NCBI RefSeq assembly: GCF_017355785.1
Contig: NZ_JAFEWE010000002.1
Span: 360,618-424,617 of the forward strand
DNA from: Desertivirga arenae
Lineage (GTDB): Bacteria > Bacteroidota > Bacteroidia > Sphingobacteriales > Sphingobacteriaceae
Direction of reading: 5' to 3'
Length of the DNA stretch: 64,000 bases
The position numbers and the translations under genes were made by a program. Shown piece after piece: positions 1-64,000 of the stretch. Numbering within the stretch: position 1 is the first letter of the stretch; each line of letters starts with the position of its first letter. The notes under the pieces are model-generated. The model did not search any database, had not been told where the DNA came from, and was given only the letters and a program-made list of their open reading frames with translations.

Positions 1-385
1 CGACAGCTGAAGGTGTACCTCCATTGTACGGTTTTACTGAAGTAATATGAAAGCTGGCCTCAGGATGCAGGGCGAGGTTAAAGAAATCAGGACTTTTCAA
101 ATGGTCAAGCAATTCTTCCCGCGGCCCCTCGGGAAGGTCGTAGTTCTTGATACTTGCGATAGGAATGCGAAAGTCACCAGCACTAAGCACGCCCTTCCCA
201 TCCGTTTTCAAGTCGCCCTTTACCCCGAATGATCCAACATGAAAATGATCGGTAGCACTTCCTTTCCATTCAACCTTTGAGGCATCCTCCTTAACGGAGT
301 AGGTGGTAGTTGCATTCTCGTCTTTCTGACAAGACAATAGTAGTGTAAGCGCCAGTACTGGCGCAGATAGATATTTAATTTTCAT
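1..385 (-). CDS. YceI-like lipoprotein (3' end outside window)
   Basis: Reading the minus strand from an ATG at 385 gives 128 codons open to the window edge, so the C-terminus is missing. The N-terminus is a lipoprotein signal ending in LLLSC, with the acylated Cys at residue 19. What follows (SKVEWKGSATDHFHVGSFGV, then alternating strands and an FFN segment) matches the start of the YceI family, lipocalin-like beta barrels that bind isoprenoid-type lipids. By family knowledge it would sit in the periplasm, anchored to a membrane. It lies downstream of the AraC regulator in the same direction, but a 153-base gap makes co-transcription uncertain. The substrate cannot be told from the sequence. 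Confidence 0.85.
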   Translation of the reverse strand, partial: MKIKYLSAPVLALTLLLSCQKDENATTTYSVKEDASKVEWKGSATDHFHVGSFGVKGDLKTDGKGVLSAGDFRIPIASIKNYDLPEGPREELLDHLKSPDFFNLALHPEASFHITSVKPYNGGTPSAV

Positions 386-538
386 AATAATTTGCCTGTA
401 AGTACTGCTCGCTTCTAAAGCGATCTCAATGTTATCTTTCATATTCTCCGATATCTTTCCTGCAAAGTTGGGCCGTTGGGGAGAAAATCTTTTGTAAAAA
501 ACCGACATGCCCCGGTTTCGCTAACATCACAACAAGCG

Positions 539-1387
539 CTAGAGATTGGCGAAGCATTTACCATGAGTAACATAGAATTCAGCAGTCGACTTCTTTTTCA
601 AACGCGAAGGACTAAGTCCCGTCAGACTGGTAAAATCTTTGGAGAAATGAGCCGGGTCAAAATAACCAAGTTCATAAGCAAGTTTGGAGAGCGAAAGATC
701 AGGATCCTTGTTAAGCCGGGAAAAGGCGGTATTGAGACGAATGAAGCGTCCAATCTCTTTAGGTGATAAACCCACCTTAGCCCTGAAAATACGTTCGAGC
801 TGTCGTCCCGTAATTCCCAGCTGCTGCTCCAGATCTGCCAGCCGGTAATTGCCCGTACTTTGATATAACTGAGACAGGGTATGCTCCACATAAGCTTCCT
901 GAGGCGATTTTGGCAGAAGCTTACCGATGAAGAACTTATCCAGGATCTTCACCCGGGCTAAATCATCTTCAGCCTCATGCAAACTTTCAGGCACCTCATT
1001 AGCCTGCTTACCCCAAATATCTTCCAGGGCAATACAAGGGAGGTCAGTCAACTCATCCATTTGATAAGCCATGATCCGTTGGATACCAGCAGGCTTAAAT
1101 TGTACTTTCGTAAGTCGGGTGTGCCCCTGAAACTTCAACCAAATTGGGTTACGTAGCTGCCCCACCACAAAAGAGCGAGGTGTGACCCTCATTTCCTCCT
1201 CCGCATTTCGCAAGCTGTAATGATGTGGGTCTCCATAAAGAAAGAGTATCGAAATCTGTCCGAAAGGAATAAGCCTCCAGACATCAGATAGTAAAGTTTC
1301 GGCATTCCAATCAATATCGACCATCATATAATGGTCAATGTAGGCCGACAGTGAGCCTTTAGGCAGATAGATTTTGGCAGTGTTCAC
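539..1387 (-). CDS. AraC-family transcriptional regulator
   Basis: A 282-residue protein. The C-terminal third (about residues 175-265) is an AraC-type double helix-turn-helix: the first HTH is around LADLEQQLGITGRQLERIF and the second around LSLSKLAYELGYFDPAHFSK, followed by the typical LTGLSPSRLKK end. The N-terminal half resembles the beta-rich DUF6597-like sensory domain common in Bacteroidetes AraC proteins. It is expected to bind DNA in the cytoplasm and activate nearby genes. The YceI-like gene downstream in the same direction is a possible target, but nothing in the sequence proves it. The ligand is unknown. Confidence 0.88.
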   Translation of the reverse strand: MNTAKIYLPKGSLSAYIDHYMMVDIDWNAETLLSDVWRLIPFGQISILFLYGDPHHYSLRNAEEEMRVTPRSFVVGQLRNPIWLKFQGHTRLTKVQFKPAGIQRIMAYQMDELTDLPCIALEDIWGKQANEVPESLHEAEDDLARVKILDKFFIGKLLPKSPQEAYVEHTLSQLYQSTGNYRLADLEQQLGITGRQLERIFRAKVGLSPKEIGRFIRLNTAFSRLNKDPDLSLSKLAYELGYFDPAHFSKDFTSLTGLSPSRLKKKSTAEFYVTHGKCFANL

Positions 1388-1521
1388 GTGATCGAATTTT
1401 AATCAGGAACACGAATTTAAAACCCTGCTACTACCAGGCAAGTTCAGTCGACGTAGGGCTGTTTTTGTCGATAGAAAGCAAATTTAGAGGATAAACGTTG
1501 AGGCTTAGAACAAGCTAAGGT

Positions 1522-2247
1522 TCAGGCATTGAGGAAACGTTTATAGCAATTCTGTTTGTAGTTACGCCCTATCGGAAGTTCCTTCCCCACAACCTTTACG
1601 TAGCTCGGGTGGAATGATTCGATCTTGTCCAGGGAAACAATGAAAGAACGGTGAATTCGCACAAAATCCATCGTGGGCAGTAGTTGTTCTACCACACTGA
1701 TCTTGTATTTTGATATCAGCTCCCGGTCATTCACCACCACCCTGATATAGTCTTTCACACTCTCAATCCATAAGATATCAGAAGTCTTCACTTTCAAATT
1801 TTCCCGCTTCACGCGTAAGTACAAAAACTGCTCCCGGTTCAATGCCGGCTCAGGCAGGGGGGCAGTAGTCGCTGGCAGGTTAGAACCCAGTCCAAAGCTA
1901 TCCCCAACTCTGTTCATTGCTTTAACAAAACGGTCAAAAGGGATGGGTTTCAAGAGATAATCTACTGCTCCCAGATCAAAACCCTCCAAGGCATACTCCT
2001 GGTACGCGGTCGTAAAGATCACCTTTGGCGGATCCGCAAGGCCTTTAATAAATTCTGTACCCAGCAGTCCAGGCATCTTAATGTCCATGAAGACAAGATC
2101 AATACCACCAGACTTAATGACTTCAGCAGCCCTGAGCGCATTGTGACTGGTACCTGCAATCAGCACTTCCGGAAAATTTTCCAGGTATCGCTCAATAACT
2201 TCGATGGCATGAGGTTCATCATCTACAATTAAACATTTGATAGCCAT
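1522..2247 (-). CDS. LytTR-family response regulator
   Basis: 241 residues. The receiver domain (about 1-118) has all the key positions: the acidic pair D9/D10, phospho-acceptor D55 in FMDIKMPG, T80 and K100 in LLKPIPF. A linker leads to a LytTR DNA-binding domain (about 138-240) with the typical WIESVKDYIRV and FVRIHRSFIV strands. It starts 3 bases after the stop of the upstream histidine kinase, so the two form one operon and almost certainly a two-component system. Family knowledge: LytTR regulators bind direct repeats upstream of their targets; the targets here are unknown. Confidence 0.95.
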   Translation of the reverse strand: MAIKCLIVDDEPHAIEVIERYLENFPEVLIAGTSHNALRAAEVIKSGGIDLVFMDIKMPGLLGTEFIKGLADPPKVIFTTAYQEYALEGFDLGAVDYLLKPIPFDRFVKAMNRVGDSFGLGSNLPATTAPLPEPALNREQFLYLRVKRENLKVKTSDILWIESVKDYIRVVVNDRELISKYKISVVEQLLPTMDFVRIHRSFIVSLDKIESFHPSYVKVVGKELPIGRNYKQNCYKRFLNA

Positions 2248-2250
2248 AGA

Positions 2251-3345
2251 TTAAACGATATAGGCAGGATGGCCAATTTCAACTTTAAGGACCGCAATAT
2301 ACAGCTCTTCCTCATCCAAAAGGTCCAAAAAATATCTGCCAGGGTACAATAACTCAAGCCTTTTCCTAACGTTACTCAAACCCACTTTTTCAAAATCCTT
2401 TCTTGCTGAATTGGCAACCCCAGGCGGCTTACTATTGCTAACCTTGAAGGATAAATTGTTCCCCTCCACCAGTAGCTCTATGTTTATCCAGGGAGCATCA
2501 ACAGTCTCACTAACACCATGCTTAAAGGCATTCTCTACCAGGGGTAACATCAGCAAAGGAACGATCTTTTGCTCATTCACCTCTCCAATAAGATTAAAAT
2601 TCAGGTCCAGTCGCTCCTCATACCTGATCTTTTCCAAAGCGATATAGCTCTCCAGGATCTCGATATCCCGCTTTAGCGACACCTCTTCTGAATTGCCCTC
2701 GTACAGAATATACCTCAGAATAGAAGACAGGCCCAGTACAATTCCGGGGACTTGCTTAGACTGCTGAAGCGACAAGGCGTAAAGATTATTTAAGGTATTG
2801 AAAAGAAAGTGTGGATGGATCTGTCCCTTAAGAAAATTAAGCTCGGCCTGCAAAGCCGCCTGCCTTCTTTCAAACCACATTTTAATAAACTTTAATGAGA
2901 CGCCAAGCCAGACAATCACATTGCATCTTTCTACCGCATTAACAAAGTCGTGGGGATTTAGAAGCTGTTCAGAAAAGCTTCCATCGAGTTTAGACCAGGT
3001 AAAATTCTTTTCGGTTGCACTTAAAACCCGGAAGATGTATGGATCTGAAATCAGGATCTCATTGAGACGATAAACGACAGCCGCCATAAAAGCGCTTAGC
3101 AGGCATGCAAAGAAGGTAAGGATATATTGCTGCCTGAAAAAGTAGCGGGGAATTACCCAGTAAGCCACGGTATAGAAATAGAGCATATGTACCGGGATAA
3201 GCATCAGGATAACCTCAAAGCCCAGTTGAAAATTATCGAAAGCAGTTCCATAGATCCAGGTCAGGACTAAAATAGCGATCAACCAAAAGCCAGTATGCCT
3301 GAGGATAGACTCTTTCATGGAGGGGGTTTCGAATTTAGTTTCCAT
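2251..3345 (-). CDS. LytS-type sensor histidine kinase
   Basis: The open frame reaches back to 3423, but the extra 26 residues are not hydrophobic and overlap the palindrome-rich gap, so I choose the ATG at 3345 (METKFETPSMKES). The roughly 364-residue protein has four to five N-terminal membrane segments. Then comes the His_kinase domain with H in QIHPHFLFNTLNNLYALS and a compact ATP-binding lobe with the N-box LPLVENAFKHGV. There is no extracytoplasmic sensor domain beyond the membrane bundle. It precedes the LytTR regulator by 3 bases and should phosphorylate it. The signal sensed is not visible. Confidence 0.93.
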   Translation of the reverse strand: METKFETPSMKESILRHTGFWLIAILVLTWIYGTAFDNFQLGFEVILMLIPVHMLYFYTVAYWVIPRYFFRQQYILTFFACLLSAFMAAVVYRLNEILISDPYIFRVLSATEKNFTWSKLDGSFSEQLLNPHDFVNAVERCNVIVWLGVSLKFIKMWFERRQAALQAELNFLKGQIHPHFLFNTLNNLYALSLQQSKQVPGIVLGLSSILRYILYEGNSEEVSLKRDIEILESYIALEKIRYEERLDLNFNLIGEVNEQKIVPLLMLPLVENAFKHGVSETVDAPWINIELLVEGNNLSFKVSNSKPPGVANSARKDFEKVGLSNVRKRLELLYPGRYFLDLLDEEELYIAVLKVEIGHPAYIV

Positions 3346-3442
3346 CAAATATAAAAATCCCTTGGTGTCCTGGAAAAAGCAATCCATCGACAAATCCTGG
3401 TGTCTATCGACGAAGCGAAACACCAGCAGTTCAGGTCCTTAT

Positions 3443-3477
3443 TGGTCGTAGGACCGCTATCGCTTAACCTACGACCA
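3443..3477. repeat. Intergenic palindrome, GGTCGTAGG family (imperfect)
   Basis: Ten-base arms TGGTCGTAGG and CCTACGACCA enclose a 15-base spacer that contains GACCGCTATCGCTTAA. The same arms recur at 6219, 56290, 57462, 58055 and 59521. No T-run follows, so it is not a classical terminator. Confidence 0.8.
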
Positions 3478-3500
3478 GGAAGTAAGCATCAAACGTTCCA

Positions 3501-3541
3501 CACTTTACTGGTCTGAGCGTCTCGCTCAGACCAGTAAAGTG
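3501..3541. repeat. Intergenic palindrome, GGTCTGAGCG family (19-base arms)
   Basis: Perfect inverted repeat: 19-base arms CACTTTACTGGTCTGAGCG and its complement around a 3-base loop. The GGTCTGAGCG/CGCTCAGACC core recurs at 4971, 5023, 18770 (degenerate), and as a GGTCTTAGCG variant at 56250 and 58018. It lies between the LytS kinase and the AAA ATPase gene. Confidence 0.85.
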
Positions 3542-3573
3542 TAGTCCGTTGACGGCACCAAACTCACTTGGTA

Positions 3574-4770
3574 CTAATAAAGGAATCCGAACATCCATAA
3601 GGGAATAGTATTACCGTAGCCGTATTCTATGTCATCTAATGCAAGGAAAGAGTTGGGAATGTTTTTAACCTGTTTGCTGGTTTTGTTCTTTCCTCCAACT
3701 TCAAATAAATACTGGTCGTTCACTTTAAAATCTCCCAGGTCTGGATAAGTTACCTGTGCACCGCTGTTTCGTAACTGGGATAAGAAAAAAGTTTCTCTTT
3801 GATTGCCCGTGTCTGGTACTCCTTCTGCTAAAGCCGTTATCAAACTATTATTTTCAAGAAAGATCTTTTCCGGCTTATTCATTAAACTTATGCCATGTAC
3901 TGAGGATCTCAAGCTATTTATGAGTTGTGCCTGCTCCAGGATATAAAGCATTTCTAGTAGTCGCACCCTGGAAGTTCCAATTTGTTCCGCAAGCTTAGAA
4001 ATATTTGGTTTATACGGAACGCAGGTTGAAATGATATAGAGTAAACGCTTTAGCTTTGCTTGTGTACTAACTTCAATCGCTTTAGCTTCCGGCAGATCGT
4101 AATCAATAATAACATTTATGAGCTGATTTATTTTAGCGAGATATTCGCCCTCTCCTTCCATAATAAATGGATAGGAGCCGTACGACAGATATTCTTTGAA
4201 GTATTTAAGCGGCGAAGGAACCGTTTGAATTAAATGATCAGCCAAATTTCCTGAATTGGAAAGGAGGTCTCCCAAGCTTATTTTTTCAGTTTTAGTGGAA
4301 TACCTTAAGGCGATATATTCCCTAAGGGAAAGCTCGGGAAGATAATAGCGGACAAGCCTGCGACTTAAATCGGCCTGCGACTTTTGAAGTTCCAGAATAG
4401 ACGATCCCGAAATAACTAGCTGAAGCTCCGGAAAAAAGTCATAGATATTTTTTATAGCAGACTGCCAGTCTTCGTATTTATGAACCTCGTCCAGAAAAAG
4501 GTGCCTGCCGCCTTCATTGTAAAATGTCTCTGCTACTTCTGTTAGAGGATGTTGTTTAAAATAGAGATCATCCAGAGAAACGTATAGGGTTTTATCGGCA
4601 GGCAAACTTTCCTTGATATACTGAAGCATAAGCGTTGACTTTCCAGTCCCTCTTGCGCCCTCGATGCAAATAGCACGAGAACTCCAATTGATAGATTCGC
4701 TCAGACTTCTCTTGAAAGCAGTTGAAACAGACCCTAAAACACGCCGATATTTACTGTAAAGCGATTGCAT
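3574..4770 (-). CDS. AAA+ ATPase with DUF4143-like C-terminal domain
   Basis: I choose the ATG at 4770 (MQSLYSKYRRVL) rather than the upstream frame start at 4848, because the added 26 residues read like intergenic sequence. The 398-residue protein has Walker A GARGTGKST (residues 38-46), Walker B LFLDE (91-95) and a sensor-like VISGSS. The C-terminal half contains a winged-helix-like segment and a terminal domain of the DUF4143 type, which resembles a PD-(D/E)XK fold. This AAA_14/DUF4143 architecture is widespread and often horizontally moved; its physiological role is not established. It stands alone between two palindrome-containing gaps. Confidence 0.88.
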   Translation of the reverse strand: MQSLYSKYRRVLGSVSTAFKRSLSESINWSSRAICIEGARGTGKSTLMLQYIKESLPADKTLYVSLDDLYFKQHPLTEVAETFYNEGGRHLFLDEVHKYEDWQSAIKNIYDFFPELQLVISGSSILELQKSQADLSRRLVRYYLPELSLREYIALRYSTKTEKISLGDLLSNSGNLADHLIQTVPSPLKYFKEYLSYGSYPFIMEGEGEYLAKINQLINVIIDYDLPEAKAIEVSTQAKLKRLLYIISTCVPYKPNISKLAEQIGTSRVRLLEMLYILEQAQLINSLRSSVHGISLMNKPEKIFLENNSLITALAEGVPDTGNQRETFFLSQLRNSGAQVTYPDLGDFKVNDQYLFEVGGKNKTSKQVKNIPNSFLALDDIEYGYGNTIPLWMFGFLY

Positions 4771-4970
4771 TGTACCATCAAAGATACAAAAAATAGCAAA
4801 AATCGTTTCACAAAAGAAACACTCCTCCCCTACCCATCCTTTAACCAAGGCTTTCCTTTAATACTGAACGCTTTTCATAATTTAATGGAGGATAGAGAAG
4901 ATTTAGGTAAGATCAGTAGTGAGATTAGTAAGGAGACCCCTAATAAATTGCGAACACGATTCAGGGTGCT

Positions 4971-4993
4971 GGTCTGAGCGTCCCGCTCATACC
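4971..4993. repeat. Intergenic palindrome, GGTCTGAGCG family
   Basis: Arms GGTCTGAGCG and CGCTCATACC around TCC, with one mismatch in the right arm. It is the first of two copies 52 bases apart that share their downstream flank. Confidence 0.8.
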
Positions 4994-5022
4994 TAATATT
5001 ATTACCTTCCACACCCTCTACT

Positions 5023-5045
5023 GGTCTGAGCGTCCCGCTCAGACC
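5023..5045. repeat. Intergenic palindrome, GGTCTGAGCG family
   Basis: Perfect arms GGTCTGAGCG and CGCTCAGACC around TCC. The downstream flank repeats that of the copy at 4971, which suggests local duplication of a unit of about 52 bases. Confidence 0.85.
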
Positions 5046-5205
5046 TAATATTATTACCTTTACCACACTTATTTTCGAACACAAGTTGAGGGAAAGTGAT
5101 AGTACAGCTATTATATTTTATAAGAAGTACGCATTCATTCATTTGAATGATAGCCTCAGGATGTTTTACCAATGTAAACGGACAGGCAACTTAGCAGCGT
5201 GTAAC

Positions 5206-6006
5206 TTACAACCTCCTATCCTTCCCTTGTATTTCCTTGATCAGGTAGTAGCGATGAAAAAAACCTGTTAGAACCACTACCTTCTTTCCGGGATTTTGGT
5301 GACAAACGTTCAGGATATTAGCCGACATAGTCTTATTTCGTAAATCCCAAAAATCACATAAACTTCCATAAGCCTCCTTCAAACTTACTATAAGGCCAGA
5401 ATTGGTTTTAACAGTTCTTTCTGAAAATTCCTGGCATTCGTTAATAACCTTTCTTATTTTATGATGTTGATAGAACTGCCTTCTCTTAGCTAATCGATCG
5501 GTTTTGGAATTGTTAAAATCTGTCAGAGGTCGTTCTACGTAGGAGTTCAATTCTTCTGTAAGAGCATAGAATTTCTTTACTATTGCGGCCTGGCGCTTAG
5601 TCAACACCTTGATCCTATATAAACTATCCAACAATTGGTCTGCATTAATTTCGGCCTGTTTAATACCTCTCTGATTTCGATAATAGTCCCGGTTAGGGAA
5701 ATCAAAATAGCCCGCTTTAGTTAGAGGGTGCATGTGGATATACTTGGAGGTAGCTACAGGCTCATTTTCCTTTGATTGATACTTCAATTTGAAATCCTTG
5801 TCAAAGGTTCTTGAAAATAAAGCACTATCCAGTTCCAGCAGAACAATATCAGGCTTTGTATTCTCCAGAATCTTAAACAAAGTATCTGCATTAAAATTCC
5901 GGGAGGGAAAATGAACTGTTCCAATAATTGTTAAGGTTTTCCTCTGACAGTAGGAAAAGTTGATCGACAAAAGACTTATAATCAACAAGATCTGTATGCT
6001 TTTCAT
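5206..6006 (-). CDS. Secreted TraB/GumN-like protein of unknown function
   Basis: 266 residues with a cleavable signal peptide (about 1-20, ending FSYC-Q). The mature protein opens with TIIGTVHF, giving the G29-T-V-H32 motif, followed by DIVLLELD with E58. Near the C-terminus is LTGFFHRYYL. A GxxH motif, an acidic residue after a beta strand and a late G-x-x-H are the hallmarks of the TraB/PrgY and ChaN-like (Tiki-like) fold, some members of which are proposed metalloproteases. The similarity is by motif only, so the function is open. It would act in the periplasm or outside. It is not in an operon. Confidence 0.6.
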   Translation of the reverse strand: MKSIQILLIISLLSINFSYCQRKTLTIIGTVHFPSRNFNADTLFKILENTKPDIVLLELDSALFSRTFDKDFKLKYQSKENEPVATSKYIHMHPLTKAGYFDFPNRDYYRNQRGIKQAEINADQLLDSLYRIKVLTKRQAAIVKKFYALTEELNSYVERPLTDFNNSKTDRLAKRRQFYQHHKIRKVINECQEFSERTVKTNSGLIVSLKEAYGSLCDFWDLRNKTMSANILNVCHQNPGKKVVVLTGFFHRYYLIKEIQGKDRRL

Positions 6007-6357
6007 TTGAAGGTATCCTGATCTAATATACTATCTCCTGCTCAAAATTGGCAATCCTACCGTCAGGGTTAATGGATTTTTATTGCTTAACCAGCCATCA
6101 GTGAGGTTTATGTTATTTCGCTACTGGAAAACTTCAGGGTATCCAAGGATGAGAACAAGGCCAATGCTATTGCTGTAGCCCAATTCTATAGGACCGTCGC
6201 TTAGAACTGTATGCTTACGGTCGTAGGACCGCTACAGCTTCACCTACAACCAAGAATGAGGGCATCTTTTAAATAACAGCAATCTTTTGTATCTATGCAG
6301 CAACATCATATATTTAAGATAACTGATTAAAGTTACCATATCAAACCTTAAACAACC
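6007..6357. other. Intergenic region with possible gene debris and a palindrome
   Basis: No intact gene. Around 6120-6192 a plus-strand frame reads LENFRVSKDENKANAIAVA, which looks protein-like but has no start and no continuation, so it may be a remnant. A palindrome of the CGTAGG family lies at 6219-6251. The last 100 bases should hold the promoter of the SIMPL gene; no box was clear enough to call. Confidence 0.4.
6219..6251. repeat. Intergenic palindrome, GGTCGTAGG family (imperfect)
   Basis: Arms GGTCGTAGG and CCTACAACC with one mismatch, around a spacer resembling that at 3443 (GACCGCTA...GCTT). It shares more with the 3443 copy than with the tight palindromes at 56-59 kb. Confidence 0.75.
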
Positions 6358-7059
6358 ATGCGTAAACTTCATGCAATCACCGGACTGCTATTAATGATGA
6401 GTTCGGCAGCATTCTCTCAAAACAAAAGTTTTATCGACCAGCCCTATGTAGAAGTTAATGGCTATGCTGATACATTAATTACCCCGAATGAAATCTACAT
6501 TAAGATTAACATCTCGGAAAAGGATACGAAGGACAAGGTTTCAATTGAAGAGTTAGAAAGCAAAATGGTCAACGGATTGAAAGCCATTGGTATTAAGACT
6601 GAAACAGAGCTTAGTACCAGTGATATGATCAGCAATTATAAATTCTACCTGTTGAAACAGAAAGATGTGGTCAAATCGAAGGAATACCTACTAAAAGTTA
6701 GTGACGCACCAACCGCCAGCAAAGTATTTATAGCACTAGAAGATATGGGGATCTCAAACACCTCTATTAGCAAGGTTGATCATACTGATCTGGAAAACCT
6801 TCAAAATATCTGCAGGGCTAGAGCGGTAGAAAACGCAAAAGTGCGGGCAAAAGCATTAACCAAACCTTTGAATCAAACAGTGGGAAGCGCTATTCAAATC
6901 TTGGAAATTAACCCTGGGTTTAATCAACCACTACAAGGAAGAATTTATGGAGTTGCAGTAAGCGGGTACGCAACAAAACAAAAGTACGAAGCACCAAAGA
7001 TCGAATTCGAGAAGATAAAAATTGAATCAACAATCAACGTAAAATTCATACTGAAGTAA
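6358..7059 (+). CDS. SIMPL domain-containing periplasmic protein (DUF541)
   Basis: 233 residues with a signal peptide (about 1-20, AAFSQ). The mature part begins YVEVNGYADTLITPNEIYIKINIS, the typical opening strand of the SIMPL/DUF541 family, and ends with strands IEFEKIKIESTINVKFIL. It has a late block NAKVRAKALTKPL, the conserved A-K-A-x-x-L-A helix of the family. Length is usual for the family. Family members are periplasmic oligomeric proteins linked to stress and membrane phenotypes, with no known enzymatic activity. It appears monocistronic. Confidence 0.88.
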   Translation: MRKLHAITGLLLMMSSAAFSQNKSFIDQPYVEVNGYADTLITPNEIYIKINISEKDTKDKVSIEELESKMVNGLKAIGIKTETELSTSDMISNYKFYLLKQKDVVKSKEYLLKVSDAPTASKVFIALEDMGISNTSISKVDHTDLENLQNICRARAVENAKVRAKALTKPLNQTVGSAIQILEINPGFNQPLQGRIYGVAVSGYATKQKYEAPKIEFEKIKIESTINVKFILK

Positions 7060-7166
7060 TTTCGACTGTACCATGGAGATAATTGACTCCGAGTGTATAC
7101 ATCGTAAATTCTAACCCTTACATAAAAACTTTTTAACTCGCCACTAGTCAAGATTATACCAATAGT

Positions 7167-7799
7167 ATGATTTTTTATCAATTAAAATTTTCGGTTGGAA
7201 AAGAGATTGGAACCACTTTCCCTCAATCCCAAAGGATGGTAAGCGAATTATCAATCGATGATCCTAGACATTTATGGAATTTAGAAGGGAAACTTGACGA
7301 AAGTGCCTATATTCCTGATTCTATTTTGCACCCTAAAGCCCGTCTTACGGATTTAATATCATCTTCTCCTATTTCCAAGCCCATAGTAAGCACAAAGCTA
7401 AAGGACCTAATTCTTACCTTAAGAGAAGAAGGAATTCAATTTCTCCCAGCCCAAGTTGTTACTAAAAAAGGAAAAACAAGATATTGGTTAATGAATGGAT
7501 ACACACCTGATTATCACCTAATTGATTTTGACCGTAGCCTTATCTCATTAAAACGAAGAGATGAGAATGGGACAGTTTCCAAACCATTAGAACTAAAAAG
7601 TAGCGATGATTATGTTAAAGCATTGAATTCAGTTGAGTATCCTAAGTTTGTTTGTGTGGAGAAGCTAGTGCTACTCGATAACACAATTGATAATATCATA
7701 TATATAGATAGGGTAAGTAGTAGTTTTTTCTTTTCTCAAAAAGCCAAGGATGCTATAGAAGAATCGAATTTCACCGGAATTACCTTTGAAATACTTTAG
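7167..7799 (+). CDS. DUF1629/Imm11-like protein (possible orphan immunity protein)
   Basis: 210 residues, no signal peptide or membrane segment. The layout is a variable N-terminal half followed by a long middle section and a final block, YIDRVSSSFFFSQKAKDAI then TGITFEIL. This resembles the DUF1629/Imm11 family, where a strand with D-R-x-x-S is followed by an S-x-x-x-x-x-A helix and a terminal G-x-x-F strand. Several members are immunity proteins of polymorphic toxins. No toxin gene is adjacent. The assignment rests on pattern only, so an unrelated hypothetical protein is possible. Confidence 0.5.
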   Translation: MIFYQLKFSVGKEIGTTFPQSQRMVSELSIDDPRHLWNLEGKLDESAYIPDSILHPKARLTDLISSSPISKPIVSTKLKDLILTLREEGIQFLPAQVVTKKGKTRYWLMNGYTPDYHLIDFDRSLISLKRRDENGTVSKPLELKSSDDYVKALNSVEYPKFVCVEKLVLLDNTIDNIIYIDRVSSSFFFSQKAKDAIEESNFTGITFEIL

Positions 7800-7895
7800 C
7801 GCAGGAATGAAATTCTAAAATGAAGCCAGGAATATGAGATGCCCAACAAGCAATACAAAAGGTGTTTATTACCGAATCTATTCGCTAAGATCTAC

Positions 7896-8471
7896 ATGAA
7901 GTTGAGCCCGCTGTTAAGGTATTTATCCGGTTTACACCCCCTTCCTGAGCAAGATATTTCTCTGATCACAGAGTGTTTTAAGTATGAAAGCTTTACGAGG
8001 AACACTGTGCTCGAGGCTCAGCATCAACCTGTGGAAAAATTGTATTTCGTAGTAGAAGGATTCCTGGTAGCATTCACTGAGCAGGATGATCATAGGATCA
8101 TAACACAACTTGCCACTACAAATCATCTGATCACCTGTTTCGAAAGCTTTGTTCAAGGTTCGGTTTCCACCGAAACGATCAGATGTATTTCCGACTGCAA
8201 GATCCTATCTGTAAACAAGCAAGATTATGAAAAGCTACATAAGGAAAGTAGCTTCTGGACCTCCTTCTGCAGAAAGCTCAATGAGAACACCATTTTGCAA
8301 TATCAGCAACGAACAAAAGACATGCAGATATTGTCGGCTGAGGATCGCTATCTTAAAATCTTGTCGGAACAGCCCGAGATGGTTCAAAATGTTCCCGTTC
8401 AATATATCGCATCCTATATTGGTGTTAAACCTGAGTCACTCAGCAGGATCCGAAAGAAGATATTTTCCTAA
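7896..8471 (+). CDS. Crp/Fnr-family transcriptional regulator
   Basis: I prefer the ATG at 7896 (MKLSPLLRYLSGL) over the frame start at 7839, since the added 19 residues are atypical for the family; the product is then 191 residues. The N-terminal part is a cyclic-nucleotide-binding-like beta barrel (EAQHQPVEKLYFVVEGFL, then ITCFESFV). The C-terminal helix-turn-helix is PVQYIASYIGVKPESLSRIR, a usual Bacteroidetes Crp/Fnr ending. There is no cysteine cluster for an FeS centre, so an Fnr-type oxygen sensor is unlikely. It lies 62 bases upstream of the MBL-fold hydrolase gene in the same direction and may control or be co-transcribed with it. Confidence 0.9.
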   Translation: MKLSPLLRYLSGLHPLPEQDISLITECFKYESFTRNTVLEAQHQPVEKLYFVVEGFLVAFTEQDDHRIITQLATTNHLITCFESFVQGSVSTETIRCISDCKILSVNKQDYEKLHKESSFWTSFCRKLNENTILQYQQRTKDMQILSAEDRYLKILSEQPEMVQNVPVQYIASYIGVKPESLSRIRKKIFS

Positions 8472-8533
8472 CATTTATCAAGTAGGAGAGCGGGTTTGAA
8501 TAAGCACTTTGCAGGCTGTTTAAGTTACGTCAA

Positions 8534-9241
8534 ATGCAACAAATTATTCAGCTATCCATATTTCCATTTGGTATGATAAACTGCTTCCTTATAAAGGGAC
8601 AAGATAAGCACATCCTTGTTGACACAGGTGTTCCGGGCAGTGAAGGAAGGATTTTAAGACAATTAGAGGCCAGAGGTATTTCAAAGGAAGAAATCGGCTT
8701 AATTATCATTACTCACGGACATATCGATCACTTCGGCAGCGTAAAAGAGCTGCAGGAAATATTGAAGGTCCCTATTTTAATTCACGAGGGAGATAAAGCA
8801 GCCTTGGAAACCGGAATGAGTCTTCCTGATACCTTAAAGGCTAATCATAAGATCTGGAATTACACCCTAAAACCCAAGCTTTTACATGATAAAGCGCATC
8901 CATGCCGGGCTGATATAACGCTTACTGACGGAGAAGAATATGACCTTGCTCCGTTTGGAATAAAAGGAAAAGTAATTCATACTCCTGGCCATACACCTGG
9001 TTCTTTATCTATTATTCTGAATGATGGAAGTGCGATTATCATGGACCTGGCTTCTTCAGGAATACTGCTCGGGGGAATCGCTTTTAGTTCGCGGATGAAA
9101 CATCCTCCTTTTCATGATGATTTGCAGCAGGTGAAAGATAGTATACGGAAAGTACTTTCCCTCAACACGCACACTTTTTACCTGGGACATGGCCATCCGG
9201 TTAAAAGAGCAGGGCTTCAGCGTTACCTGGAAATGATTTAG
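8534..9241 (+). CDS. MBL-fold metallo-hydrolase
   Basis: 235 residues, cytoplasmic. All metal ligands of a metallo-beta-lactamase fold are present: H61-x-H63-x-D65-H66 in THGHIDH, H153 in TPGHTPGS, D171 in IIMDLAS and H219 in LGHGHP. This makes a dinuclear zinc or iron centre likely. The short, plain form is typical of the broad glyoxalase II-like group. The substrate is unknown: it could be a thioester, lactone or phosphoester. The upstream Crp/Fnr regulator suggests controlled expression in response to stress. Confidence 0.92.
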   Translation: MQQIIQLSIFPFGMINCFLIKGQDKHILVDTGVPGSEGRILRQLEARGISKEEIGLIIITHGHIDHFGSVKELQEILKVPILIHEGDKAALETGMSLPDTLKANHKIWNYTLKPKLLHDKAHPCRADITLTDGEEYDLAPFGIKGKVIHTPGHTPGSLSIILNDGSAIIMDLASSGILLGGIAFSSRMKHPPFHDDLQQVKDSIRKVLSLNTHTFYLGHGHPVKRAGLQRYLEMI

Positions 9242-9425
9242 GAAGCTTGGTCCTAGCTATTCAGGATCAAGAACAATTCGAAATTTCCTTTTACTTCATG
9301 ATTTTGCGAGTGAGTGAGAGACTTTCTGTACAGTTATAAGTACATTCTGAGGCTATTACCAAAGCCTCTTTAGCTGTAAGACCAATCTGGCAAGGTTTCT
9401 GTAATGTTAAGGAAAACACACTGTT

Positions 9426-9659
9426 ATGAAAAAGTTAAATACAGCATTAGCATTGGCTTTCATGAATGTGATGGCTTTTGCACAGGAAAAAGCAGTAGAT
9501 GCAAATGTAGATCTAAATGTTAACCATGATTCAGGTGGAGGTTCTTTTCCCTGGATGTATATTGTGGGCGGTATCGTTCTGCTAGTTATTATACTTGCTT
9601 TACTTAATGGTAGAGGATCAGACAGAACCATTGAACGTACCACTGTTGTAAAGGACTAG
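9426..9659 (+). CDS. Small signal-bearing one-TM protein
   Basis: 77 residues. An N-terminal signal-like segment (residues 1-19, AFMNVMAFAQ) is followed by a short polar stretch rich in V, D and N, then GGGSFPWMYIVGGIVLLVII forming one transmembrane helix, and a short basic/acidic tail. It is not a family I recognise. The clear start and the immediate downstream intrinsic terminator indicate a real small transcription unit. It could be a small inner-membrane protein made in response to stress, but that is a guess. Confidence 0.7.
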   Translation: MKKLNTALALAFMNVMAFAQEKAVDANVDLNVNHDSGGGSFPWMYIVGGIVLLVIILALLNGRGSDRTIERTTVVKD

Positions 9660-9678
9660 TTTAATTTATGTATACGCG

Positions 9679-9714
9679 AAAGAGACTGGATCAAAGGTTC
9701 AGTCTCTTTTTTTT
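9679..9714 (+). terminator. Intrinsic terminator
   Basis: Stem AAAGAGACTG/CAGTCTCTTT with a loop of about 11 bases, followed by a run of eight T. It lies 20 bases after the stop of the small membrane protein gene. Confidence 0.88.
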
Positions 9715-9791
9715 GGCATCGGATTAAAAGCTTGATGAACTAATTCTGAAAACCCTTCACAATTTTTAATTGCAGAAAAACATCGTTTCTT

Positions 9792-9802
9792 CTTATCTTC
9801 GC
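9792..9802 (+). promoter_or_regulatory. Possible -7 box for the receiver gene
   Basis: TTATCTTCGCA resembles the Bacteroidetes -7 element TAnnTTTG and lies 29 bases before the GTG start at 9831. No clear -33 element was seen, so this is tentative. Confidence 0.35.
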
Positions 9803-9830
9803 ATAAATTATAAAAGGGGATTTAAATAGC

Positions 9831-10187
9831 GTGAAGAGGGTATTTGTGTTTGAAAAGAACCAGGAAATTTTGGAGGCGGTGACCTACATTTTAACTGAAG
9901 AAGGTTATAAGGTGAATGGATTTACTTCTGAAAAACTTTTCTTAGATGGAGCTGCAGAGGAGAAACCTGATTTAATCCTTCTGGATGTTATTCAAATAAC
10001 TTTGGAGGGAACAGAACTCTGCAGACAGTTAAAAATTCTTGAGGATATTAAACATATACCCGTCATTGTTTTATCCACCCATACTAAGGCCAATGAGGTA
10101 AAGCAGATCTGCGCAGATGAGGTCATTCAAAAACCTTTCGATATTGATAACCTGCTGGAGGTTGTAGAAAACCATCTTGCAGCCTAG
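9831..10187 (+). CDS. Stand-alone receiver-domain protein with atypical acidic pocket
   Basis: 118 residues from a GTG start, one receiver domain and nothing else. The phospho-acceptor aspartate (LILLDV), the switch Ser/Thr (VIVLSTHT) and the Lys (IQKPF) are all present. The acidic pair that binds Mg2+ is altered: where DD or ED is usual the sequence reads FEKN, so the second acid is replaced by Lys. Phosphorylation may be weakened or regulated otherwise. It converges on a truncated receiver gene, with only 5 bases between the two stops. A histidine kinase lies 1.3 kb downstream. Confidence 0.85.
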   Translation: MKRVFVFEKNQEILEAVTYILTEEGYKVNGFTSEKLFLDGAAEEKPDLILLDVIQITLEGTELCRQLKILEDIKHIPVIVLSTHTKANEVKQICADEVIQKPFDIDNLLEVVENHLAA

Positions 10188-10192
10188 CAAGA

Positions 10193-10423
10193 TTAGGCAG
10201 ACAATTTCTGGTCTACTTTCTTGCACAACCCCATCCCATTGCCATCCGGCAACATTACGTCCATAAGGATAAGATCAGGATCAAGGTGTTGCAATTCGCT
10301 TAAAAACTGTTCAGCGTTCGGACATTGTCCTACCTGGTAGCCTGATTCCGTAAGTAGGTATCGAATAATTTCCTGTATATCTATTTCATCTTCAACCACT
10401 AAAACTTTCTTTCTCAATTGCAT
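10193..10423 (-). pseudogene. Truncated receiver domain
   Basis: From the ATG at 10423 (MQLRKKVLVVEDE) the frame encodes the first 75 or so residues of a receiver domain: acidic pair in VVEDE and phospho-acceptor D in LILMDVMLPDGNG. It stops right after LCKKVDQKLSA. The second half of the fold, with the Thr/Ser and Lys of the active site, is missing, so it cannot be a working receiver. The frame is open upstream to 10489. Truncation appears to have occurred where the convergent receiver gene now ends. Confidence 0.75.
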
Positions 10424-10633
10424 TTCCCGTTGCTCGAATGATTCGCTTTCTTGCAGCAAGTAATGTGCCCGGATCGTCGGTATAAACAAGAAAACCGCTT
10501 ATTTTATGTCTTGAGATACTTAAAGCGGCAGTGTTTTCACCCATCATACAATACAATTGCTGCTATAATTCATAAGGCTGTCTAAGCGTGTTCGGGACTC
10601 TCACCCTATAGCGGTGCGCCGTGCCCGGCGCAC

Positions 10634-10689
10634 AAAAAAGCCCTGTAGCTATGAGAGCAGCAGGGCAACCTAAACCTTATCACAATTAT
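10634..10689 (-). ncRNA. Candidate short RNA or leader with terminator, copy 1
   Basis: On the minus strand a conserved block starts ATAATTGTGATAAGG, continues TTTAGGTT, then forms the hairpin GCCCTG/CAGGGC with the loop part CTCTCATAG, and ends in six T. An almost identical block occurs at 23632-23688. Upstream of both is a TAnnTTTG-like box followed by CAG. This gives promoter, short transcript and terminator in about 65 bases. It could be a free small RNA or an attenuated leader of the truncated receiver gene. Confidence 0.5.
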
Positions 10690-10693
10690 GCTG

Positions 10694-10701
10694 TAAAGAT
10701 A
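10694..10701 (-). promoter_or_regulatory. Putative -7 box of RNA element copy 1
   Basis: Minus-strand TATCTTTA followed by CAG, close to the Bacteroidetes TAnnTTTG consensus. The aligned position in copy 2 reads TACCTTAG followed by CAG. The -33 element is not obvious. Confidence 0.4.
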
Positions 10702-10783
10702 GTATTAATTCTAATTGAAAAACTTAAAAAAACCTTAAAAATGATGATTTTACTACCTTGATTTTTAACCCAAACTATCTAGC

Positions 10784-10989
10784 ATGAATATTGAACATAC
10801 TCGCTTTATCGACCCCTTAATAGACGTGGGGGAGCGATTCTGGTAGAAGTACAACGGTGCCGACAACGATACTTTAAAGAGCGTAAGAGATCTGTTGAGA
10901 TAGCGCGTGATCTAAAGAAGGAAGGCTTACCTCTACCAAGGATAGCAGAGATTACCAGGTTGACTTTGGATGAGATCGAGCAGTTGTAA
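10784..10989 (+). pseudogene. Rpn-family PD-(D/E)XK gene remnant with internal deletion
   Basis: From ATG 10784 the frame reads MNIEHTRFIDPLIDVGERFW and stops; this corresponds to the FVDPLTDFGFRFF start of the intact family member at 56444-57385. Further on, a frame ending at 10989 reads DLKKEGLPLPRIAEITRLTL and then DEIEQL, matching that protein's C-terminus (ELKKLGLSVPEIAKATRLSE). The roughly 230 residues between, with the nuclease active site, are gone. The element is therefore an internally deleted, dead copy. Confidence 0.8.
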
Positions 10990-11497
10990 AAAAGCCTACT
11001 AGAGTCCTTACTAACGCCACAAACCAATTTGTGGGGGAAATCGAAAACTTAAAATAGCTTGTCGCTTCGATGAACACTTTACTCAGCTGAAAGAATAGTT
11101 CCGTCGTATTAGTCCTAAATTTTTCAGGAAGGTCCCTTCTGTTAGAAAGAGTTGTTGAATTTGCTTATGGCCTGAAATAAGTGGTGCCTACCACCAATAC
11201 TTGTTCATATTATGCTCAGGCCAAACCCAGTTTTAAGCGCAATTGAGCGAAGGATCACTGAACAAGAACTGAACAAAGTGGCTTCAATTTGCAGATATAT
11301 AATGACGTCGTACTAAAACATGAAGCAGGAATGTCAGAACAGATAGCTCATAACTTTAGTAGTGCATTCATTAAAAAAAGTTTTAATAGCCCAATATTAA
11401 ACTAATAACAGTATACTTAGTCTCTCCTTCAATTAAGCAAACTCTGGTAACTAGCGGGAATGGTTTTCGTTGAAGGGGATAGTTTTAAACGACATTA
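10990..11497. other. Degraded region upstream of the PAS-GAF kinase
   Basis: No intact gene. It holds a SUKH-like gene remnant (11066-11185) and, at about 11290-11402, a plus-strand frame containing DVVLKHEAGMSEQIAHNFSS that ends in a stop but has no plausible start; this may be a second remnant. The kinase promoter should lie in the last 100 bases; I could not call a box with confidence. Confidence 0.45.
11066..11185 (+). pseudogene. Remnant of a SUKH-like gene (C-terminal end)
   Basis: The plus strand reads FDEHFTQLKE, a stop, then FRRISPKFFRKVPS before losing frame. This lines up with TDEHFIELEEEFRGISPTIF near the C-terminus of the intact protein encoded at 18891-19457, and the DNA similarity (ATTTTTCAGGAAGG) is visible too. 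In-frame stop and frameshift show it is dead. Confidence 0.65.
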
Positions 11498-13156
11498 ATG
11501 GGAAAATTGCAATCGGGCAGTCAGGTATCACTAGAAACACTTAATCACGCAATATTAAATATTTCAACAGCGATAGCTGTATTAGAAGGAGCTGATCTTA
11601 TTCTTACACATGGAAACGAGGCCCTGTTCAAGGTATGGGGCAAGGATGCCAGTATTATCGGTAAGACTCTTCTTGATATTTTACCAGAACTGAAAGACCA
11701 GCCTTTTCCCGAATTGCTTCGGCAGGTTATGGAAACTGGTGTTGGTTACGAAGACAAGGAGGCAGTGGCCTATGTGGTAAAAAACGGGATCAGGGAAACC
11801 ATTTATTTCAATTACTCCTACACCGCTATACCCAGGGACAATGGTGAAGGTAATGCGGCTGTTTTAGTGGTTGCTACGGATGTAACTGACCTGGTTCTTG
11901 CAAAAAAGAATGCCGAAGACCGGGGTGCACTATTGGCCTATTTGAACCATGCGGGTGAAGAACTGGCACTATCCCTGGATACCGCTTCAGCCATTGATAA
12001 AATTTCCAAGTTTGTTGTGCCTCAATTTGCAGACTGGTTTAGTATAAACGTTGTTAATGGTGAAAAGCTCGATCTCCTTTTTGTCTATAATGAGAAACAG
12101 GATTATGTGAATTGGGCAGTTGAGCACCGGAAGCGTAAACCGTTAAGAATAGACGCTCCTGGCATTCAAAGCCATATTCTGAAAACCGGGGAATCTTCCC
12201 TGGTTCCGCTTATAACCCCAGATTTGATCAGACAATCGATTGAAGATCCGGAACAGCGGGAAATCCTTTTGGGTATGGACCTTCATTCATCCATCGTTGT
12301 TCCCATGAAAGTGGGAACAAATATTATTGGAACAATCAACTTCATTCGTACTTGCTCAAAGAAATCTTACACCGAACTTGATCTGTCCTTTGCTCAGGAT
12401 TTTGCAGCAAGGATAGCGGTATCCCTTGAAAATGCCCGTCTACATGAGCAGGCTTCGGAGGAGATCCATCAGCGAATTTCAGCGGAAAAGAAAAAGGATG
12501 AGTTTATCGGTATGGCCAGTCATGAGCTTAAAACCCCGCTTACCAGTCTTTCTGGCTATCTTCAAATTTTAAACCGGGGAGACTTACCGGATACTCAAAA
12601 GAAATTCCTGGAAAAAGCCATGTACCAATCAGGGAAACTGACCTCTCTGGTTAATGATATGCTGGATCTGTCTAAGATAGCAGCAGGCAAACTGCAGTTC
12701 TCTTTCGAGAAAGTTGACCTTAAAGCACTTATTGCGGAGTGTATAGAGGCAACAGAACTTTCTATCCCTTCTCATAAAATAGCATTTAGCTCAGCTCTTG
12801 TTAACGTGTTGGTTTTAGCAGACCGACACCGGATGGAGCAGGCTATTCTTAACCTTTTAAGTAACGCTGTTAAATATTCACCTGGCTCGGATAAAGTTGA
12901 GGTGAGACTAACGGCGGCCAACAGCTTTGTTAAAATCGCCGTAACAGATTGGGGGATTGGAATACCGACAGACAAGTTGCCTAACCTTTTTGAGCGTTTT
13001 TACCGGGTTAATGATACTAACCCGGGCATTTCTGGTCTCGGTATCGGCTTGTATATAACAAAGGAGATCATTGAAAAGCATAATGGGACTATTGAGGTGG
13101 AATCAGAAGAAAATAAAGGTACCACATTTTGCCTGACACTGCCAGCATCTTCATAA
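11498..13156 (+). CDS. Hybrid PAS-GAF sensor histidine kinase
   Basis: 552 residues with no membrane segment, so a cytoplasmic sensor. A PAS domain occupies about residues 15-135 and a GAF domain about 150-315 (FADWFSINVV, then SSIVVPMKVG). The HisKA domain follows with phospho-acceptor H342 in ASHELKTPLTSLSGY. The ATPase lobe has the N-box NLLSNAVKYSP, the G1 box DWGIGIP, the F-box LFERFYR and the G2 box GLGIGLYITKEII. All kinase motifs are intact. It lies near two receiver-only proteins (9831 and 13494), which are natural partners. A fragment of a second kinase follows its stop. Confidence 0.95.
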   Translation: MGKLQSGSQVSLETLNHAILNISTAIAVLEGADLILTHGNEALFKVWGKDASIIGKTLLDILPELKDQPFPELLRQVMETGVGYEDKEAVAYVVKNGIRETIYFNYSYTAIPRDNGEGNAAVLVVATDVTDLVLAKKNAEDRGALLAYLNHAGEELALSLDTASAIDKISKFVVPQFADWFSINVVNGEKLDLLFVYNEKQDYVNWAVEHRKRKPLRIDAPGIQSHILKTGESSLVPLITPDLIRQSIEDPEQREILLGMDLHSSIVVPMKVGTNIIGTINFIRTCSKKSYTELDLSFAQDFAARIAVSLENARLHEQASEEIHQRISAEKKKDEFIGMASHELKTPLTSLSGYLQILNRGDLPDTQKKFLEKAMYQSGKLTSLVNDMLDLSKIAAGKLQFSFEKVDLKALIAECIEATELSIPSHKIAFSSALVNVLVLADRHRMEQAILNLLSNAVKYSPGSDKVEVRLTAANSFVKIAVTDWGIGIPTDKLPNLFERFYRVNDTNPGISGLGIGLYITKEIIEKHNGTIEVESEENKGTTFCLTLPASS

Positions 13157-13412
13157 TGAGTTACTGTCATTGCTTGCTTTAATTAGTCGTCAAGGGAAAG
13201 GAATTGATAAAAATAGAATATCTAAAATTTTCGACCGGTACTATCGGGCAGATCCGGGAAGTCCTGAGTCTGGAATGGGACTTGGATTATTTATTTCATA
13301 CGAAATAATAAAGCAACATGCTGGTGAAATCGGAGTACAAAGTAAGCTTCGAAAGGGCTCCACATTTTGGTTTACTATACCCATTTAATACGCACTCTTA
13401 CCCGCCAGCATC
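13157..13412 (+). pseudogene. Fragment of a histidine-kinase ATPase lobe
   Basis: Starting within 20 bases of the preceding kinase's stop, a frame from about 13170 to 13388 encodes 72 residues matching only the last part of a HATPase_c domain: GKGIDKN (G1), IFDRYYRAD (F-box), GMGLGLFISYEII (G2) and STFWFTIPI. No HisKA domain or N-box is present, so it cannot be a kinase. The bases at 13402-13412 (CCAGCATCTT) repeat those at the true kinase's 3' end. It looks like the leftover of a tandem kinase gene. Confidence 0.75.
13160..13190 (+). repeat. Direct repeat flanking the kinase fragment (left)
   Basis: GTTACTGTCATTGCTTGCTT here is matched by GTTTCTGTCATGCTTGCTTA at 13448-13470. With the repeated CCAGCATCTT (13142 and 13403) this suggests unequal exchange or collapse of a tandem duplication. 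Confidence 0.55.
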
Positions 13413-13447
13413 TTTAACTCAGTTAGACTATCGAAATATAGAATAGA

Positions 13448-13470
13448 GTTTCTGTCATGCTTGCTTAATA
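13448..13470 (+). repeat. Direct repeat flanking the kinase fragment (right)
   Basis: Right-hand partner of the repeat at 13160, with one or two indels. It lies just downstream of the end of the convergent receiver gene. Confidence 0.5.
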
Positions 13471-13493
13471 GGCCATTAAGGGTAACAATTTAA

Positions 13494-13883
13494 CTATGAA
13501 GCCCTGCTAATAGGAATAATTTTAGCCGCTAAGAAATCATCAAGAGCGTTAATCATTTCCTCAATATTGAAAGGTTTAGGTATAATTCCATCTGCGTTAT
13601 ACTTACTCATTGCCTCGAATATACGTTTGTCCGAGGAAAGCATAATAACCGGAATATCTTTAGTGTAATCATTACCTTTAAGTGCCTTACAGATTTCAAG
13701 ACCATCATGCTCCCCCATCTGAATATCGAGTAGGATCAAGTCTGGAATGTATTCTAAAATATTCTCAAAAATGTTATCAGGCTCCAAAGAGGTAACTACC
13801 GAGTACCCCTCTATTGGTAACAACAACTCCAGACAATCTAAAATATCCCTATCATCATCCACCGCCAAAATCAATTTCCCCAT
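13494..13883 (-). CDS. Stand-alone response-regulator receiver
   Basis: 129 residues, a single complete receiver domain: acidic pair in ILAVDDDRD, phospho-acceptor in LILLDIQMGEHDG, switch Ser in VIMLSSD and Lys in IIPKPF. There is no output domain, so it would act by protein contact or as a phosphate relay, as is common for single-domain receivers in Bacteroidetes. It converges on the PAS-GAF kinase gene, which is the nearest candidate partner. Confidence 0.92.
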   Translation of the reverse strand: MGKLILAVDDDRDILDCLELLLPIEGYSVVTSLEPDNIFENILEYIPDLILLDIQMGEHDGLEICKALKGNDYTKDIPVIMLSSDKRIFEAMSKYNADGIIPKPFNIEEMINALDDFLAAKIIPISRAS

Positions 13884-14023
13884 AATAACTACAATTTTTA
13901 TTGAAGATTAGGTTTCGCACCAAGAAAATTTAATTTTCAATAGTACTTTAAATATTAGTTCGTTTCCTTTAGGAAAAGGCATTTGGAGGATGATTGTTTT
14001 AAACTTTGGCCATTTCAGGCCAC

Positions 14024-14326
14024 CTACCTTCCTTTATCATACTTCAACACATCCGACTCCAAATAATGCCATAATCCGTTCACCATTTCTCTCTTTATTT
14101 TGCCGTCCCTGGAATAAGCTTCGATAGTTTTGCGACTAGTATGAATTAATTCAGCAGCGGCCTGAGCGGTTATCCAATGCACTTTTGCAGTACTTTGTGA
14201 TTCAGGTGGGGCTAACGAAACATGTTTCCTGGACCATTCCATGATAATGTGAACATCATTACGGACAGATTCAAAGTCGGTTTTAAGTGCGTAGATAATT
14301 TTGATTAAGCGAGTAAGATCGTGCAT
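14024..14326 (-). CDS. Small helix-turn-helix DNA-binding protein
   Basis: 100 residues. The C-terminal half reads WITAQAAAELIHTSRKTIEA then YSRDGKIKREMVNGLWHYLE, the layout of a MerR/excisionase-like HTH_17 domain. The N-terminal helix is unassigned. It starts 13 bases after the stop of the MocR-like gene, so the two are very likely co-transcribed. Small proteins of this kind occur in Bacteroidetes accessory modules, where they act as local regulators or recombination directionality factors; no integrase is seen here. Confidence 0.78.
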   Translation of the reverse strand: MHDLTRLIKIIYALKTDFESVRNDVHIIMEWSRKHVSLAPPESQSTAKVHWITAQAAAELIHTSRKTIEAYSRDGKIKREMVNGLWHYLESDVLKYDKGR

Positions 14327-14339
14327 GGTATTATATTTT

Positions 14340-15875
14340 TTAATGGTGATTCTTTCTGGTTAGGATCTCCTTTTGGAGCTTCTTAGCAAGCATCTCTAAA
14401 GCGGGTTCTAAATTAAAGGGCAGTCCGGTAGCAAAGCCTATCTTGAGGCCTGTCAGATTCGATTCCCTTATGTTCCCTTTTGCGCTGGTACTGATTTCAT
14501 AGGAAGCAAACACCTGATCCACCAATTCCCTTCGCATAGGATATCTGAACTCAATCCATAAACCGAATCCTGCAAGTGCCGGGTAACTGGCTTCAAAACT
14601 TTCAGAATGGAACTTGGTGATCTCTATAATATCTCCCATCGCCTTTTTCGATTTTGAATTCAGCTTTTTTAACTGTTCGTGCTGCGCAGAAGAACTAAGA
14701 ATGGTATGCAGGGCATGCTCCATAATCTTGTCTGTCGCTGTTTCCATCGACTCCTGAAAGTGCTTTAAATGCGTGATAAAAGCGGAAGGCGCTATCACCA
14801 ACCTGAAGTTCTCCAGCTTGTTCAGCGTGACGGAGACTGAACTGACGTAAATAACTCGTGCACTTTTGGCCTTGCCGAGCAGGGGGAAATTGAACTTGCC
14901 ATAGAAAGAGTCGGGATAGTCGTCAATTTCCATAACTACGAAGTTGTACTGGTCGGCTAGCTTTAGCAAAAGCTCCCTTCTTTGTTTGCTTAGAGGCACA
15001 CCTCTTTCATAATCTGCCGAACTACGGATCAAGACCAGCTTTATATTTTTCTTTCTGCAGATCCGTTCCAACTGCACTATACTCATCCCCTCCCTATCCG
15101 AACCCGTAAAACTTATATGAGAAGTGATCATCGATAAAGCCTGGTAGTAGTGCGAGTCGGCAGGCGAAGCTAAAACGGCAGTATCTGTTTCAGAAAGAAG
15201 GGTTCGAAGTATTTCAGAAATGGTGGCTTTTCCGTGTCTGGTAAATAGAAATTGCGATTCATTCACCCTCATCGATCGGCTCTCGATTAACCGCATCAAA
15301 GTCGCATTCAGACTCGCGGTTCTGGTTTTGTTTGCGGCAAATTTGGTACTGTAAAATCGTACTGCGTCTCCACAAGCTGTCATATACTTCCCATCCAGTA
15401 GATCATCCGCACAAGGGAAAAAGTTACCCAACTCCAACCAGGCCTTCCCCCGGTCTATAACCGGAGGACGCCCCTTTCCCTTTGTCTTAAAGAAAAAGGC
15501 AGGCTTCTGCTGAAGATAGGTCTGAAGATCTTTAATACATTTTTCAGTACAGCCCTTAACATAGGTTCCTTGATGAGGCTTAGACTCCAGGAAACCATTG
15601 CACTCCAAATTGCGATAAACCTTAGCTACTGTATTGTGTTGAATGCCGAGCGCATCTGCAAAAGGTTTTATAGGAGGAACCTGATCTCCCGGCTGCAATT
15701 CGTTTTTGCAGATTAGATTTTCAATGAATAGTATGATTTGTGGTTGAAGGCGCTTCTTTTTATTCAGCTGAAGGGATAAGGAATTGATCCATTTAAATCT
15801 TTTTAGCGTGTTGTTTTTTGCGTTCTCCCTTTTCCACAATTTCTTGTTAAAGGAGTCGGATGAAATGTAGTTCAT
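14340..15875 (-). CDS. MocR-like GntR regulator lacking the PLP lysine
   Basis: 511 residues. The N-terminal winged helix (about residues 45-110) is of GntR type: PGDQVPPIKPFADALGIQHN then TVAKVYRNLECNGFLESK. The remainder follows the fold type I aminotransferase layout of MocR regulators, with IDDYPDSFYG for the usual EDDYDSEFRY. Where MocR proteins have SFSK with the PLP-binding lysine, this one reads SVSV, with Val at 349 (codon 14829-14831). It therefore cannot form the usual internal aldimine. It diverges from the DUF6266/DUF5675 genes across a 580-base gap and is the obvious candidate for their control. Family placement is firm; the loss of cofactor binding is inferred. Confidence 0.85.
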   Translation of the reverse strand: MNYISSDSFNKKLWKRENAKNNTLKRFKWINSLSLQLNKKKRLQPQIILFIENLICKNELQPGDQVPPIKPFADALGIQHNTVAKVYRNLECNGFLESKPHQGTYVKGCTEKCIKDLQTYLQQKPAFFFKTKGKGRPPVIDRGKAWLELGNFFPCADDLLDGKYMTACGDAVRFYSTKFAANKTRTASLNATLMRLIESRSMRVNESQFLFTRHGKATISEILRTLLSETDTAVLASPADSHYYQALSMITSHISFTGSDREGMSIVQLERICRKKNIKLVLIRSSADYERGVPLSKQRRELLLKLADQYNFVVMEIDDYPDSFYGKFNFPLLGKAKSARVIYVSSVSVTLNKLENFRLVIAPSAFITHLKHFQESMETATDKIMEHALHTILSSSAQHEQLKKLNSKSKKAMGDIIEITKFHSESFEASYPALAGFGLWIEFRYPMRRELVDQVFASYEISTSAKGNIRESNLTGLKIGFATGLPFNLEPALEMLAKKLQKEILTRKNHH

Positions 15876-16455
15876 TTGTAGGACAAGGTTAATTAATGAT
15901 TAAATCATAGTAAACTCAGATACTTAAATCAAATCTAATTAAGCTAATTATTAAAAAGTGTAACCTATTGTAGTTTATTGAGGCAGACCTATTTAGGCAA
16001 CGATCTCTCCGCTTTCTCCATAGTATAGAAAACCCATGTAAGCAGACAGCCTCGCTACTCTAGCCAGCACCACAGGTTCTGCTCCCGTTGCGGCGGGATC
16101 TGGCGCGCCAAATCCGCAAAAGTTCCGCATCAGATAGGCGCCAGATGGGGTTCATAGCGCCTGAGAAGCGAAGCCTTCTGGTCGCTGGCCTTAGCCTGGC
16201 CTTACTATCCTTCCATGCTATGGGCCGCTATTTGTTCCTGCAGATGTTCTTTCCCTAAGTATCCATCCGGTAGGAATTATCCGGGAACAGAAGGAACTAT
16301 CAGGGAACGTTCGGGAAAATGCTGCCTAAAATTCACTTCCCTTCACCGTACCACTACGTTTGTTCTGTCCGCCAGGGTACCAGCGGACGAAAGAGAGCTT
16401 CCAAAGGGACGCCTGAGGAAGCCGGACAAATGGTTTCATTTTAAAAATTAAAACA
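15876..16455. promoter_or_regulatory. Divergent control region between the MocR-like gene and the DUF6266 module
   Basis: No gene. The side near the MocR-like gene is AT-rich with the palindromic TTAATTAATGATTAA at about 15888-15903, a possible operator. The middle is GC-rich with an inverted repeat (ATCTGGCGC at 16098-16106 and GCGCCAGAT at 16138-16146). Nearer the module is a second inverted repeat (GCTTCC/GGAAGC, 16397-16422) and several GGGAAC/GGGAA motifs at 16280-16320. Its length suggests a long 5' leader. Confidence 0.45.
16098..16146. repeat. Inverted repeat in the module's control region
   Basis: Nine-base perfect arms ATCTGGCGC and GCGCCAGAT with a 31-base spacer. It may be an RNA hairpin in a leader or a regulator site. 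Confidence 0.5.
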
Positions 16456-17097
16456 ATGGCAGAATTACAAAACAACCCAATGGGTAAGCTATCCGGAAAA
16501 CTAGGTAACATGGTAGCAAGTAACTGGAGAGATATCAATTATCTGAAAGCTATGGCTAAGCGGTCGAATAAAACGGCTACGGATAGTCAAATAGAAGCGC
16601 GATTAAGATTTGCACTTATTCAGGAATTTATGATGCAGATAAAAAGAGTTGTAGAACGGGGCTTTGCAAATAGCTTCACCGGTCGCGCAACCGCCTTTAA
16701 TGTTGCTGTTAAAGCAAATAAACTGGCTATTACCGGTCAATATCCTGAGTTAAGTGTCGACTATGCGAAAATTACCCTTAGCGCAGGTGCCCTTACCTCC
16801 TGCTTAGATGCCACTATTGAAGCACTTCCAGACGCCAAGCTTCACATTAGCTGGAAAGAACCAGGTGTTCCTTATACGGAGGAAATGGCAGATGTAGTTA
16901 CAGTGGTGATCTATGATGAGGTGAGAAAAGCACCAGCCACGTACAATACATTCCTGCGGTCTGAATACAGTGCAGAAATAAGTTTGCCTGCTTCTTTTGC
17001 AGACGATACCGTTCATGCATGGATGTTCTTTACCTCCTCCGTAGGTTCGAAGAATAGTAGGACCACCTATTTAGGGTCAGTTACCGTACTTGCTTAA
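16456..17097 (+). CDS. DUF6266 family protein
   Basis: 213 residues, no signal peptide. It opens with NPMGKLSGKLGNMVASNW, the conserved start of DUF6266 (G-x-x-S/G-G-x-x-G-x-x-V-x-x-x-W), then RSNKTATDSQIEARLRFAL. The second half is beta-rich, with LHISWKEPG and VVIYDE resembling an Ig-like or fibronectin-like domain (about residues 115-213). Function is unknown. It is the first gene of the rightward module, and a strong intrinsic terminator lies just after it, so it may be made in excess over the genes that follow. A paralogue is next. Confidence 0.88.
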   Translation: MAELQNNPMGKLSGKLGNMVASNWRDINYLKAMAKRSNKTATDSQIEARLRFALIQEFMMQIKRVVERGFANSFTGRATAFNVAVKANKLAITGQYPELSVDYAKITLSAGALTSCLDATIEALPDAKLHISWKEPGVPYTEEMADVVTVVIYDEVRKAPATYNTFLRSEYSAEISLPASFADDTVHAWMFFTSSVGSKNSRTTYLGSVTVLA

Positions 17098-17104
17098 TTA
17101 ATCC

Positions 17105-17141
17105 AAGCTGTTTTTGCTGATCTGGCAAAAACAGCTTTTTT
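17105..17141 (+). terminator. Intrinsic terminator or attenuator inside the module
   Basis: Stem of 13 base pairs (AAGCTGTTTTTGC and GCAAAAACAGCTT) with a short loop, followed by a T-run. It lies between the two DUF6266 genes, 12 bases before the second gene's start, so readthrough must feed the downstream genes unless they have a separate promoter. Confidence 0.88.
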
Positions 17142-17152
17142 AAATCAAAACT

Positions 17153-17779
17153 ATGGCATCGATAAATAAATCACTCTGGCTTCCAAGCGGCAGCCTCGGT
17201 AATATGGTTTTCTGCAGTGGTCCTTTACGTAAAGCTTATGTGAGGTTAAGACCCGACAAAAAGAAACCCAGAAGCGTAGCGCAGCAGCTAATTAGTTCAA
17301 AGCTAAGCATGATGGAACACTTTTTATTTCCATTCAAAGCTCTTATTAAAGAGGTATGGAAGGAACCTTCAAAAAAGAGAAGAGTACCCTATGATTGCGC
17401 CAGAAGCTATTTTTTCCACCACTCCTTCGACCCCAGGAGCCCGGATGCAAAAATTCTGCCTGAGACGGTTCAACTTTCAAAAGGAAATCTTACAGCACCT
17501 GAGAACTATTACCATATCCTTGAGGGGAAGAACTTAATCATCAGATGGCAGTGCGATCCGAGCGGCGAAGTAGTAGATTATAGCAGCATATACCTGGCGA
17601 TCTACAATGAAGATACCAAGTCCTCCATGTATCAGAAAAGTAATGCTCTTCTGATCAACGGAGAGCTTATCACTGAAATACCCGAAGGCTTTCTGGGCAG
17701 CGCTCTTCATGCGTACCTGATCTTTCTCAGCCCCGATGGAAAAAGCGCCTCTGCAACGAGCTACATCAAATTAACTTGA
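17153..17779 (+). CDS. DUF6266-like protein, second paralogue
   Basis: 208 residues. It shares the family opening with its neighbour in divergent form (LPSGSLGNMVFCSGPLRKAY, then RPDKKKPRSVAQQLISSKLS) and the same two-part plan, with a beta-rich C-terminal half (about 115-208, LIIRWQCDPSG, SIYLAIYNED). No signal peptide. Being encoded 2 bases ahead of the DUF5675 gene, it is in the same operon. The clear divergence from the first copy suggests distinct roles, as in subunits of one assembly. Function is unknown. Confidence 0.78.
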   Translation: MASINKSLWLPSGSLGNMVFCSGPLRKAYVRLRPDKKKPRSVAQQLISSKLSMMEHFLFPFKALIKEVWKEPSKKRRVPYDCARSYFFHHSFDPRSPDAKILPETVQLSKGNLTAPENYYHILEGKNLIIRWQCDPSGEVVDYSSIYLAIYNEDTKSSMYQKSNALLINGELITEIPEGFLGSALHAYLIFLSPDGKSASATSYIKLT

Positions 17780-17781
17780 TT

Positions 17782-18243
17782 ATGTCAATTCAAATCATCC
17801 GCGTGGCTGCGGGGAAGAACAGTACCCTCAGTCACCTTTATATCAATCGAATTTTCCAGTGCTTCCTTTTAGAAGACAGCATACGGAAAGAAAAGATCCC
17901 GGGCATCACCTGCATTCCAGAAGGACACTACGAGCTGAAGATCAACTCTACAGCAGGAATGAACCAGCGGTACAAACAAGCCTATCCAGGCTTGCACAAA
18001 GGCATGCTGGAGATTGCTGGGATCCCCAACTTCACTTTGGTATTTATTCATATCGGGAATTATGTTTCAGATACCGCTGGTTGTCCCTTAACCGGGCACT
18101 CCTGGGCTGTGGTAAAGGGAGATTTTCAGGTACAGCAATCCGCATTCGCCTATAAGGAAGTGTATCCCCTTCTGTTGAAGATGATCGCTAGCGGAAATGC
18201 ACGGCTAGAAGTGATCAATCATATACAAACCTATCTAAATTAA
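17782..18243 (+). CDS. DUF5675 family protein
   Basis: Start chosen at ATG 17782 (MSIQIIRVA), 2 bases after the previous stop; 153 residues. It has the DUF5675 hallmarks: FQCFLLEDSIRKEKIPG, then CIPEGHYELK, and IHIGNYVSDTAGCPLTG with H90, G92, N93, D97 and C101. The H...(S/D)xGC pattern is reminiscent of the active site of YkuD L,D-transpeptidases, but this likeness is my inference and not an established function. The family is common in Bacteroidetes phages and phage-like loci. Here it precedes a one-TM coiled-coil gene and a holin-like gene. Confidence 0.85.
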   Translation: MSIQIIRVAAGKNSTLSHLYINRIFQCFLLEDSIRKEKIPGITCIPEGHYELKINSTAGMNQRYKQAYPGLHKGMLEIAGIPNFTLVFIHIGNYVSDTAGCPLTGHSWAVVKGDFQVQQSAFAYKEVYPLLLKMIASGNARLEVINHIQTYLN

Positions 18244-18249
18244 AACAGC

Positions 18250-18498
18250 ATGCAGATAGACATCAATATCAGCCTTCTTCTAGGGGGCATTTTATCCCTG
18301 CTTTTCTCGCTCATCGCCTTTTTTGCCCGGCAACTGCATAGCGATGTGCAGAAGATGGAGCTGAACCTTTCGGAGATCAAGCTGGATACAGAGCTGATCA
18401 AGGCCAACACCCAGTCGGAAAGCAGCCGCACTGCCGAGCGCATTAACCTGCATGAGAAGCGCATCGAGCAATTAGAGCATCGTTTACTTAAATACTAG
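18250..18498 (+). CDS. Small one-TM coiled-coil protein
   Basis: 82 residues. One transmembrane helix (about 7-27, LLLGGILSLLFSLIAFFAR) is followed by a long charged coiled coil to the C-terminus (LNLSEIKLDTELIKANTQ, then HEKRIEQLEHRLLKY). This plan matches small phage-associated membrane proteins found next to lysis genes and also resembles a holin accessory or spanin-like stalk. No lipobox. It lies 6 bases after the DUF5675 gene and 4 before the next, so it is in the same operon. Confidence 0.75.
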   Translation: MQIDINISLLLGGILSLLFSLIAFFARQLHSDVQKMELNLSEIKLDTELIKANTQSESSRTAERINLHEKRIEQLEHRLLKY

Positions 18499-18502
18499 GA
18501 AC

Positions 18503-18721
18503 ATGAAAAGAAAGCTTAACATCAAAACGAGGCTAAAGGAACCCAGTCCCGCCTTTTTCAAAAAAGTGAAGAAAATAGGCCTCCTACTTGGAGCCGCCGG
18601 AACAGCGGTACTCGCAGCGCCCATTGCTTTACCAGTCGCCATTACGACCGCAGCAGGGTATCTTGTTACAGCAGGATTAGTAGCCTCGGCAGTATCTGCA
18701 GCTACGGTAGAGGGGGAATAA
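18503..18721 (+). CDS. Small hydrophobic holin-like protein
   Basis: 72 residues. A basic N-terminus (MKRKLNIKTRLKEPSPAFFK) is followed by two hydrophobic, Ala/Gly/Val-rich helices (about 26-45 and 48-67). The size, the basic head and the small-residue membrane helices resemble class II holins or small bacteriocin-like peptides. There is no family I can name. It is last in the module and is followed by an intrinsic terminator. Confidence 0.65.
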   Translation: MKRKLNIKTRLKEPSPAFFKKVKKIGLLLGAAGTAVLAAPIALPVAITTAAGYLVTAGLVASAVSAATVEGE

Positions 18722-18728
18722 ATGCAAA

Positions 18729-18763
18729 CAAGCCTTGATTCGAAGGACAAGGCTTGATCTTTT
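18729..18763 (+). terminator. Intrinsic terminator of the DUF6266/DUF5675 module
   Basis: Stem CAAGCCTT/AAGGCTTG with a 12-base loop, followed by ATCTTTTA. The T-run is short, but position after the last module gene supports the call. Confidence 0.7.
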
Positions 18764-18769
18764 ACCGTC

Positions 18770-18817
18770 ATCCCCTTTACTGGTATGAGCGTCCCGCTTA
18801 TATCCAGTAAAGGGGAT
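18770..18817. repeat. Intergenic palindrome, GGTCTGAGCG family (degenerate)
   Basis: Outer arms ATCCCCTTTACTGG/CCAGTAAAGGGGAT are perfect over 13-14 bases. The core GGTATGAGCG/CGCTTATATCC is a diverged form of the GGTCTGAGCG family. The TTTACTGG extension is shared with the copy at 3501. Confidence 0.75.
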
Positions 18818-18890
18818 AGCTTACATAGAAGTACGCATTTCAACTATGAGGATTTTATTTAGGATATTTGTCAAGTTCAAAAGATTGGAG

Positions 18891-19457
18891 ATGACACCAA
18901 CGCAATTCAAACAACATTGGAAATCCGTTGCTGGAAGAGGCAGAAAGTGGATCACCTATCCACCTTGCGAGATTGAACATGTTAATCTTCTGGAAAGCAC
19001 CAAAGAGTTCCTGAGGGTGGGATTTCCTGTATCAGCAGCACCAAACCTTCACTTCAGGCCTTTAGGAGGAAAGTTATGCACTGCTGAAGAATTTTGCGGA
19101 TCTCCCCAAAGGGAAGCCCCCAAACACCTTGTTTTCTTTGGCGTTGCTGATCACGATATAATCTGCTTCGATACCGATCATAACGACGAAGTAGTAATTG
19201 TTGACTGGGAAAATCTAGAGCTCAAGTTAAAGATTAATAAGAATATTGAACAATTGGCCCAATGCCTGCTGGCCTTTCAATCCTTTATTCATAAGATAAC
19301 GGTCGAAAATGGAATTGATGGCTATGATGGATCCAACTTTACAGATGAACACTTTATTGAGTTGGAAGAAGAATTCCGCGGTATTAGTCCCACTATTTTT
19401 CAGGAAGGCCCCTTCTGGAAAAAAGAGCTTTGGAACTTGCTTAAAGCAAGAAAATAA
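18891..19457 (+). CDS. SUKH-like (SMI1/KNR4-type) protein, possible immunity protein
   Basis: The ATG at 18891 (MTPTQFKQHW) is preceded by GGAG and preferred to the frame start at 18846; the product is 188 residues. A stretch STKEFLRVGFPVSAAPNLHF and the later DHDIICFDTDHNDEVVIVDW have the layout of the SUKH-4 family, in which an opening F-L-x-x-G-L/F-P is followed by a charged strand-turn-strand. SUKH proteins often neutralise polymorphic toxins; no toxin is adjacent. A dead copy of its 3' end lies at 11066. Placement is by pattern and moderate. Confidence 0.55.
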   Translation: MTPTQFKQHWKSVAGRGRKWITYPPCEIEHVNLLESTKEFLRVGFPVSAAPNLHFRPLGGKLCTAEEFCGSPQREAPKHLVFFGVADHDIICFDTDHNDEVVIVDWENLELKLKINKNIEQLAQCLLAFQSFIHKITVENGIDGYDGSNFTDEHFIELEEEFRGISPTIFQEGPFWKKELWNLLKARK

Positions 19458-19497
19458 AAGCGAAGTTTGGCCATATATGGCAAAGTACCTCGAAATA

Positions 19498-22400
19498 CTA
19501 CCTTTTCAATATCTTAATCACACGCCCTGAGGTATTATCAGGCAGCCTAAGAATGTAGGTTCCGCCTTTTAGCTTTGACAGGTCAACCGATACTACACCG
19601 TGAAGGTTGGTATAGTCAGCACTCATAACTTGCTTGCCCTCCAAAGAGTAGACTGTTAGGGTGGTCCTAGTAATGACTTCGCTACCTAAATCTATACTTA
19701 AAACATTTTCAAAGGGGTTCGGAAATACATGAAGATCTTCTTTCGGATCTTTAAGCGGGAGTTTGGTAACAGAAATATCAGGTGCAGGTTGACTTACGAC
19801 CGAATTTAGACTGATAGCCACGGTATAAACTCCGCTTTCGGTAACCTTGTACGACGAATCCATGGCATCAGCAATATTAACCCCATCTTTCTGCCATTGA
19901 AAATAATAGCCAGTGCCGGGGCTGGCTTTCAATACAACGTAGCCTCCATTTGAGAAAGTAGTTGGTCCGCTAGCGGTAATTGTTGGTTGAGGTACATAAT
20001 TAAAACCTGAGAAGCTACCAGAACCCTTTCCTGACTTTAATGTAATATCACCTGATGATCCATCACCCACAATAGCTTCTATAGTGGTGGGCGAAATAAC
20101 CTTGAATGACTTAGCGGTGATGCCCCCGAAACTAAGAGAAGTAACCCCTGTAAAGTTTAAACCTGTTATAGTAACTGAGGTTTCTGCTTTTGCTGTTGAG
20201 GGATTTATTGTAATTACATAGGGAGCCGATGTATTGACAACCGTAATTTCTACATCGTTCGATGCGACCCAGTAGCCTTCAAAAAAAACTTGCACTAAAT
20301 ACCTTCCTGCTTGGGTAACTGTAAGCTTACTTCCGTTTCCTCTTGAAATATTCATTCCGTTCATACTCCAATGGTAGGAGTAACCAGGAATCTCCGCAGT
20401 GCGAAGAACTACACTATCACCTGCGACAAAGGTTGTTGGACCTTCGGCGGTTAAAATAGGTTTAGGGATATAGGTAAATCCTGGAAGAGTAAATTTGACT
20501 CCGGCCATATCCACTACAATATCTCCGGATACCACGTGGTCGCCTAGTACTACTTCAATATCATCAGGTGCCACTATTCTGGCTGATCTTGCTGAAATTC
20601 CTCCAATAGTTACCGACTGAAGATCAGAGAATTTCGTACCTGAAATATGCAAGATAGATCCTTTTCCACCCGCCTTGGGACTAAATCCTTTAACAGATAG
20701 TCTGTATTCTTCCATTTTGTTTTTTAGGCAATACACTACCCAATCAGCAAAACCCTCATTAAAATTCAGCGCTTCTGTAGCTCCCGTTAAAAAGATCCTT
20801 CCATTTTCGTCTATTGCCATATCGCCCAGCAGGTCTTGATTAAGCGAACTTGACTGAATCCAGGTTGCGCCATTATCACCAAAACTCTTATCCACTGTTC
20901 CATCCTCATTTAGTCTATTGACTACCATTTGTCCTTTATTATATCCTGCCCGGCCTTCCTCATAGTTATCTGCCGCCAGTAATATCTTCCCATCAGCCTG
21001 CTTAATGATCCTATTGAGATGAGTGCCCTTAAGTCCAATCTTAATCCCCTCATTACCAAAAGTTTTGTCAAACCGTCCCAAACTATCAAACCTTGCCACG
21101 AATATTTCCTGGCTGGAAAGGGATCCTCCAACAATTATCTTTTTGTCAGGTTGCACTAAAATAGCCTCAGGACTAACGATCTTATTGTCAGCAATCCTGG
21201 TGGCCATTAATCCTTCATTTCCGAGGGTAGAATCGACAAAACCGTTTGAATTATATCGAACAAAAGAAAAAGGTTCATAAGCGTGAGGATATTTTGCCCG
21301 GCCGGTTAAAAGTATTTTATCATCCGGTTGAATAGTCAGTCTTCCTGGTTCGTTTCGAGAAGTGCCATTTCCAAGGCTAATATCACCATCGAGTCTCTTC
21401 TCCTCTAACACTCCATTAATTCCAAAAGAAAGGTCAACGGAACCGTTTTGAGTTAATCTTGTCAGCTTGATAAGTGATCCGCTGGCACCTACCGCCACCA
21501 CTGGTTTGCCATTTGATTGAATAGCAATACCTAATGGAAAAGCATACGTCGTAGTATTTATTCTTACTATTCCCTTGTACCCAAAGTTATCATCGAGATC
21601 CCCATTAGCTGTGAACCGATAAACTGAACATCCCCCCATAGATGTAAAATAATTATAATTTGGAGCAGCGATATATAAGTTTCCATCCTTGTCCTTGGCC
21701 ATCGACATATTTTTTTCTGCCCACATTGGAAAATAAGCAGAAACTAAGTTTGGCTCTTCAGCTACCGGGGCATAAGAGATCCCTTCTTTCCCGAAACTTT
21801 TGTCAGGCAAACCAGATGGCGCCATCTTCATTAGTGCTATACTATTAAAACTTCCATTTTTAGTATACCCTGCAACATAAACGTTCCCATCTTTATCTGT
21901 AAGCACGGTCTGTGCTATTCCTTTTAAATTCTTTTTTCCCGCTCCTACAGCTACTGTAGTTACAGAATTATTACCAAAATTTTTATCAGGGGTTCCGATG
22001 GTATTAAAGCAGGCTACAGCAACATAATTTTGCCCATTTCCTAATTCATACCCCGCAACCACAATTTTACCGTTAGCTAATACCAAAGGTACCAATCCTT
22101 CTCTTGGCGGGCCTTCGTCAAGGACACTGCTTTGTCCATCACTTCCGAAAGATCCATCAGGCAAACCTTCGGAATCAAATTTTGAAACTGCCATCTGGTG
22201 AATACCATTACTGTTTCTTTTTACTCCAGCAACAACTATGTTTCCTTCGGGGTCGAAAATAGATTGATAAGGGTAGAAATTGGAATCGGATAATGTTAGC
22301 AGGCACAGGCCTTTGTTTCCCCGAGTAGTAATTAATTTTCCACTTTCAGTACATTGCATGTAAGCCCGCCGCTGCTTGTCAAAATAATTCTCATTGGACC

Positions 22401-23229
22401 CGGGAAAAAGTTGTACCATGATATTCACTATTCCATTTGCGCCCAGGCTAACTTGAACTTTACCATATTGCTCTGCATCAAAGGAATAAACAAGGCTTCT
22501 TCCCCCATTCCCAAAACCCAGATCCCGCTTTCCATCAGCAAGGTAGCGCGCAAGAAAAAGATGCTCCCTGACAAAACCGGCAATAAGTACTTTACCATCT
22601 GGTTGTACAGTTATGCTTTTGATGGTAAATAAACTATCTGCAATACTCTGCTGAACAAAAGATCTGTCAACACCCCCTCGAACATCATACCGCGAGATCG
22701 TTTTTCCCAAAGGATCACAGGTGTACAATTTACCGTCAGGCTGCACTGCCATGTCCTGAAAGCTTGACATTAAACTTAAATAACGACCTAAATTGAAGGT
22801 CGGATCAAGAGTACCATCACTTTTGAACTTACAAATAATTAACTCCTCCTTAAAATTCAATACACTATTTCCCCCCACATAAAAACTTCCGTCGGGCAGT
22901 AACACAATTTTACTTGGAACATCATTATCATATACAGGCGTATATACCACTCCACCAGTTCCAAATTCAAGATCAAGCTTCCCATCTGGCTTAAGGCGTA
23001 TCAAGATAAGATCATTATTATTTATGTTCATTGCCGAACCAGCTATTATGATCTTACCGTCGCTCTGTTCGCAAGCGCTGGTTACTTCGAAATGTGGAAA
23101 TCCCAGCTTAAACATTGCTTTTCCACTAGTTGCAAAAGTAGAATCTATGGAGCCTGGCTGAGCATTTCCCGAAAATACAGGGAATATAATAATCAATATA
23201 AGGAGGGCACGGAAGCAATAACTCATCAT
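19498..23229 (-). CDS. Large secreted protein: delta-60 repeats, IPT/TIG domains, T9SS sorting domain
   Basis: 1243 residues. A signal peptide (about 1-23, FSGNAQ) precedes a long series of roughly 50-residue units with the signature of delta-60 repeats (for example PDGKIIIAG and DxxFG motifs; residues about 27-830), predicted to form a beta-propeller-like surface. Two IPT/TIG Ig-like domains follow (about 850-925 and 1005-1085), each trailed by an Ig-like segment of the PTITASGPTTF type. The last 80 residues (VFPNPFENVLSIDLG ... GGTYILRL) are a type A T9SS sorting domain. It should be exported by the T9SS and attached to the cell surface. No catalytic site is visible, so adhesion or binding is most likely. 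Confidence 0.92.
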   Translation of the reverse strand: MMSYCFRALLILIIIFPVFSGNAQPGSIDSTFATSGKAMFKLGFPHFEVTSACEQSDGKIIIAGSAMNINNNDLILIRLKPDGKLDLEFGTGGVVYTPVYDNDVPSKIVLLPDGSFYVGGNSVLNFKEELIICKFKSDGTLDPTFNLGRYLSLMSSFQDMAVQPDGKLYTCDPLGKTISRYDVRGGVDRSFVQQSIADSLFTIKSITVQPDGKVLIAGFVREHLFLARYLADGKRDLGFGNGGRSLVYSFDAEQYGKVQVSLGANGIVNIMVQLFPGSNENYFDKQRRAYMQCTESGKLITTRGNKGLCLLTLSDSNFYPYQSIFDPEGNIVVAGVKRNSNGIHQMAVSKFDSEGLPDGSFGSDGQSSVLDEGPPREGLVPLVLANGKIVVAGYELGNGQNYVAVACFNTIGTPDKNFGNNSVTTVAVGAGKKNLKGIAQTVLTDKDGNVYVAGYTKNGSFNSIALMKMAPSGLPDKSFGKEGISYAPVAEEPNLVSAYFPMWAEKNMSMAKDKDGNLYIAAPNYNYFTSMGGCSVYRFTANGDLDDNFGYKGIVRINTTTYAFPLGIAIQSNGKPVVAVGASGSLIKLTRLTQNGSVDLSFGINGVLEEKRLDGDISLGNGTSRNEPGRLTIQPDDKILLTGRAKYPHAYEPFSFVRYNSNGFVDSTLGNEGLMATRIADNKIVSPEAILVQPDKKIIVGGSLSSQEIFVARFDSLGRFDKTFGNEGIKIGLKGTHLNRIIKQADGKILLAADNYEEGRAGYNKGQMVVNRLNEDGTVDKSFGDNGATWIQSSSLNQDLLGDMAIDENGRIFLTGATEALNFNEGFADWVVYCLKNKMEEYRLSVKGFSPKAGGKGSILHISGTKFSDLQSVTIGGISARSARIVAPDDIEVVLGDHVVSGDIVVDMAGVKFTLPGFTYIPKPILTAEGPTTFVAGDSVVLRTAEIPGYSYHWSMNGMNISRGNGSKLTVTQAGRYLVQVFFEGYWVASNDVEITVVNTSAPYVITINPSTAKAETSVTITGLNFTGVTSLSFGGITAKSFKVISPTTIEAIVGDGSSGDITLKSGKGSGSFSGFNYVPQPTITASGPTTFSNGGYVVLKASPGTGYYFQWQKDGVNIADAMDSSYKVTESGVYTVAISLNSVVSQPAPDISVTKLPLKDPKEDLHVFPNPFENVLSIDLGSEVITRTTLTVYSLEGKQVMSADYTNLHGVVSVDLSKLKGGTYILRLPDNTSGRVIKILKR

Positions 23230-23631
23230 TAAGGTTTGGACAAATTATAAAGGTTATACGAAAGCTTCAGGCCGATTGGCCGCAAAATCATCTATATCCT
23301 TTTCTAAAACGAATTAAAGATAGAAAAAATCCCTGGGGCAGCCAACGATATACCAAAAGGAGACCAACGGTATCCTCGCGATCTCTCCGGTATCTCTCGC
23401 CCTGATCTCCCCGTTCTCTCTGATTGCAAATTTCAGCAAGCAGATAGCAAGGAGATAGCTAGCAGAGACAAAGGTGATATACCGTCGGGATCCCCTTGGA
23501 TTACCTTTGGAAAAATTTACTATTCCCCCCACGGCTGTGCTAGCTGCTTTAGGTGCAACGGTAAGTTATGGAGTTGATTTTTATTGAAGCGGTGGAAGTA
23601 GTAGATAGAAGCCTTGCTGTGCAAAGCGCAT

Positions 23632-23688
23632 AAAAAAAGCCCTGATACTATGAGAGCGCCAGGGCAACCTAAACCTTATCACAATTAT
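23632..23688 (-). ncRNA. Candidate short RNA or leader with terminator, copy 2
   Basis: Minus strand: ATAATTGTGATAAGG, TTTAGGTT, hairpin GCCCTG/CAGGGC with CTCTCATAG in the loop, then seven T. It matches copy 1 at 10634-10689 closely, including the loop, while flanking sequence is unrelated apart from the promoter-like box. It points towards the T9SS protein gene 400 bases on, so a leader role is possible. Confidence 0.5.
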
Positions 23689-23696
23689 TTGTACTG

Positions 23697-23704
23697 CTAA
23701 GGTA
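23697..23704 (-). promoter_or_regulatory. Putative -7 box of RNA element copy 2
   Basis: Minus-strand TACCTTAG followed by CAG, aligned with TATCTTTA and CAG in copy 1. It is a looser fit to TAnnTTTG. Confidence 0.35.
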
Positions 23705-23756
23705 CGAAAGAGTATTATTAAAAAGCAAGAAAAATTTTAAAAAAAATCACTGTATC

Positions 23757-23875
23757 CTCTACCCTCTTCAGAAATGCAGCTACTTCAGCATAGATTCTTT
23801 CCATACCCTTGTCGTTAACCTCGAAATCCTGCTTGTACCGTGCTCCGGAATAACTTCTCTGCAGCAGCGGGAATA
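23757..23875 (-). pseudogene. Fragment of a HEPN gene
   Basis: About 115 bases nearly identical to 25319-25438 inside the intact HEPN gene (for example GCAGCTACTTCAGCATAGAT and CTCGAAATCCTGCTTGTACC). It covers part of the C-terminal region only, with no start and no stop in frame. It lies on the other side of the acyltransferase gene, in the same orientation as the intact copy. Confidence 0.82.
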
Positions 23876-23896
23876 ATCGCTACCCGGTAAAAGGAG

Positions 23897-25018
23897 TTAA
23901 AACTTTATATTTTTGGATTTCAACGTATTACCTACTTTCAAACTCAACTGCTTTGAAAAACTAATTGCAGGCTTCTCAACAGCAATATGTAATAAATAAG
24001 ATATTGGTATTGTTAGTCCTAACAATACAGACAAACCTACAAACCGGGTTAAATAAGGATTACTAAATGCGTAATGAGCGTTAAGGAACTTTAGGGTGTA
24101 CGGGACCACACACATCAGGATGACCATATGACTCAGATAAACGCTGTAGGAAATTGAACCTAAGAAAACCAATATTTTATTACTCAGAACAGACTGAATC
24201 TGTTGAGAACCAATCAGTATGATTAGCAGCAAAGAAGTTCCTAAGTAGGCGGTCAATTTAGCTGTTGTATAAACGTTTAGATTGAACATAAAACTAGCAC
24301 AATAGATGAAAGCGGCGCTAATCAGCACACCTATTTTAACTTTAAAAGGAATATTCAACCATAACTGCCTTAGCTCATTAGAGTACCTGGCAATGGCAAT
24401 TCCTATAGTAAAGCCTATTAAGTGAGGTTCAAACCCAAGAAAACCGATCACAACAAAAGCAAATGCAAATAGCCAAAGCGGATTGATCAGACAAATGATA
24501 ACCAAAAATGGAATCAGGGCCGAAATCAACATTTCTATTTGCAGAGTCCAGGCTTGCGGAATTAAATGCAAAGCAGGATTTTCGTTCACGTTAATAACTA
24601 GAGCTGCCTGCTTTAAATAGGACGATTGTTCACCCCATAAGTGATTGATCCAGCGTGACGCTTCCGGAATGGTTGCCAGATGCTCAGGGAAGAAATACTT
24701 CTTCGCGATGATACTCAGTGCCAGTACTGCCCAAAAAGCAGGAAAGATTCTAAAGATCCTGGAGATTATGTAAGAACTGTACTCTAATTTATTAATATTC
24801 TCGCGATCGCTGAAAAACTTTAAACTAATCACATAACCGCTCAAGACAAAGAAAAATACTACAGCGCCTTCACCGAACCAAAAGGCATGAAATGGCGTCC
24901 GATCTAAGAAAGTAAGAGAGTCGGGAAGTAAATATCCCCTTTTGAAATGGGAGAAGATCACTATCAATGCTGCAATGCCTCTGGCGCTGTCCAAATACTC
25001 AAGTCTCTGTCTAAGCAT
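23897..25018 (-). CDS. Membrane acyltransferase (acyltransferase 3 family)
   Basis: 373 residues, about ten membrane helices. The opening YLDSARGIAALIVIFSHF carries the R and H of the acyltransferase 3 family (OafA/NodX-like), and the rest follows its pattern, with a late VYLSHMVIL helix. Such enzymes move acetyl or other acyl groups across the inner membrane onto sugars of surface polysaccharides. Flanked by an intact HEPN gene and a fragment of the same gene, it may have entered by recombination. It is 2.9 kb from the polysaccharide locus on the opposite strand, so a role there is possible but not shown. Confidence 0.9.
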   Translation of the reverse strand: MLRQRLEYLDSARGIAALIVIFSHFKRGYLLPDSLTFLDRTPFHAFWFGEGAVVFFFVLSGYVISLKFFSDRENINKLEYSSYIISRIFRIFPAFWAVLALSIIAKKYFFPEHLATIPEASRWINHLWGEQSSYLKQAALVINVNENPALHLIPQAWTLQIEMLISALIPFLVIICLINPLWLFAFAFVVIGFLGFEPHLIGFTIGIAIARYSNELRQLWLNIPFKVKIGVLISAAFIYCASFMFNLNVYTTAKLTAYLGTSLLLIILIGSQQIQSVLSNKILVFLGSISYSVYLSHMVILMCVVPYTLKFLNAHYAFSNPYLTRFVGLSVLLGLTIPISYLLHIAVEKPAISFSKQLSLKVGNTLKSKNIKF

Positions 25019-25186
25019 GAAGAATAGATAAAATAAGCCAGATTGTACGATCCTGATTAAGAAAGGTTTAGGATGACTAAAGTTAAACTTGAAATTAATT
25101 TTTGTAACGCTGAAAAAGAGGGATAGATAGAGGTGTAACCTTGAATAACAAACTTAAATTGAGTAAGAAGTGTGGGAATAAACCAG

Positions 25187-25235
25187 TTTAACCTGCATTA
25201 TAAATCCAAAGACTGTATTAGTAATGCAGGTTAAA
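25187..25235. repeat. Inverted repeat between acyltransferase and HEPN genes
   Basis: Fourteen-base perfect arms TTTAACCTGCATTA and TAATGCAGGTTAAA with a 21-base spacer. It lies just downstream of the HEPN gene's stop and could be its transcription end, but no T-run follows. Confidence 0.6.
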
Positions 25236-25259
25236 TTTGAGTTAAAAGAACTATTGAAA

Positions 25260-26171
25260 TCAGTTTAAGGACGAAGGGAAAGCAGCTGCCATCTCTCCTA
25301 ATTTATCTTCACATCTCTCCTCTACCCTCTTTAGAAAGGCAGCTACTTCAGCATAGATCCTTTCCACATCCTTTTCGTTAACCTCGAAATCCTGCTTGTA
25401 CCGTGCACCGGAATAACTTCTCTGCAGTAGCTGGAATAAGCGTTGCTCTTCGGGGCGTTGCCTGGGGAAAAGAAACTCTTCCTCGCAGAAGCATAAACAA
25501 AGATCTTGTAAGCGCCCGAGGCTATGAATATCTGCACGATAACCCATAAATACACGGATCAAAGCAGTAAGCCCTTGTTCCATGGCCTGATGCAGTAAGA
25601 ACATGCTGATCGTATTATTCTCCTGATCCAGAGAAGAACCTGCGGCTTGCAGAAAGCCTTTAGCCAGATTATTATTGTATTCAAAGCGCAGTGCCACTTT
25701 TTCAAATACCTTTTCCACATCAGGTTCGATATAAGGGACAGTTTCTAATAGTCCGTTGCGGGAGTACAGCATTCTACCGTAGCGGAAGACCGAAGTAAAG
25801 AAGCGGTTTCCGTTTGCTAGTGCCTGCTCTATCGTTTCCATTCCATGAGCAAGCAGGGTGATCTTCCCTAATTTGAAATGGGCATTCACGTAATCCTGTA
25901 ACAGATGCTCCTGGCGTTCTATGCTCTCTGTAACTACCATTAGAAAGTAATGACAGTGGCCATTAGTACTTTCGGGATCGAATGTGCTGATATTTGTGGT
26001 CATACTCATCCTTTTAGCAAAACAGATTAACTTAACGATGTCGGTTCTAGCAGCAAGGTCGATTACCAGTTCTTTGATCGCTTCCTCTGCTTCGAGGTGG
26101 TGAATGGCGAAGGCTTTGACGGGTTTATCCCAGGGAGAAAGAGGAAGATGGGAGGATTCACCGGGTTTCAT
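25260..26171 (-). CDS. HEPN domain protein with nucleotidyltransferase-like N-terminus
   Basis: 303 residues. The C-terminal part (about 165-290) reads FLLHQAMEQGLTALIRVFMG then YRADIHSLGRL, the typical helix pair of HEPN domains; the catalytic R-x4-6-H motif of RNase-type HEPN is not evident, so it may be a structural or binding form. The N-terminal half (LEAEEAIKELVIDLAARTDI, HYFLMVVTE) looks like a degenerate nucleotidyltransferase fold, but key G-S/D-x-D residues were not found. HEPN/MNT pairs often act in toxin-antitoxin or defence roles. A Shine-Dalgarno-like GGAGG precedes the start. A fragment of the gene is at 23757. Confidence 0.8.
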   Translation of the reverse strand: MKPGESSHLPLSPWDKPVKAFAIHHLEAEEAIKELVIDLAARTDIVKLICFAKRMSMTTNISTFDPESTNGHCHYFLMVVTESIERQEHLLQDYVNAHFKLGKITLLAHGMETIEQALANGNRFFTSVFRYGRMLYSRNGLLETVPYIEPDVEKVFEKVALRFEYNNNLAKGFLQAAGSSLDQENNTISMFLLHQAMEQGLTALIRVFMGYRADIHSLGRLQDLCLCFCEEEFLFPRQRPEEQRLFQLLQRSYSGARYKQDFEVNEKDVERIYAEVAAFLKRVEERCEDKLGEMAAAFPSSLN

Positions 26172-26307
26172 GGCAGGCCTCCTTCCTTGGTGAATGTGTG
26201 ATGGATTGAGTGAGTGAATAAATAATGGAATGTGTTCTTTGGACCTGCTTGCTAAGAAGAGGCCGGTAGCAGAGACAGCCTGGTGCCCCTGCTACTAATT
26301 CATTTTT

Positions 26308-26455
26308 CTGTTGACGCATTTTGAGAAAAATAAAAATATAGGCTCAGGTCACCGCGTCAACAGTCGGATAACCGAATATCAGCCGGACTTACACCGGATT
26401 GCCTGAGCTTTATTGTTAAGAAAATAATTCGTTGGATTGCTCCAACTGTTGACGC
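26308..26455. repeat. Triple CTGTTGACGC repeat
   Basis: CTGTTGACGC at 26308-26317 and 26446-26455, and its complement GCGTCAACAG at 26354-26363. The first and the complement form an inverted repeat of 56 bases. It could be a regulator site cluster or the end of a decayed mobile element. Confidence 0.6.
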
Positions 26456-26538
26456 ACTGTAAATATGAGGAATTTTTTTAGCTTTCTTCCTCTTTTCGTC
26501 AATTCTATTAGTGATTGTTAAACAACAGGAGATTTAGT

Positions 26539-26568
26539 ATGAAAAAATTATTCTATGCCAACGTTTGA
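26539..26568 (+). other. Nine-codon mini-ORF with strong ribosome binding site
   Basis: AGGAG sits 9 bases before ATG; the frame encodes MKKLFYANV and then stops. It may be a leader peptide or the start of a gene whose remainder was lost. The sequence after it is not an open continuation. Confidence 0.35.
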
Positions 26569-26856
26569 AATTAATTTTTTATTAATTTGCGCTACTGTTT
26601 CAACGCAGCAATTTTCATAGGTAGATGTGGGGTGGAGTCGAGTCTAATCCCGCTTTTTTTTTCAAATCTGTGTAGTTCCTATTGCCTTCGTGAATGCAGG
26701 TTTTCAGCATATCACTTTTGTTCTTCTTTCTCGGTTGATATAAATCTGGCTTCCTACGTGCGCTGAAATGGCTTCTTGCAGTAGTGGACCTACACATTCT
26801 TATAGTGCAAATAGATTTGAATAGTGTGGATCTTAATTAAGGGAATGTGAAGAGCC

Positions 26857-27606
26857 TCAAAATCTCAAAAACTGCGGAATCTTTCTTACTGGCTTTAAAA
26901 ACGCAGCCAGCTTGGGAAATTTAATTCCATTCATTTTCATTGCTTCCAAGTCAGCCTTATTAGCCTTCATCCTTGCTTCTACAGAACTATTACTCATTCC
27001 TCCTGCTCTCATTTTAACCATCAGTTCCGGGAGATAGATTGTCTTCAGTTTGTTTTTGTGCAAGAATCGGATCATTAGTTCATAATCAGCAGCACTTCCC
27101 ATATCCAGCCGATAATCGCCTAATTTTTCGAATAGTTCCCGCTTAGCATAAAACGTAGGGTGAGCCGGCATCCAGCCCCATTGAAACATCCCATGGTGAT
27201 AAGTCTTCGACTTCCATTTACGTAGGACTTTGTCAGTATTCTGCTGGTCTACATACCACAGGTCTCCGTAAAGGACATCTGCCCCGCTTTGCACAAATGC
27301 ATTTGCGATCTTCTCAACTACATTTTCATTTGCAAAAAAATCATCAGCATTTAGAAGCCCCACGACATCTCCTGTTGCCAGTTTTATACCCTTATTTAAT
27401 GCATCATACATTCCTTTATCTTTTTCTGTAACTATTTTCGTTATCTTTTCGTTGAAGGGGCTTAACATATGGAGAGTGGAGTCCTGTGAAAGACCATCTA
27501 CAATAATATACTCTATATCTGGATACTTTTGAGAAACGACAGAATTAACGCAATCTTTGATAAAACGCTCTGCATTATAGGTGACTGTAATTACGGATAT
27601 TTTCAA
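26857..27606 (-). CDS. Family 2 glycosyltransferase
   Basis: 249 residues, no membrane segment. A GT-A fold: ISVITVTYNAERFIKDCVNS at the start, IIVDGLSQDST with D37, and NADD (86-89) as the DxD-type metal and nucleotide-sugar site. The late HPTFYAKRELFEKLGDYRLD block is typical of the CPS/EPS-type GT2 enzymes. It would add one sugar to a lipid-linked glycan at the cytoplasmic face. It is the only glycosyltransferase on the minus strand and diverges from the Wza homologue, from which it is separated by 90 bases. Confidence 0.92.
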   Translation of the reverse strand: MKISVITVTYNAERFIKDCVNSVVSQKYPDIEYIIVDGLSQDSTLHMLSPFNEKITKIVTEKDKGMYDALNKGIKLATGDVVGLLNADDFFANENVVEKIANAFVQSGADVLYGDLWYVDQQNTDKVLRKWKSKTYHHGMFQWGWMPAHPTFYAKRELFEKLGDYRLDMGSAADYELMIRFLHKNKLKTIYLPELMVKMRAGGMSNSSVEARMKANKADLEAMKMNGIKFPKLAAFLKPVRKIPQFLRF

Positions 27607-27647
27607 AATGTTTGTATTATCCCAGCAAAACTCTCAAAAAAATCCGT

Positions 27648-27655
27648 TAATTTTG
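27648..27655 (+). promoter_or_regulatory. Putative -7 box of the polysaccharide export operon
   Basis: TAATTTTG fits the Bacteroidetes -7 consensus TAnnTTTG and lies 42 bases ahead of the Wza-homologue start. No good -33 TTTG was found at the usual distance, so it is tentative. Confidence 0.4.
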
Positions 27656-27696
27656 AAAATTATATTAAAAAGACTTTAGATCTCCTACACTAATTT

Positions 27697-28491
27697 ATGA
27701 AGTTTACATTGAAAGGAAAAAGCAGCTTACTGTTAACATTAAGCATTCTTTTATTATTATCTTCTTGTGCTACCAGGTATAAGAATGCTTTGTTTACCAG
27801 TAAGGCAGATGCAGTAATGGATACACTTAAAACTGTGTATGTTGCTAACGATAAGGGACCTGAAGACTTGTATTATAGGATTAAGCCAGGAGATCAAATT
27901 TCTGTTCGCAATCTTCAAAATATCGAATTTGGAGCTCAGGGTACCGCAACTGCTGGATCATCTTCAAATAATGAAACTTTATATATTATCGATCCAGAGG
28001 GCACGGTGAATCTGCCGGTGGTCGGCAAGGTTCAAGTTGGAGGGTTAACAAGAAGAGAAGCTACAATAAGATTGCAAGAACTTTATTCCAAAACTCTATT
28101 TAAAGATCCTATTATCGCAATCAGCATTGTCAACCTGAAGGTAACAATGCTCGGTGAATTTAATACTCAAGGAAATTTCCTTATTGAAAGAGATAACGTA
28201 TCTCTTATAGAAATTCTAGGACAAGCTGGCGGGCTTACAGAAAAGGCGGATCCGAAAAAGATAAAGATCATTCGTGGAGACAAAAGCAACCCTGAAATAA
28301 TTTATGTTAATCTAAAGGACATTAATAGTTTGGGAAATAGGAAATTGGTACTCCAAAGCGGTGACATTATTTATGCAGAACCGAAAAAAATATACTCTTC
28401 TACGGAAGGTGTGCAAACAGCGATGTCGTTTGTTCAGCCAGTAGTGCTGATTTTGAATACTATTGTAATTATCTATAATCTTTCTCGTTAA
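27697..28491 (+). CDS. Wza-like polysaccharide export lipoprotein
   Basis: 264 residues. A lipoprotein signal ends LLLSSC with Cys at 24. Residues about 50-130 form the Poly_export domain (YYRIKPGDQISVRNL, then GTVNLPVVGKVQVGGLTRRE), followed by a SLBB domain (about 140-225, VTMLGEFNTQGNF). The C-terminus ends in a hydrophobic helix (VVLILNTIVIIYNL) that may span the outer membrane, as in Wza. It forms the outer-membrane channel for export of the locus's polysaccharide. The stop overlaps the start of the Wzc homologue by one base. Confidence 0.94.
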   Translation: MKFTLKGKSSLLLTLSILLLLSSCATRYKNALFTSKADAVMDTLKTVYVANDKGPEDLYYRIKPGDQISVRNLQNIEFGAQGTATAGSSSNNETLYIIDPEGTVNLPVVGKVQVGGLTRREATIRLQELYSKTLFKDPIIAISIVNLKVTMLGEFNTQGNFLIERDNVSLIEILGQAGGLTEKADPKKIKIIRGDKSNPEIIYVNLKDINSLGNRKLVLQSGDIIYAEPKKIYSSTEGVQTAMSFVQPVVLILNTIVIIYNLSR

Positions 28492-30896
28492 TGAACAACC
28501 CCGAATTGCAGGAAAAAAGAATCCTGGAACAAAAAATAGATTATTCTAAAATATTTAAAATAATTTGGAGCCGATGGTATTGGATAGCAGCTTGCACGAT
28601 TGTTGCAGCTTTACTTGCATATTTTTACCTCTGGTATACTCCGCCGCAATATTCGACAACAGGGTCTCTAAAGTTTGATGAAAAAAGGACAGAACTGAAC
28701 GACCTACTATCGAGCAGTTCTAATTTATATAGTAGGAATAATAAACTTCAATCCGAAGGTTTCGTTATCCAATCCAGAGACGTATTATTAAATGCAATAG
28801 GTAGATTAGATTACAAGGTTTCCTATCTTTTGAAAGGAAAAGTAAGGACCACAGACGTTTATCCCAACAAACCTTTTCCCATTGAAATTATAAAACAAGA
28901 TTCTTTAAACTTCATTAGAAAACCTATAGACATCGAAGTTATTGATTTAAAATCTTTTAAGCTGTCTTATAAAGAAGGAAAAAATGAAGTCGAAAGAACT
29001 TACAAATTTGGAGACGTCATTCATTTTCCTGGTATAGACTTTAAAATAAAAGGGGATCACTCCGGCTCTACTAAGGGCAACTATTCTTTCAAATTCAACT
29101 CAAAGGATGACTTTTTGAGTCGAGCTTCAACAATAATCACGAAGGAAGCTGCAAAGAGTGCCAATGTAATGCAATTAAATTTAACTGACAAAAATCCTCT
29201 ATTTGCAATTAATCTTTTAAATGCGATTATGAAAGAGTATGTCGATTATGATGTACGCCAGCGAGGAACATCAGCATCTCAAACAATCGACTTCATCGAG
29301 AGACAATTAAGTTTTCTATATAATAAAGTGCAGGAATCTGGAGGGGCTTTAGAAAAATACAAGAAAAGTAATAGGCTGATTGATTTATCCTCTAGTACCG
29401 AGATTAGTATGTCAAAGTACACCGAACAAGAAAGCCAAAAACAAGCACTCAAACTTGAAGAACTCGCAATTTCGCAACTACAGCAGCAAATAGAAAACAA
29501 CAAAGATAAGGTTAGTTTAAATTTTAATTTGGAAGGTTCTATAGGTGGTTTACTTTCGGGTTTAGTTGGACAGCTAAATCTTTTAATTGTTGAAAGAGAT
29601 AAGAAGTTAGTTCAATTTAACGAAACATCTGCCCCTATTCAGCAGCTTGACAAACAAATTGATGAAATTAAGCAAGCTATTGTTAATAATATTCGCCTAC
29701 TACGGGAAAGAAATCAGAAGACGCAAAGGTACATAGACAGCCAAATTTCGGCGGTTCAGCAAGAACTTAATAATATCCCTAGCGCTGAACGTGATTTTGC
29801 AAAATTACAATCTGAATTTGATATAAATCAAAAGGTCTTTTCGTACTTGTCAGAAAAAAGGTTAGAAGCTCAAATTACTAGAGCAGCTGTAGTACCTGGC
29901 GCAACTATTGTAGATTTTGCAACAGGGGCATCGGTCATTTCGCCTGTCCCAAGTAAGGTTTATACAAATGCTATTTTAGCAGGCTTCGTGCTGGGAATCG
30001 GGCTTATCTTTTTGGTTCGGGTCTTAAATCCCTATATCTATGACCGTGATACAGTCATGACCTATACAGCGACTCCGATTATTGGAGTCATAAGAAAATT
30101 TCCAGGTTTCATTGATGAAGATAATAGACAAGCACTATCCCTTCAACAGCCGAAGTCATCATTTGCAGAATCGGTAAGATCAGTTCGGACAAACTTAAGC
30201 TTCCTTGCATCAGAGAAAAATTCCAAAGTTATTTGCGTGACGTCTGAAGTTGCAGGAGAAGGAAAATCTTTCGTCTCGGTTAATCTAGCCAGTACTCTTG
30301 CTTTGATTGACAAAAAAGTTGTATTGGTTGGAGCAGATTTAAGAAGATCAAAACTACATAGAACATTTAACATTGAAAATAAAAAAGGCCTGAGTTCATA
30401 TTTATCCAGACAATCTAATCTAGATGCTATTATTCATAAAACCAGTCTAGAAACTTTAGATTTCATTCCTTCTGGTCCAGTTCCACCAAATCCTTCCGAA
30501 CTTTTACATTCTAATTTAATGCGGGAACTATTAGTAGAACTATCGGAAAAGTACGACTACATTTTGTTAGACACAGCTCCTGTTGGATTAGTTTCTGATT
30601 CAATCCCTCTAATCCGCAATTCAGATATTAACATATTTGTAATTAGGTCTGGAACCTCTCGATTCAACGCAGCCACAATTCCAGATAAACTATCAAGCGA
30701 ATATCACTTGAATAACGTAGTTATCGTGTTGAATGCTTTTGGAGATGACATGCTCTATGGGAACTATTATCAAACGACTTACTATGGGAATTACACTCAG
30801 TACTACTATTCAGATTACAATAATACTTATAGTGGCAGTGGCTATTACACAGATAGCAAAAAACCTACATGGTGGCAGTTTTGGAAGAAAGACTAA
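28491..30896 (+). CDS. Wzc-like chain-length regulator and tyrosine kinase
   Basis: 801 residues. An N-terminal Wzz domain has a membrane helix near 32-52 and long coiled coils; a GNVR-like segment and a second membrane helix lie near 488-508. The cytoplasmic BY-kinase domain has Walker A SEVAGEGKS (about 583-591), Walker A' VVLVGADLRRSK and Walker B YDYILLDTAP. The last 40 residues hold a dense tyrosine cluster (NYYQTTYYGNYTQYYY), the usual autophosphorylation tail. It controls chain length and export with the Wza homologue. A terminator follows, so the two genes can be expressed on their own. Confidence 0.95.
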   Translation: MNNPELQEKRILEQKIDYSKIFKIIWSRWYWIAACTIVAALLAYFYLWYTPPQYSTTGSLKFDEKRTELNDLLSSSSNLYSRNNKLQSEGFVIQSRDVLLNAIGRLDYKVSYLLKGKVRTTDVYPNKPFPIEIIKQDSLNFIRKPIDIEVIDLKSFKLSYKEGKNEVERTYKFGDVIHFPGIDFKIKGDHSGSTKGNYSFKFNSKDDFLSRASTIITKEAAKSANVMQLNLTDKNPLFAINLLNAIMKEYVDYDVRQRGTSASQTIDFIERQLSFLYNKVQESGGALEKYKKSNRLIDLSSSTEISMSKYTEQESQKQALKLEELAISQLQQQIENNKDKVSLNFNLEGSIGGLLSGLVGQLNLLIVERDKKLVQFNETSAPIQQLDKQIDEIKQAIVNNIRLLRERNQKTQRYIDSQISAVQQELNNIPSAERDFAKLQSEFDINQKVFSYLSEKRLEAQITRAAVVPGATIVDFATGASVISPVPSKVYTNAILAGFVLGIGLIFLVRVLNPYIYDRDTVMTYTATPIIGVIRKFPGFIDEDNRQALSLQQPKSSFAESVRSVRTNLSFLASEKNSKVICVTSEVAGEGKSFVSVNLASTLALIDKKVVLVGADLRRSKLHRTFNIENKKGLSSYLSRQSNLDAIIHKTSLETLDFIPSGPVPPNPSELLHSNLMRELLVELSEKYDYILLDTAPVGLVSDSIPLIRNSDINIFVIRSGTSRFNAATIPDKLSSEYHLNNVVIVLNAFGDDMLYGNYYQTTYYGNYTQYYYSDYNNTYSGSGYYTDSKKPTWWQFWKKD

Positions 30897-31302
30897 TAAT
30901 TTTACAACCTTAATCGCTAGTCTTTAAGAACCTAAGAAAGCGGAGATGATTTCTTCGCTTTCTTTTTTACAGAATTATAGAATTATCAAAAAAAGTCCCA
31001 AAACATTAAAAAGCTTACTTACTTTTGAATACCAAATAATGAGTTTAGCAAAACAATATTCTGCATTCTGTAATGAGGATATTCAGATAAGGTATATGTG
31101 GTTTAATCATCTTAGTAAGACGAGTAATTTTAAGTTATTCTAGGTTACGCTTGATGTACTCATTCTGTAAAATTGAAAGAACAAGACTGCTTAAAGCAAT
31201 TCTAACGGCAAGATTTGATCTAAGATCGGAGCTTTTAGACAAGCAATTTAAGCATATTTACGAGAAGGGCCTTAAAAACTAATACAACATTGGCAAACGA
31301 AT
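30897..31302. other. Gap between the export pair and the main gene run
   Basis: Begins with the terminator at 30934-30968. The remainder is AT-rich with no gene; the frame at 30946-31143 starts inside the terminator and shows no protein features. The promoter of the long downstream operon should be here, but I could not pick a box with confidence. Confidence 0.5.
30934..30968 (+). terminator. Intrinsic terminator after the Wzc homologue
   Basis: Stem AAGAAAGCG/CGCTTTCTT with a 13-base loop followed by TTTTT. It separates the Wza/Wzc pair from the asnB-led operon. Confidence 0.85.
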
Positions 31303-33111
31303 ATGTGTAGAATTGCAGGAATTATTTCGGGAGAAAAAGAAGCTCCCGAGCTTTATGAAAAGGTTAAATCTATGTGCGATTCTATGCAACACGGAGGACC
31401 TGATGATGAAGGTATATTCATCTCTGAACAAGGAAATGTTGCATTTGGACACCGTAGGCTTTCCTTCCTTGACTTGACCTCCTTAGGACACCAGCCAATG
31501 ACTGATTCGAAAGCTCAGTGCTATATCGTGTTTAACGGAGAAGTTTACAATTTCCTGGAATTGAAGAATGAGTTATTAAGTAAGGGCTATCAGTTCAAAA
31601 GCAACTCTGACACAGAAGTCATATTAGCTAGCTATTTAGAATGGGGAACTTTAGCGTTTGCGCGATTTAACGGGATGTTTGCATTTGCCATCTATGACAT
31701 AAGAAAGCAGCAAGTATTCTTGGTACGAGATTCTGCAGGAATTAAGCCATTATATTATTACAATGAAACAGGAACTGGGGAACTAATTTTTACTTCTGAA
31801 GTAAAGGCATTTCTAAATATTGATAGCGGATGGGAGGAGAACCCGGATTGGAAACTTCTACTACTAACCTTTGGGCATATTCCGGAACCCTATACAACAC
31901 TTAAAAATATTAGATCTTTAGAAAAAGGGAGCTATTTACAGTACGATCTTTCATCAAGATCAATAGTTAAAAGAGAAAAATTTCGAAAGCTTGGTTTCTC
32001 TCAGGTAAAAATTAAAACTAAAGCAGAAGCTGAAAGTGCGATAAGAGAGAAATTGCAGGCAGCAGTAGATCGGCACTTGATCTCGGATGCGCCCGTAGGA
32101 TTGTTTCTTAGTGGGGGAATAGATTCAAGTTTATTAACCCTTCTCGCAGCAGGTCAATTAAAAGATCAGCTACACACACTATCCGTTACCTTCTCTGAAC
32201 AAGATTTTTCCGAAAGGGAGTACCAGCAAGCTATAATAGAAAAAGTCAACTGCAAACACAAAAACTACACCGTTGGTAAATCTGACTTAGAAAACAACTT
32301 AGATGCTATCATCGCTGCTTACGATCAGCCTAGCGACGATGGAATAAATTCTTGGTTTATTTCTAAATGTGCACATGATAACGGTTTAAAAGCTGTACTT
32401 TCAGGTTTGGGAAGCGATGAGCTGTTTGGAGGTTATCCATCATTTCATCGGATGGAGCAATTATACCTGTTAAAACATCTTCCATCTTTTGCTCTCAGTA
32501 TGGCGCGCTCACTTCCCTCCGCCCCTCTTCGCAGGCTTGAATGGTTGCGGATTCAGGGGCCAGTTGGATTATATTTAACAATGAGAGGGCTTTGTACACC
32601 GGAACAAGCTGCATCTCTTTGTAACATATCAGTAACAGATGTCGTAAGGAGAATTGGTTCATTAAAATTTCAACCAATGGAAGACGACCTTCAAAAAGAA
32701 GAAGCTGCCACTTGGCTTGAACTTAACTACTACATGCAAAACCAGCTATTGAAAGACTCTGATTTTATGAGCATGCAACATGCGCTTGAATTACGTGTTC
32801 CTTTTCTGGATCAGGATTTTGTAGATACAGTCTATTCTATAGACCCTAAGCTCCTTTATAAGCATAAAGGGCTACCAAAACAGTTGTTAATTGATTCATT
32901 TAAAGACGTTCTGCCGGAGAAAATATGGAACCGGAAGAAAATGGGATTTTCTTTTCCATTCCAGACATGGTTCGGGAAAATGGGTCAAATAAAAGAAGCT
33001 GTAAAAGTAACGAAGGCAGGAGAAGGCTTATGGAACGGCTTTGAACAGGGAACGATTCATTGGTCGAAGGTTTGGGCTTATTATTTAACTTTAACATTCA
33101 GCAGGTCGTGA
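31303..33111 (+). CDS. asnB: Asparagine synthetase B (glutamine-hydrolysing) homologue
   Basis: 602 residues. It starts MCRIAGI with the catalytic Cys2 of the class II glutamine amidotransferase domain (about 2-190, with QHGGPDDEG, HRRLSFLD and FNGEVYN). The synthetase domain has the PP-loop SGGIDSS (270-276) and LGSDELFGGYPSF. Both active sites are intact. In polysaccharide loci such proteins are often thought to amidate sugar acids or amino acid decorations instead of making free asparagine; which applies here is not visible. It is the first gene of the long operon and its stop overlaps the GTG start of the next gene. Confidence 0.93.
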   Translation: MCRIAGIISGEKEAPELYEKVKSMCDSMQHGGPDDEGIFISEQGNVAFGHRRLSFLDLTSLGHQPMTDSKAQCYIVFNGEVYNFLELKNELLSKGYQFKSNSDTEVILASYLEWGTLAFARFNGMFAFAIYDIRKQQVFLVRDSAGIKPLYYYNETGTGELIFTSEVKAFLNIDSGWEENPDWKLLLLTFGHIPEPYTTLKNIRSLEKGSYLQYDLSSRSIVKREKFRKLGFSQVKIKTKAEAESAIREKLQAAVDRHLISDAPVGLFLSGGIDSSLLTLLAAGQLKDQLHTLSVTFSEQDFSEREYQQAIIEKVNCKHKNYTVGKSDLENNLDAIIAAYDQPSDDGINSWFISKCAHDNGLKAVLSGLGSDELFGGYPSFHRMEQLYLLKHLPSFALSMARSLPSAPLRRLEWLRIQGPVGLYLTMRGLCTPEQAASLCNISVTDVVRRIGSLKFQPMEDDLQKEEAATWLELNYYMQNQLLKDSDFMSMQHALELRVPFLDQDFVDTVYSIDPKLLYKHKGLPKQLLIDSFKDVLPEKIWNRKKMGFSFPFQTWFGKMGQIKEAVKVTKAGEGLWNGFEQGTIHWSKVWAYYLTLTFSRS

Positions 33112-34223
33112 AGATCTTAATCTTAAATCTGGTCGCCTTTTCCCATATGGGCGGAGTTGAAAAAGTAAGTCGTATCCTTGCAAAAGCAGGATATGATATT
33201 GCAAAAGAACTTGGAGGTAGTATTATGAATTTGAGTATGTATGATACTGGTCATGACACACGCTATTGTCCATCTGAATTTTACAAAGGCTTCGGTAAAG
33301 ACACATTTAGATTTATATGGGGGGCTATTAAGGAAGGGAGAAACGCTAAATTCCTTATTCTAACCCACATTAATCTGGCCCTTCCAGCGCTATTAATTAA
33401 ATTGATTAACCCTTCTGTTAAAATCTTCCTTGTTGCTCATGGTATAGAGATTTGGGCACCCCTTAATAAGGTTCAAGCTAAATTATTAAAAGCATGTTAT
33501 AGAATTTTAGCAGTATCAAAATATACAAAGAAACGAATCGGTGATACTTATCCGGCAATAAAGAATAAGATAAACGTTTTAAATAACTGCCTGGATCCAT
33601 TTTATGTTCCTGCAACAACCTTCGAGAAGCCCGAATATCTTCAAAAAAGGTACGGTATTAAACCCGATGAAAAGGTGATGATAACCTTATGCCGCTTAGT
33701 TTCTACTGAAAAATATAAAGGCTACGATACTGTAATAGAGTCTCTTTCTGAGCTAAAAAAAGATTTTAAGATTAAGTACATTCTTTTAGGTAAATACGAT
33801 GAATTGGAGTTTCAGCGAATTAGCTCTATTGTAGAACAAGAAGGCTTGCAAGACCAGGTTGTTTTAGCAGGATTTGTAAAGGATGAGGAGCTAGCAGATC
33901 ACTTTCTCCTTGGTGACCTCTTCATTATGCCTTCAGTGAAAGAAGGGTTCGGTATTGTATTCATTGAAGCGGCGGCTTCTGGTATGCCAGTTATCGCTGG
34001 GAATAAGGATGGGAGTGTAGATGCATTACTAGATGGCAAGCTAGGTCCGCTTGTTGAACCTTTTGACAAAAATGATATTAGGCAAGCAATAGCCACCGTA
34101 TTCCGCAATCCACCTCATCCTCGGACGCAGCAACATTTGGCCATTAATAGTTTCAACTACACAGTTTATAAAGACCGTTTAAAATCATCATTGTTGGAGG
34201 AACATAAGCTTTTTACCACTTAA
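33108..34223 (+). CDS. Family 4 glycosyltransferase
   Basis: I choose the GTG at 33108, which overlaps the asnB stop as GTGA and gives VKILILNLVAFSHMGGVEKV as a proper GT-B start; the earlier ATG at 33060 would lie inside asnB. 371 residues. The C-terminal GT4 domain has the EX7E motif in EGFGIVFIE and the nucleotide-sugar binding helix ASGMPVIAG. It would add a sugar to the lipid-linked glycan with retention of configuration, at the cytoplasmic side of the inner membrane. Confidence 0.9.
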   Translation: MKILILNLVAFSHMGGVEKVSRILAKAGYDIAKELGGSIMNLSMYDTGHDTRYCPSEFYKGFGKDTFRFIWGAIKEGRNAKFLILTHINLALPALLIKLINPSVKIFLVAHGIEIWAPLNKVQAKLLKACYRILAVSKYTKKRIGDTYPAIKNKINVLNNCLDPFYVPATTFEKPEYLQKRYGIKPDEKVMITLCRLVSTEKYKGYDTVIESLSELKKDFKIKYILLGKYDELEFQRISSIVEQEGLQDQVVLAGFVKDEELADHFLLGDLFIMPSVKEGFGIVFIEAAASGMPVIAGNKDGSVDALLDGKLGPLVEPFDKNDIRQAIATVFRNPPHPRTQQHLAINSFNYTVYKDRLKSSLLEEHKLFTT

Positions 34224-34251
34224 ATTATTATAAAATACTTTCTATCAATTC

Positions 34252-35118
34252 ATGCAAAAAACAGCAGAAAAAATATCTGATGAAAAATGGGACTTGGAAA
34301 TAAAACCCCAAGCTAGCCTATTCAATTTACATTTGAAAGACGTCTGGAACTATCGAGATCTTCTGGGACTTCTAGTAAGAAGGGATTTCGTTTCTTTCTA
34401 TAAGCAGACTATTTTCGGTCCGTTGTGGTTCTTCATTCAACCTGTCTTCACAACTATTATTTTTACCTTTATTTTTAGCAATCTAGCTGGTATAAGTACC
34501 GAGGGAGCTCCCGCGCCATTATTTTATATGGCTGGTACAGTCGCTTGGAATTATTTTGCAGATTGTCTTACGAAAACTAGTACTGTATTCAGGGATAATG
34601 CCAACATTTTTGGCAAGGTGTACTTTCCAAGACTAATAATGCCTTTAAGCATTGTATTATCCAATCTGGTTCGCTTTGGAGTGCAATTTTTACTCTTTAT
34701 CTTACTTCTTGTATATTACATGGTAATAGGTAATAATATTCAACCAAATGGATTCATTATTTTGTTTCCAGTGATTATGTTATCGATGGCATTATTAGGA
34801 CTAGGCTTAGGACTCATTATTACGGCAATGACCACAAAATATAGAGACCTTGCTTTCCTCGTTAGTTTCGGGGTACAGCTACTTATGTATGCCACTCCTG
34901 TAATTTATCCATTATCAGAAGCACCAGAAAAGTATCGTGATCTAATTGCTCTAAATCCATTATCTGGCCTTGTTGAAACCTTTAGATATGGTTTCATAGG
35001 CTCGGGGCATTTTTATCCAGGAGCCTTTCTATTTAGTCTTACAACTAGTTTAGTAGTTTTTCTTTTAGGTCTTATTGTTTTTAATAGAGTAGAGAAAACT
35101 TTTGTTGATACGGTCTAA
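34252..35118 (+). CDS. ABC-2 type polysaccharide transporter permease (Wzm-like)
   Basis: 288 residues with six membrane helices. The amino-terminal cytoplasmic part has the characteristic YRDLLGLLVRRDFVSFYKQT then LGPLWFFIQP-like start (here FGPLWFFIQP) of O-antigen and teichoic acid ABC exporters, and the later AMTTKYRDLAFLV loop. It pairs with the Wzt-like ATPase encoded 44 bases on. Together they export undecaprenyl-linked glycan across the inner membrane. This is an ABC-dependent route, found here alongside polymerase-like genes. Confidence 0.93.
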   Translation: MQKTAEKISDEKWDLEIKPQASLFNLHLKDVWNYRDLLGLLVRRDFVSFYKQTIFGPLWFFIQPVFTTIIFTFIFSNLAGISTEGAPAPLFYMAGTVAWNYFADCLTKTSTVFRDNANIFGKVYFPRLIMPLSIVLSNLVRFGVQFLLFILLLVYYMVIGNNIQPNGFIILFPVIMLSMALLGLGLGLIITAMTTKYRDLAFLVSFGVQLLMYATPVIYPLSEAPEKYRDLIALNPLSGLVETFRYGFIGSGHFYPGAFLFSLTTSLVVFLLGLIVFNRVEKTFVDTV

Positions 35119-35162
35119 TAAATTATTGATAATTATCTCATAAGAGTTCATAAAATTTAAAA

Positions 35163-36419
35163 ATGAGTAAGATTGCTATAAAAGCAGAAAACCTGAGTAA
35201 AGCATATCAACTTGGGGAGTTTAGCACAGGGACAATATCAAGAGACATTGAGCGCTGGTGGGCAAAATTAAGAGGAAAAGAAGATCCCTTCCTTAAAATT
35301 GGGGAAACTAATGACCGTACAAGTAAAGGAACGAGTGATATTGTCTGGAGTTTAAAGGACTTGGATTTTGAAATAAACCAAGGTGATGCTATTGGTGTAA
35401 TAGGAAGAAATGGTGCAGGGAAGAGTACACTTTTGAAGGTTCTTAGTAGGGTAACTACGCCTACAACTGGTTCTGTAAAAGTTAAAGGAAGAATTGCAAG
35501 TTTACTTGAAGTCGGAACCGGTTTTCATCCTGAACTAACAGGAAGAGAAAATATATATCTTAACGGAGCTATTCTTGGAATGAGAAAAGCGGAAATTTCA
35601 AGACATTTCGACGCGATCGTTGATTTTGCGGGCGTTGACCGTTACGTTGATACACCTGTAAAACGATACTCATCTGGAATGTATGTACGTCTAGCTTTTG
35701 CAGTTGCAGCTCATCTAGAATCTGAGATACTTATTGTGGATGAAGTTTTAGCTGTGGGGGATGCCGAGTTTCAAAGCAAATGCCTTGGAAAGATGAGTGA
35801 AGTAAGTCAAGGGGAAGGAAGAACTGTTCTCTTTGTAAGCCATAATATGGCTAGCATAAAAGCTTTATGTCAAAAAGGAATTCTACTAAAAAACGGAGGA
35901 CTAGCATTTCAAGGTGACGTGAATGACGCAATTGAAAAATATGTAAGTAATACAAAAGTCACATCGCCAGAAGACATTAAAAGACTTAAAGGTAATGGAG
36001 AAGTTCAGATTTCTAATATACTCATCAATGATTCCTGTGAAACCTACGCAAATATTTTTGAAGATATAACGATTACTATTCCATTTGAAATTAACAACAT
36101 AGGTAAGAGAAAACTTGAATTTTTTGTAATCATCTATGATAATGAAGAGCAAGCTGTACTCTCCTTTTTTCAAAAAGATTCGGGAGCGTTCACGTTAATT
36201 GATGAAACTCAGAGGAATGGCAGTGTGAGTTTCAGCTTGCAAAACCCCTTAAAACCTGGATCATATAAAGTTTCCGCTGGGATCTTTGATGAGCATCGCA
36301 ATTTCCTAGATTGGATTGATTCGAATACACTGCTCAATGTTGAGTCTAACTTCCACTATGGCGGCCCTTTCGATAATCGTGCAGGTAATATTTTCATCCC
36401 CGTTCAATGGAAGATTTAG
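35163..36419 (+). CDS. ABC transporter ATPase with C-terminal glycan-binding domain (Wzt-like)
   Basis: 418 residues. The nucleotide-binding domain (about 1-255) has Walker A GRNGAGKST (about 81-89), the signature YSSGMYVRLAFAVAAH and Walker B ILIVDEVLAVGD. From about residue 270 a beta-sandwich Wzt C-terminal domain follows (ITIPFEINNIGKRKLEFFV, then SFSLQNPLKPGSYKVSAGIF). In known Wzt proteins that domain recognises a terminal modification on the finished chain. That suggests a capping signal, for which the acyltransferases downstream are candidates. It overlaps the next gene by 13 bases. Confidence 0.94.
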   Translation: MSKIAIKAENLSKAYQLGEFSTGTISRDIERWWAKLRGKEDPFLKIGETNDRTSKGTSDIVWSLKDLDFEINQGDAIGVIGRNGAGKSTLLKVLSRVTTPTTGSVKVKGRIASLLEVGTGFHPELTGRENIYLNGAILGMRKAEISRHFDAIVDFAGVDRYVDTPVKRYSSGMYVRLAFAVAAHLESEILIVDEVLAVGDAEFQSKCLGKMSEVSQGEGRTVLFVSHNMASIKALCQKGILLKNGGLAFQGDVNDAIEKYVSNTKVTSPEDIKRLKGNGEVQISNILINDSCETYANIFEDITITIPFEINNIGKRKLEFFVIIYDNEEQAVLSFFQKDSGAFTLIDETQRNGSVSFSLQNPLKPGSYKVSAGIFDEHRNFLDWIDSNTLLNVESNFHYGGPFDNRAGNIFIPVQWKI

Positions 36420-37372
36420 ATTTTAAGGCACATCTGTCGTCAGTAACGAAGTTTCAGTATGGATTATTAGTTCCGTGCTATAATGCTTCCCGGTATGTAA
36501 ATGATTTCGTGGCAACAATTGAGAATCAAACAAAACGTTTTGATGAAGTGATTTTCTTTGATGACTACAGTACGGACAATACTGTCCAACTTTTGGAAAA
36601 TGCTGGCTACAAAGTACTGAAGGGGATTAGAAACGAAGGACCTTCTTTTGCTAGAAATGCTCTTGCTAACGCAACTAATTGTACTTATTTCCACTTTCAT
36701 GATATCGATGATTTTCTGCATCCAGATTATCTGTTAAAAACCTCTCAAATTGCAGAAGAAAAGGAAGTGGATGTTATACTTTGCAACGTTGATTGGCTTG
36801 ATAATTCTAAACAGAAGACTTTGATTAGTTGGAAGTACAGCAATCGGTTAATAAATCTTGATGCAATTAATTATACAATATCTCATCCAATTGGAGGAAT
36901 TAATGGATTATATAAAAAATTGGCATTTAACAACATAAATGGGTTTAATAGTAACATTAAACTTTGGGAAGACGCTGATCTTCATGTTAGATTAGCATTA
37001 AACAACTCCAAGTTTCATGTTATAGAAGAAGTTTTATCTTTCGCTGTAAGAGGAGATAATACACTAAGTTCAAACCAGAGAAAAGCTTGGATAACTAGAG
37101 TAAATTTACTACGAGATTACTTCAATAAACATCGGTCCCAGATAAATCTGCAAGTGATAGGGTATGAGGCACAAAAAGCAGCATTTCAACTAGCACTATT
37201 ACAGGACTTTAAAAAATCGAAGGAAGCATTTCTTTTAAGCGAACAATGTGGAGTATCAGTTCCAGATAAACAAACTTCAATTTGGAAGCTATTTCATAAA
37301 CTGCCGGCCTGGCTGCGTATAGAATTAAGGGTACTACAACTGCGAATAGCATTTAGAAAAAATCGTGAATAA
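36407..37372 (+). CDS. Family 2 glycosyltransferase
   Basis: 321 residues. GT-A fold: GLLVPCYNASRYVNDFVATI at the start, EVIFFDDYSTDNT, and the metal-binding acid pair in FHDIDDFLHPDY. The C-terminal third is helical and basic, as expected for contact with the membrane surface. It would transfer one sugar to the growing lipid-linked glycan. It overlaps the Wzt-like gene before it and the acyltransferase after it, so all three are translated from one message. Confidence 0.9.
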   Translation: MEDLDFKAHLSSVTKFQYGLLVPCYNASRYVNDFVATIENQTKRFDEVIFFDDYSTDNTVQLLENAGYKVLKGIRNEGPSFARNALANATNCTYFHFHDIDDFLHPDYLLKTSQIAEEKEVDVILCNVDWLDNSKQKTLISWKYSNRLINLDAINYTISHPIGGINGLYKKLAFNNINGFNSNIKLWEDADLHVRLALNNSKFHVIEEVLSFAVRGDNTLSSNQRKAWITRVNLLRDYFNKHRSQINLQVIGYEAQKAAFQLALLQDFKKSKEAFLLSEQCGVSVPDKQTSIWKLFHKLPAWLRIELRVLQLRIAFRKNRE

Positions 37373-38567
37373 TATAAATCATTTGAGGGCGAAACATGAC
37401 TTTAATTTAGAAGGTTTAAGAGGACTTTGTGCATTAACCGTTTGTTATGCCCATCTCTTCACATTCAACTTCTTTCAATCAAAGTCAATTCCATTTTCTA
37501 ACTTCTTCGAGCAGTTTCACTTCGCAAGTGTAGCTGTACTTATTTTTTTTATTCTTTCAGGTTATGTAATTGGAATCACATATCAGAACAGCATTTTTTC
37601 ATACCCTGCTGTGGTTCTTTATAGCAAAAAAAGATTTGCTCGGCTCTATCCAATTTATTTGAGCTCTATATTATTAGCAATTTTATTTGGCGACCAGAAA
37701 TTCACACTGTTGCAGTTTGTTGGACACCTCTTTTTTGTGCAAGATTTGGCAGTGGAAACAGTGAAAAGTAATGTTGTACTTTGGAGTCTCAGTTATGAGG
37801 TTATTTACTATTTGCTTTTTATTATTATATGGCGCTATAAAGCTATTCACCCATTATTAATAGCGTTTACCTTGCTTATTCTTTCTATATTTGCATTCGT
37901 TGCTGGTTACAATAAATGTTCTTCTTTACTTGTTGGCAGCACGTTCTGGCTTGTCGGTTTAAGCATCGCATGGAATTTAAAGCCAACTATGACTAAAGGA
38001 GTGGGAAAGGAACAAATATTAAGTCATTTGTTTATTCTGTTAGCTACTTATTCTCTAAACTCTGGCAGTTTCTATTTAAACCTTCTTCATATTCCTTTCA
38101 ATAACGATCTTAAGATACCTTTATCTGACATATTTTACTTACCAATATGTGTCTTTATATTCCTTATAATTACTAGAAGAGAATTTAAATATTTAATGCA
38201 ATTGAAAGCTGTTTGTTATATTATACCTAGTATTCATATTTCTCTATTAGTTTATTTCAAACATAATATTTTTGAAAAACAAATATGGTTTTGGGGAACA
38301 GTATACCTCTTCTTAGCAATTATATTATTTTTTATTAAAACAAAAATATCAATCTTTCAAAAGCTTTCGTACGTTGGAAGGATTTCTTATGCTATTTATG
38401 TATTACACTTTCCAATAGCTTATTACTTGAATATTCATTTTTGGTTAGGAGAAGGTCTATCTACATTTGCTTTTACCACTTTAATTTGGGTTTTATTAAC
38501 ATTTGTACTATCGTACATATTTGAAATGAAATTTCAACCATTAATTAAAAATTTTCTTTTTAAATAG
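37365..38567 (+). CDS. Membrane acyltransferase (acyltransferase 3 family)
   Basis: 400 residues from a GTG start, with about ten membrane helices. FNLEGLRGLCALTVCYAHLF holds the R and H of the acyltransferase 3 family, and the last third has GRISYAIYVLHFPIAYYL. It likely transfers an acetyl (or longer acyl) group to the locus's polysaccharide. Together with the Wzt glycan-binding domain, an acyl cap on the chain end is a plausible export signal, though this is inference. It overlaps the preceding and following genes by 8 and 1 bases. Confidence 0.92.
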   Translation: MNNINHLRAKHDFNLEGLRGLCALTVCYAHLFTFNFFQSKSIPFSNFFEQFHFASVAVLIFFILSGYVIGITYQNSIFSYPAVVLYSKKRFARLYPIYLSSILLAILFGDQKFTLLQFVGHLFFVQDLAVETVKSNVVLWSLSYEVIYYLLFIIIWRYKAIHPLLIAFTLLILSIFAFVAGYNKCSSLLVGSTFWLVGLSIAWNLKPTMTKGVGKEQILSHLFILLATYSLNSGSFYLNLLHIPFNNDLKIPLSDIFYLPICVFIFLIITRREFKYLMQLKAVCYIIPSIHISLLVYFKHNIFEKQIWFWGTVYLFLAIILFFIKTKISIFQKLSYVGRISYAIYVLHFPIAYYLNIHFWLGEGLSTFAFTTLIWVLLTFVLSYIFEMKFQPLIKNFLFK

Positions 38568-39730
38568 TGAATTCATTAATAACTTCGTTTTTTCGCAAAG
38601 TAAGGGTGTACCTCATTAGGTTCTTAACTGGGAACCCATATAAGGTGGGAAGCTTATCCGCAATATCCGCGTATACAAACCCTAACAATCCCGTTGAAAT
38701 AGCAGAAAGTCTTACATCTATTTTAAAAAAGGAAGCCGGTAACCCATATTGCTACGATTGCAGTTTTACTTTACCGCAAGGCACAGAGGAAAAGCGTCTT
38801 GGAGGAAAGCCAAGATTTAAGTATAAAGGAATTTTTCGTGAGCCAGATAGAAATCTTTACAGTGTTGAAAATGGTTGTATTTTAGGACCTTTAGGAGTCA
38901 TTTATAGTCCTGAATCTCGAACCTATATAAATGAATCAGCAGAAGAATGGGTAACTCCATTAGACAAATCCCCCTATACAAACATTTTAAAGTTTCCAAC
39001 AAAAAAATATCTATGTGGAACGGCGGTATCCTGTATTAGCTTAGGAGCAGACGGGGGCTTTTATCATTTTTTTTATGAAATGCTACCAAAGCTCTATTTC
39101 TTAAAGGAATTACTAAATGTTATTGATTACATAGTTTTGAATGGACCAGCTACAGTTTGGAAAGAAAAATGGTTAATCAGAGCTGAGGTTGATCTAAAAA
39201 AAATAATCTGGTTAGAAAACACCGACCACATACAATTTGATCAACTTCTTTTTACTAATCGGTTAGTCAATGATCAGCAGATAAGTCCTTGGTGCGTAAC
39301 TGCTTTGAGGAACTTACTAAAAGTTCAACCTAGTAGTCGATTGGAAAGCTCTTCAATTATTTGGATAACAAGAAATAATGTTAAGTTAAGGAATTTAAGA
39401 TGGGAAGATAAGGTATTGAATTTTTTCCCTTCCATAAAAAAAATAGATCTGTCATCGGTGAGTGATTCAGATGCGATAAAAGTTATCTCTGAAGCCAGTC
39501 ATATTATAGCACCTCATGGCGCTGGCTTATGTAATATTATATTTTCAGAAGCAGGAACAAAGGTACTTGAGCTTTTTCCACTAGAGTCTAACTTCATTCC
39601 CTGTTATTCAAGATTATCTTCCATTTGCAATTTAAAACATCATGTAACATTTATTGATTTCAACGACGAATTTAATAAAGACAGAGGATTAGCTACCTTA
39701 ACCGAGTTAATAAAAGATTTTCTATGTTAA
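38567..39730 (+). CDS. Family 61 glycosyltransferase
   Basis: 387 residues from a GTG that overlaps the preceding TAG. The central GGFYHFFYEMLPKLYFLKE and the later ASHIIAPHGAGLCNIIFSEA are the diagnostic blocks of the GT61/DUF563 family, with the conserved HGAGL. GT61 enzymes include xylosyl- and glucosaminyl-like transferases; the sugar cannot be told here. The N-terminal 100 residues are family-specific and poorly conserved. No signal peptide, so it acts in the cytoplasm. It overlaps the next gene by 7 bases. Confidence 0.88.
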   Translation: MNSLITSFFRKVRVYLIRFLTGNPYKVGSLSAISAYTNPNNPVEIAESLTSILKKEAGNPYCYDCSFTLPQGTEEKRLGGKPRFKYKGIFREPDRNLYSVENGCILGPLGVIYSPESRTYINESAEEWVTPLDKSPYTNILKFPTKKYLCGTAVSCISLGADGGFYHFFYEMLPKLYFLKELLNVIDYIVLNGPATVWKEKWLIRAEVDLKKIIWLENTDHIQFDQLLFTNRLVNDQQISPWCVTALRNLLKVQPSSRLESSSIIWITRNNVKLRNLRWEDKVLNFFPSIKKIDLSSVSDSDAIKVISEASHIIAPHGAGLCNIIFSEAGTKVLELFPLESNFIPCYSRLSSICNLKHHVTFIDFNDEFNKDRGLATLTELIKDFLC

Positions 39731-40254
39731 AGATTATATCATTACTATACACCATGTTTTATAGATGGCGGGGAATTGTTGTAGAGCCTGAAGTAAAAAT
39801 TTCTCCCTTTTGTTGTTTGTCTCGAGGATTCCTTAATGGCAGAAAAGGACACATCATTATTAACCGACGATCTGAATTATCTAAGGGGGTGGTGTTAAAT
39901 GCTTATGGAGGAAATATAAAAATAGGAAGAAATACTTTTCTTGGAGAGTATACAATAATATACGGACATGGAAAGGTGACAATTGGGGAAAACGTTCTTA
40001 TCGCTATGCATACTTGTATTGTGTCTTCGAATCACACTGTTCCTAACAGAGAACTAATCATTAGATCTCAGCCTGACATTTTACTTCCTGTTACCATAGG
40101 CGATGACGTATGGATTGGTGCCAACTGTTCGATATTAGGTGGTATAAATATAGGGAGAGGAGCTATTATTGGAGCAGGCAGTGTTGTCACCAGAGATGTT
40201 CCTGAGTTCGCAATTGTAGTTGGAAATCCTGCAAAAGTTATTAAGTACAGATGA
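39724..40254 (+). CDS. Hexapeptide-repeat acyltransferase (LbH family)
   Basis: 176 residues, with the six-residue repeat pattern of a left-handed beta helix from about residue 60 to 165 (IKIGRNTFLGEY, VTIGENVLIAMH, VTIGDDVWIGAN, INIGRGAIIGAGSVV). The catalytic histidine is expected at SSNHTVP. The end, PEFAIVVGNPAKVIKYR, is typical of serine- and maltose-type O-acetyltransferases. Acetyl-CoA is the likely donor, and a sugar of the repeat unit the likely acceptor. The start overlaps the preceding gene; the stop overlaps the next start as ATGA. Confidence 0.92.
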   Translation: MLKIISLLYTMFYRWRGIVVEPEVKISPFCCLSRGFLNGRKGHIIINRRSELSKGVVLNAYGGNIKIGRNTFLGEYTIIYGHGKVTIGENVLIAMHTCIVSSNHTVPNRELIIRSQPDILLPVTIGDDVWIGANCSILGGINIGRGAIIGAGSVVTRDVPEFAIVVGNPAKVIKYR

Positions 40255-41162
40255 GAATATCAGTCATAATTCCAACTTATAATCCAAATATCCACCGTTT
40301 AAGTAAAACGCTTGATGCATTACAACTTCAATCGCTACCAAAAAGCGAATGGGAACTTATTATTGTTGATAACAACTCTAGTAACTCTTTTTGGGAAGAG
40401 ATTGATTTGAGCTGGCATTTGAACGCTCACCTAGTGAGAGAGCCGAAACCAGGATTAACGTACGCTCGGCTTAAAGGCTTTGAAGAAAGCAAAAGTGAAA
40501 TTATTGTAATGGTAGATGACGATAACATTTTGGATGCAAATTATCTGCAAGAGGCCCTCAAAAATCTTGAAAACAATGCTGGATTAGGTGCAGTTGGAGG
40601 CAAGTCAATCCCTATGTTTGAGGTGGAATCTCCCTTTTGGTTGGAGAATTTCTTCGGAAACTTAGCTCTAAGAGACTTGGGCAATGACATTATTTTTGAA
40701 GAATGGAATAACAAGTATCCAGACTCAGCTCCTATTGGAGCGGGTATGATTATTAGAAAAGATGCGTTGAAAAGTTATGTTGATAAAGTTAAATCGGGAG
40801 TTAGTAGAATTACAGATAGAAAAGGTTCTTCATTAAGTTCTGGAGGTGACAATGATATTGTTATAGAGATTCTTAAATCAGGTTGGAAAACAGCCTATGT
40901 CCCCTCAATTTCATTACAACATATTATTCCAAAAGAACGGATGGAGGTACAATACTTAGCAAGACTTGTTCATGATACTAACATTTCTTGGGTAAAACTT
41001 CTTAATAGTCATAACATAAATCCCTGGAAAAAAATCCCTAGATGGACTTTGCCCTTAAGGATTGCGAAAGCTTGGATAACAGATAAAGCTTGGGTAAATG
41101 AAGTTAACTATATTAAGTGGAAGGGAACCTGTGGAACATTTAAGGGACTATCGGAACTGTAA
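40251..41162 (+). CDS. Family 2 glycosyltransferase
   Basis: 303 residues. ISVIIPTYNPNIHRLSKTLD is the usual GT2 start, IIVDNNSS follows, and the DxD-type site is VDDDN (88-92). GGKSIPMFEVESPFWLENFF and the later SSGGDNDIVIEILKSGWKTA fit a GT2 subfamily found in capsule loci, sometimes called the glycosyltransferase family 2 with WcaA-like ends. It would act on lipid-linked glycan. A 120-base gap without a terminator separates it from the next gene. Confidence 0.9.
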   Translation: MRISVIIPTYNPNIHRLSKTLDALQLQSLPKSEWELIIVDNNSSNSFWEEIDLSWHLNAHLVREPKPGLTYARLKGFEESKSEIIVMVDDDNILDANYLQEALKNLENNAGLGAVGGKSIPMFEVESPFWLENFFGNLALRDLGNDIIFEEWNNKYPDSAPIGAGMIIRKDALKSYVDKVKSGVSRITDRKGSSLSSGGDNDIVIEILKSGWKTAYVPSISLQHIIPKERMEVQYLARLVHDTNISWVKLLNSHNINPWKKIPRWTLPLRIAKAWITDKAWVNEVNYIKWKGTCGTFKGLSEL

Positions 41163-41285
41163 TTGCATGACAACCTCTCCCGTTCAGTTTTAAATAAGTT
41201 ACCTTCCTTTTAAAGGCTTTAATATGTTAGAAAAACTTTTTTTGGTAACATAATCTCATCAATAAGGAAATCTATAAGCGAATAT

Positions 41286-41759
41286 ATGAGTTCTATTATT
41301 AAGAAGTTATACTATTTTATCTACTTCAAATATCTGAAGTTCAAAAGCGAAGAAATTAAATCCAAACTTGCATTTTGTGGTTCAAATGTGTCTCTACATC
41401 ATCCCCTAGTGATTCATGGAGGAGAGCATGTGAAGTTAAATAACAATGTCGTTATAAACTCCTTTGTTCATATTTGGGGAAACGGGGGACTTGAAATAGG
41501 AGAAAATTCTATGGTGGCGTCACACGTTTCAATTACAACTTTGACTCATGATAAAAATACAGGCCTATATAACGAGAAAACAATCAGTAAGAAAGTTTTG
41601 ATAGGGTCAAATGTTTGGATAGGCAGCCATGCAATAATCTTGCCCGGTGTCAGTATCGGCAATAATGCTATTATTGGAGCTGGAGCATTGGTTAATCGAG
41701 ATGTGCGTGATGGAGATATAGTTGCTGGAGTACCAGCTAAATCAATAAAACAAAATTAG
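41286..41759 (+). CDS. Hexapeptide-repeat acyltransferase (LbH family), second copy
   Basis: 157 residues with hexapeptide repeats over about 45-145 (VKLNNNVVINSF, LEIGENSMVASH, VLIGSNVWIGSH, VSIGNNAIIGAG). The histidine in TLTHDKNT is the probable catalytic residue. The ending RDGDIVAGVPAKSIKQN matches O-acetyltransferases of the colanic acid/maltose type. It is similar in plan to the 39724 protein but differs through most of its length, so two different positions or sugars may be acetylated. It is followed directly by the next start. Confidence 0.9.
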   Translation: MSSIIKKLYYFIYFKYLKFKSEEIKSKLAFCGSNVSLHHPLVIHGGEHVKLNNNVVINSFVHIWGNGGLEIGENSMVASHVSITTLTHDKNTGLYNEKTISKKVLIGSNVWIGSHAIILPGVSIGNNAIIGAGALVNRDVRDGDIVAGVPAKSIKQN

Positions 41760-42698
41760 ATGAAGAATCCCCCCCTACCCTCTTACGAGCAATATAAAAA
41801 AGACATAATTGGTAATGATATAAAATGGCCACTGTTAACAGTAAAAAGTTGTGAGACTGGCCTTCTTTCACTTCTTCCTAAGACTACTAAAAGAGGATGG
41901 CCTTGGAGTGAAGAAGTTCTACCGAGTGATTACTCATCTACAATACGTTGGCCGAAAATTACTGTAGTATCACCATCATATAACCAAGGAAAGTATTTTG
42001 AAGAAACTATAAGGAGTATTCTATTACAAAATTATCCTAATCTGGAATATATTATTTTTGACGGGGGTAGTAATGATGAAACGAGCGAAGTTATTAACAA
42101 GTACAGGAATTTTGTCAGCTTCGCGAGAAGTGAAAAAGATAGGGGGCAAAGTCACGCAATTAACAAAGGTTTTAGTCTAGCATCAGGAGAAATACTGTGT
42201 TGGTTAAATAGCGATGATTATTTTACAGAGGGGGCTCTCAAAAAAGTAGCTAAAACTTTTATGGAAACTGGTGCACAGTTTATTTATGGCGATAGTTACA
42301 ACCTTAAAAACGAAAAGTTATACCCTTCTATCAGTCCAATAATTTTAGACAGGTACCTAAGCATTCCAGGGCTAGCACAACCTTCTGTCTTTTGGAGTTC
42401 ATCTATTCATCAACCCATTTGGGAAGAGCTAAATTGTACAATGGATTTTGAACTATGGATGCGAATAGCAAAAGGGGTAAAAAAGAAATATATACACGAA
42501 TTTCTTTCTATAGCTAGAGTCCATGATGAAGCTAAAACTTACAGCAGTGATGAAAAAATGAAAGAGAAGTGGAAAGAGGATCACGAAAGGCAATGGAACG
42601 TTTACGGTCCTATCAAGAACTGGGACAAGTTGAATAGAGAAAACAAGTATTTACAAAGAATATTTACAGTAATCCCTTACTTAAAATCATTCTTCTAA
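41760..42698 (+). CDS. Family 2 glycosyltransferase
   Basis: 312 residues. An N-terminal extension of about 60 residues (GWPWSEEVLP) comes before the GT-A fold: ITVVSPSYNQGKYFEETIRS, IIFDGGSNDET, and the metal site in CWLNSDDYF. GQPSVFWSS-like text (LAQPSVFWSSSIHQPIW) and FELWMRIA are typical of this subfamily, which is close to the WcaE/putative colanic acid type. One sugar is transferred to lipid-linked glycan. The start immediately follows the previous stop. Confidence 0.92.
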   Translation: MKNPPLPSYEQYKKDIIGNDIKWPLLTVKSCETGLLSLLPKTTKRGWPWSEEVLPSDYSSTIRWPKITVVSPSYNQGKYFEETIRSILLQNYPNLEYIIFDGGSNDETSEVINKYRNFVSFARSEKDRGQSHAINKGFSLASGEILCWLNSDDYFTEGALKKVAKTFMETGAQFIYGDSYNLKNEKLYPSISPIILDRYLSIPGLAQPSVFWSSSIHQPIWEELNCTMDFELWMRIAKGVKKKYIHEFLSIARVHDEAKTYSSDEKMKEKWKEDHERQWNVYGPIKNWDKLNRENKYLQRIFTVIPYLKSFF

Positions 42699-42709
42699 TA
42701 AAAATCGAA

Positions 42710-43636
42710 TTGATACAAAGACTACTTGATATCTTTTATAGGGATGCTAAATCCAAACTAAAACTTTACAACCGCTTTGGGGGCTATTTCAACTACAAGA
42801 AGATGTTGTTATCACAACAACACATGGAGAAGTTTTCAGAAAACCTTGCTCCAATTCTAAGCGATGAGATGGGGTTACCGGTCTATTTTCTTACCGGGAA
42901 GAAGTATTTATATCAAACTTTGTTTTGTATTTATTCACTTCGTAAATGCAGCACCCAAAAGTTTCACTTTGTCCTTGTTGATGATGGATCTTTCGACAAA
43001 GCTCTAATTGATCGCGTAAGGCGACAAATTCCAGGTTCCCGTATCATTCTTGCAGACGAAATTGCCATGAATATTGAGGCTAAGATTCCAATGGAGAAAT
43101 ATTCGTACTTACATAAGAAGAGACATGAGTATCCACACATAAAGAAGTTAACAGACATACACACTTCTAGTCAGCATGAATGGAAGATAGTGATTGATTC
43201 AGACATGCTCTTTTGGAGTGAGCCGAAAGAATTTATTGAGTGGATTAATCAACCAAAACAACCAATCTTTATGCTTGATTGTGAAGAGTCCTACGGATAC
43301 TCGAGAGCTTTGATGAGTGAATTGACAGGAGCTAAACTGTATGATCTTTTAAATGTAGGGGTAATAGGCCTTAGAAGCAGCACTATCGATTGGGACAAAC
43401 TAGAAATGTGGAGTAAGGTTCTTGAAGAAAGGGAAGGAACGTCTTACTATCTTGAACAGGCACTTTCGGCTATGCTAATTGGAGATCAACCAAGTACGAC
43501 TCTTTCAAGAGCTTCTTATATTGTTAACCCCTCTAAGGAACAAGTTGAGGATGGGGAAGGCTGCTTGCATCATTATGTAGATTTGTCGAAAGAACATTAT
43601 TTTAAAGTTGCATGGAAAAGAGTAGCAGGGGTATAA
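42710..43636 (+). CDS. GT-A type glycosyltransferase with DSD motif
   Basis: 308 residues from a TTG start (the first ATG within the frame would cut off conserved sequence, so the start is uncertain). YFLTGKKYLYQTLFCIYSLR then FHFVLVDDGS, followed by WKIVIDSDMLFWSEP with the DSD metal motif, make a GT-A nucleotide-sugar transferase fold of the GT8-like kind. LLNVGVIGLRSS resembles the aromatic and Asn-rich acceptor region of that group. I cannot give a CAZy family for certain. It overlaps the next gene by 25 bases. Confidence 0.7.
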   Translation: MIQRLLDIFYRDAKSKLKLYNRFGGYFNYKKMLLSQQHMEKFSENLAPILSDEMGLPVYFLTGKKYLYQTLFCIYSLRKCSTQKFHFVLVDDGSFDKALIDRVRRQIPGSRIILADEIAMNIEAKIPMEKYSYLHKKRHEYPHIKKLTDIHTSSQHEWKIVIDSDMLFWSEPKEFIEWINQPKQPIFMLDCEESYGYSRALMSELTGAKLYDLLNVGVIGLRSSTIDWDKLEMWSKVLEEREGTSYYLEQALSAMLIGDQPSTTLSRASYIVNPSKEQVEDGEGCLHHYVDLSKEHYFKVAWKRVAGV

Positions 43637-44580
43637 GCACACCTTTAGTTTCATTTTGCATTCCTTGCCATAACACTGAGCGATTTGTTGGAGAAACAAT
43701 TGAATGCCTGCTAAAACAAAGTTATAGGAATATTGAAATTGTTGTAATAGATGATCACTCAACCGATAATAGCTTTTCGGTTATTGACTCATATAAAAAA
43801 GTATATCACGATAGAATTGTATTAGAGAAATCTTTAAAAAAAGGAGCTTCCGCCGCTAGAAATCAAGCTTACAATTTAAGTAAGGGAGATTTTGTTGTTT
43901 TTTTCGATTCAGATGATCTCGTAAATCCACATTATGTTAGCGAGCAACTTTCTGCTCTAAAATATTCTACCGATTCAGTCGTAATTTCAAAATGGGGCAG
44001 GTTTTACGATAACGATTTGAATACCTATAAAGAGGATCTTTTTATAGTAAAAAGAAATTTGAGTTTTCATCAATGGGTTCTAGAACATTGGACTGACGTG
44101 TCACATACTACGCCGCCAGGACGACTACTTATTCCTAGAAAAATCATTGAAGTATCTGGAGGATGGAATGAAGATCTAAGCCTTAATGATGACTTTGAAT
44201 TTTTTACTCGTATTTTCTGTAATAGCAAAAATATTATCTACAATAACGATAGCACATTTTATTATAGGTCAGGAATTGGAGGTCTTTCGTCCAAAAAATC
44301 AGATAAAGCCTATTTCTCATACTTCCAATCAATCAAAATATCCATAGAAAAGACAAAGGAAACTCTGGGAGAAGAAAATGCTCTTAGACGAGCTTATGCA
44401 AATATATGGAAAATGTTTATCTACGAGGTTTATCCACGACTACCAGAATTAACAATAATCGCAGAAAACGAAATTAAACAGCTTGGCGGCGCTACAATTA
44501 AATTTCCAGCTGGAAGAAAGACAAAGGCATTAGTTGCTTTACTTGGTTGGAAAGTTGTAAAAAAGATAAAAACTAGATAA
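43612..44580 (+). CDS. Family 2 glycosyltransferase
   Basis: 322 residues. VSFCIPCHNTERFVGETIEC, IVVIDDHSTDNS, FFDSDDLVNPHYV and LSLNDDFEFFTRIF are the four usual GT2 blocks, so the active site appears intact. The C-terminus is basic. The start at 43612 lies within the previous gene, and a later in-frame start would remove the strand at the fold's beginning, so the overlap is real. The protein would add one sugar in the cytoplasm. Confidence 0.9.
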   Translation: MEKSSRGISTPLVSFCIPCHNTERFVGETIECLLKQSYRNIEIVVIDDHSTDNSFSVIDSYKKVYHDRIVLEKSLKKGASAARNQAYNLSKGDFVVFFDSDDLVNPHYVSEQLSALKYSTDSVVISKWGRFYDNDLNTYKEDLFIVKRNLSFHQWVLEHWTDVSHTTPPGRLLIPRKIIEVSGGWNEDLSLNDDFEFFTRIFCNSKNIIYNNDSTFYYRSGIGGLSSKKSDKAYFSYFQSIKISIEKTKETLGEENALRRAYANIWKMFIYEVYPRLPELTIIAENEIKQLGGATIKFPAGRKTKALVALLGWKVVKKIKTR

Positions 44581-44581
44581 A

Positions 44582-45775
44582 ATGTCTAAAATAGTAATTG
44601 TTAGCCATACTCACCTTTGTCGTAACCCTAGAGTCTATAAAGAAGCAAAGGCACTTGACCGTGCTGGATATGAAGTAAAAATTCTAACTGCGATCTATTC
44701 AGACGATTTAGCTGAAGAAGACGCCATGTTATTGATAGGAACATCAGTAAAGTATTCCTTTTATTCCGATCTTAGATTATCATCATACAGAGCGCTTACA
44801 GACAGATTAATCAGGAAAGCAGCTTCCTATATCCTAAAGAAATGGGGAATTGAATCAAAATATACACTCGGCTACGGCGCCTCCCGGCTGGCGGAAATTT
44901 GTAAGAAAGAAAAAGCAGATTTATATATTATGCACCAAGAACTACCAACCGTAGTTGGAGCACAATTACTAGAGAAGAATTTTCCTGTCGCATTTGATAT
45001 AGAAGATTTTTATTCCGAAGATTTACTACCCTCAGCTCGTCAGTCTAGGCCTATTAAACTTCTTAAATTTGCAGAAAGTATGGCCTTAAATAAAGGTATT
45101 TATACCCTTACTACCTCTGACGCACTTTCAGATCATCTATATCAAGAATATAAAGGAAAGAAAGCTTTCACAATCAGAAATGTTTTTGCCGTAGAAGACG
45201 TGCTACCTAGATTTGAAGATCATTTAGTAAAACGGCTTTATTGGTTTTCGCAAACTATTGGGCCTGGAAGAGGACTGGAATTACTTATTAGTTCGGCTAA
45301 CCTAATCGAGACTCCTCTTGAAATTCATTTAAGAGGGAATGAGGTCCCTGGTTTCATAGCAGAATTAAACAGCCAATTGGAACCAAAACATTCTTTAAAA
45401 GTTCATCCACTATTAGAAAACGACAAGCTAACTAAAGATATGTGTAATTACGATATCGGCCTTGCTCTAGAACCATTGGAACCTTTAAATAAATTGCTAA
45501 CAACATCCAATAAGTTGTTTCACTATCTTTGCGGTGGGCTTCCTGTAGTAATAAGTCCAACCATAGGACAAAAAGAAATAATGGAAATGCAGAGTGAGAA
45601 GTGTATCTTCTCATTTGATTCCATGACTGCATCAGCTCTAGCAAGCACAATACAATCCATCCTAAGTAGTGATATTTTAAAACTGAAACAAGTTGCATTT
45701 GAACTTGCCTGCGAAAAATTCAACTGGGAGATCGAAGAAAAGAAATTATTAAAAATAGTCAATAACTCCGTCTAA
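44582..45775 (+). CDS. Family 4-like glycosyltransferase
   Basis: 397 residues, GT-B fold. KIVIVSHTHLCRNPRVYKEA then LDRAGYEVKILTA form the N-terminal Rossmann domain, with VAFDIEDFYSEDLL in the middle. The C-terminal domain has TIGPGRGLELL and KLFHYLCGGLPVVISPTIG, the nucleotide-binding region. The usual EX7E motif is not clear, so the subfamily is divergent from the other GT4 enzymes here. Four bases separate it from the previous stop. Confidence 0.82.
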   Translation: MSKIVIVSHTHLCRNPRVYKEAKALDRAGYEVKILTAIYSDDLAEEDAMLLIGTSVKYSFYSDLRLSSYRALTDRLIRKAASYILKKWGIESKYTLGYGASRLAEICKKEKADLYIMHQELPTVVGAQLLEKNFPVAFDIEDFYSEDLLPSARQSRPIKLLKFAESMALNKGIYTLTTSDALSDHLYQEYKGKKAFTIRNVFAVEDVLPRFEDHLVKRLYWFSQTIGPGRGLELLISSANLIETPLEIHLRGNEVPGFIAELNSQLEPKHSLKVHPLLENDKLTKDMCNYDIGLALEPLEPLNKLLTTSNKLFHYLCGGLPVVISPTIGQKEIMEMQSEKCIFSFDSMTASALASTIQSILSSDILKLKQVAFELACEKFNWEIEEKKLLKIVNNSV

Positions 45776-45781
45776 TATACG

Positions 45782-46747
45782 ATGAGGCCACCACTAGATT
45801 GCACATTACAAATAAGTTTAGCTCCGAGTGATTACGAACATGCTAAATACCTTCTTCCTCATCAAATTGCTGCTTTAGGTACACAAGTAGATGAAGTACT
45901 TTTAACTATTGATTCAAAGAGAAGTAGGGGACGCTTTGGAGAGAATTGGAACGAAAATCAAGAGAAATTGAATGACTTGATTAATACTTTACAGAAAACA
46001 TCTCCGAATATAAGGAAGGAAATAGTAGATTATAGTACTGGAACTAGACAAGCAATTAGTAAATTATTTTTCGAAGGCTCTCTTATTCCTGATAAAGATT
46101 TTAGAGGAGGACCCTTCTATTCCTATTTCTTTGGACTCTATAAAGCATCATCAAAATATGTCTTTCATATTGATTCAGATATATTTTTGGGGGGCGGTAG
46201 TCAAACATGGGTGGCTGAAGCTTTAGATATGTTTCATCGCTCCGATACCATTTTCCTAGTCTCTCCTTTACCAGGGCCACCTCATCCTGAAGAAAAACTA
46301 GTCGATCAAATAATTCTTGAAAAAACAGGAAGATTTTCCTTTGCTCTAAAGGGAATGAGCACACGAGTTTATTTATTGAATAAGGAAATATTCAATAAAG
46401 CTAAACTTACTTTGCAAAAGCCAAGTTTGCGGAATCAAATTAAGGCGTTGGTGGAGGGAAACTCTAACGCAGATCTTCCAGAACACCTTATTTGGAATTT
46501 CATGGATAAACATAGACTTAGAAGAATTGATTTTTTAGGTATAGAACCGGGATTATTTACCTTACATCCTCCATATAGAACCCGTGATTTTTATAAACAG
46601 ATCCCTGATCTTCTTGATAAGATTCAAAATAGTGAGTTTCCAACTTCCCAGTACGGATTCTACGACATTGTAGACGAACTGGTAGACTGGACGGAGGCCA
46701 AAGACAGAATCAAAGAAAATAGATGGTGGAAGCGGCTTATTAAATAG
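45782..46747 (+). CDS. Putative GT-A glycosyltransferase of uncertain family
   Basis: 321 residues. Sequence KYVFHIDSDIFLGGGSQTW has a DSD metal motif after a beta strand, preceded by GGPFYSYFFGLYKASS, and the fold has the length of a GT-A enzyme. The N-terminal strand (LQISLAPSDYEHAKYLLPHQ, then VDEVLLTIDSKRS) is unlike classic GT2. I cannot place it in a family; its position inside the operon supports a transferase role. It ends with a 110-base gap, the longest in the second half of the locus. Confidence 0.6.
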   Translation: MRPPLDCTLQISLAPSDYEHAKYLLPHQIAALGTQVDEVLLTIDSKRSRGRFGENWNENQEKLNDLINTLQKTSPNIRKEIVDYSTGTRQAISKLFFEGSLIPDKDFRGGPFYSYFFGLYKASSKYVFHIDSDIFLGGGSQTWVAEALDMFHRSDTIFLVSPLPGPPHPEEKLVDQIILEKTGRFSFALKGMSTRVYLLNKEIFNKAKLTLQKPSLRNQIKALVEGNSNADLPEHLIWNFMDKHRLRRIDFLGIEPGLFTLHPPYRTRDFYKQIPDLLDKIQNSEFPTSQYGFYDIVDELVDWTEAKDRIKENRWWKRLIK

Positions 46748-46857
46748 TTCCCAAACTATAAATAACGTATAAGATTCCAGGCCTCCTCAAAAATATAATT
46801 AAAAATAAAATCTATTATTAGATTTAGCATTAGTAGTTAAAAAATAAAAAAGTCAAA

Positions 46858-47790
46858 ATGAGATATTCTCTTGTAACATTATGTGGGTCTTACAATCTTA
46901 GTAAACATTGGGTATGGCCTTGCTTCGAAAGCTGGAAAAACGCAACGAATGTCGATATCGATTCCTACTATTTGATACCCGATGCATACTTAGAGGAAAA
47001 AGACCAAAAAGATCTTGAGGATTTCGGTTTTCATGTTTTCAATTCTCAAGAAAGCAAGGAAAAGATAGAAAATACTCTCAACAAATATCCGTCCTTGAAA
47101 AAATTGAGAGAAGACGATCTTACTTGGAGGAAAATCTTAGACACATGTATATTACTACCAGATAAAGGAAAAATTGTTCTGATCGATTCCGACGTGTTAG
47201 TTGCATCGCCATGCGTTCTTCCAGAGGGGGATTTTGATATCTGTTACATGAGGGAAGATATTCCAGCGTACCGTGCAAATTGGAAAATTGTTTGGAACGA
47301 AAAGATGGTTCCTGCTTTCAACGCTGGTTTAGTAATTTTCGATCCTGCGACTATCGATTTTTCATATCTTGATTTCCTAAGCAAACAATACTTCCTACAA
47401 TGTAAAGATTACTGGTGGTCGGAACAGTCAGCTTGGGCCTGCCTAGCAGGGAAAATGGATAAGAGGATGTTATTTGACGGAAGGCAAGTGAGGGTCTTAA
47501 GTGGATTTAAAAAGAGGACTGTTGAAGAAGTAATAAATAACAAGTACAACATCTTCGTTAATAATGATAAAATTCAGTCTTTCGAAGAATTTAAGCCGTT
47601 TGTGGATGGAAGTACCATTATCCATTTTGCAGGCCTTGGCAAACACTGGTTTACTGAGAGTGAGCAGTTTTTAAAAGAAAGTAAAAAAATATCAGAACCA
47701 GTAAAGATCATGGCCAATGAAGAAGCAACTCTAAGCTTACGTGAGAAACTAATTATTGGGTTAAGATTATTTCTTAAAGAACTGAAATAA
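46858..47790 (+). CDS. Putative GT8-like glycosyltransferase
   Basis: 310 residues. Features of a GT-A, GT8-like enzyme: KIVLIDSDVLVASP with the DSD motif, VPAFNAGLVIFDP (the N-A-G acceptor region) and, near the end, IIHFAGLGKHW, whose H-x-x-G-x-x-K-x-W is the metal-binding close of GT8 proteins. The N-terminal 20 residues (YSLVTLCGSYNLSKHWVWPC) replace the usual opening strand. The donor sugar is unknown. A long upstream gap may carry an internal promoter, though I see no clear box. Confidence 0.72.
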   Translation: MRYSLVTLCGSYNLSKHWVWPCFESWKNATNVDIDSYYLIPDAYLEEKDQKDLEDFGFHVFNSQESKEKIENTLNKYPSLKKLREDDLTWRKILDTCILLPDKGKIVLIDSDVLVASPCVLPEGDFDICYMREDIPAYRANWKIVWNEKMVPAFNAGLVIFDPATIDFSYLDFLSKQYFLQCKDYWWSEQSAWACLAGKMDKRMLFDGRQVRVLSGFKKRTVEEVINNKYNIFVNNDKIQSFEEFKPFVDGSTIIHFAGLGKHWFTESEQFLKESKKISEPVKIMANEEATLSLREKLIIGLRLFLKELK

Positions 47791-47815
47791 GAATTCTTAT
47801 TAAACTTCAAAACTG

Positions 47816-49111
47816 TTGAGAAGAGTACTGATAATTTCACCGTATTTTCCACCCTCAAATGCGGCCGATATGCAGAGGGTTAGAATGAGCTTGCCGTATT
47901 TTGAGGAATTTGGATGGGAAGTTGAAGTCGTGAGCGTAGAACAGCGACACTCTGACTTTAACAAAGATAAGTTCTTAACAGAAGCTCTGCCATTTAATCT
48001 ACAATTACATGCGGTTAATGCTTTTTCAAAAAAGCTCACATCAAAGATTGGACTTGGGAGCATAGCTATTCGTTCGTTATGGTATTATAAAGAAAAAGTT
48101 AATTTTCTGCTTGAAACTAAAAAATTCGATTGTATTTATTTTTCTACAACTCAATTTCCCGTTTGTATATTAGGTGCATATTGGAAAAAAAAGTATAAAA
48201 TCCCTTATGTCATTGATATGCAAGATCCGTGGCATTCTGATTATTACAAAGACAAACCGAAGAACGAACGTCCACCTAAGTATTGGTTCGCATATAATTT
48301 AAATAAAATTCTCGAGCCGATTGCACTGAAATCTGTAGATGGATTAATAAGTGTTTCCGAGGCCTATATAAGCACTTTAAAAAAGAGATATCCCGTAATT
48401 CAGGATATACCCTCTTCTACTATCACTTTCGGCGCATTTGCAAAAGACTTTGAGATAGCTAACAAACACGAAAAAGAATTACCTTCAGCAATTAAACGAA
48501 ATCCTGGTGAAATTTCAATTGTTTATGTAGGCCGAGGCGGGAAGGATATGCATCCAGCCGTAAAATTATTCTTCAACGCATTCAAGGAAGGTCTCGATAC
48601 TCATCCAGAAGTATTCAAAGATTTTAAAATGTACTTTATTGGTACAAGTTATGCTGCAGCAGGAGAAGGTAAACAAACGATTAAGCCGTTAGCAAAACAA
48701 CTAGATCTTGATCAATTTGTTGAGGAACGTACTGATAGAATATCATTTTACCAGACCTTAAATACTCTGAGAACAGCGAATGTTTTATTTATACCCGGTT
48801 CTGACGATCCTCAATATACGGCATCGAAGATTTACCCATATTTAATGGCGGAACGGCCTTTAATAAGTATTTTTCACCCTGCTAGTAGTGCAGCAAAGAT
48901 TATTAAGGATTGTGAAACTGGCTTATCTTTGACGTTTGGAATGGAAGAAGCAACCTTGAGAGAGGAAATCAAAACATATCTAACGTTAATAGCTACAGGG
49001 AAAGTCCAAGCTAAGCCTCCCAAAAAAGCAGTTTTTGAGGAATATTCGGCCAAAACTATGACTAAAAAACAGGTTGAACTTTTTGAACAAGTTTTACAAA
49101 AAAGACTATAG
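47816..49111 (+). CDS. Family 4-like glycosyltransferase
   Basis: 431 residues from a TTG start, which yields MRRVLIISPYFPPSNAADMQ, the expected first strand of a GT-B fold. YVIDMQDPWHSDYYK and DGLISVSEAYISTL follow, and the C-terminal domain has ISIVYVGRGGKDMHPAVKL and ASKIYPYLMAERPLISIF. The classic EX7E is not obvious, although the PYLMAERPL helix occupies its region. It lies 26 bases after the previous gene. Transfer of a single sugar to lipid-linked glycan is likely. Confidence 0.85.
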   Translation: MRRVLIISPYFPPSNAADMQRVRMSLPYFEEFGWEVEVVSVEQRHSDFNKDKFLTEALPFNLQLHAVNAFSKKLTSKIGLGSIAIRSLWYYKEKVNFLLETKKFDCIYFSTTQFPVCILGAYWKKKYKIPYVIDMQDPWHSDYYKDKPKNERPPKYWFAYNLNKILEPIALKSVDGLISVSEAYISTLKKRYPVIQDIPSSTITFGAFAKDFEIANKHEKELPSAIKRNPGEISIVYVGRGGKDMHPAVKLFFNAFKEGLDTHPEVFKDFKMYFIGTSYAAAGEGKQTIKPLAKQLDLDQFVEERTDRISFYQTLNTLRTANVLFIPGSDDPQYTASKIYPYLMAERPLISIFHPASSAAKIIKDCETGLSLTFGMEEATLREEIKTYLTLIATGKVQAKPPKKAVFEEYSAKTMTKKQVELFEQVLQKRL

Positions 49112-49149
49112 TAACTTTCGAAATCGAAGTTTTAAAGTTGAAAAAACAC

Positions 49150-50325
49150 ATGAAGAGACTAGCTATAGTGAGCACGCATCCAATCCAGTATTATGCTCCA
49201 GTATTTGCACTACTAGCAAAACGCGTCGATTTGAAAGTATTTTATACTTGGGGAGAAAAAAGTACTCAAGCTAAATATGATCCAGGGTTTGGAAAGGTTG
49301 TAAAATGGGACTTACCCCTACTTGAGGGTTACGATTATCAATTTTTAGAAAATTCTTCGGCCAACCCAGGTAGTCATCATTATAAAGGAATACAAAATCC
49401 TTTTATCATTGAACAAATAACAAGGTTTGAACCTCACGCGATTTTGGTCTTTGGCTGGGCCTACTCCTCGCATCTCAAGGTATTAAGGCATTTTTGTGGA
49501 AAGGTGGAAGTATGGTTTAGAGGAGACTCTAATCTGATCGATGGTCAAAAAGGACTAAAAGCAGTTTTAAGAGAAATATTTTTACGGTTCGTTTATTCTA
49601 AAATTGATAAAGCTTTTTTTGTCGGATCAGCAAATAAGGAATATTTTTTAAGGTATGGCATTAAGGAGCAACAACTAATCTTTGCACCACATGCAATAGA
49701 TAACCATCGATTCGAAATTGGAAGGGACAAAGAGGTTTATGTTCTTAAAGAAAAAATGGGAATCAAAGACGACGAAGTTGTTATTTTATTTGCCGGCAAG
49801 CTAGAGCCTAAGAAAGATCCCGAACTTCTGCTACAAGCATTCATGCTGCTCAACAGACCTAATACTCATCTTTTGTTTGTCGGCAATGGAATTCTCGAAA
49901 AAAAACTTAAGAAAATATCGGATGAGTGGTGTACCCGAAATAATAACAGTAGAATTTCGTTTCTAGATTTTCAAAATCAGCAAATGATGCCCGTAGTATA
50001 TCAAGTTTCCGATCTATTTTGTTTACCATCAAAAGGGCCAGGCGAAACTTGGGGGCTAGCTGTAAATGAAGCAATGGCCTCAGGTAAAGCCGTATTAGTT
50101 TCAAGCAAAGTTGGGTGCGCTATGGACCTTGTGCATAAAGAAAACGGGGCGGTATTTAAATCGGGCGATCTAATGGACCTTAAAGACAAGTTAGATACAC
50201 TTTGCCGTTCAAAATCCAACTTATTAAAAATGGGCATGTCGAGTAGAGTATTAGTACAGTCTTGGTCATTTGAACGTCAGGTTGAGGTGTTTGAAAAAAA
50301 CTTAGTGATATATGGAGGTCAGTAA
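49150..50325 (+). CDS. Family 4 glycosyltransferase
   Basis: Start chosen at ATG 49150 (MKRLAIVSTHPIQYYAPVF); an upstream TTG at 49138 would add only four residues. 391 residues, GT-B fold. The C-terminal domain has VVILFAGKLEPKKDPELLLQ and ETWGLAVNEAMASGKAVLVS, with an intact EX7E. The N-terminal THPIQYYAPVFALLAKRVDL is common in EPS-locus GT4 enzymes. It overlaps the first polymerase-like gene by 14 bases, so translation is coupled. Confidence 0.92.
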   Translation: MKRLAIVSTHPIQYYAPVFALLAKRVDLKVFYTWGEKSTQAKYDPGFGKVVKWDLPLLEGYDYQFLENSSANPGSHHYKGIQNPFIIEQITRFEPHAILVFGWAYSSHLKVLRHFCGKVEVWFRGDSNLIDGQKGLKAVLREIFLRFVYSKIDKAFFVGSANKEYFLRYGIKEQQLIFAPHAIDNHRFEIGRDKEVYVLKEKMGIKDDEVVILFAGKLEPKKDPELLLQAFMLLNRPNTHLLFVGNGILEKKLKKISDEWCTRNNNSRISFLDFQNQQMMPVVYQVSDLFCLPSKGPGETWGLAVNEAMASGKAVLVSSKVGCAMDLVHKENGAVFKSGDLMDLKDKLDTLCRSKSNLLKMGMSSRVLVQSWSFERQVEVFEKNLVIYGGQ

Positions 50326-51742
50326 AGGCCTAAAGTCATCTCTAATCTTCAGTCTATTTATCCCTTGGCTGTTGGCAACGGTTTTAAAAGACTTTCCTAT
50401 AATATCCTACTGGATATCATGGGGTGGTTCATTTTTTATTTTCTTTCAGACTTGGGCTTCTTCTTCAAGATTCGTACTTCCTGATATCCCTGTTTATAAG
50501 CAGATAATGAGGCCATTATTTCTTCAGCAATTTATTTTCGCTGGATTTATGTGCTGCACTTCCGCCTTTTATTTTTTAGACAAAACCGGTTACATTTACC
50601 TCGAAAAGGTTCAGGATATTGATATTCGCCAAGAGTATGATAATCTAGCTCTTATTGCATATTGTCAGCGCTTATCTGTCCTAGCGCATGCATCTTGGGT
50701 AACTGGTATTCTTATAATGCAAGAAAAGCATTTGAAAAATCGACCTCAATTTGTTGCTGTAGATTCAAAGACCAGAGGGGATTGGCTGGTTCCTATATGT
50801 CTAATTACCTTTACCCTAAGCCTTGCGATGGAAAGGATATCTGGCTTATTTCAATTCTCGATTGGACTATACAATGTTGCTATTTTTAGTGGTGCAGTAG
50901 TCTTAGTAAAGGGAATAAGACAAAGAAAACCTTTTTTAGGAATAATTGGTGGTTCTCTATTCATCGCTAATCTTATTAATTCTACTTTAACAGGATATAA
51001 AGAGCATATTATTGTTAATTTTATTATTCTTACTTGTTTACTTTTTCCTTATTACCGAAAAACAGTATTCTCCATTTCAATTCCGATTTTTGTATGCTTG
51101 TTTTACGTATTGCCTACTTATGTAAATACAGTTAGGTCACAAGCGTGGTTTGGAGAATCTTCGGCCGAAGACGCTAGAACAGCAGCGTTAGATGCTGTCT
51201 TTGATTCTGATCCACAAGTAATTCGAGAAACTAACTGGATGTTCCTTACGTACAGATTAAGTGAAATCGATATGTTTAAGGATTTTGTATACTCAACTCC
51301 AACGGAGATCCCATATTATGGATTGGATATTTTAAAAAATTCGCTTACTGTAATTATTCCTAGAGCCCTATGGCCAGGTAAGCCTATAACAGAAGCTTTG
51401 GCGATGGAGAGAGTTTACAATGCTGGAATAGTTGAGCTAGAGTCAAAAGTATCAGCAAAAACACGTCCAGTAGTTGATGCTTATCTAAGTGCCGGTAGTC
51501 TAGGAGTTTTTATTTATATGATACTTCTTGGCTTTATGAGTCAAGCCCTCTCTAACATGTCAGAAAATTTATTCTCTGGCTACGAAACAGGTTGTGTTAT
51601 TTTTTACAACGGTTTTTTTCAGCTTCTCTGGCGGGGAGAGACCACCGAGTTTCTAATTAATAGTGTTTTTTGGAGTATGGTGATGATGCTAATTGTTTTT
51701 AGAATACTTAAGAGCGTTAATTATTTAAAAAAATCCAATTAA
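50312..51742 (+). CDS. Wzy-like polysaccharide polymerase, copy 1
   Basis: 476 residues with roughly ten to twelve hydrophobic segments and one large loop (about 270-330, with RSQAWFGESSAEDARTAALD). The C-terminus VVDAYLSAGSLGVFIYMILL then NGFFQLLWRGETTEFLINSV resembles the end of oligosaccharide repeat-unit polymerases. Such polymerases have little sequence conservation, so this is based on topology, size and place in the locus. It is followed, 3 bases later, by a clear paralogue. In the Wzy role it would link repeat units at the periplasmic face. Confidence 0.72.
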   Translation: MEVSKGLKSSLIFSLFIPWLLATVLKDFPIISYWISWGGSFFIFFQTWASSSRFVLPDIPVYKQIMRPLFLQQFIFAGFMCCTSAFYFLDKTGYIYLEKVQDIDIRQEYDNLALIAYCQRLSVLAHASWVTGILIMQEKHLKNRPQFVAVDSKTRGDWLVPICLITFTLSLAMERISGLFQFSIGLYNVAIFSGAVVLVKGIRQRKPFLGIIGGSLFIANLINSTLTGYKEHIIVNFIILTCLLFPYYRKTVFSISIPIFVCLFYVLPTYVNTVRSQAWFGESSAEDARTAALDAVFDSDPQVIRETNWMFLTYRLSEIDMFKDFVYSTPTEIPYYGLDILKNSLTVIIPRALWPGKPITEALAMERVYNAGIVELESKVSAKTRPVVDAYLSAGSLGVFIYMILLGFMSQALSNMSENLFSGYETGCVIFYNGFFQLLWRGETTEFLINSVFWSMVMMLIVFRILKSVNYLKKSN

Positions 51743-51744
51743 AA

Positions 51745-53187
51745 ATGAAATACCCTTTAAAGTCGGGATTCATTCTCAGTCTATTTTATCCATGGCTCGC
51801 TTCTGTTCTATTGCAAGCTGCACCAATCTCCTCCTACTTAATCGCCTGGTTAGGCTCTTTCTTCATTTTTTATCAAACTTGGTTCTCAAAAGATAGCTTC
51901 GTATTAATGGATCTACCGAAAGAGAAACAAATTATGCGGCCTCTATTTCTCCAACAAGCAATATTCGCCGGCTTTATGTGCTGCACATCCATCTTCTATT
52001 TCATTGATGCTATGGGATATAAATACTTTGATCAGGTAGCAAAAATGGATCTAATACAAATAAATGAAGGCTTGGAATTAGTTGCAAAATGTCAAAGATT
52101 CTCAGTTTTAGGACATGCGGCACTAGTTACTGGTATACTTCTAGGTCAAAAGAAAACGTTAGGCAAAGGAATAGACTATGTTCCAATAAAAATTATTTCA
52201 ATCGATAATTGGATTATTAGAATTGGAATAATTAGCTTCATTATTAGCTTTATACTCGAAAAAGCTCCCGGCTTTTTTCAATTTTCTTTGGGCTTTTATA
52301 ATGTTACAATTTTTTGTGGTGCAGTAACTTTTGTAAAAGGTATACGGAACAAGCATTTTGTAATGCTTGGATGGGGCGGATTTATATTTATTGTAAATTT
52401 GGCAATAGCTAGTTTAAGTGGATACAAAGAACCTCTGATTGTAAATTTTATTATTTTATTTTGCCTTCTATACCCTCATTATAAAAGAGAGGTTTCTCTT
52501 ATTGCCGTTCCCTTTTTCGCTTTGCTATTTTATTTTGCACCTACATATGCAATCGTAATACGGAAACAAGCTTGGTCAGGAGAAACAACTGCTGAAAACG
52601 CCAGACAGGAAGCAGTTGAAACTATTTTAGATGAGGAAAATACCCTTGAAGAGACCAATTGGACTTTTTTAACTGGAAGACTAAGTGAAATAGGTATGTT
52701 CACTCAATTTGTCAAGACGACCCCCGAAACAGTTCCGTATTATCACCTTGACATCATTACCAATGCTATTATCTCTATAGTCCCGAGAGCTCTTTGGAAG
52801 GAAAAACCAATTACAGAGGAAGTTGCTATGCAACGAGTGTATGATGCAGGAGTTATAGACAACCGATCCGTGGTATCGGCGAAGGCTCGTCCCATTGTAG
52901 ATGCTTATTTAAGCGGAGGAATAATAGGAGTTATAATTTATATGTTCAGTTTCGGCTATCTTTCCCAATCACTTTGTAATAAAGCTGAAAGATTATTCGG
53001 GGGATATGAGACTGGGGGAATAATTTTCTTTAATGGTTTTTTTCAAACTGTTTGGCGGGGTGAGACAACGGAATTTATGGCTAACACTATTTTTTGGGCG
53101 TTTATTGCTATGATAATATTCTGGCTTGGCTTGAGGTTAACAAACTATATTGAGAAAGCCAACCCACTTGATTACACAAAGATCTAG
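51745..53187 (+). CDS. Wzy-like polysaccharide polymerase, copy 2
   Basis: 480 residues, with the same length and topology as its upstream neighbour. Shared blocks include KQIMRPLFLQQ, IFAGFMCCTS, ARPIVDAYLSGG and WRGETTEFMAN, placed at matching positions. It is a tandem duplicate that has diverged in its loops. Both keep the whole fold, so both are probably functional, possibly as a heterodimer or with different linkage specificity. An alternative is a polysaccharide export or ligase function. It precedes a GT4 gene by 12 bases. Confidence 0.72.
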   Translation: MKYPLKSGFILSLFYPWLASVLLQAAPISSYLIAWLGSFFIFYQTWFSKDSFVLMDLPKEKQIMRPLFLQQAIFAGFMCCTSIFYFIDAMGYKYFDQVAKMDLIQINEGLELVAKCQRFSVLGHAALVTGILLGQKKTLGKGIDYVPIKIISIDNWIIRIGIISFIISFILEKAPGFFQFSLGFYNVTIFCGAVTFVKGIRNKHFVMLGWGGFIFIVNLAIASLSGYKEPLIVNFIILFCLLYPHYKREVSLIAVPFFALLFYFAPTYAIVIRKQAWSGETTAENARQEAVETILDEENTLEETNWTFLTGRLSEIGMFTQFVKTTPETVPYYHLDIITNAIISIVPRALWKEKPITEEVAMQRVYDAGVIDNRSVVSAKARPIVDAYLSGGIIGVIIYMFSFGYLSQSLCNKAERLFGGYETGGIIFFNGFFQTVWRGETTEFMANTIFWAFIAMIIFWLGLRLTNYIEKANPLDYTKI

Positions 53188-53198
53188 AACGATACGTT

Positions 53199-54371
53199 TT
53201 GAAAATTTTTCAACTTAACGCTTCCTATAAGCCTGCCTACATTTACGGCGGTCCCACCATGTCAGTATCTAAACTTAGCGAAGAGATTGCTAAACAAGGC
53301 ATTCCAATAGAAGTAGTTACAACTTCAGCAAACGGGTCTGGGGAACTTGAGGTCGAACTTGGAAAGAGCGTTCAGGTAGATGGAGTTGATGTAACTTACT
53401 ATCCTAGAATAACGAAAGATCATACACACCTTAGTCCCCAACTTCTTTCGGCTCTTTCATCGAAACTAAAGGTTTCGAAAGCAAAGGCTGAGAGCCCAGT
53501 TATTCACGTACATGCCTGGTGGAACCTGGTTTCTATGTTCTCTAGCTGGATAGCAAGAGGGAAAAAGGTTCCCGTAATCTTATCCCCGCGGGGAACTCTT
53601 AGTGGTTATTCTTTTTTAAACCGTAATTCAGGAGTGAAAGATTATATTCATAAGTTCCTGGGTAAAGGCTTGTTGGAGTATAGCTACTTCCATGTAACTA
53701 GCGAAAAGGAAAAAAGGGATATCGAACGTTTGGTAAAGCCGAAGGGGGTGTTTGTGATTCCAAATTTTGTCCGCATTCCTTCTGAGGTTAAAGCTGAAAG
53801 GTTAAAGCTGAAAGGTTCAGACGAGAAGCTAAATCTTCTATTCATTTCTCGTGTGGAGGAAAAAAAAGGATTGGAGCTCCTTTTTGAAAGCTTGAAGGAA
53901 TTTAAGGCTAATTGGGTTTTAGATATTGCGGGTTCTGGTGAGGAAGCTTATGTAAGTAAACTAAAATCGATAACTGTAGAGTTAGGTATTTCAGAAAGAA
54001 TTACCTGGCTGGGGCATGTGAATAATGAGCAGAAATTCCAGGTGATGGCAGAACATGATGTGATGGTCCTCCCCTCTTTTGATGAGAACTTTGCGAATGT
54101 AGTAGTAGAATGTTTAAGTGTGGGCACTTCAGTTTTACTTACTCGTAACGTTGGGCTTGCGGATTACGTAGAGGCAGAGGAATTAGGTTGGGTTTGTGAA
54201 AGAACAAAAGAGAACTTACTTTTGCAGCTTTCTAAAATTAATAGCAATCGCTCGAAAATAGAAGAGATCAGGGAGAAAGCTCCTCTAATCATTAGGGAAG
54301 ACTTTAACGAGGAGAAACTGGTGAAGCAGTATATTGCTATGTATGAAGAGGTGCTGAGACAATCTAAATAA
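53199..54371 (+). CDS. Family 4 glycosyltransferase
   Basis: 390 residues from a TTG start, giving MKIFQLNASYKPAYIYGGPT. This is the usual GT4 opening with the Y-G-G-P-T loop of the glycosyl transferase 4-like domain. C-terminal blocks are LNLLFISRVEEKKGLELLFE and ENFANVVVECLSVGTSVLLT with an intact EX7E. HVHAWWNL lies in the acceptor domain. It is the last transferase of the operon, 21 bases ahead of glmS. Confidence 0.92.
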   Translation: MKIFQLNASYKPAYIYGGPTMSVSKLSEEIAKQGIPIEVVTTSANGSGELEVELGKSVQVDGVDVTYYPRITKDHTHLSPQLLSALSSKLKVSKAKAESPVIHVHAWWNLVSMFSSWIARGKKVPVILSPRGTLSGYSFLNRNSGVKDYIHKFLGKGLLEYSYFHVTSEKEKRDIERLVKPKGVFVIPNFVRIPSEVKAERLKLKGSDEKLNLLFISRVEEKKGLELLFESLKEFKANWVLDIAGSGEEAYVSKLKSITVELGISERITWLGHVNNEQKFQVMAEHDVMVLPSFDENFANVVVECLSVGTSVLLTRNVGLADYVEAEELGWVCERTKENLLLQLSKINSNRSKIEEIREKAPLIIREDFNEEKLVKQYIAMYEEVLRQSK

Positions 54372-54392
54372 TATTATAATTATCAATTAAGT

Positions 54393-56234
54393 ATGTGTGG
54401 AATAGTTGGCTATATTGGCCATCGTCCTGCCTGGGACATTATTGTAAAGGGGTTAAAGAGATTAGAATACCGTGGCTATGACAGTGCTGGTATCGCTCTT
54501 ATCAATCAAGAAAAAGGTTTAAGAACGTATAAAAAAGCGGGTAAGGTATCAGACCTGGAGGCTTTTGCGGCAGATGTAGATAAGGCCGGTTCTATCGGAA
54601 TGGGTCATACCCGTTGGGCTACTCATGGTGCTCCTTCTGATCGTAACTCGCATCCGCATAGCTCTGGAGATAGAAGGCTTTCTATCATCCATAACGGAAT
54701 TATCGAAAACTATGCTATCCTTAAAGAGGCTTTACAAGCTAAGGGGCATGAGTTCCGCAGTGATACCGATACTGAGGTTCTGATCCATCTGATCGAGGAG
54801 ATTCAAGCTTCTGAGAAATTAGACTTGTTTGAGTCTGTTCGTATTGCGTTGAAGGAGGTTGTGGGTGCTTATGCTATTGTGGTAATGAGCGAGGATGAAC
54901 CGGATGTATTGGTAGCGGCAAGGAAAGCGAGCCCGATGGTGATTGGTGTTGGTGATGGTGAGTATTTTATCGCTTCAGACGCCTCTCCTATTATTGAATA
55001 CACCAAAAACGTGATCTACCTGAAGGATAACCAGATTGCCTATGTTAAAAAGGATGAGCTGGTGATTAAGGGTACTGACAATATTGTTGATACTCCTTAC
55101 ATCCAGGAACTGGAGCTTAAGCTGGAAATGCTGGAAAAAGGCGGCTTTGATAGCTTTATGTTGAAGGAGATCTATGAGCAGCCGCGGTCTATCCGTGATT
55201 GTATGAGAGGCCGCATTTATCCGAAAGAGGGAAAAATACAGCTGGGTGGTTTGAATGAATATGCGGATAAGCTGAAGAACATTGACCGCATCATCATTAT
55301 TGCCTGTGGTACGTCATGGCATGCTGGTCTGGTTGCTGAATACTTGATCGAGGAGTATGCACGGGTACCGGTTGAGGTAGAGTATGCTTCTGAATTCCGT
55401 TACCGTAATCCGATCATCACTGAAAAGGATGTGGTGATTGCGATCTCTCAGTCGGGCGAAACTGCGGATACTTTAGCGGCTATTGAGCTGGCGAAGGAAA
55501 AGGGTGCTACCATTTTGGGTGTTTGCAATGTGGTGGGTTCTTCTATTCCTCGTTCTACGCATGCTGGTGCGTATACGCATGCTGGTCCTGAGATCGGTGT
55601 TGCTTCTACCAAGGCTTTCACTGCCCAGGTGACGGTTCTTACCTTGATTTCTTTGTTCCTTGCTGAGAAGCGTGGTACGCTGGGCCAAACGCAGCGTGTG
55701 CAATTGCTGACGGAGCTGGAAGAGATCCCGGCATTGGTAGAGAAATGTTTGGAGGCGAATGAGCATATTTTAAGCATTGCCGAGAAGTTTAAGGATGCTA
55801 CGAACTGTTTATTCCTTGGTCGCGGTACGGGTTTCCCGGTTGCGCTGGAGGGTGCTTTGAAATTGAAAGAGATCAGTTATATCCATGCCGAGGGTTATCC
55901 TGCTGCTGAGATGAAACATGGTCCGATTGCTTTGATCGATGAGGAGATGCCGGTAGTGGTGATTGCTCCGCAGAACTCTTCGTACGAGAAGGTGATCAGT
56001 AATATACAGGAGGTGAAAGCGAGAAAAGGTCAGGTGATTGCTATCGTTACCGAAGGAGACAAGGAGGTGAAGAAAATGGCGGATTATACGATCGAGATCC
56101 CTGCTGCTAACGAGGCTTTCTTACCGCTGATCGCTACTATTCCGCTGCAATTGCTGTCGTACCATATTGCGGTGCTGCGTGGTTGTAATGTGGATCAGCC
56201 AAGGAATTTGGCGAAGAGTGTGACGGTAGAGTAA
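54393..56234 (+). CDS. glmS: Glutamine-fructose-6-phosphate aminotransferase (isomerising)
   Basis: 613 residues, the family's usual length. Cys2 in MCGIVGYIGHRP is the glutaminase nucleophile; YRGYDSAG and HTRWATHG complete the amidotransferase domain (about 1-230). Two SIS sugar-isomerase domains follow (about 285-425 and 455-600; [29 protein letters not shown]), and the end [11 protein letters not shown] is canonical. The enzyme makes glucosamine-6-phosphate for UDP-GlcNAc and hence for peptidoglycan and the glycan of this locus. A defective copy of its 3' part lies at 57605. Whether this is the cell's only glmS cannot be told. Confidence 0.97.
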   Translation: MCGIVGYIGHRPAWDIIVKGLKRLEYRGYDSAGIALINQEKGLRTYKKAGKVSDLEAFAADVDKAGSIGMGHTRWATHGAPSDRNSHPHSSGDRRLSIIHNGIIENYAILKEALQAKGHEFRSDTDTEVLIHLIEEIQASEKLDLFESVRIALKEVVGAYAIVVMSEDEPDVLVAARKASPMVIGVGDGEYFIASDASPIIEYTKNVIYLKDNQIAYVKKDELVIKGTDNIVDTPYIQELELKLEMLEKGGFDSFMLKEIYEQPRSIRDCMRGRIYPKEGKIQLGGLNEYADKLKNIDRIIIIACGTSWHAGLVAEYLIEEYARVPVEVEYASEFRYRNPIITEKDVVIAISQSGETADTLAAIELAKEKGATILGVCNVVGSSIPRSTHAGAYTHAGPEIGVASTKAFTAQVTVLTLISLFLAEKRGTLGQTQRVQLLTELEEIPALVEKCLEANEHILSIAEKFKDATNCLFLGRGTGFPVALEGALKLKEISYIHAEGYPAAEMKHGPIALIDEEMPVVVIAPQNSSYEKVISNIQEVKARKGQVIAIVTEGDKEVKKMADYTIEIPAANEAFLPLIATIPLQLLSYHIAVLRGCNVDQPRNLAKSVTVE

Positions 56235-56249
56235 GGGTTGGTGCTACTT

Positions 56250-56272
56250 GGTCTTAGCGGGACGCTAAGACC
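56250..56272. repeat. Intergenic palindrome, GGTCTTAGCG variant
   Basis: Perfect arms GGTCTTAGCG and CGCTAAGACC around GGA. It lies 15 bases after the glmS stop and has a twin at 58018 in the duplicated segment. Confidence 0.85.
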
Positions 56273-56289
56273 AGGACTGTTGCTGCTGA

Positions 56290-56320
56290 TTCTGGTCGTA
56301 GGGTCACCCTACGACCAGAA
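56290..56320. repeat. Intergenic palindrome, GGTCGTAGGG family
   Basis: Perfect palindrome of 15-base arms (TTCTGGTCGTAGGGT and complement) around a single C. Same core as the copies at 57462, 58055 and 59521. Confidence 0.88.
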
Positions 56321-56401
56321 CTGGGCAGTAGGCAATGCATAAAGACCTCGACGCCGAAGGTTCCTGATTTTAAATAGAAATATGCTAAATAGCTAAATGA
56401 T

Positions 56402-56440
56402 AGACGCCCTTTGCTTTGAAGCAAGGGCGTTTTTTTTTTG
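56402..56440 (+). terminator. Intrinsic terminator downstream of glmS
   Basis: Stem ACGCCCTTTGC/GCAAGGGCGT with a short loop and a long T-run. It closes the polysaccharide operon from the left and, read in reverse, is directly after the stop of the convergent Rpn-family gene. Confidence 0.88.
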
Positions 56441-56443
56441 CTC

Positions 56444-57385
56444 TTATGCCTCTTTTATTTCTTCTTCAGAAAGGCGCGTAGCTTTAGCTATCTCAGGTAC
56501 AGAAAGGCCTAACTTTTTCAGTTCCCTGGCTGTATTTAGTTGGCTATCCTTTAGTATTTTAGCTTTTTCCGCTTCGGCTTTAGCTCTTTCTTCCTCTAAT
56601 GCTTTAGCCAGCTTGGCTTCTGATATAGTACGTTCTTCCTCCCGTGCAACCTGCTTGGTATAAGCTATCGCGTTCTCGTAATCCCACCGGGCTTTTAGAC
56701 TTGCTTCGTATTCCATACGTTCCTCCTCTGTCAGTTTTGAAACTTCTGATATTTTGAAGATCCTTTTAAAAATCTCCTGGTTAAAAATGGTCGGTATTTT
56801 GTCCAGCTTACTCATATGTTTAAGCATAAACATCCACTTGTCCCGATTGGTTACCAGGTCAGATTCCTCTTTTACAAAATTACTTAAATCTAAGAACTTA
56901 AATCCCAACTTGTTGTAAAATTGCTTTCCTGTATTTTTTTCTAATAGGGCGATATCATAAAAATACTGATCGCTGTCGGCTTCCATCTTAAACTCTAGAA
57001 TTGCAATGAAGTAAACCTCGGGAAGTTCATAATTGTTGCTTGCCCTGCCTTTGGGAAGCTGTCTTTGAATAAGTCTTGATGCGTAGTAAATACTTCGGTC
57101 TTTGAAGAATGCCTGCCGGGTTCGCTGCATCTCTATCAGGAAATGTTCGCCATTGCTTCCCCGGGAGCTTAAATCGAAAATAACACGTTTTTCCTCTGGA
57201 CCGTCCCCATCGTGCTCGTTAGGGCGATACTCCAGGTCCATAATGTGTTTTTCCCCATCAAATAAATCGTTTAGAAACTCAATCAGAATATCCTTATTTG
57301 GTTCTGAAGCGAAAAAGAAGCGGAATCCGAAATCAGTAAGGGGATCAACGAACTTTGTGCTAATGGGATAATTAGGATTGCTCAT
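56444..57385 (-). CDS. Rpn-family (PD-(D/E)XK) nuclease
   Basis: 313 residues. The start FVDPLTDFGFRFFFASEPNK is diagnostic for this Rpn/transposase-like family. The nuclease core shows VIFDLSSRG (D71) and FLIEMQR (E85-x-Q87), the D...E-x-Q site of a PD-(D/E)XK enzyme. The C-terminal 90 residues are charged coiled coil ending in an HTH-like LKKLGLSVPEIAKATRLSEE. Such proteins promote recombination or act in defence, and are often multi-copy. Here there is a truncated copy (58093) and an internally deleted one (10784). It converges on glmS. Confidence 0.88.
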   Translation of the reverse strand: MSNPNYPISTKFVDPLTDFGFRFFFASEPNKDILIEFLNDLFDGEKHIMDLEYRPNEHDGDGPEEKRVIFDLSSRGSNGEHFLIEMQRTRQAFFKDRSIYYASRLIQRQLPKGRASNNYELPEVYFIAILEFKMEADSDQYFYDIALLEKNTGKQFYNKLGFKFLDLSNFVKEESDLVTNRDKWMFMLKHMSKLDKIPTIFNQEIFKRIFKISEVSKLTEEERMEYEASLKARWDYENAIAYTKQVAREEERTISEAKLAKALEEERAKAEAEKAKILKDSQLNTARELKKLGLSVPEIAKATRLSEEEIKEA

Positions 57386-57604
57386 ATTGTTGCGATTTGT
57401 TAATCAATTAGGACCGGTGAAGGGTCGTACTGCGACGCTGCAGTCAGGACAACAGGGATGGCTTTCTTCTGGTCGTAGGGTGACCCTACGACCAGAAGAA
57501 AGGGTTCGAGGTGACGTGCGATACTTCCTGGGTACCTTGATATTTTAATAAGTATGAATGGTGCTGGTATTCTAAAATGATCTTGCTCACAATATAGATA
57601 CACC
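57386..57604. other. Gap between the Rpn-family gene and the glmS fragment
   Basis: Contains the palindrome at 57462 and the start region of the Rpn-family gene. No gene; the minus-strand frame at 57400-57603 has no protein character. Confidence 0.55.
57462..57502. repeat. Intergenic palindrome, GGTCGTAGGG family (20-base arms)
   Basis: Arms CTTTCTTCTGGTCGTAGGGT and complement around a single G; the longest arms of the family. It is 77 bases upstream of the Rpn-family gene's start, a placement different from the other copies. Confidence 0.88.
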
Positions 57605-57996
57605 GGGAAAAGAAGGCGAATGATTATATTTTAAGTATTGATGAGAAGTTCAAAGGTTCTACCAATTGTTTATTCCTTGGTCGCGGTACGGGTTTCCCGG
57701 TTGCGCTGGAGGGTGCTTTGAAATTGAAAGAGATCAGTTATATCCATGCGGAAGGTTATCCTGCTGCTGAGATGAAACATGGTCCGATTGCTTTGATCGA
57801 GGAGGAGATGCCGGTTGTGGTTATTGCTCCGCAGAACTCTTCGTACGAGAAGGTGATCAGTAATATACAGGAGGTTAAAGCGAGAAAAGGTCAGGTGATC
57901 GCTATTGTTACGGAAGGTGACAAGGAGGTGGGGCGGTACTGCGTGGTTGTAATGTGGATCAGCCAAGGAATTTGGCGAAGAGTGTGACGGTAGAGT
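57605..57996 (+). pseudogene. Degenerate duplicate of the glmS 3' part
   Basis: Close match to glmS from about 55745 to its stop. Reading frame is open from about 57661 through [20 protein letters not shown] and ends after [21 protein letters not shown] gap of some 115 bases relative to glmS (between GACAAGGAGGTG and GGTACTGCGTGGTT-like sequence) shifts the frame. The amidotransferase domain and first SIS domain are absent. It is not functional. The match continues into palindromes and the truncated Rpn gene, so it is part of a larger duplication. Confidence 0.92.
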
Positions 57997-58017
57997 AAGG
58001 GGGGGTTAGTGCTAGGT

Positions 58018-58040
58018 GGTCTTAGCGAGACGCTAAGACC
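58018..58040. repeat. Intergenic palindrome, GGTCTTAGCG variant
   Basis: Perfect arms GGTCTTAGCG and CGCTAAGACC around AGA. Twin of the 56250 copy, duplicated with the surrounding segment; the loop differs (GGA there). Confidence 0.85.
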
Positions 58041-58054
58041 AGGACTGGTGCAGG

Positions 58055-58085
58055 TTCTGGTCGTAGGGTGGCCCTACGACCAGAA
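58055..58085. repeat. Intergenic palindrome, GGTCGTAGGG family
   Basis: Arms TTCTGGTCGTAGGG and CCCTACGACCAGAA around TGG. Twin of 56290; the loop has diverged while both arms are intact. Confidence 0.88.
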
Positions 58086-58092
58086 ATGGCAT

Positions 58093-58617
58093 TTATGCTT
58101 CTTCAACTTCGCCTTCTGAAAGGCCTAATTCTTTGGCGATATCAGCGTTAGACATCCCTGTTTTCTTAAGTTGCCTTATTGCCGCCAAGACGATAGTTCT
58201 TTCTTTCTTTACAGCTTCTTCTTTGTCCGCTTCCACTTTAGCTTTTTCTGCTTCAGCTTTAGCTAGTTTAGCTTCAGCTTTGGTTCTTTCTGCCGCTAGT
58301 TTAGCTTCGGCAATGGCGCGTTCCTCTTCCCTGGCTACCTGTTCGGTATAAGCTATCGCGTTCTCGTAATCCCACCGGGCTTTTAGACTTGCTTCGTATT
58401 CCATACGTTCCTCCTCTGTCAGTTTTGAAACTTCTGATATTTTGAAGATCCTTTTAAAAATCTCCTGGTTAAAAATGGTCGGTATTTTGTCCAGCTTACT
58501 CATATGTTTAAGCATAAACATCCACTTGTCCAGATTGCTCACCAGGTCAGATTCTTCTTTTACAAAATTACTTAAATCCAAGTACTTAAAACCAAGTTTG
58601 TTGTAAAAACGCTTGTG
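58093..58617 (-). pseudogene. Truncated Rpn-family gene lacking the nuclease domain
   Basis: Reading from about 58617 (after an in-frame TAG) the frame RFYNKLGFKYLDLSNFVKEE matches the middle of the intact protein, and DNA identity with 56670-56925 is high. The whole N-terminal nuclease core is missing. The C-terminal tail differs: a longer run of A/E/K repeats and a different end (LKKTGMSNADIAKELGLSEG). No start codon better than TTG at 58581 is present. It is probably dead, though the coiled-coil and HTH-like end could still be made. Confidence 0.85.
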
Positions 58618-58706
58618 CTAACTGATTGAAATTTAACTCTTTCAATAGTATTTTATTCATTAACTTTCTTACATTAGCTCACCAACCATTCCTTTGACCA
58701 TGAGCT

Positions 58707-59528
58707 ATGAAAACTAATCATAATGGGTATTGGGGCCCATTTGGCCTATTGAACGAACTAGAGACTAAGCTAATCATTGATCAGTTTGGGAATTTCTCTG
58801 ACCGCTTATTACCCTGGCTGAAAGGCCGGCATACTGTTAATCCCCTTATTGCTGAAATTGCTTGTCACCCCATCATCGTAGAACAACTTAAGGCAATCCT
58901 GGGAGACGATGTCCTGCTTTCTGGTTGCCAGATCATTAAACAAGCTCCCCAGAAGAATTTATCCTGGCATGTTGACCTGGAACACGCGCAATGGGAAGGG
59001 CTATCGGTTTGGGTTGCTTTGGAAAATGTAATTCCGGGGAAATCGATGAGCTTGATTGCCCGATCTCAAAATTTTGGGGCTACGCCGGAGGATTTTAAAT
59101 TGCAGGGAAAAGATCTGTCTTCACCCGGTAAGGTTTTAGATCTGGCAAAGGAATTAGATCCTGAGGCTACTCTTGTTGAATTGCATATTACAGATGGTCA
59201 GTTCTTCATCTTTGATGGGAAGCTTTGGCATGCTACTCAGAATCCTTCTGATTCTCCCCGATATGCGCTTCTGCTGCAATATTGCCGACCTGATCAGAAA
59301 GTTAAAGCAGTGCTCGACATTAATTATCCGCAAATCCGCTTCCATTCTTTCAAGCCTGAATGCTTGTTGATTTCGGGCTCTGATCAATATGGCGTTAACC
59401 GGGTTATTACACGTAAACAGGTAGGCACGCCGGTAAGGAAAGTTAAAGCTGCGCTGTGGTATGCACCACGGACGATTGCTTATAAGGCTTTGAGGAAGGT
59501 TAGGAGAAGGTTTTTGAGGTGGTCGTAG
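58707..59528 (+). CDS. Phytanoyl-CoA dioxygenase-like protein
   Basis: 273 residues. It has the 2-oxoglutarate/Fe(II) oxygenase triad: H88-x-D90 in SWHVDLEH and distal H175 in LWHATQN, with R185 in SPRYALLLQY as the 2-oxoglutarate anchor. IFDGKLWHATQNPSD is typical of the PhyH family. The substrate is unknown; some family members hydroxylate lipids, natural products or sugars. The stop codon TAG (59526-59528) lies inside a GGTCGTAGGG palindrome, so the last codons come from a repeat. It has no clear operon partner. Confidence 0.85.
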   Translation: MKTNHNGYWGPFGLLNELETKLIIDQFGNFSDRLLPWLKGRHTVNPLIAEIACHPIIVEQLKAILGDDVLLSGCQIIKQAPQKNLSWHVDLEHAQWEGLSVWVALENVIPGKSMSLIARSQNFGATPEDFKLQGKDLSSPGKVLDLAKELDPEATLVELHITDGQFFIFDGKLWHATQNPSDSPRYALLLQYCRPDQKVKAVLDINYPQIRFHSFKPECLLISGSDQYGVNRVITRKQVGTPVRKVKAALWYAPRTIAYKALRKVRRRFLRWS

Positions 59529-59543
59529 GGGGACCCTACGACT
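59521..59543. repeat. Palindrome of GGTCGTAGGG family overlapping a gene end
   Basis: Arms GGTCGTAGGG and CCCTACGACTA (last bases imperfect) around GGA. The TAG of GGTCGTAG is the stop codon of the phytanoyl-CoA dioxygenase-like gene. Confidence 0.85.
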
Positions 59544-59587
59544 AGGTCAGTATAATAGAGGCTGCATCGGCGCCACCGAAGCCTGTC

Positions 59588-62500
59588 CTATTTCTCTACG
59601 GGCAGGCTGAACCAAAATGTTGATCCTTCTTTATCGGCACTTACGAGTCCAATCTGGCCACCATGTCTTTCTATGATATCTTTGCAGATAAACAAGCCGA
59701 GACCTAATCCTGCAAACTTAAATGAGGATTCGTGTACTCTGAAATACCTGTCGAATACTCTCTCCTGCTTATTCCTGGGAATACCAATGCCATAATCCTG
59801 AACAGAGACTGTTACTGTTTCATTGCTGTTATTCTTTACTTCCACCACAATCTTGTCTGCTTCTGGTGAATACTTGACGGCATTACCGAGAAAATTGGTG
59901 ACCACCTGCTCTAAACGAGGACGGTCTGCCTGTACATATACCGGCCCGGCACTTTCATCAAAATAAACGGTGTGAGAACTACTATTAGAGCAAAACTCGT
60001 TGACTGTTTCCTTCACCATCTGTACGATGTCAAACCTGGCGACATTCAGTTCCATCTTTCCTGAGTGGATCTTGGTCATGTCCAGCAGATCATTAACCAG
60101 TACGGTAACCTTGTCTGTTTGCCGCATTGCTTTGTCCAGGTACTCTTTCAACACCGTACTGGGCTTGCCCAGGTTAGCCATCCTCTGCCCTATCTGAAGT
60201 GCTCCCTTGAGACTTGTAATGGGTGTTTTAAGCTCGTGACTGGCAATACTCATAAACTCATCTTTCCTGAGCATCAGATCGCGGGTAGCCTGTTGCGCCC
60301 TTACCAGATTGGTTACTTCAAAACCAAAGAATGCGATGCCATCCACTTCGTTTTGACTGTTGAATACCGGTGTAAAGAGATAATCCAGCCAGGCATCGGC
60401 TATATGATTACCCTCGCCGTCAAAATGTTTAACATGGAAGGCCTGGCCCGATAATGCTTCTCCGGTAGCCAATATTTCCTGATCTCCTTGATACAATTGG
60501 GTGTCGGGAAGCTTTTGATGGGCTTCTTCTGTACTTAGGTTCAAAAACTCTATCCCCGGATAGAAGTCCTGGAATGCGTTATTTATAAATTCATACGTTA
60601 AGCCTTCCCCCCTTCTGATGGAGATCAAGGCTGGCGCATTGACAAAGATGCGGTAAAACTCTTCCTGTTGTTTTGACACGAACTCCTGTAATTCCAGACG
60701 CTTCTGCTCGGCCTCTTTAATCCTGGTAATGTCTATCACCGAACCTACCATCCGGTAAGGTATGCCGTGACGGTCATGCTGAATACTACCACGATCCAGG
60801 ATATCAATATATACGTTGTCTGCCCTTAAGAACCTGTATTCGGATGACCAGGAGGTTTCGCCTTCGTTGATGGCGCTGTATACCTCCTCCTTTATCCTTT
60901 CGCGATCATCAGGGTGGATCCTTTCGAACCAGAAATCAACGTTCCCACAACTCTCCGTAAGTTCATAGCCGAACATGGGGGTGAACGTATTACTGCGCCA
61001 CACTTCGTTCTTCACCAGGTCCCAATCCCAAACCGTATCATTGGTTGCTTTGGAGACCAGGTTGAACCGCTCCTCGCTCATGCTGAGACTGAGGGTACGT
61101 TCCCTTATGCGGTCTTCCAGCTCATTATTCAGTTTCTTCAGCGACTCGCGGGTGCTGATCAGTTCGTTATAGTTGCGCTTTAAGTTCTGCTCGCCATTTT
61201 TTCTGTCTGTTACATCCGTATAAGTTACGGCGAAGCCATCATTAATCTTTGAAGCCATCACAATAAACCAGCCTTTCCCTTCAAAGTACAACTCCGTTTG
61301 CAAACTGATCCCCGACTCTACCAGTTCTTTGAATTGCTCAAACAGCTCGCCTTGCAGTAATTCTGTTAGTTGCTTTTTCAAAGACAGACCGGTAAGCGAA
61401 ATACCTGGTTTCCCAAATACTTTCGCTGCCATCACATTGGCAGTAAGACAGACAAAGTCTTTGATCTGCCCGGCTTCATTCCTCTCTGCTTTAAACACCA
61501 GTACAGCGCTCAGGCTTATTTTAAATACTCCTGAAAGGATGCTGTTCAATTCGTTTAAGGCACTTACATCTACAAAAGTGATCACCGCGCCGTCAGCCTG
61601 ACCATCCCGTCGTAAATAAGGCTGTATCCGCATCAGGCAGATCTGACCATTCCTTAACTCGATCTCCCTTTCAATGGACTTCTCTTTCTGCAGCGTGGCT
61701 TTGATATCATCCAGGAAGTTATCGTATTTTATATTGTTGGAAATATGACTTAAGGGGCGGCCGATATCGGCTTCAATTAGATTGACCATGTCCACAGCCG
61801 CGGGATTAAATTTCCGGATACGCGAATTAGTATCTACGTAGATCTGCCCGATATCGACACTCTTGAAATAATTATTCAAGTCGTCGTTAAGGTCAATTAA
61901 CTCCTTTATTTTTTGCTGGTGCTCGGTATTGAGTGTATGTAACTCCTCGTTCAGCGACTGCAGTTCTTCGTTACTCGATTGCAATTCTTCATTTGCTGAA
62001 AGGAGCTCTTCATTACTGGATTGGAGTTCCTCATTAGCTGTCTCCATTTCCTCTACTGCCATTTGAAGATTGTTCCTGGTATCCGCCAGTTCGCTTTCGA
62101 GCTCGAGTACATAGCCTGTCTGCTGTTCGTTCTCGCTATGGTCTAAGACTATATTCTCAGCGCTTACTTCAGCCTGTACCTGGCTAAATATTACCATGGT
62201 GTAAGGATTCTCAGAATCGGGATCGGCGGGACTAACATCTATGTTCAGATATACATCCTCCTGATCTCTTTTTACCCTCACCTTTTTAAGCGATCTGGGC
62301 TTTTGTTCCTTCCATACCAGGCGTATGGCGTTGTTCAGAAGAAAGGAGATCTCTTTAGGCACCATTTTCAACAGGTTGATCTCCAGACGTAATTCGGGTA
62401 GTGACAGGAAGCGCTTATAATCGCCGATGGTATTTTTTACGTCGAAGGCCCTGTCTATAAACACCGCTACAAATCCATACTGCTCGATCAGGAAGTTCTG

Positions 62501-64000
62501 AAGTTGCTCTACCGGAGTTTTCTTTGGAGGCTGTTTACTGAGAAAGGTGCTTTGACGATTTACAGGAGATTTTTTTTCGTAAGAAAATGAGCTGGCCTGA
62601 CTTACCTGTCCTGTTTTTTTGTAGATCTTCCATTTGCTGTTCACTTCAGTAACTCCCTCCTTTATAGGGGTGATCGTTTCACTTGGCCCAAGGAAGAGGT
62701 ATCCGCCTGTGTTGAGTGCGAAATGGAAGGTACTCAATACCTTTTGCTGCAAGACGCTATTCATATAGATGAGCATATTGCGGCAGGAAACCAGGTCTAC
62801 TTTAATGAATGGGGGAGATTTGGTAACGTCGTGCCGGGCGAATACCACTTGTTTCCTGATATATGGAATAACAGCATAACGGGTATCTTCCTTGACAAAA
62901 TACTGGGAAATAACAGAAGATGGTAGATGCTTCACACTGCTTTCCGGATAGGAATTCCTTGAGGCTATTTCAAGGCTGGTTGCATCGATATCTGAAGCAA
63001 AGATCTTTACTTCAAGGGCATTATTATTAGCTTTAAGGTGCTGGTCTATCAGGATGGCGAGTGAATATACTTCTTCGCCGGTGCTGCAGGCACATACCCA
63101 GACTTTGAGCAGGTCATCCGGTTCCTTTTCTGCAACGATATTAGGGATCACCTCGGCCTTTAGTACTTCAAAAGCCTGTTCGTCGCGGAAGAAGCGGGTT
63201 ACCCCGATGAGAAAATCCTTGGCAAGTGCTTTTACTTCTTCTTCATCTGTCTGGAGCTTTTTGATATAGGCAGACACCGGCCATACATTAGCTGCCAGCA
63301 TTCGCCTGCCCAGTCGCCTAAGTATGGTGGGTGTTTTATACAGGGTGAAATCCTGCTGGGTATGCTCTAATACCAGTCTGAACACTTCATTCATGGCTTC
63401 TTCATCAAAGTCGCCATTTTCAAGTGACCGGATAGGCTCATCATTAATGTATTCCAGCAATTTGTCGTACATCTTTGAAACGGGAAGGACATGGTCTGCC
63501 TGACCGGAGGCTACTGCATTTAGAGGCATCCCATCAAACTTTGCAGTATCTGGTTGCTGAACCATCACCATTCCCCCATGATGTTTGATCAACTCGATCC
63601 CTTTGGTTCCATCATTTCCGGTTCCGGAGAGCACTACTGCTATGGCTTGTTCTTTTTTCTCCCGGGCCAGGCTGACAAAGAAATTATCGATAGCCGTGCT
63701 GGGCGCCTTGTCGTCTTTCCTGTCTAATTGAAGGTGCCCATTTTTAACAGTGATGAATTTATTATTAGGGATAACATACACGCAGGCTGGCTCTACCCGC
63801 TGCTTGTCTGTGGCTTCGACCACTTTCATCTGCGTATGCTTGGAAACTAATTCTACCAAAAGACTTTTATAGTCGGAGGACAAATGCTGCACGATAACGA
63901 ATGCAATCCTGGGTAATTGGGGGATCTGGTCGAAAAACTCATGGATAGCTTCCAGTCCTCCGGCAGAGGCTCCTATTCCGACTATATACAAGTTATTATT
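59588..64000 (-). CDS. CheB-CheR-PAS histidine kinase hybrid (5' end outside window)
   Basis: At least 1470 residues. The frame is open to the window edge (NNNLYIVGIGASAGG), and the apparent start is a TTG, so the true start lies beyond 64000. The order is: a CheB methylesterase domain (GIGASAGG, IVQHLSSD, SGTGNDGTKG; about 1-190); a CheR methyltransferase domain (about 205-465; VWVCACSTGEEVYSLAI, CRNMLIYMN); a long NEELQSSNEELLSANEE coiled coil; several PAS domains (VWDWDLVKNEVW and others); HisKA with H in SHELKTPITSLKGAL; and HATPase_c (NFLGNAVKYSP, DYGIGIP, GLGLGLFICKDII). All catalytic motifs look intact. Family members are cytoplasmic signalling proteins; no chemoreceptor or motility gene is seen here. 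Confidence 0.95.
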   Translation of the reverse strand, partial: NNNLYIVGIGASAGGLEAIHEFFDQIPQLPRIAFVIVQHLSSDYKSLLVELVSKHTQMKVVEATDKQRVEPACVYVIPNNKFITVKNGHLQLDRKDDKAPSTAIDNFFVSLAREKKEQAIAVVLSGTGNDGTKGIELIKHHGGMVMVQQPDTAKFDGMPLNAVASGQADHVLPVSKMYDKLLEYINDEPIRSLENGDFDEEAMNEVFRLVLEHTQQDFTLYKTPTILRRLGRRMLAANVWPVSAYIKKLQTDEEEVKALAKDFLIGVTRFFRDEQAFEVLKAEVIPNIVAEKEPDDLLKVWVCACSTGEEVYSLAILIDQHLKANNNALEVKIFASDIDATSLEIASRNSYPESSVKHLPSSVISQYFVKEDTRYAVIPYIRKQVVFARHDVTKSPPFIKVDLVSCRNMLIYMNSVLQQKVLSTFHFALNTGGYLFLGPSETITPIKEGVTEVNSKWKIYKKTGQVSQASSFSYEKKSPVNRQSTFLSKQPPKKTPVEQLQNFLIEQYGFVAVFIDRAFDVKNTIGDYKRFLSLPELRLEINLLKMVPKEISFLLNNAIRLVWKEQKPRSLKKVRVKRDQEDVYLNIDVSPADPDSENPYTMVIFSQVQAEVSAENIVLDHSENEQQTGYVLELESELADTRNNLQMAVEEMETANEELQSSNEELLSANEELQSSNEELQSLNEELHTLNTEHQQKIKELIDLNDDLNNYFKSVDIGQIYVDTNSRIRKFNPAAVDMVNLIEADIGRPLSHISNNIKYDNFLDDIKATLQKEKSIEREIELRNGQICLMRIQPYLRRDGQADGAVITFVDVSALNELNSILSGVFKISLSAVLVFKAERNEAGQIKDFVCLTANVMAAKVFGKPGISLTGLSLKKQLTELLQGELFEQFKELVESGISLQTELYFEGKGWFIVMASKINDGFAVTYTDVTDRKNGEQNLKRNYNELISTRESLKKLNNELEDRIRERTLSLSMSEERFNLVSKATNDTVWDWDLVKNEVWRSNTFTPMFGYELTESCGNVDFWFERIHPDDRERIKEEVYSAINEGETSWSSEYRFLRADNVYIDILDRGSIQHDRHGIPYRMVGSVIDITRIKEAEQKRLELQEFVSKQQEEFYRIFVNAPALISIRRGEGLTYEFINNAFQDFYPGIEFLNLSTEEAHQKLPDTQLYQGDQEILATGEALSGQAFHVKHFDGEGNHIADAWLDYLFTPVFNSQNEVDGIAFFGFEVTNLVRAQQATRDLMLRKDEFMSIASHELKTPITSLKGALQIGQRMANLGKPSTVLKEYLDKAMRQTDKVTVLVNDLLDMTKIHSGKMELNVARFDIVQMVKETVNEFCSNSSSHTVYFDESAGPVYVQADRPRLEQVVTNFLGNAVKYSPEADKIVVEVKNNSNETVTVSVQDYGIGIPRNKQERVFDRYFRVHESSFKFAGLGLGLFICKDIIERHGGQIGLVSADKEGSTFWFSLPVEK

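Follow-up and report, generated by a model that had tools for sequence, protein, structure and literature searches.

Two copies of a short intergenic element in the analysed window

The window analysed here, a continuous 64-kb stretch of the Desertivirga arenae genome, contains two minus-strand blocks which a preliminary description had singled out as copies of one element, and both were found where it had placed them, each complete from a promoter-like box through to a T-run. The first copy begins with a promoter-like -7 box (10701-10694; TATCTTTA, five of six letters in agreement with TAnnTTTG, a motif enriched across the family at a fixed distance), followed by CAG (10693-10691) and by a candidate small RNA gene (10634..10690), with a predicted transcript of ~55-57 nt. 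Within this gene lie a conserved unpaired 20-mer, ATTGTGATAAGGTTTAGGTT (10686-10667), which is a putative seed or protein-binding site, a terminator hairpin of the form GCCCTG..CTCAT..CAGGGC (10666-10640, with the pentaloop CTCAT at 10651-10655) and the T-run of the terminator (10639-10634).

The second copy repeats this arrangement on the same minus strand: a promoter-like -7 box (23704-23697; TACCTTAG, again with 5/6 letters matching TAnnTTTG), CAG (23696-23694), a candidate small RNA gene (23632..23690, predicted transcript of ~55-59 nt), the conserved unpaired 20-mer (23685-23666), a terminator hairpin (23665-23639, pentaloop CTCAT at 23650-23654) and its T-run (23638-23632). A search of the organism's own genome recovered the two copies as R1 matches (C23:371252-371306 with 85.7 bits and C23:384251-384305 with 82.5 bits, respectively). 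Both are of a one-hairpin form, and their folding was modest (z about -1.2 to -1.4).

The surroundings of the two copies agree with what had been described. The receiver gene near copy 1 is indeed broken, the 98-aa receiver domain downstream matching the 111-position Pfam model over positions 1-66 only, and the T9SS neighbour of copy 2 is a DUF5122 protein with a T9SS sorting domain, located 402 nt beyond the element. At 9831-10489 of the window a convergent pair of response-regulator receiver genes meets end to end, the minus-strand member being the truncated one. Just upstream of copy 2, the minus strand at 23751-23819 reads by eye as VNDKGMERIYAEVAAFLKRVEDT; this remnant resembles, also by eye, the C-terminal part (VNEKDVERIYAEVAAFLKRVEER) of a HEPN-domain protein encoded at 25260-26171, so that a broken duplicate appears to adjoin the copy.

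A multicopy family within the D. arenae genome

The two blocks had been regarded as twins. Both are real, but they do not form a pair, being two of 20 full-length intergenic copies in a genome of 6.19 Mb, all of which have ATTGTGATAAGGTTTAGGTT in common. A search for ATTGTGATAAGGTTTAGGTT with one mismatch allowed returned 20 sites in the genome, and the reversed pattern returned none; with at least 20 copies of the element present, the copy number is far above chance. Four copies on the same strand fall inside 46 kb of contig C23 (338739-384305). The flanking DNA is unrelated among copies except for a few bases past the T-run and, in a single pair (L003/L004), 33 bp of common upstream sequence.

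The 20-mer is unpaired and, across copies and species, almost always the same, and the stem of the hairpin that follows it varies from copy to copy. The five-base loop of this terminator is CUCAU or CCCAU in 19 of the 20 D. arenae copies, and CYCAU loops were not a general feature of terminators across the genome. The exception to the loop rule, L030, is also the sole own-genome copy with a clear 5' hairpin and resembles the form seen in relatives. Genes neighbouring the copies occur in all four orientations, have unrelated products and include no common downstream gene. Weaker elements were also seen in the genome (L072-L077), several of them keeping a CUCAU-loop terminator next to a diverged 5' part; these are possibly decaying or re-seeded paralogs, and L075 and L076 lie ~100 nt apart.

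Promoter types

A TAnnTTTG-like box (at least five of six letters) was present at a fixed distance in 11 of the 20 D. arenae copies against 3.4 expected (0/500 shuffles), and both copies in the window are of this type. An ECF-like pattern, AAC-N16/17-CGT, was found in five of the 20 (0.33 expected), four of them starting exactly at -33. Among relatives, a sigma54-type -24/-12 pattern was detected in 38 of 152 upstream regions, always at -47 to -51, where 0.25 would be expected. TAnnTTTG is the sigmaABfr box (PMC7366714), and in a flavobacterium promoter mapping has identified both CGT boxes of the ECF type and -24/-12 boxes of the sigma54 type (PMC9723704). On this motif evidence the copies would bear three promoter types, sigmaABfr-like, ECF-like and sigma54-like, and several sigma factors seem to drive the same RNA through its paralogs.

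Distribution and two-hairpin form in related bacteria

Of 400 genomes sampled from the order, 138 contained ATTGTGATAAGGTTTAGGTT with at most one mismatch, and 7 of 395 sampled across the phylum contained the 20-mer (one mismatch allowed); all carriers in both samples were Sphingobacteriaceae. In a named collection the 20-mer occurred within one mismatch in at least 116 stretches, mostly from Mucilaginibacter, the other named carriers being Pedobacter, Hufsiella, Daejeonella and some bins with doubtful names. A congener carries five tandem copies at ~157-nt steps. Some genera without the 20-mer carry a variant, TGATACGGTTTAGGT, preceded by a comparable 5' hairpin (L357, L358, L363, L366), and the family therefore probably extends beyond carriers of the 20-mer. 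Four exact 20-mers in relatives (L133, L139, L157, L173) had no terminator, and L100, L356, L359, L360 and similar weak matches were set aside, as they look like chance terminators. L111 has two nearly identical terminator hairpins ~320 nt apart (4190-4271 and 3870-3948) with different 5' parts.

In relatives the RNA consists of two hairpins around a 20-nt linker, the extra hairpin lying 5' of the conserved block, and two-hairpin members fold with z-scores of -5.6 and -5.5. The preliminary description had proposed a covariance search with a two-stem model as a check; in relatives, both stems show compensatory changes. An alignment of 101 copies displayed two-sided changes at 22 of 22 pairs, with 499 two-sided-change cells against 119 in shuffled and 51-85 in slid controls; this count is inflated by the fitting of the alignment to its own model, and the changes are visible in the sequences themselves. 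Covariation was weak in a small MAFFT alignment of the own-genome form (A2). The pentaloop is constant within a lineage (CYCAU in D. arenae, GCRAG in Mucilaginibacter) and the stem drifts with compensatory changes. In Mucilaginibacter copies such as L134 and L146, the 5' hairpin loop often includes bases complementary to those in the terminator's GCRAG loop (CTCGC with GCGAG, ACTT with AAGT), and the two could form a kissing contact.

At 37 loci the element has, as its left neighbour on the same strand, a member of a single small-protein family, and in the two loci examined this small protein sits after an ECF-type sigma-70 gene (Pfam Sigma70_r2/r4). It has no match in Pfam and is termed anti-sigma-like by position alone. 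Copies of the putative ancestral type come after an ECF sigma/anti-sigma-like operon. The next gene at this locus, DUF2911 by eye, is often on the same strand and within ~100-200 nt, as might be expected if the element were a cis-acting leader or attenuator of its neighbour, an alternative that had been left standing in the preliminary description. However, 5 of 23 such cases have this next gene on the opposite strand, the T-run follows directly after the hairpin, and the D. arenae copies adjoin unrelated genes in four orientations; with neither the downstream gene nor its orientation consistent, a leader is disfavoured and we consider it quite improbable.

The reading that had been preferred from the outset, a short RNA transcribed on its own and terminated by its own hairpin, is strongly supported by sequence comparison. 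Promoter-like motifs at a fixed distance, the intrinsic terminator, the inconsistency of downstream genes and orientations, covariation in relatives and the persistence of the 20-mer amid changing flanks all argue for it. At the level of motifs, the copies would qualify as independent genes, with a promoter of their own at a fixed distance and an intrinsic terminator of their own.

Viral copies

The exact 20-mer was present in 17 IMG/VR contigs, always accompanied by a terminator and always in agreement with the two-hairpin model, and covariation was strong among the viral copies too; two of the 17 (L311 and L319) are near-identical at the element. Genes nearby in several of these contigs encode phage DNA polymerase, primase, helicase, a RecT-like protein and integrase. 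Some contigs originate in bacterial genomes and could represent proviruses, and we infer that the hosts are Sphingobacteriaceae. The element lies just downstream of tRNA genes in two contigs (five tRNAs in L317, tRNA-Pro in L318), and in other viral contigs it comes after sequence resembling a tRNA end. Collections of named phages and plasmids yielded no useful match, save one of 19 bases in a Mucilaginibacter plasmid.

The occurrence of the same 20-letter unpaired stretch in relatives and in their viruses suggests that it probably marks a shared regulatory RNA. Phages might encode working copies, with the 20-nt element unchanged and both hairpins rebuilt, which steer a stress or surface regulon of the host during infection, the host element being wired to three kinds of sigma factor via paralogs; we offer this as a possible but tentative scenario. 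The phage copies would permit a direct test of whether phages borrow host RNA regulators.

Many dispersed copies, the five-copy tandem run in the congener and the viral contigs are also compatible with a REP- or MITE-like mobile repeat that has no regulatory role. Against this, flanks are unrelated and shared ends are no longer than ~6-8 nt, and compensatory changes in both stems together with a conserved promoter type and distance would be unexpected for a neutral repeat, which leaves such a repeat highly improbable. Membership in a transposable element, the finding that the preliminary description had named as telling against an independent RNA, was not borne out either: the copies have unrelated flanks and showed no mobile-element context, though viral copies exist.

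Comparison with described RNAs

No family in Rfam 15 matched at gathering score. The weak matches in Rfam 15 (E up to 10) did not include FopS; this release may or may not contain a model for FopS, which is said to have been deposited in Rfam (PMC11697453). Literature searches returned no description of the family or of its sequence. This small-RNA family is real and apparently undescribed, and it is ordinary in kind; its unusual traits are the strictness of the 20-mer, the mix of promoter types and the presence in phages.

The Qrr sRNAs of Vibrio resemble it in having several paralogs, a long near-identical stretch, a 5' hairpin, a terminator and sigma54 dependence. They differ in being Hfq-dependent, gammaproteobacterial and composed of four stem-loops, and a relation in sequence would be unexpected.

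By anatomy, the nearest described system would be FopS, a paralogous sRNA family of Bacteroides which represses SusC mRNAs, is bound by the RRM protein RbpB and has a phage copy (PMC11697453). Both families are multicopy, with similar copy number and short (here predicted) transcripts combining a 5' single-stranded stretch with a terminator (PMC11697453), a likeness that is no proof of kinship. Set against the description of FopS, the present family differs in predicted length (~55-60 nt versus 65-70; PMC11697453), in its covarying 5' hairpin in relatives, its three promoter types and its ancestral locus at an ECF sigma operon, and targeting of SusC is unsupported in D. arenae. GibS of B. thetaiotaomicron likewise has an extended single-stranded seed in its 5' part and a Bacteroidota host, but is a single gene with a second seed and another promoter type (PMC7366714). 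Rfp18 and other sRNAs of Flavobacterium psychrophilum are likewise structured, conserved and from Bacteroidota, and affect mRNA levels, whereas Rfp18 is not reported to be multicopy and its pairing is predicted to involve a third stem-loop (PMC9723704).

Regulatory RNAs in Bacteroidota are little known outside Bacteroides and Flavobacterium. The present family would be a large one in a common clade, and a single 20-mer probe would detect most of its members together; the range of sigma-factor types and the phages would offer a test of how paralogous sRNAs gain inputs.

Proposed action and search for the partner

Taken as a whole, the observations are best explained by a trans-acting, independently transcribed sRNA family whose working part is the 20-mer (a probability of roughly 0.6). 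Each copy would be a gene for a non-coding RNA of ~55-80 nt, transcribed independently and belonging to a family of paralogs that the sampling places only in Sphingobacteriaceae and in viruses that presumably infect them. The 20-nt element would be the active part, acting in trans, most likely through base-pairing of the linker with mRNAs near their starts in the manner of the extended seeds of FopS and GibS. Paralogs would allow sigmaABfr, ECF and sigma54 factors to summon one regulator under different conditions, and phages appear to have acquired copies, possibly to supply this regulon while they infect the host.

That 20 unpaired nucleotides are kept so strictly identical calls for a conserved partner. 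Duplex energies of the 20-mer with 1146 D. arenae gene starts were not above those of shuffled seeds, and exact complementary k-mers in gene starts of this genome were not in significant excess. For 30 SusC gene starts the mean duplex energy was -9.95 versus -10.7 for shuffled seeds, if anything weaker, and in 797 genes of relatives pairing was marginally above shuffled seeds, with no significant excess. Given that these four tests were negative, the partner could be an mRNA or an RNA-binding protein, and a protein-binding role of the 20-mer becomes a serious rival; identity over the whole 20 nt exceeds the usual length of an sRNA seed and would fit a protein-binding site too.

The RNAs would then be protein decoys or cofactors, with the 20-mer recognised by an RNA-binding protein (e.g. 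of the RRM_1 type) that the copies titrate or cap instead of pairing with mRNAs. Known sponge RNAs usually repeat their motif, whereas each RNA here has one, and the core variant TGATACGG in other genera is such as a co-evolving pairing partner could yield. On the other side, the 20-mer hardly varies between genera or among viral copies even as the surrounding stems drift, the D. arenae genome encodes three RRM_1 proteins and gave no match to Hfq, and RbpB binds FopS RNAs in Bacteroides (PMC11697453). We judge the decoy or cofactor role to be rather unlikely, and retain a trans-acting sRNA with the 20-mer as its pairing part as the preferred reading.

A covariance search did not find 16S or 23S rRNA in the D. 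arenae assembly. Near-perfect complements of the 20-mer in the same genome (L032, L036, L037, L040, L041 and others) were discarded, as none lies at a convincing mRNA start. In L139 an exact complement of the 20-mer (3523-3542) ends ~13 nt upstream of the ATG that opens a 308-aa ORF, which makes this sequence the best single lead to a candidate mRNA target.

Follow-up and report, generated by a model that had tools for sequence, protein, structure and literature searches.

Does the run of genes at positions 14,024 to 18,763 of the window, the 64,000-nucleotide stretch of Desertivirga arenae DNA analyzed here, form a functional unit, and what might such a unit do? All seven genes that a sequence-only reading had placed there are present. 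On the minus strand lie genes for a small HTH_17 regulator (14024..14326; Pfam HTH_17 9e-6, slightly below the cut-off) and a MocR-type regulator (14340..15875; Pfam GntR 5e-10). The plus strand encodes DUF6266 protein 1, the candidate abundant product or cargo (16456..17097; Pfam PF19781 5e-30), its paralogue DUF6266 protein 2 (17153..17779; Pfam PF19781 3.1e-12), a DUF5675 protein that is a candidate peptidoglycan peptidase or endolysin (17782..18243; Pfam PF18925 1.4e-27, phrog_1501 1e-22), a TM/coiled-coil protein of 82 aa (18250..18498), and a small 2-TM hairpin protein of 72 aa (18503..18721). The DUF5675 start is the ATG at 17782, the TTG at 17776 being merely a mechanical ORF start. 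There was no Rfam match in the cassette region, and a weak Pfam match to SUKH at 18846-19457 occurs only in the window among the cassettes compared.

When the DUF5675 protein was used as query against 84,980 genomes, 80 Bacteroidota loci were identified, or 81 including the window. A homologue of the small 2-TM gene is positioned 3' of DUF5675 on the same strand in 78 of the 81 loci, and a homologue of the TM/coiled-coil gene in 61, counts that represent non-independent events given that the loci are related. No coiled-coil gene was detected in Parapedobacter-type cassettes. Intergenic gaps between DUF5675 and the small TM genes are usually 3-13 bp. Positioned 5' of DUF5675 is either a DUF6266 gene or a gene termed c3 (~267 aa), and the two families have their N-terminal 40 residues in common. 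The resulting four-gene unit recurs in tens of species with its gene order kept, and in related cassettes where dN/dS was measurable it was ~0-0.2 for every gene, including both small TM genes. The arrangement is thus beyond chance, and the cassette is a genuine, recurring unit on which purifying selection acts.

The co-occurrence of DUF5675 with small TM genes and a lysine-less MocR, proposed in the sequence-only reading as a check, is strong for the small TM genes but does not extend to the regulator, which has no homologue in any of the 80 related loci. The MocR-type protein was accordingly rejected as the switch of the cassette, the role it had been assigned. Its description was accurate, with a GntR head, an aminotransferase-like body (NCBIfam MocR/PdxR 4e-34, below the equivalog cut-off) and Val at the position of the PLP lysine. 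Three relatives also lack the lysine, and relatives elsewhere are only 17-39% identical. It is probably a local addition outside the cassette core. The linked regulator is instead the HTH_17 protein, composed of an N-terminal helical part and a C-terminal HTH_17 domain (a MerR/excisionase/BldC-like winged helix). An HTH_17 gene lies within 4 kb of the cassette at 24 of 30 DUF6266-type loci, compared to 3 of 59 others, and HTH_17 thus appears to be the regulator belonging to DUF6266-type cassettes. The module as first described therefore holds, but its boundaries shift to include HTH_17 and to exclude MocR.

Upstream of DUF6266 protein 1 we identified a phased array of five direct repeats on the plus strand (16273..16318), a candidate regulator-binding array. 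GGAA occurs at 16273, 16284, 16293, 16304 and 16314, at a spacing of 11, 9, 11 and 10, and the period-11 z-score is 4.3 versus shuffles. Since lenient tandem-repeat calls were non-specific (25% of control pieces), arrays were detected by a period-resolved z-score against shuffles and control pieces from the same loci. At z>3, period 10 was present in 46% and period 11 in 69% of DUF6266-type upstream regions, whereas none of the 219 control pieces (0%) reached this value. Arrays of direct repeats in helical phase, with periods of 10/11 bp, thus recur upstream, and their sequence differs between cassettes. Array sequence tracks the HTH_17 protein (Mantel r 0.46, p 0.001), a correlation of which part may reflect co-inheritance of one block because HTH_17 and array are neighbours, and does not track DUF5675 (Mantel r -0.09). 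The Bacteroidetes -7 box has the consensus TAnnTTTG, and its sole match in the intergenic region, TACGTTTG (16355..16362, plus strand), 37 bp beyond the array, is a putative promoter element. Sigma-70-type promoters in the region showed no excess over shuffles. BldC, which is MerR-like, binds head-to-tail to direct repeats (PMC5859096). As with BldC, RdfS and Xis-type proteins, a small MerR-like winged-helix gene is here located beside helically spaced direct repeats (PMC5859096); unlike the 9-bp AATTxxxx(C) repeats of BldC, the repeats are 10-11 bp and cassette-specific, and HTH_17 binding to them is putative.

The first DUF6266 gene is followed by an intrinsic-terminator-like hairpin with a T-rich tail (17105..17137, plus strand; -18.7 kcal/mol, z -4.9). 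The attenuator-like terminator noted earlier at this position proved to be conserved: a terminator-like hairpin follows the first gene in 63 of 81 cassettes, as opposed to 74 of 607 other genes, 3 of 138 lysis genes and 1 of 405 shuffles. It may act as an attenuator between product and lysis genes. A second terminator, likewise noted at the end of the unit, corresponds to two stable hairpins that form a probable terminator region (18725..18820, plus strand; MFE -48.7 kcal/mol, z -8.7). The phased arrays and the hairpin after the first gene are two recurrent, previously undescribed regulatory features.

Based on these features, we consider the chances about even that the cassette is a bacterially owned, phage-derived express-and-lyse operon, similar to a colicin operon or a T10SS. 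HTH_17 proteins on the phased repeat array before the promoter would constitute the switch. Once open, it would allow the synthesis of abundant cytoplasmic DUF6266 or c3 protein, which carries no signal peptide. With a terminator behind the first gene, the genes encoding DUF5675, the coiled-coil membrane protein and the 2-TM protein would be reached by read-through transcription only. These three proteins would then breach the envelope, DUF5675 acting as a cell-wall peptidase and the 2-TM protein in a holin-like way, and the DUF6266/c3 product would thereby be released.

The colicin E2 operon (cea-cei-T1-cel) follows the same logic, with a product in excess, a terminator and read-through to the lysis gene (PMC4353708). 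The product is cytoplasmic and without a signal peptide in both, and for the cassette the product excess and the read-through are predicted. By contrast, the cassette has no recognised toxin as cargo, no recurrent immunity gene and no demonstrated SOS box, it is chromosomal and multicopy, and its lysis part is a phage-type enzyme with a 2-TM protein rather than a small lysis lipoprotein. T10SS, such as ChiWXYZ of Serratia and YenLC of Yersinia entomophaga, are clusters of holin-like and peptidoglycan-enzyme genes outside phage genomes, with regulators and cargo (PMC10847048). The cassette similarly couples its lysis genes to regulators and a cargo candidate. It differs in having no spanin pair, in an unrelated enzyme family (DUF5675) and holin-like protein, in an attenuator between cargo and lysis genes, and in phylum.

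The first-gene products are the candidates for what such an operon might release. DUF6266 protein 1 (AF2 model, pLDDT 87) comprises a conserved N-terminal beta motif, a helical part and a C-terminal half with a fibronectin-III fold (Foldseek matches to FN3 domains, lowest E 8.6e-5). A PDB sequence search with DUF5675 and DUF6266 returned nothing, or one chance-level FN3 match. The sequence-only reading had suggested DUF6266 as a structural or particle protein; the FN3 match of its C-terminal half stands, and may or may not bear on particles. Neither DUF6266 nor c3 contains a toxin domain according to Pfam, and no immunity gene recurs across cassettes. The strong conservation of c3 (dN/dS 0.02-0.07) is unlike a diversifying bacteriocin. 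There was no match to DUF6266 or c3 among viral contigs, and none to the L208 DUF6266 among plasmids. OP209177, an 8-kb phage-labelled element, encodes three DUF6266 homologues, a rolling-circle-type Rep and a CHAP lysin; no capsid gene was recognised in it. It is rather improbable that DUF6266 and c3, joined by their N-terminal 40-residue motif, assemble into a so far unrecognised particle or fibre that Bacteroidota release with a lysis cassette of their own, with OP209177 as a free-living relative. A small virus, a virus-like or a tail-fibre-like assembly is conceivable.

In a different proposal, the envelope is remodelled without lysis. DUF5675 would act as an L,D-transpeptidase- or L,D-carboxypeptidase-like peptidoglycan editor, with the two small membrane proteins organising the site of editing and DUF6266 serving as an envelope or cytoplasmic partner. 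H90, N93, G100 and C101 are invariant among 45 aligned sequences (H90, G100 and C101 also in a 22-sequence DUF5675 set), and this H90-x2-N93...G100-C101 pattern aligns weakly with H...SHGC of YkuD L,D-transpeptidases (PF03734), in the same order and with a loosely aligned, collinear TP-G-motif-like segment. In hhalign the match is weak and motif-aligned (P 0.03-0.04, score 18-19 versus a shuffle maximum of 15). There is no Pfam YkuD match, and Foldseek of the AF2 model (pLDDT 94) against the PDB gave nothing significant (best E 0.29), with YkuD absent among the matches listed, so that YkuD membership is not supported by fold. The L,D-transpeptidase likeness noted earlier thus persists as an invariant His...Gly-Cys pattern but not as a significant fold match, and a link to YkuD may or may not exist. 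Homologues in phage lysis cassettes are annotated as PG hydrolase or L,D-carboxypeptidase, many of those in crAss-like phages as L,D-carboxypeptidase/transpeptidase; in a PPC-RHS protein, DUF5675 also occupies the C-terminal tip.

Remodelling would also be in agreement with the lack of a recognised spanin. The 82-aa protein has a single N-terminal TM followed by a coiled coil, which the charge pattern predicts to be cytoplasmic (K/R 3.7 after the TM versus 0.13 before it), opposite to an i-spanin. No lipoprotein/lipobox ORF that could encode an o-spanin was detected in 78 of 80 cassettes. With both topology and lipobox scan negative, a spanin in the cassette was rejected, which counts against the express-and-lyse operon in that it does not account for rupture of the outer membrane. 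The 72-aa protein has a class II holin-like topology, N-in/C-in in 63 of 78 predictions. In family profile searches neither protein matched a curated holin family. Remodelling is nevertheless unlikely in our estimation. The viral neighbours of DUF5675 are holins and lysis regulators, a conserved terminator-like hairpin before the enzyme gene suits dosage-limited lysis genes over housekeeping, and since DUF5675 had no noted secretion signal, some means of reaching the periplasm would be required.

The closest viral equivalents of the cassette are lysis cassettes, in line with the earlier proposal of a phage-derived lysis cassette devoid of other phage genes. In crAss001 the DUF5675 homologue is part of a cassette (gp27-gp30) of a lysis regulator (gp27), a holin (gp28) and an L,D-carboxypeptidase/transpeptidase (gp30). 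That cassette likewise places the homologue beside holin/lysis-regulator genes, but resides within a complete phage genome, with other small membrane proteins and without DUF6266. A homologue is also found in a lysis cassette of cr85_1, in a hemolysin-spanin-PG hydrolase cassette of a Thiohalocapsa phage, and on viral contigs before an r1t holin (PF16945, 6e-12). Some phage homologues are located in late operons, 3' of tail fibre genes. The cassette could accordingly be a remnant or accessory segment of prophages or mobile elements, the 3' end of a late operon with a fibre-like FN3 protein and lysis genes that mobile elements spread and that has no host function of its own. Two Solitalea copies ~89% identical occupy different places, one beside tmRNA and one beside two tRNA-Arg genes, and copies in the genome of D. 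arenae adjoin mobile-element-like genes. This seems less likely still than remodelling. Every gene measured is under purifying selection, the four-gene unit is accompanied by a dedicated regulator and an attenuator in tens of species, and c3 matched nothing in phage records or among viral contigs. No tyrosine integrase is present on those contigs of the D. arenae genome that bear a cassette, integrases being located on other contigs, and no phage head, tail or packaging genes were recognised among window ORFs or the displayed neighbours of other copies, as the sequence-only reading had concluded in arguing that this is not simply a prophage.

Abortive infection or programmed death, with lysis of the infected cell, DUF6266 as sensor and HTH proteins as repressors, is the most doubtful proposal: a tight-looking switch over lysis genes, neighbours of some copies that appear restriction- or defence-like by inspection, and a divergent nuclease-like gene adjoining Flavobacteriia copies (one candidate PADLOC model, SNc+LTD, 6e-7) are compatible with it, but a sensor needs no excess over lysis genes, and a defence system was set aside given that PADLOC matched no cassette gene except for a generic HTH (mad1, 1.3e-5).

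In conclusion, if the express-and-lyse operon is the correct reading, genomes of Bacteroidota each contain many copies of a system for release by self-lysis, one without description in the literature searched; within a corpus of 5.4 million papers there was no mention of DUF6266 or DUF6943, and DUF5675 appeared in two. Phage-derived release systems would then extend to a phylum in which we encountered none, and the uncharacterised families DUF6266, DUF5675 and c3 would acquire a testable job. The HTH_17 protein and the repeat sequence seem to be particular to each cassette, which would make the cassettes a naturally occurring collection of matched regulator-operator pairs.

The cassette, which occupies 16456-18721 (+) in the window, recurs as a unit, with boundaries other than those drawn by the sequence-only reading, although all seven genes of that reading lie where it placed them and match the families it named (two DUF6266, DUF5675, and a GntR/MocR and an HTH_17 regulator). 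Searching 84,980 species genomes for class-A DUF5675, with this protein as the sole criterion for choosing loci, yielded 80 Bacteroidota loci from Parapedobacter, Solitalea, Pedobacter, Sphingobacterium, Chryseobacterium, Kaistella, Flavobacterium and others. Counting the window, iterated profile searches placed a small two-transmembrane-helix (2-TM) gene downstream of DUF5675 on the same strand in 78/81 loci, and a TM/coiled-coil gene accompanies DUF5675 in 61/81, usually after a gap of 3-13 bp. DUF5675 is preceded by a DUF6266 gene in 19 loci. Most Flavobacteriia and Solitalea copies have c3 in that place, a 267-aa protein that no Pfam family covers, and in three copies the place is taken by a protein weakly matching FN3. 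DUF6266 and c3 have their N-terminal ~40 residues in common (hhalign P 7e-6; score 46.5 vs at most 18.3 in 20 column shuffles). Among related copies, the window copies being too diverged from their paralogues to be included, dN/dS was ~0-0.22 for c3, DUF5675, the coiled-coil gene and the 2-TM gene (Solitalea; Bacteroidetes bacterium 47-18 vs Pedobacter sp. BS3) and 0.14-0.18 for DUF6266 (Parapedobacter); the low values of the small genes therefore indicate that the small proteins are selected as proteins. The D. arenae genome holds 11 DUF6266 and 5 DUF5675 matches, and its loci L044, L045 and L046 carry solitary DUF6266 genes with neither DUF5675 nor a nearby HTH_17 gene. In several Flavobacteriia loci (L096, L115, L131, L144 and others), an SNase-like gene is divergent upstream of the c3-type cassette and a DUF6943 gene convergent downstream.

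The DUF5675 model is confident (AF2 pLDDT 94), and the fixed residues include invariant R7, H90, N93, G100 and C101. No significant match to solved folds was obtained. Profile comparison with YkuD aligned IPNF..V.IH.GN...T.GC to FPN...IYLH...SHGC with a weak score (18-19 vs at most 15 for shuffles), and assignment to YkuD is premature. The gene context of phage relatives is informative, as in phage cr85_1. In crAss001, gp27-gp30, with a DUF5675 relative, are annotated as lysis regulator, lysis regulator/holin, hypothetical and L,D-carboxypeptidase/transpeptidase; in a Thiohalocapsa phage the corresponding gene run reads hemolysin, Rz-like spanin, hypothetical protein and peptidoglycan hydrolase; and marine viral contigs place behind DUF5675 both an r1t-type holin (PF16945 6e-12; phrog_443 holin 5e-9) and a short gene for a TM/coiled-coil protein. 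Viral contig L173 has an SNase gene (7012-7365) shortly 3' of DUF5675 and the holin. Polymorphic toxins carry their active domain at the C-terminal tip, and DUF5675 forms the tip of a 1604-aa PPC/DUF6443/RHS protein (L051:11225-16039).

The first-gene product DUF6266 ends in a C-terminal fibronectin-III domain (AF2 pLDDT 87). Its N-terminal motif occurs in three proteins of OP209177.1 (1-8038; DUF6266 homology P 2e-12), a record labelled phage that also encodes a rolling-circle/HUH-type Rep (PF23343 1e-8), a PAPS reductase and a CHAP lysin. The filing of this 8-kb record under Caudoviricetes looks doubtful because no capsid or tail gene was recognised in it. The shared motif keeps alive the idea of the sequence-only reading that DUF6266 proteins could form particles.

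The 2-TM protein carries on average 4.3 K+R before, 0.3 between and 1.9 after its helices, an N-in/C-in charge pattern like that of class II holins. In the coiled-coil TM protein the charges sit after the helix (3.7 vs 0.1 before it), a distribution that would place the coiled coil in the cytoplasm and speaks against an i-spanin. Lipoprotein ORFs were absent in 78/80 cassettes. In type 10 secretion (T10SS), non-phage lysis cassettes set coupled cargo free lytically (PMC10847048); filing the present cassette there would be wrong for now, since the search for a spanin came out negative.

The attenuator-like hairpin of the sequence-only reading is a conserved feature. In the window, the hairpin 3' of the first DUF6266 gene has the makings of an intrinsic terminator, and a hairpin with a T run directly follows the first gene in 63/81 cassettes (50/59 c3-type, 13/22 DUF6266-type). 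The controls gave 74/607 for other same-locus genes, 3/138 for the positions downstream of DUF5675 or of the coiled-coil gene, and 1/405 for shuffles. Stem sequences vary between genera, so it is structure that is kept, not sequence. Two more stable hairpins lie at the 3' end of the window unit. The gene beyond (18846-19457) gives a weak SMI1/KNR4 (SUKH) match under the cut-off (E 0.004), and no homologue of it was found in related loci; SUKH proteins are frequently immunity proteins. The predicted terminator after the first gene gives the layout of colicin E2, in which termination ahead of the lysis gene keeps the long transcript scarce (PMC4353708).

Upstream direct repeats, scanned in 350-bp pieces against shuffles, exceeded z 3 at period 10 in 46% and at period 11 in 69% of 26 DUF6266-type regions, vs 0/219 same-locus control pieces; no neighbouring period was prominent except the multiples 20 and 22. 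The c3-type upstreams showed period 10 only (37% of 54). Solitary DUF6266 locus L045 keeps a strong 11-bp array (z 8.5). The window array (16273-16318) comprises five GGAA-cored repeats at a mean spacing of 10.25 bp, and the sole TAnnTTTG box of the intergenic region, matching the Bacteroidetes -7 consensus, starts 37 bp past its end. The repeat unit differs by cassette (e.g. TTCTTTACC, TGTCGAA, AGCGGAGAA, ACGGACA, CCGCAAA). Of 30 DUF6266-type cassettes, a few of which are one locus counted from two sources, 24 have an HTH_17 gene no more than 4 kb away, vs 3/59 c3-type. Across a sample mostly of Parapedobacter and D. arenae's own genus, HTH_17 identity tracks repeat content (Mantel r 0.46, p 0.001), and DUF5675 identity in the same cassettes does not (r -0.09, p 0.74). 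The MerR-like winged-helix protein BldC binds direct repeats as a head-to-tail multimer (PMC5859096), and we infer that every HTH_17 protein coats its own cassette's array; gene and array adjoin and may be inherited jointly. In several Parapedobacter loci (L077, L083, L086, L088 and others), the HTH_17 gene and cassette are immediately preceded by a histidine kinase/LytTR response regulator pair, which could use part of the repeats. In the window, a PAS/GAF histidine kinase (11498-13156) and a single-domain response regulator (13494-13883) adjoin the regulator genes. The window MocR has Val at the PLP lysine position, and the lysine is also absent in three relatives; its proposed role as cassette switch falls, with 0 homologues in the 80 related loci.

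The cassette spreads. In Solitalea longa, four copies in differing surroundings share ~89% identity across 2-2.7 kb. One of them lies directly 3' of a tmRNA gene (L097:5598-8447) and another directly 3' of two tRNA-Arg genes (L103:5794-7906), which may point to insertion linked to such sites, although no integrase is in view; no recombinase accompanying the cassette was identified. No phage head, tail or packaging genes were recognised around the cassettes. An express-and-lyse operon is the simplest account of the conserved order, the attenuator, the dedicated regulator and the homology to phage lysis genes in surroundings free of recognised phage genes; in such an operon the first protein would be produced in quantity, the lysis proteins in small amount, and the first protein would be freed by cell lysis.
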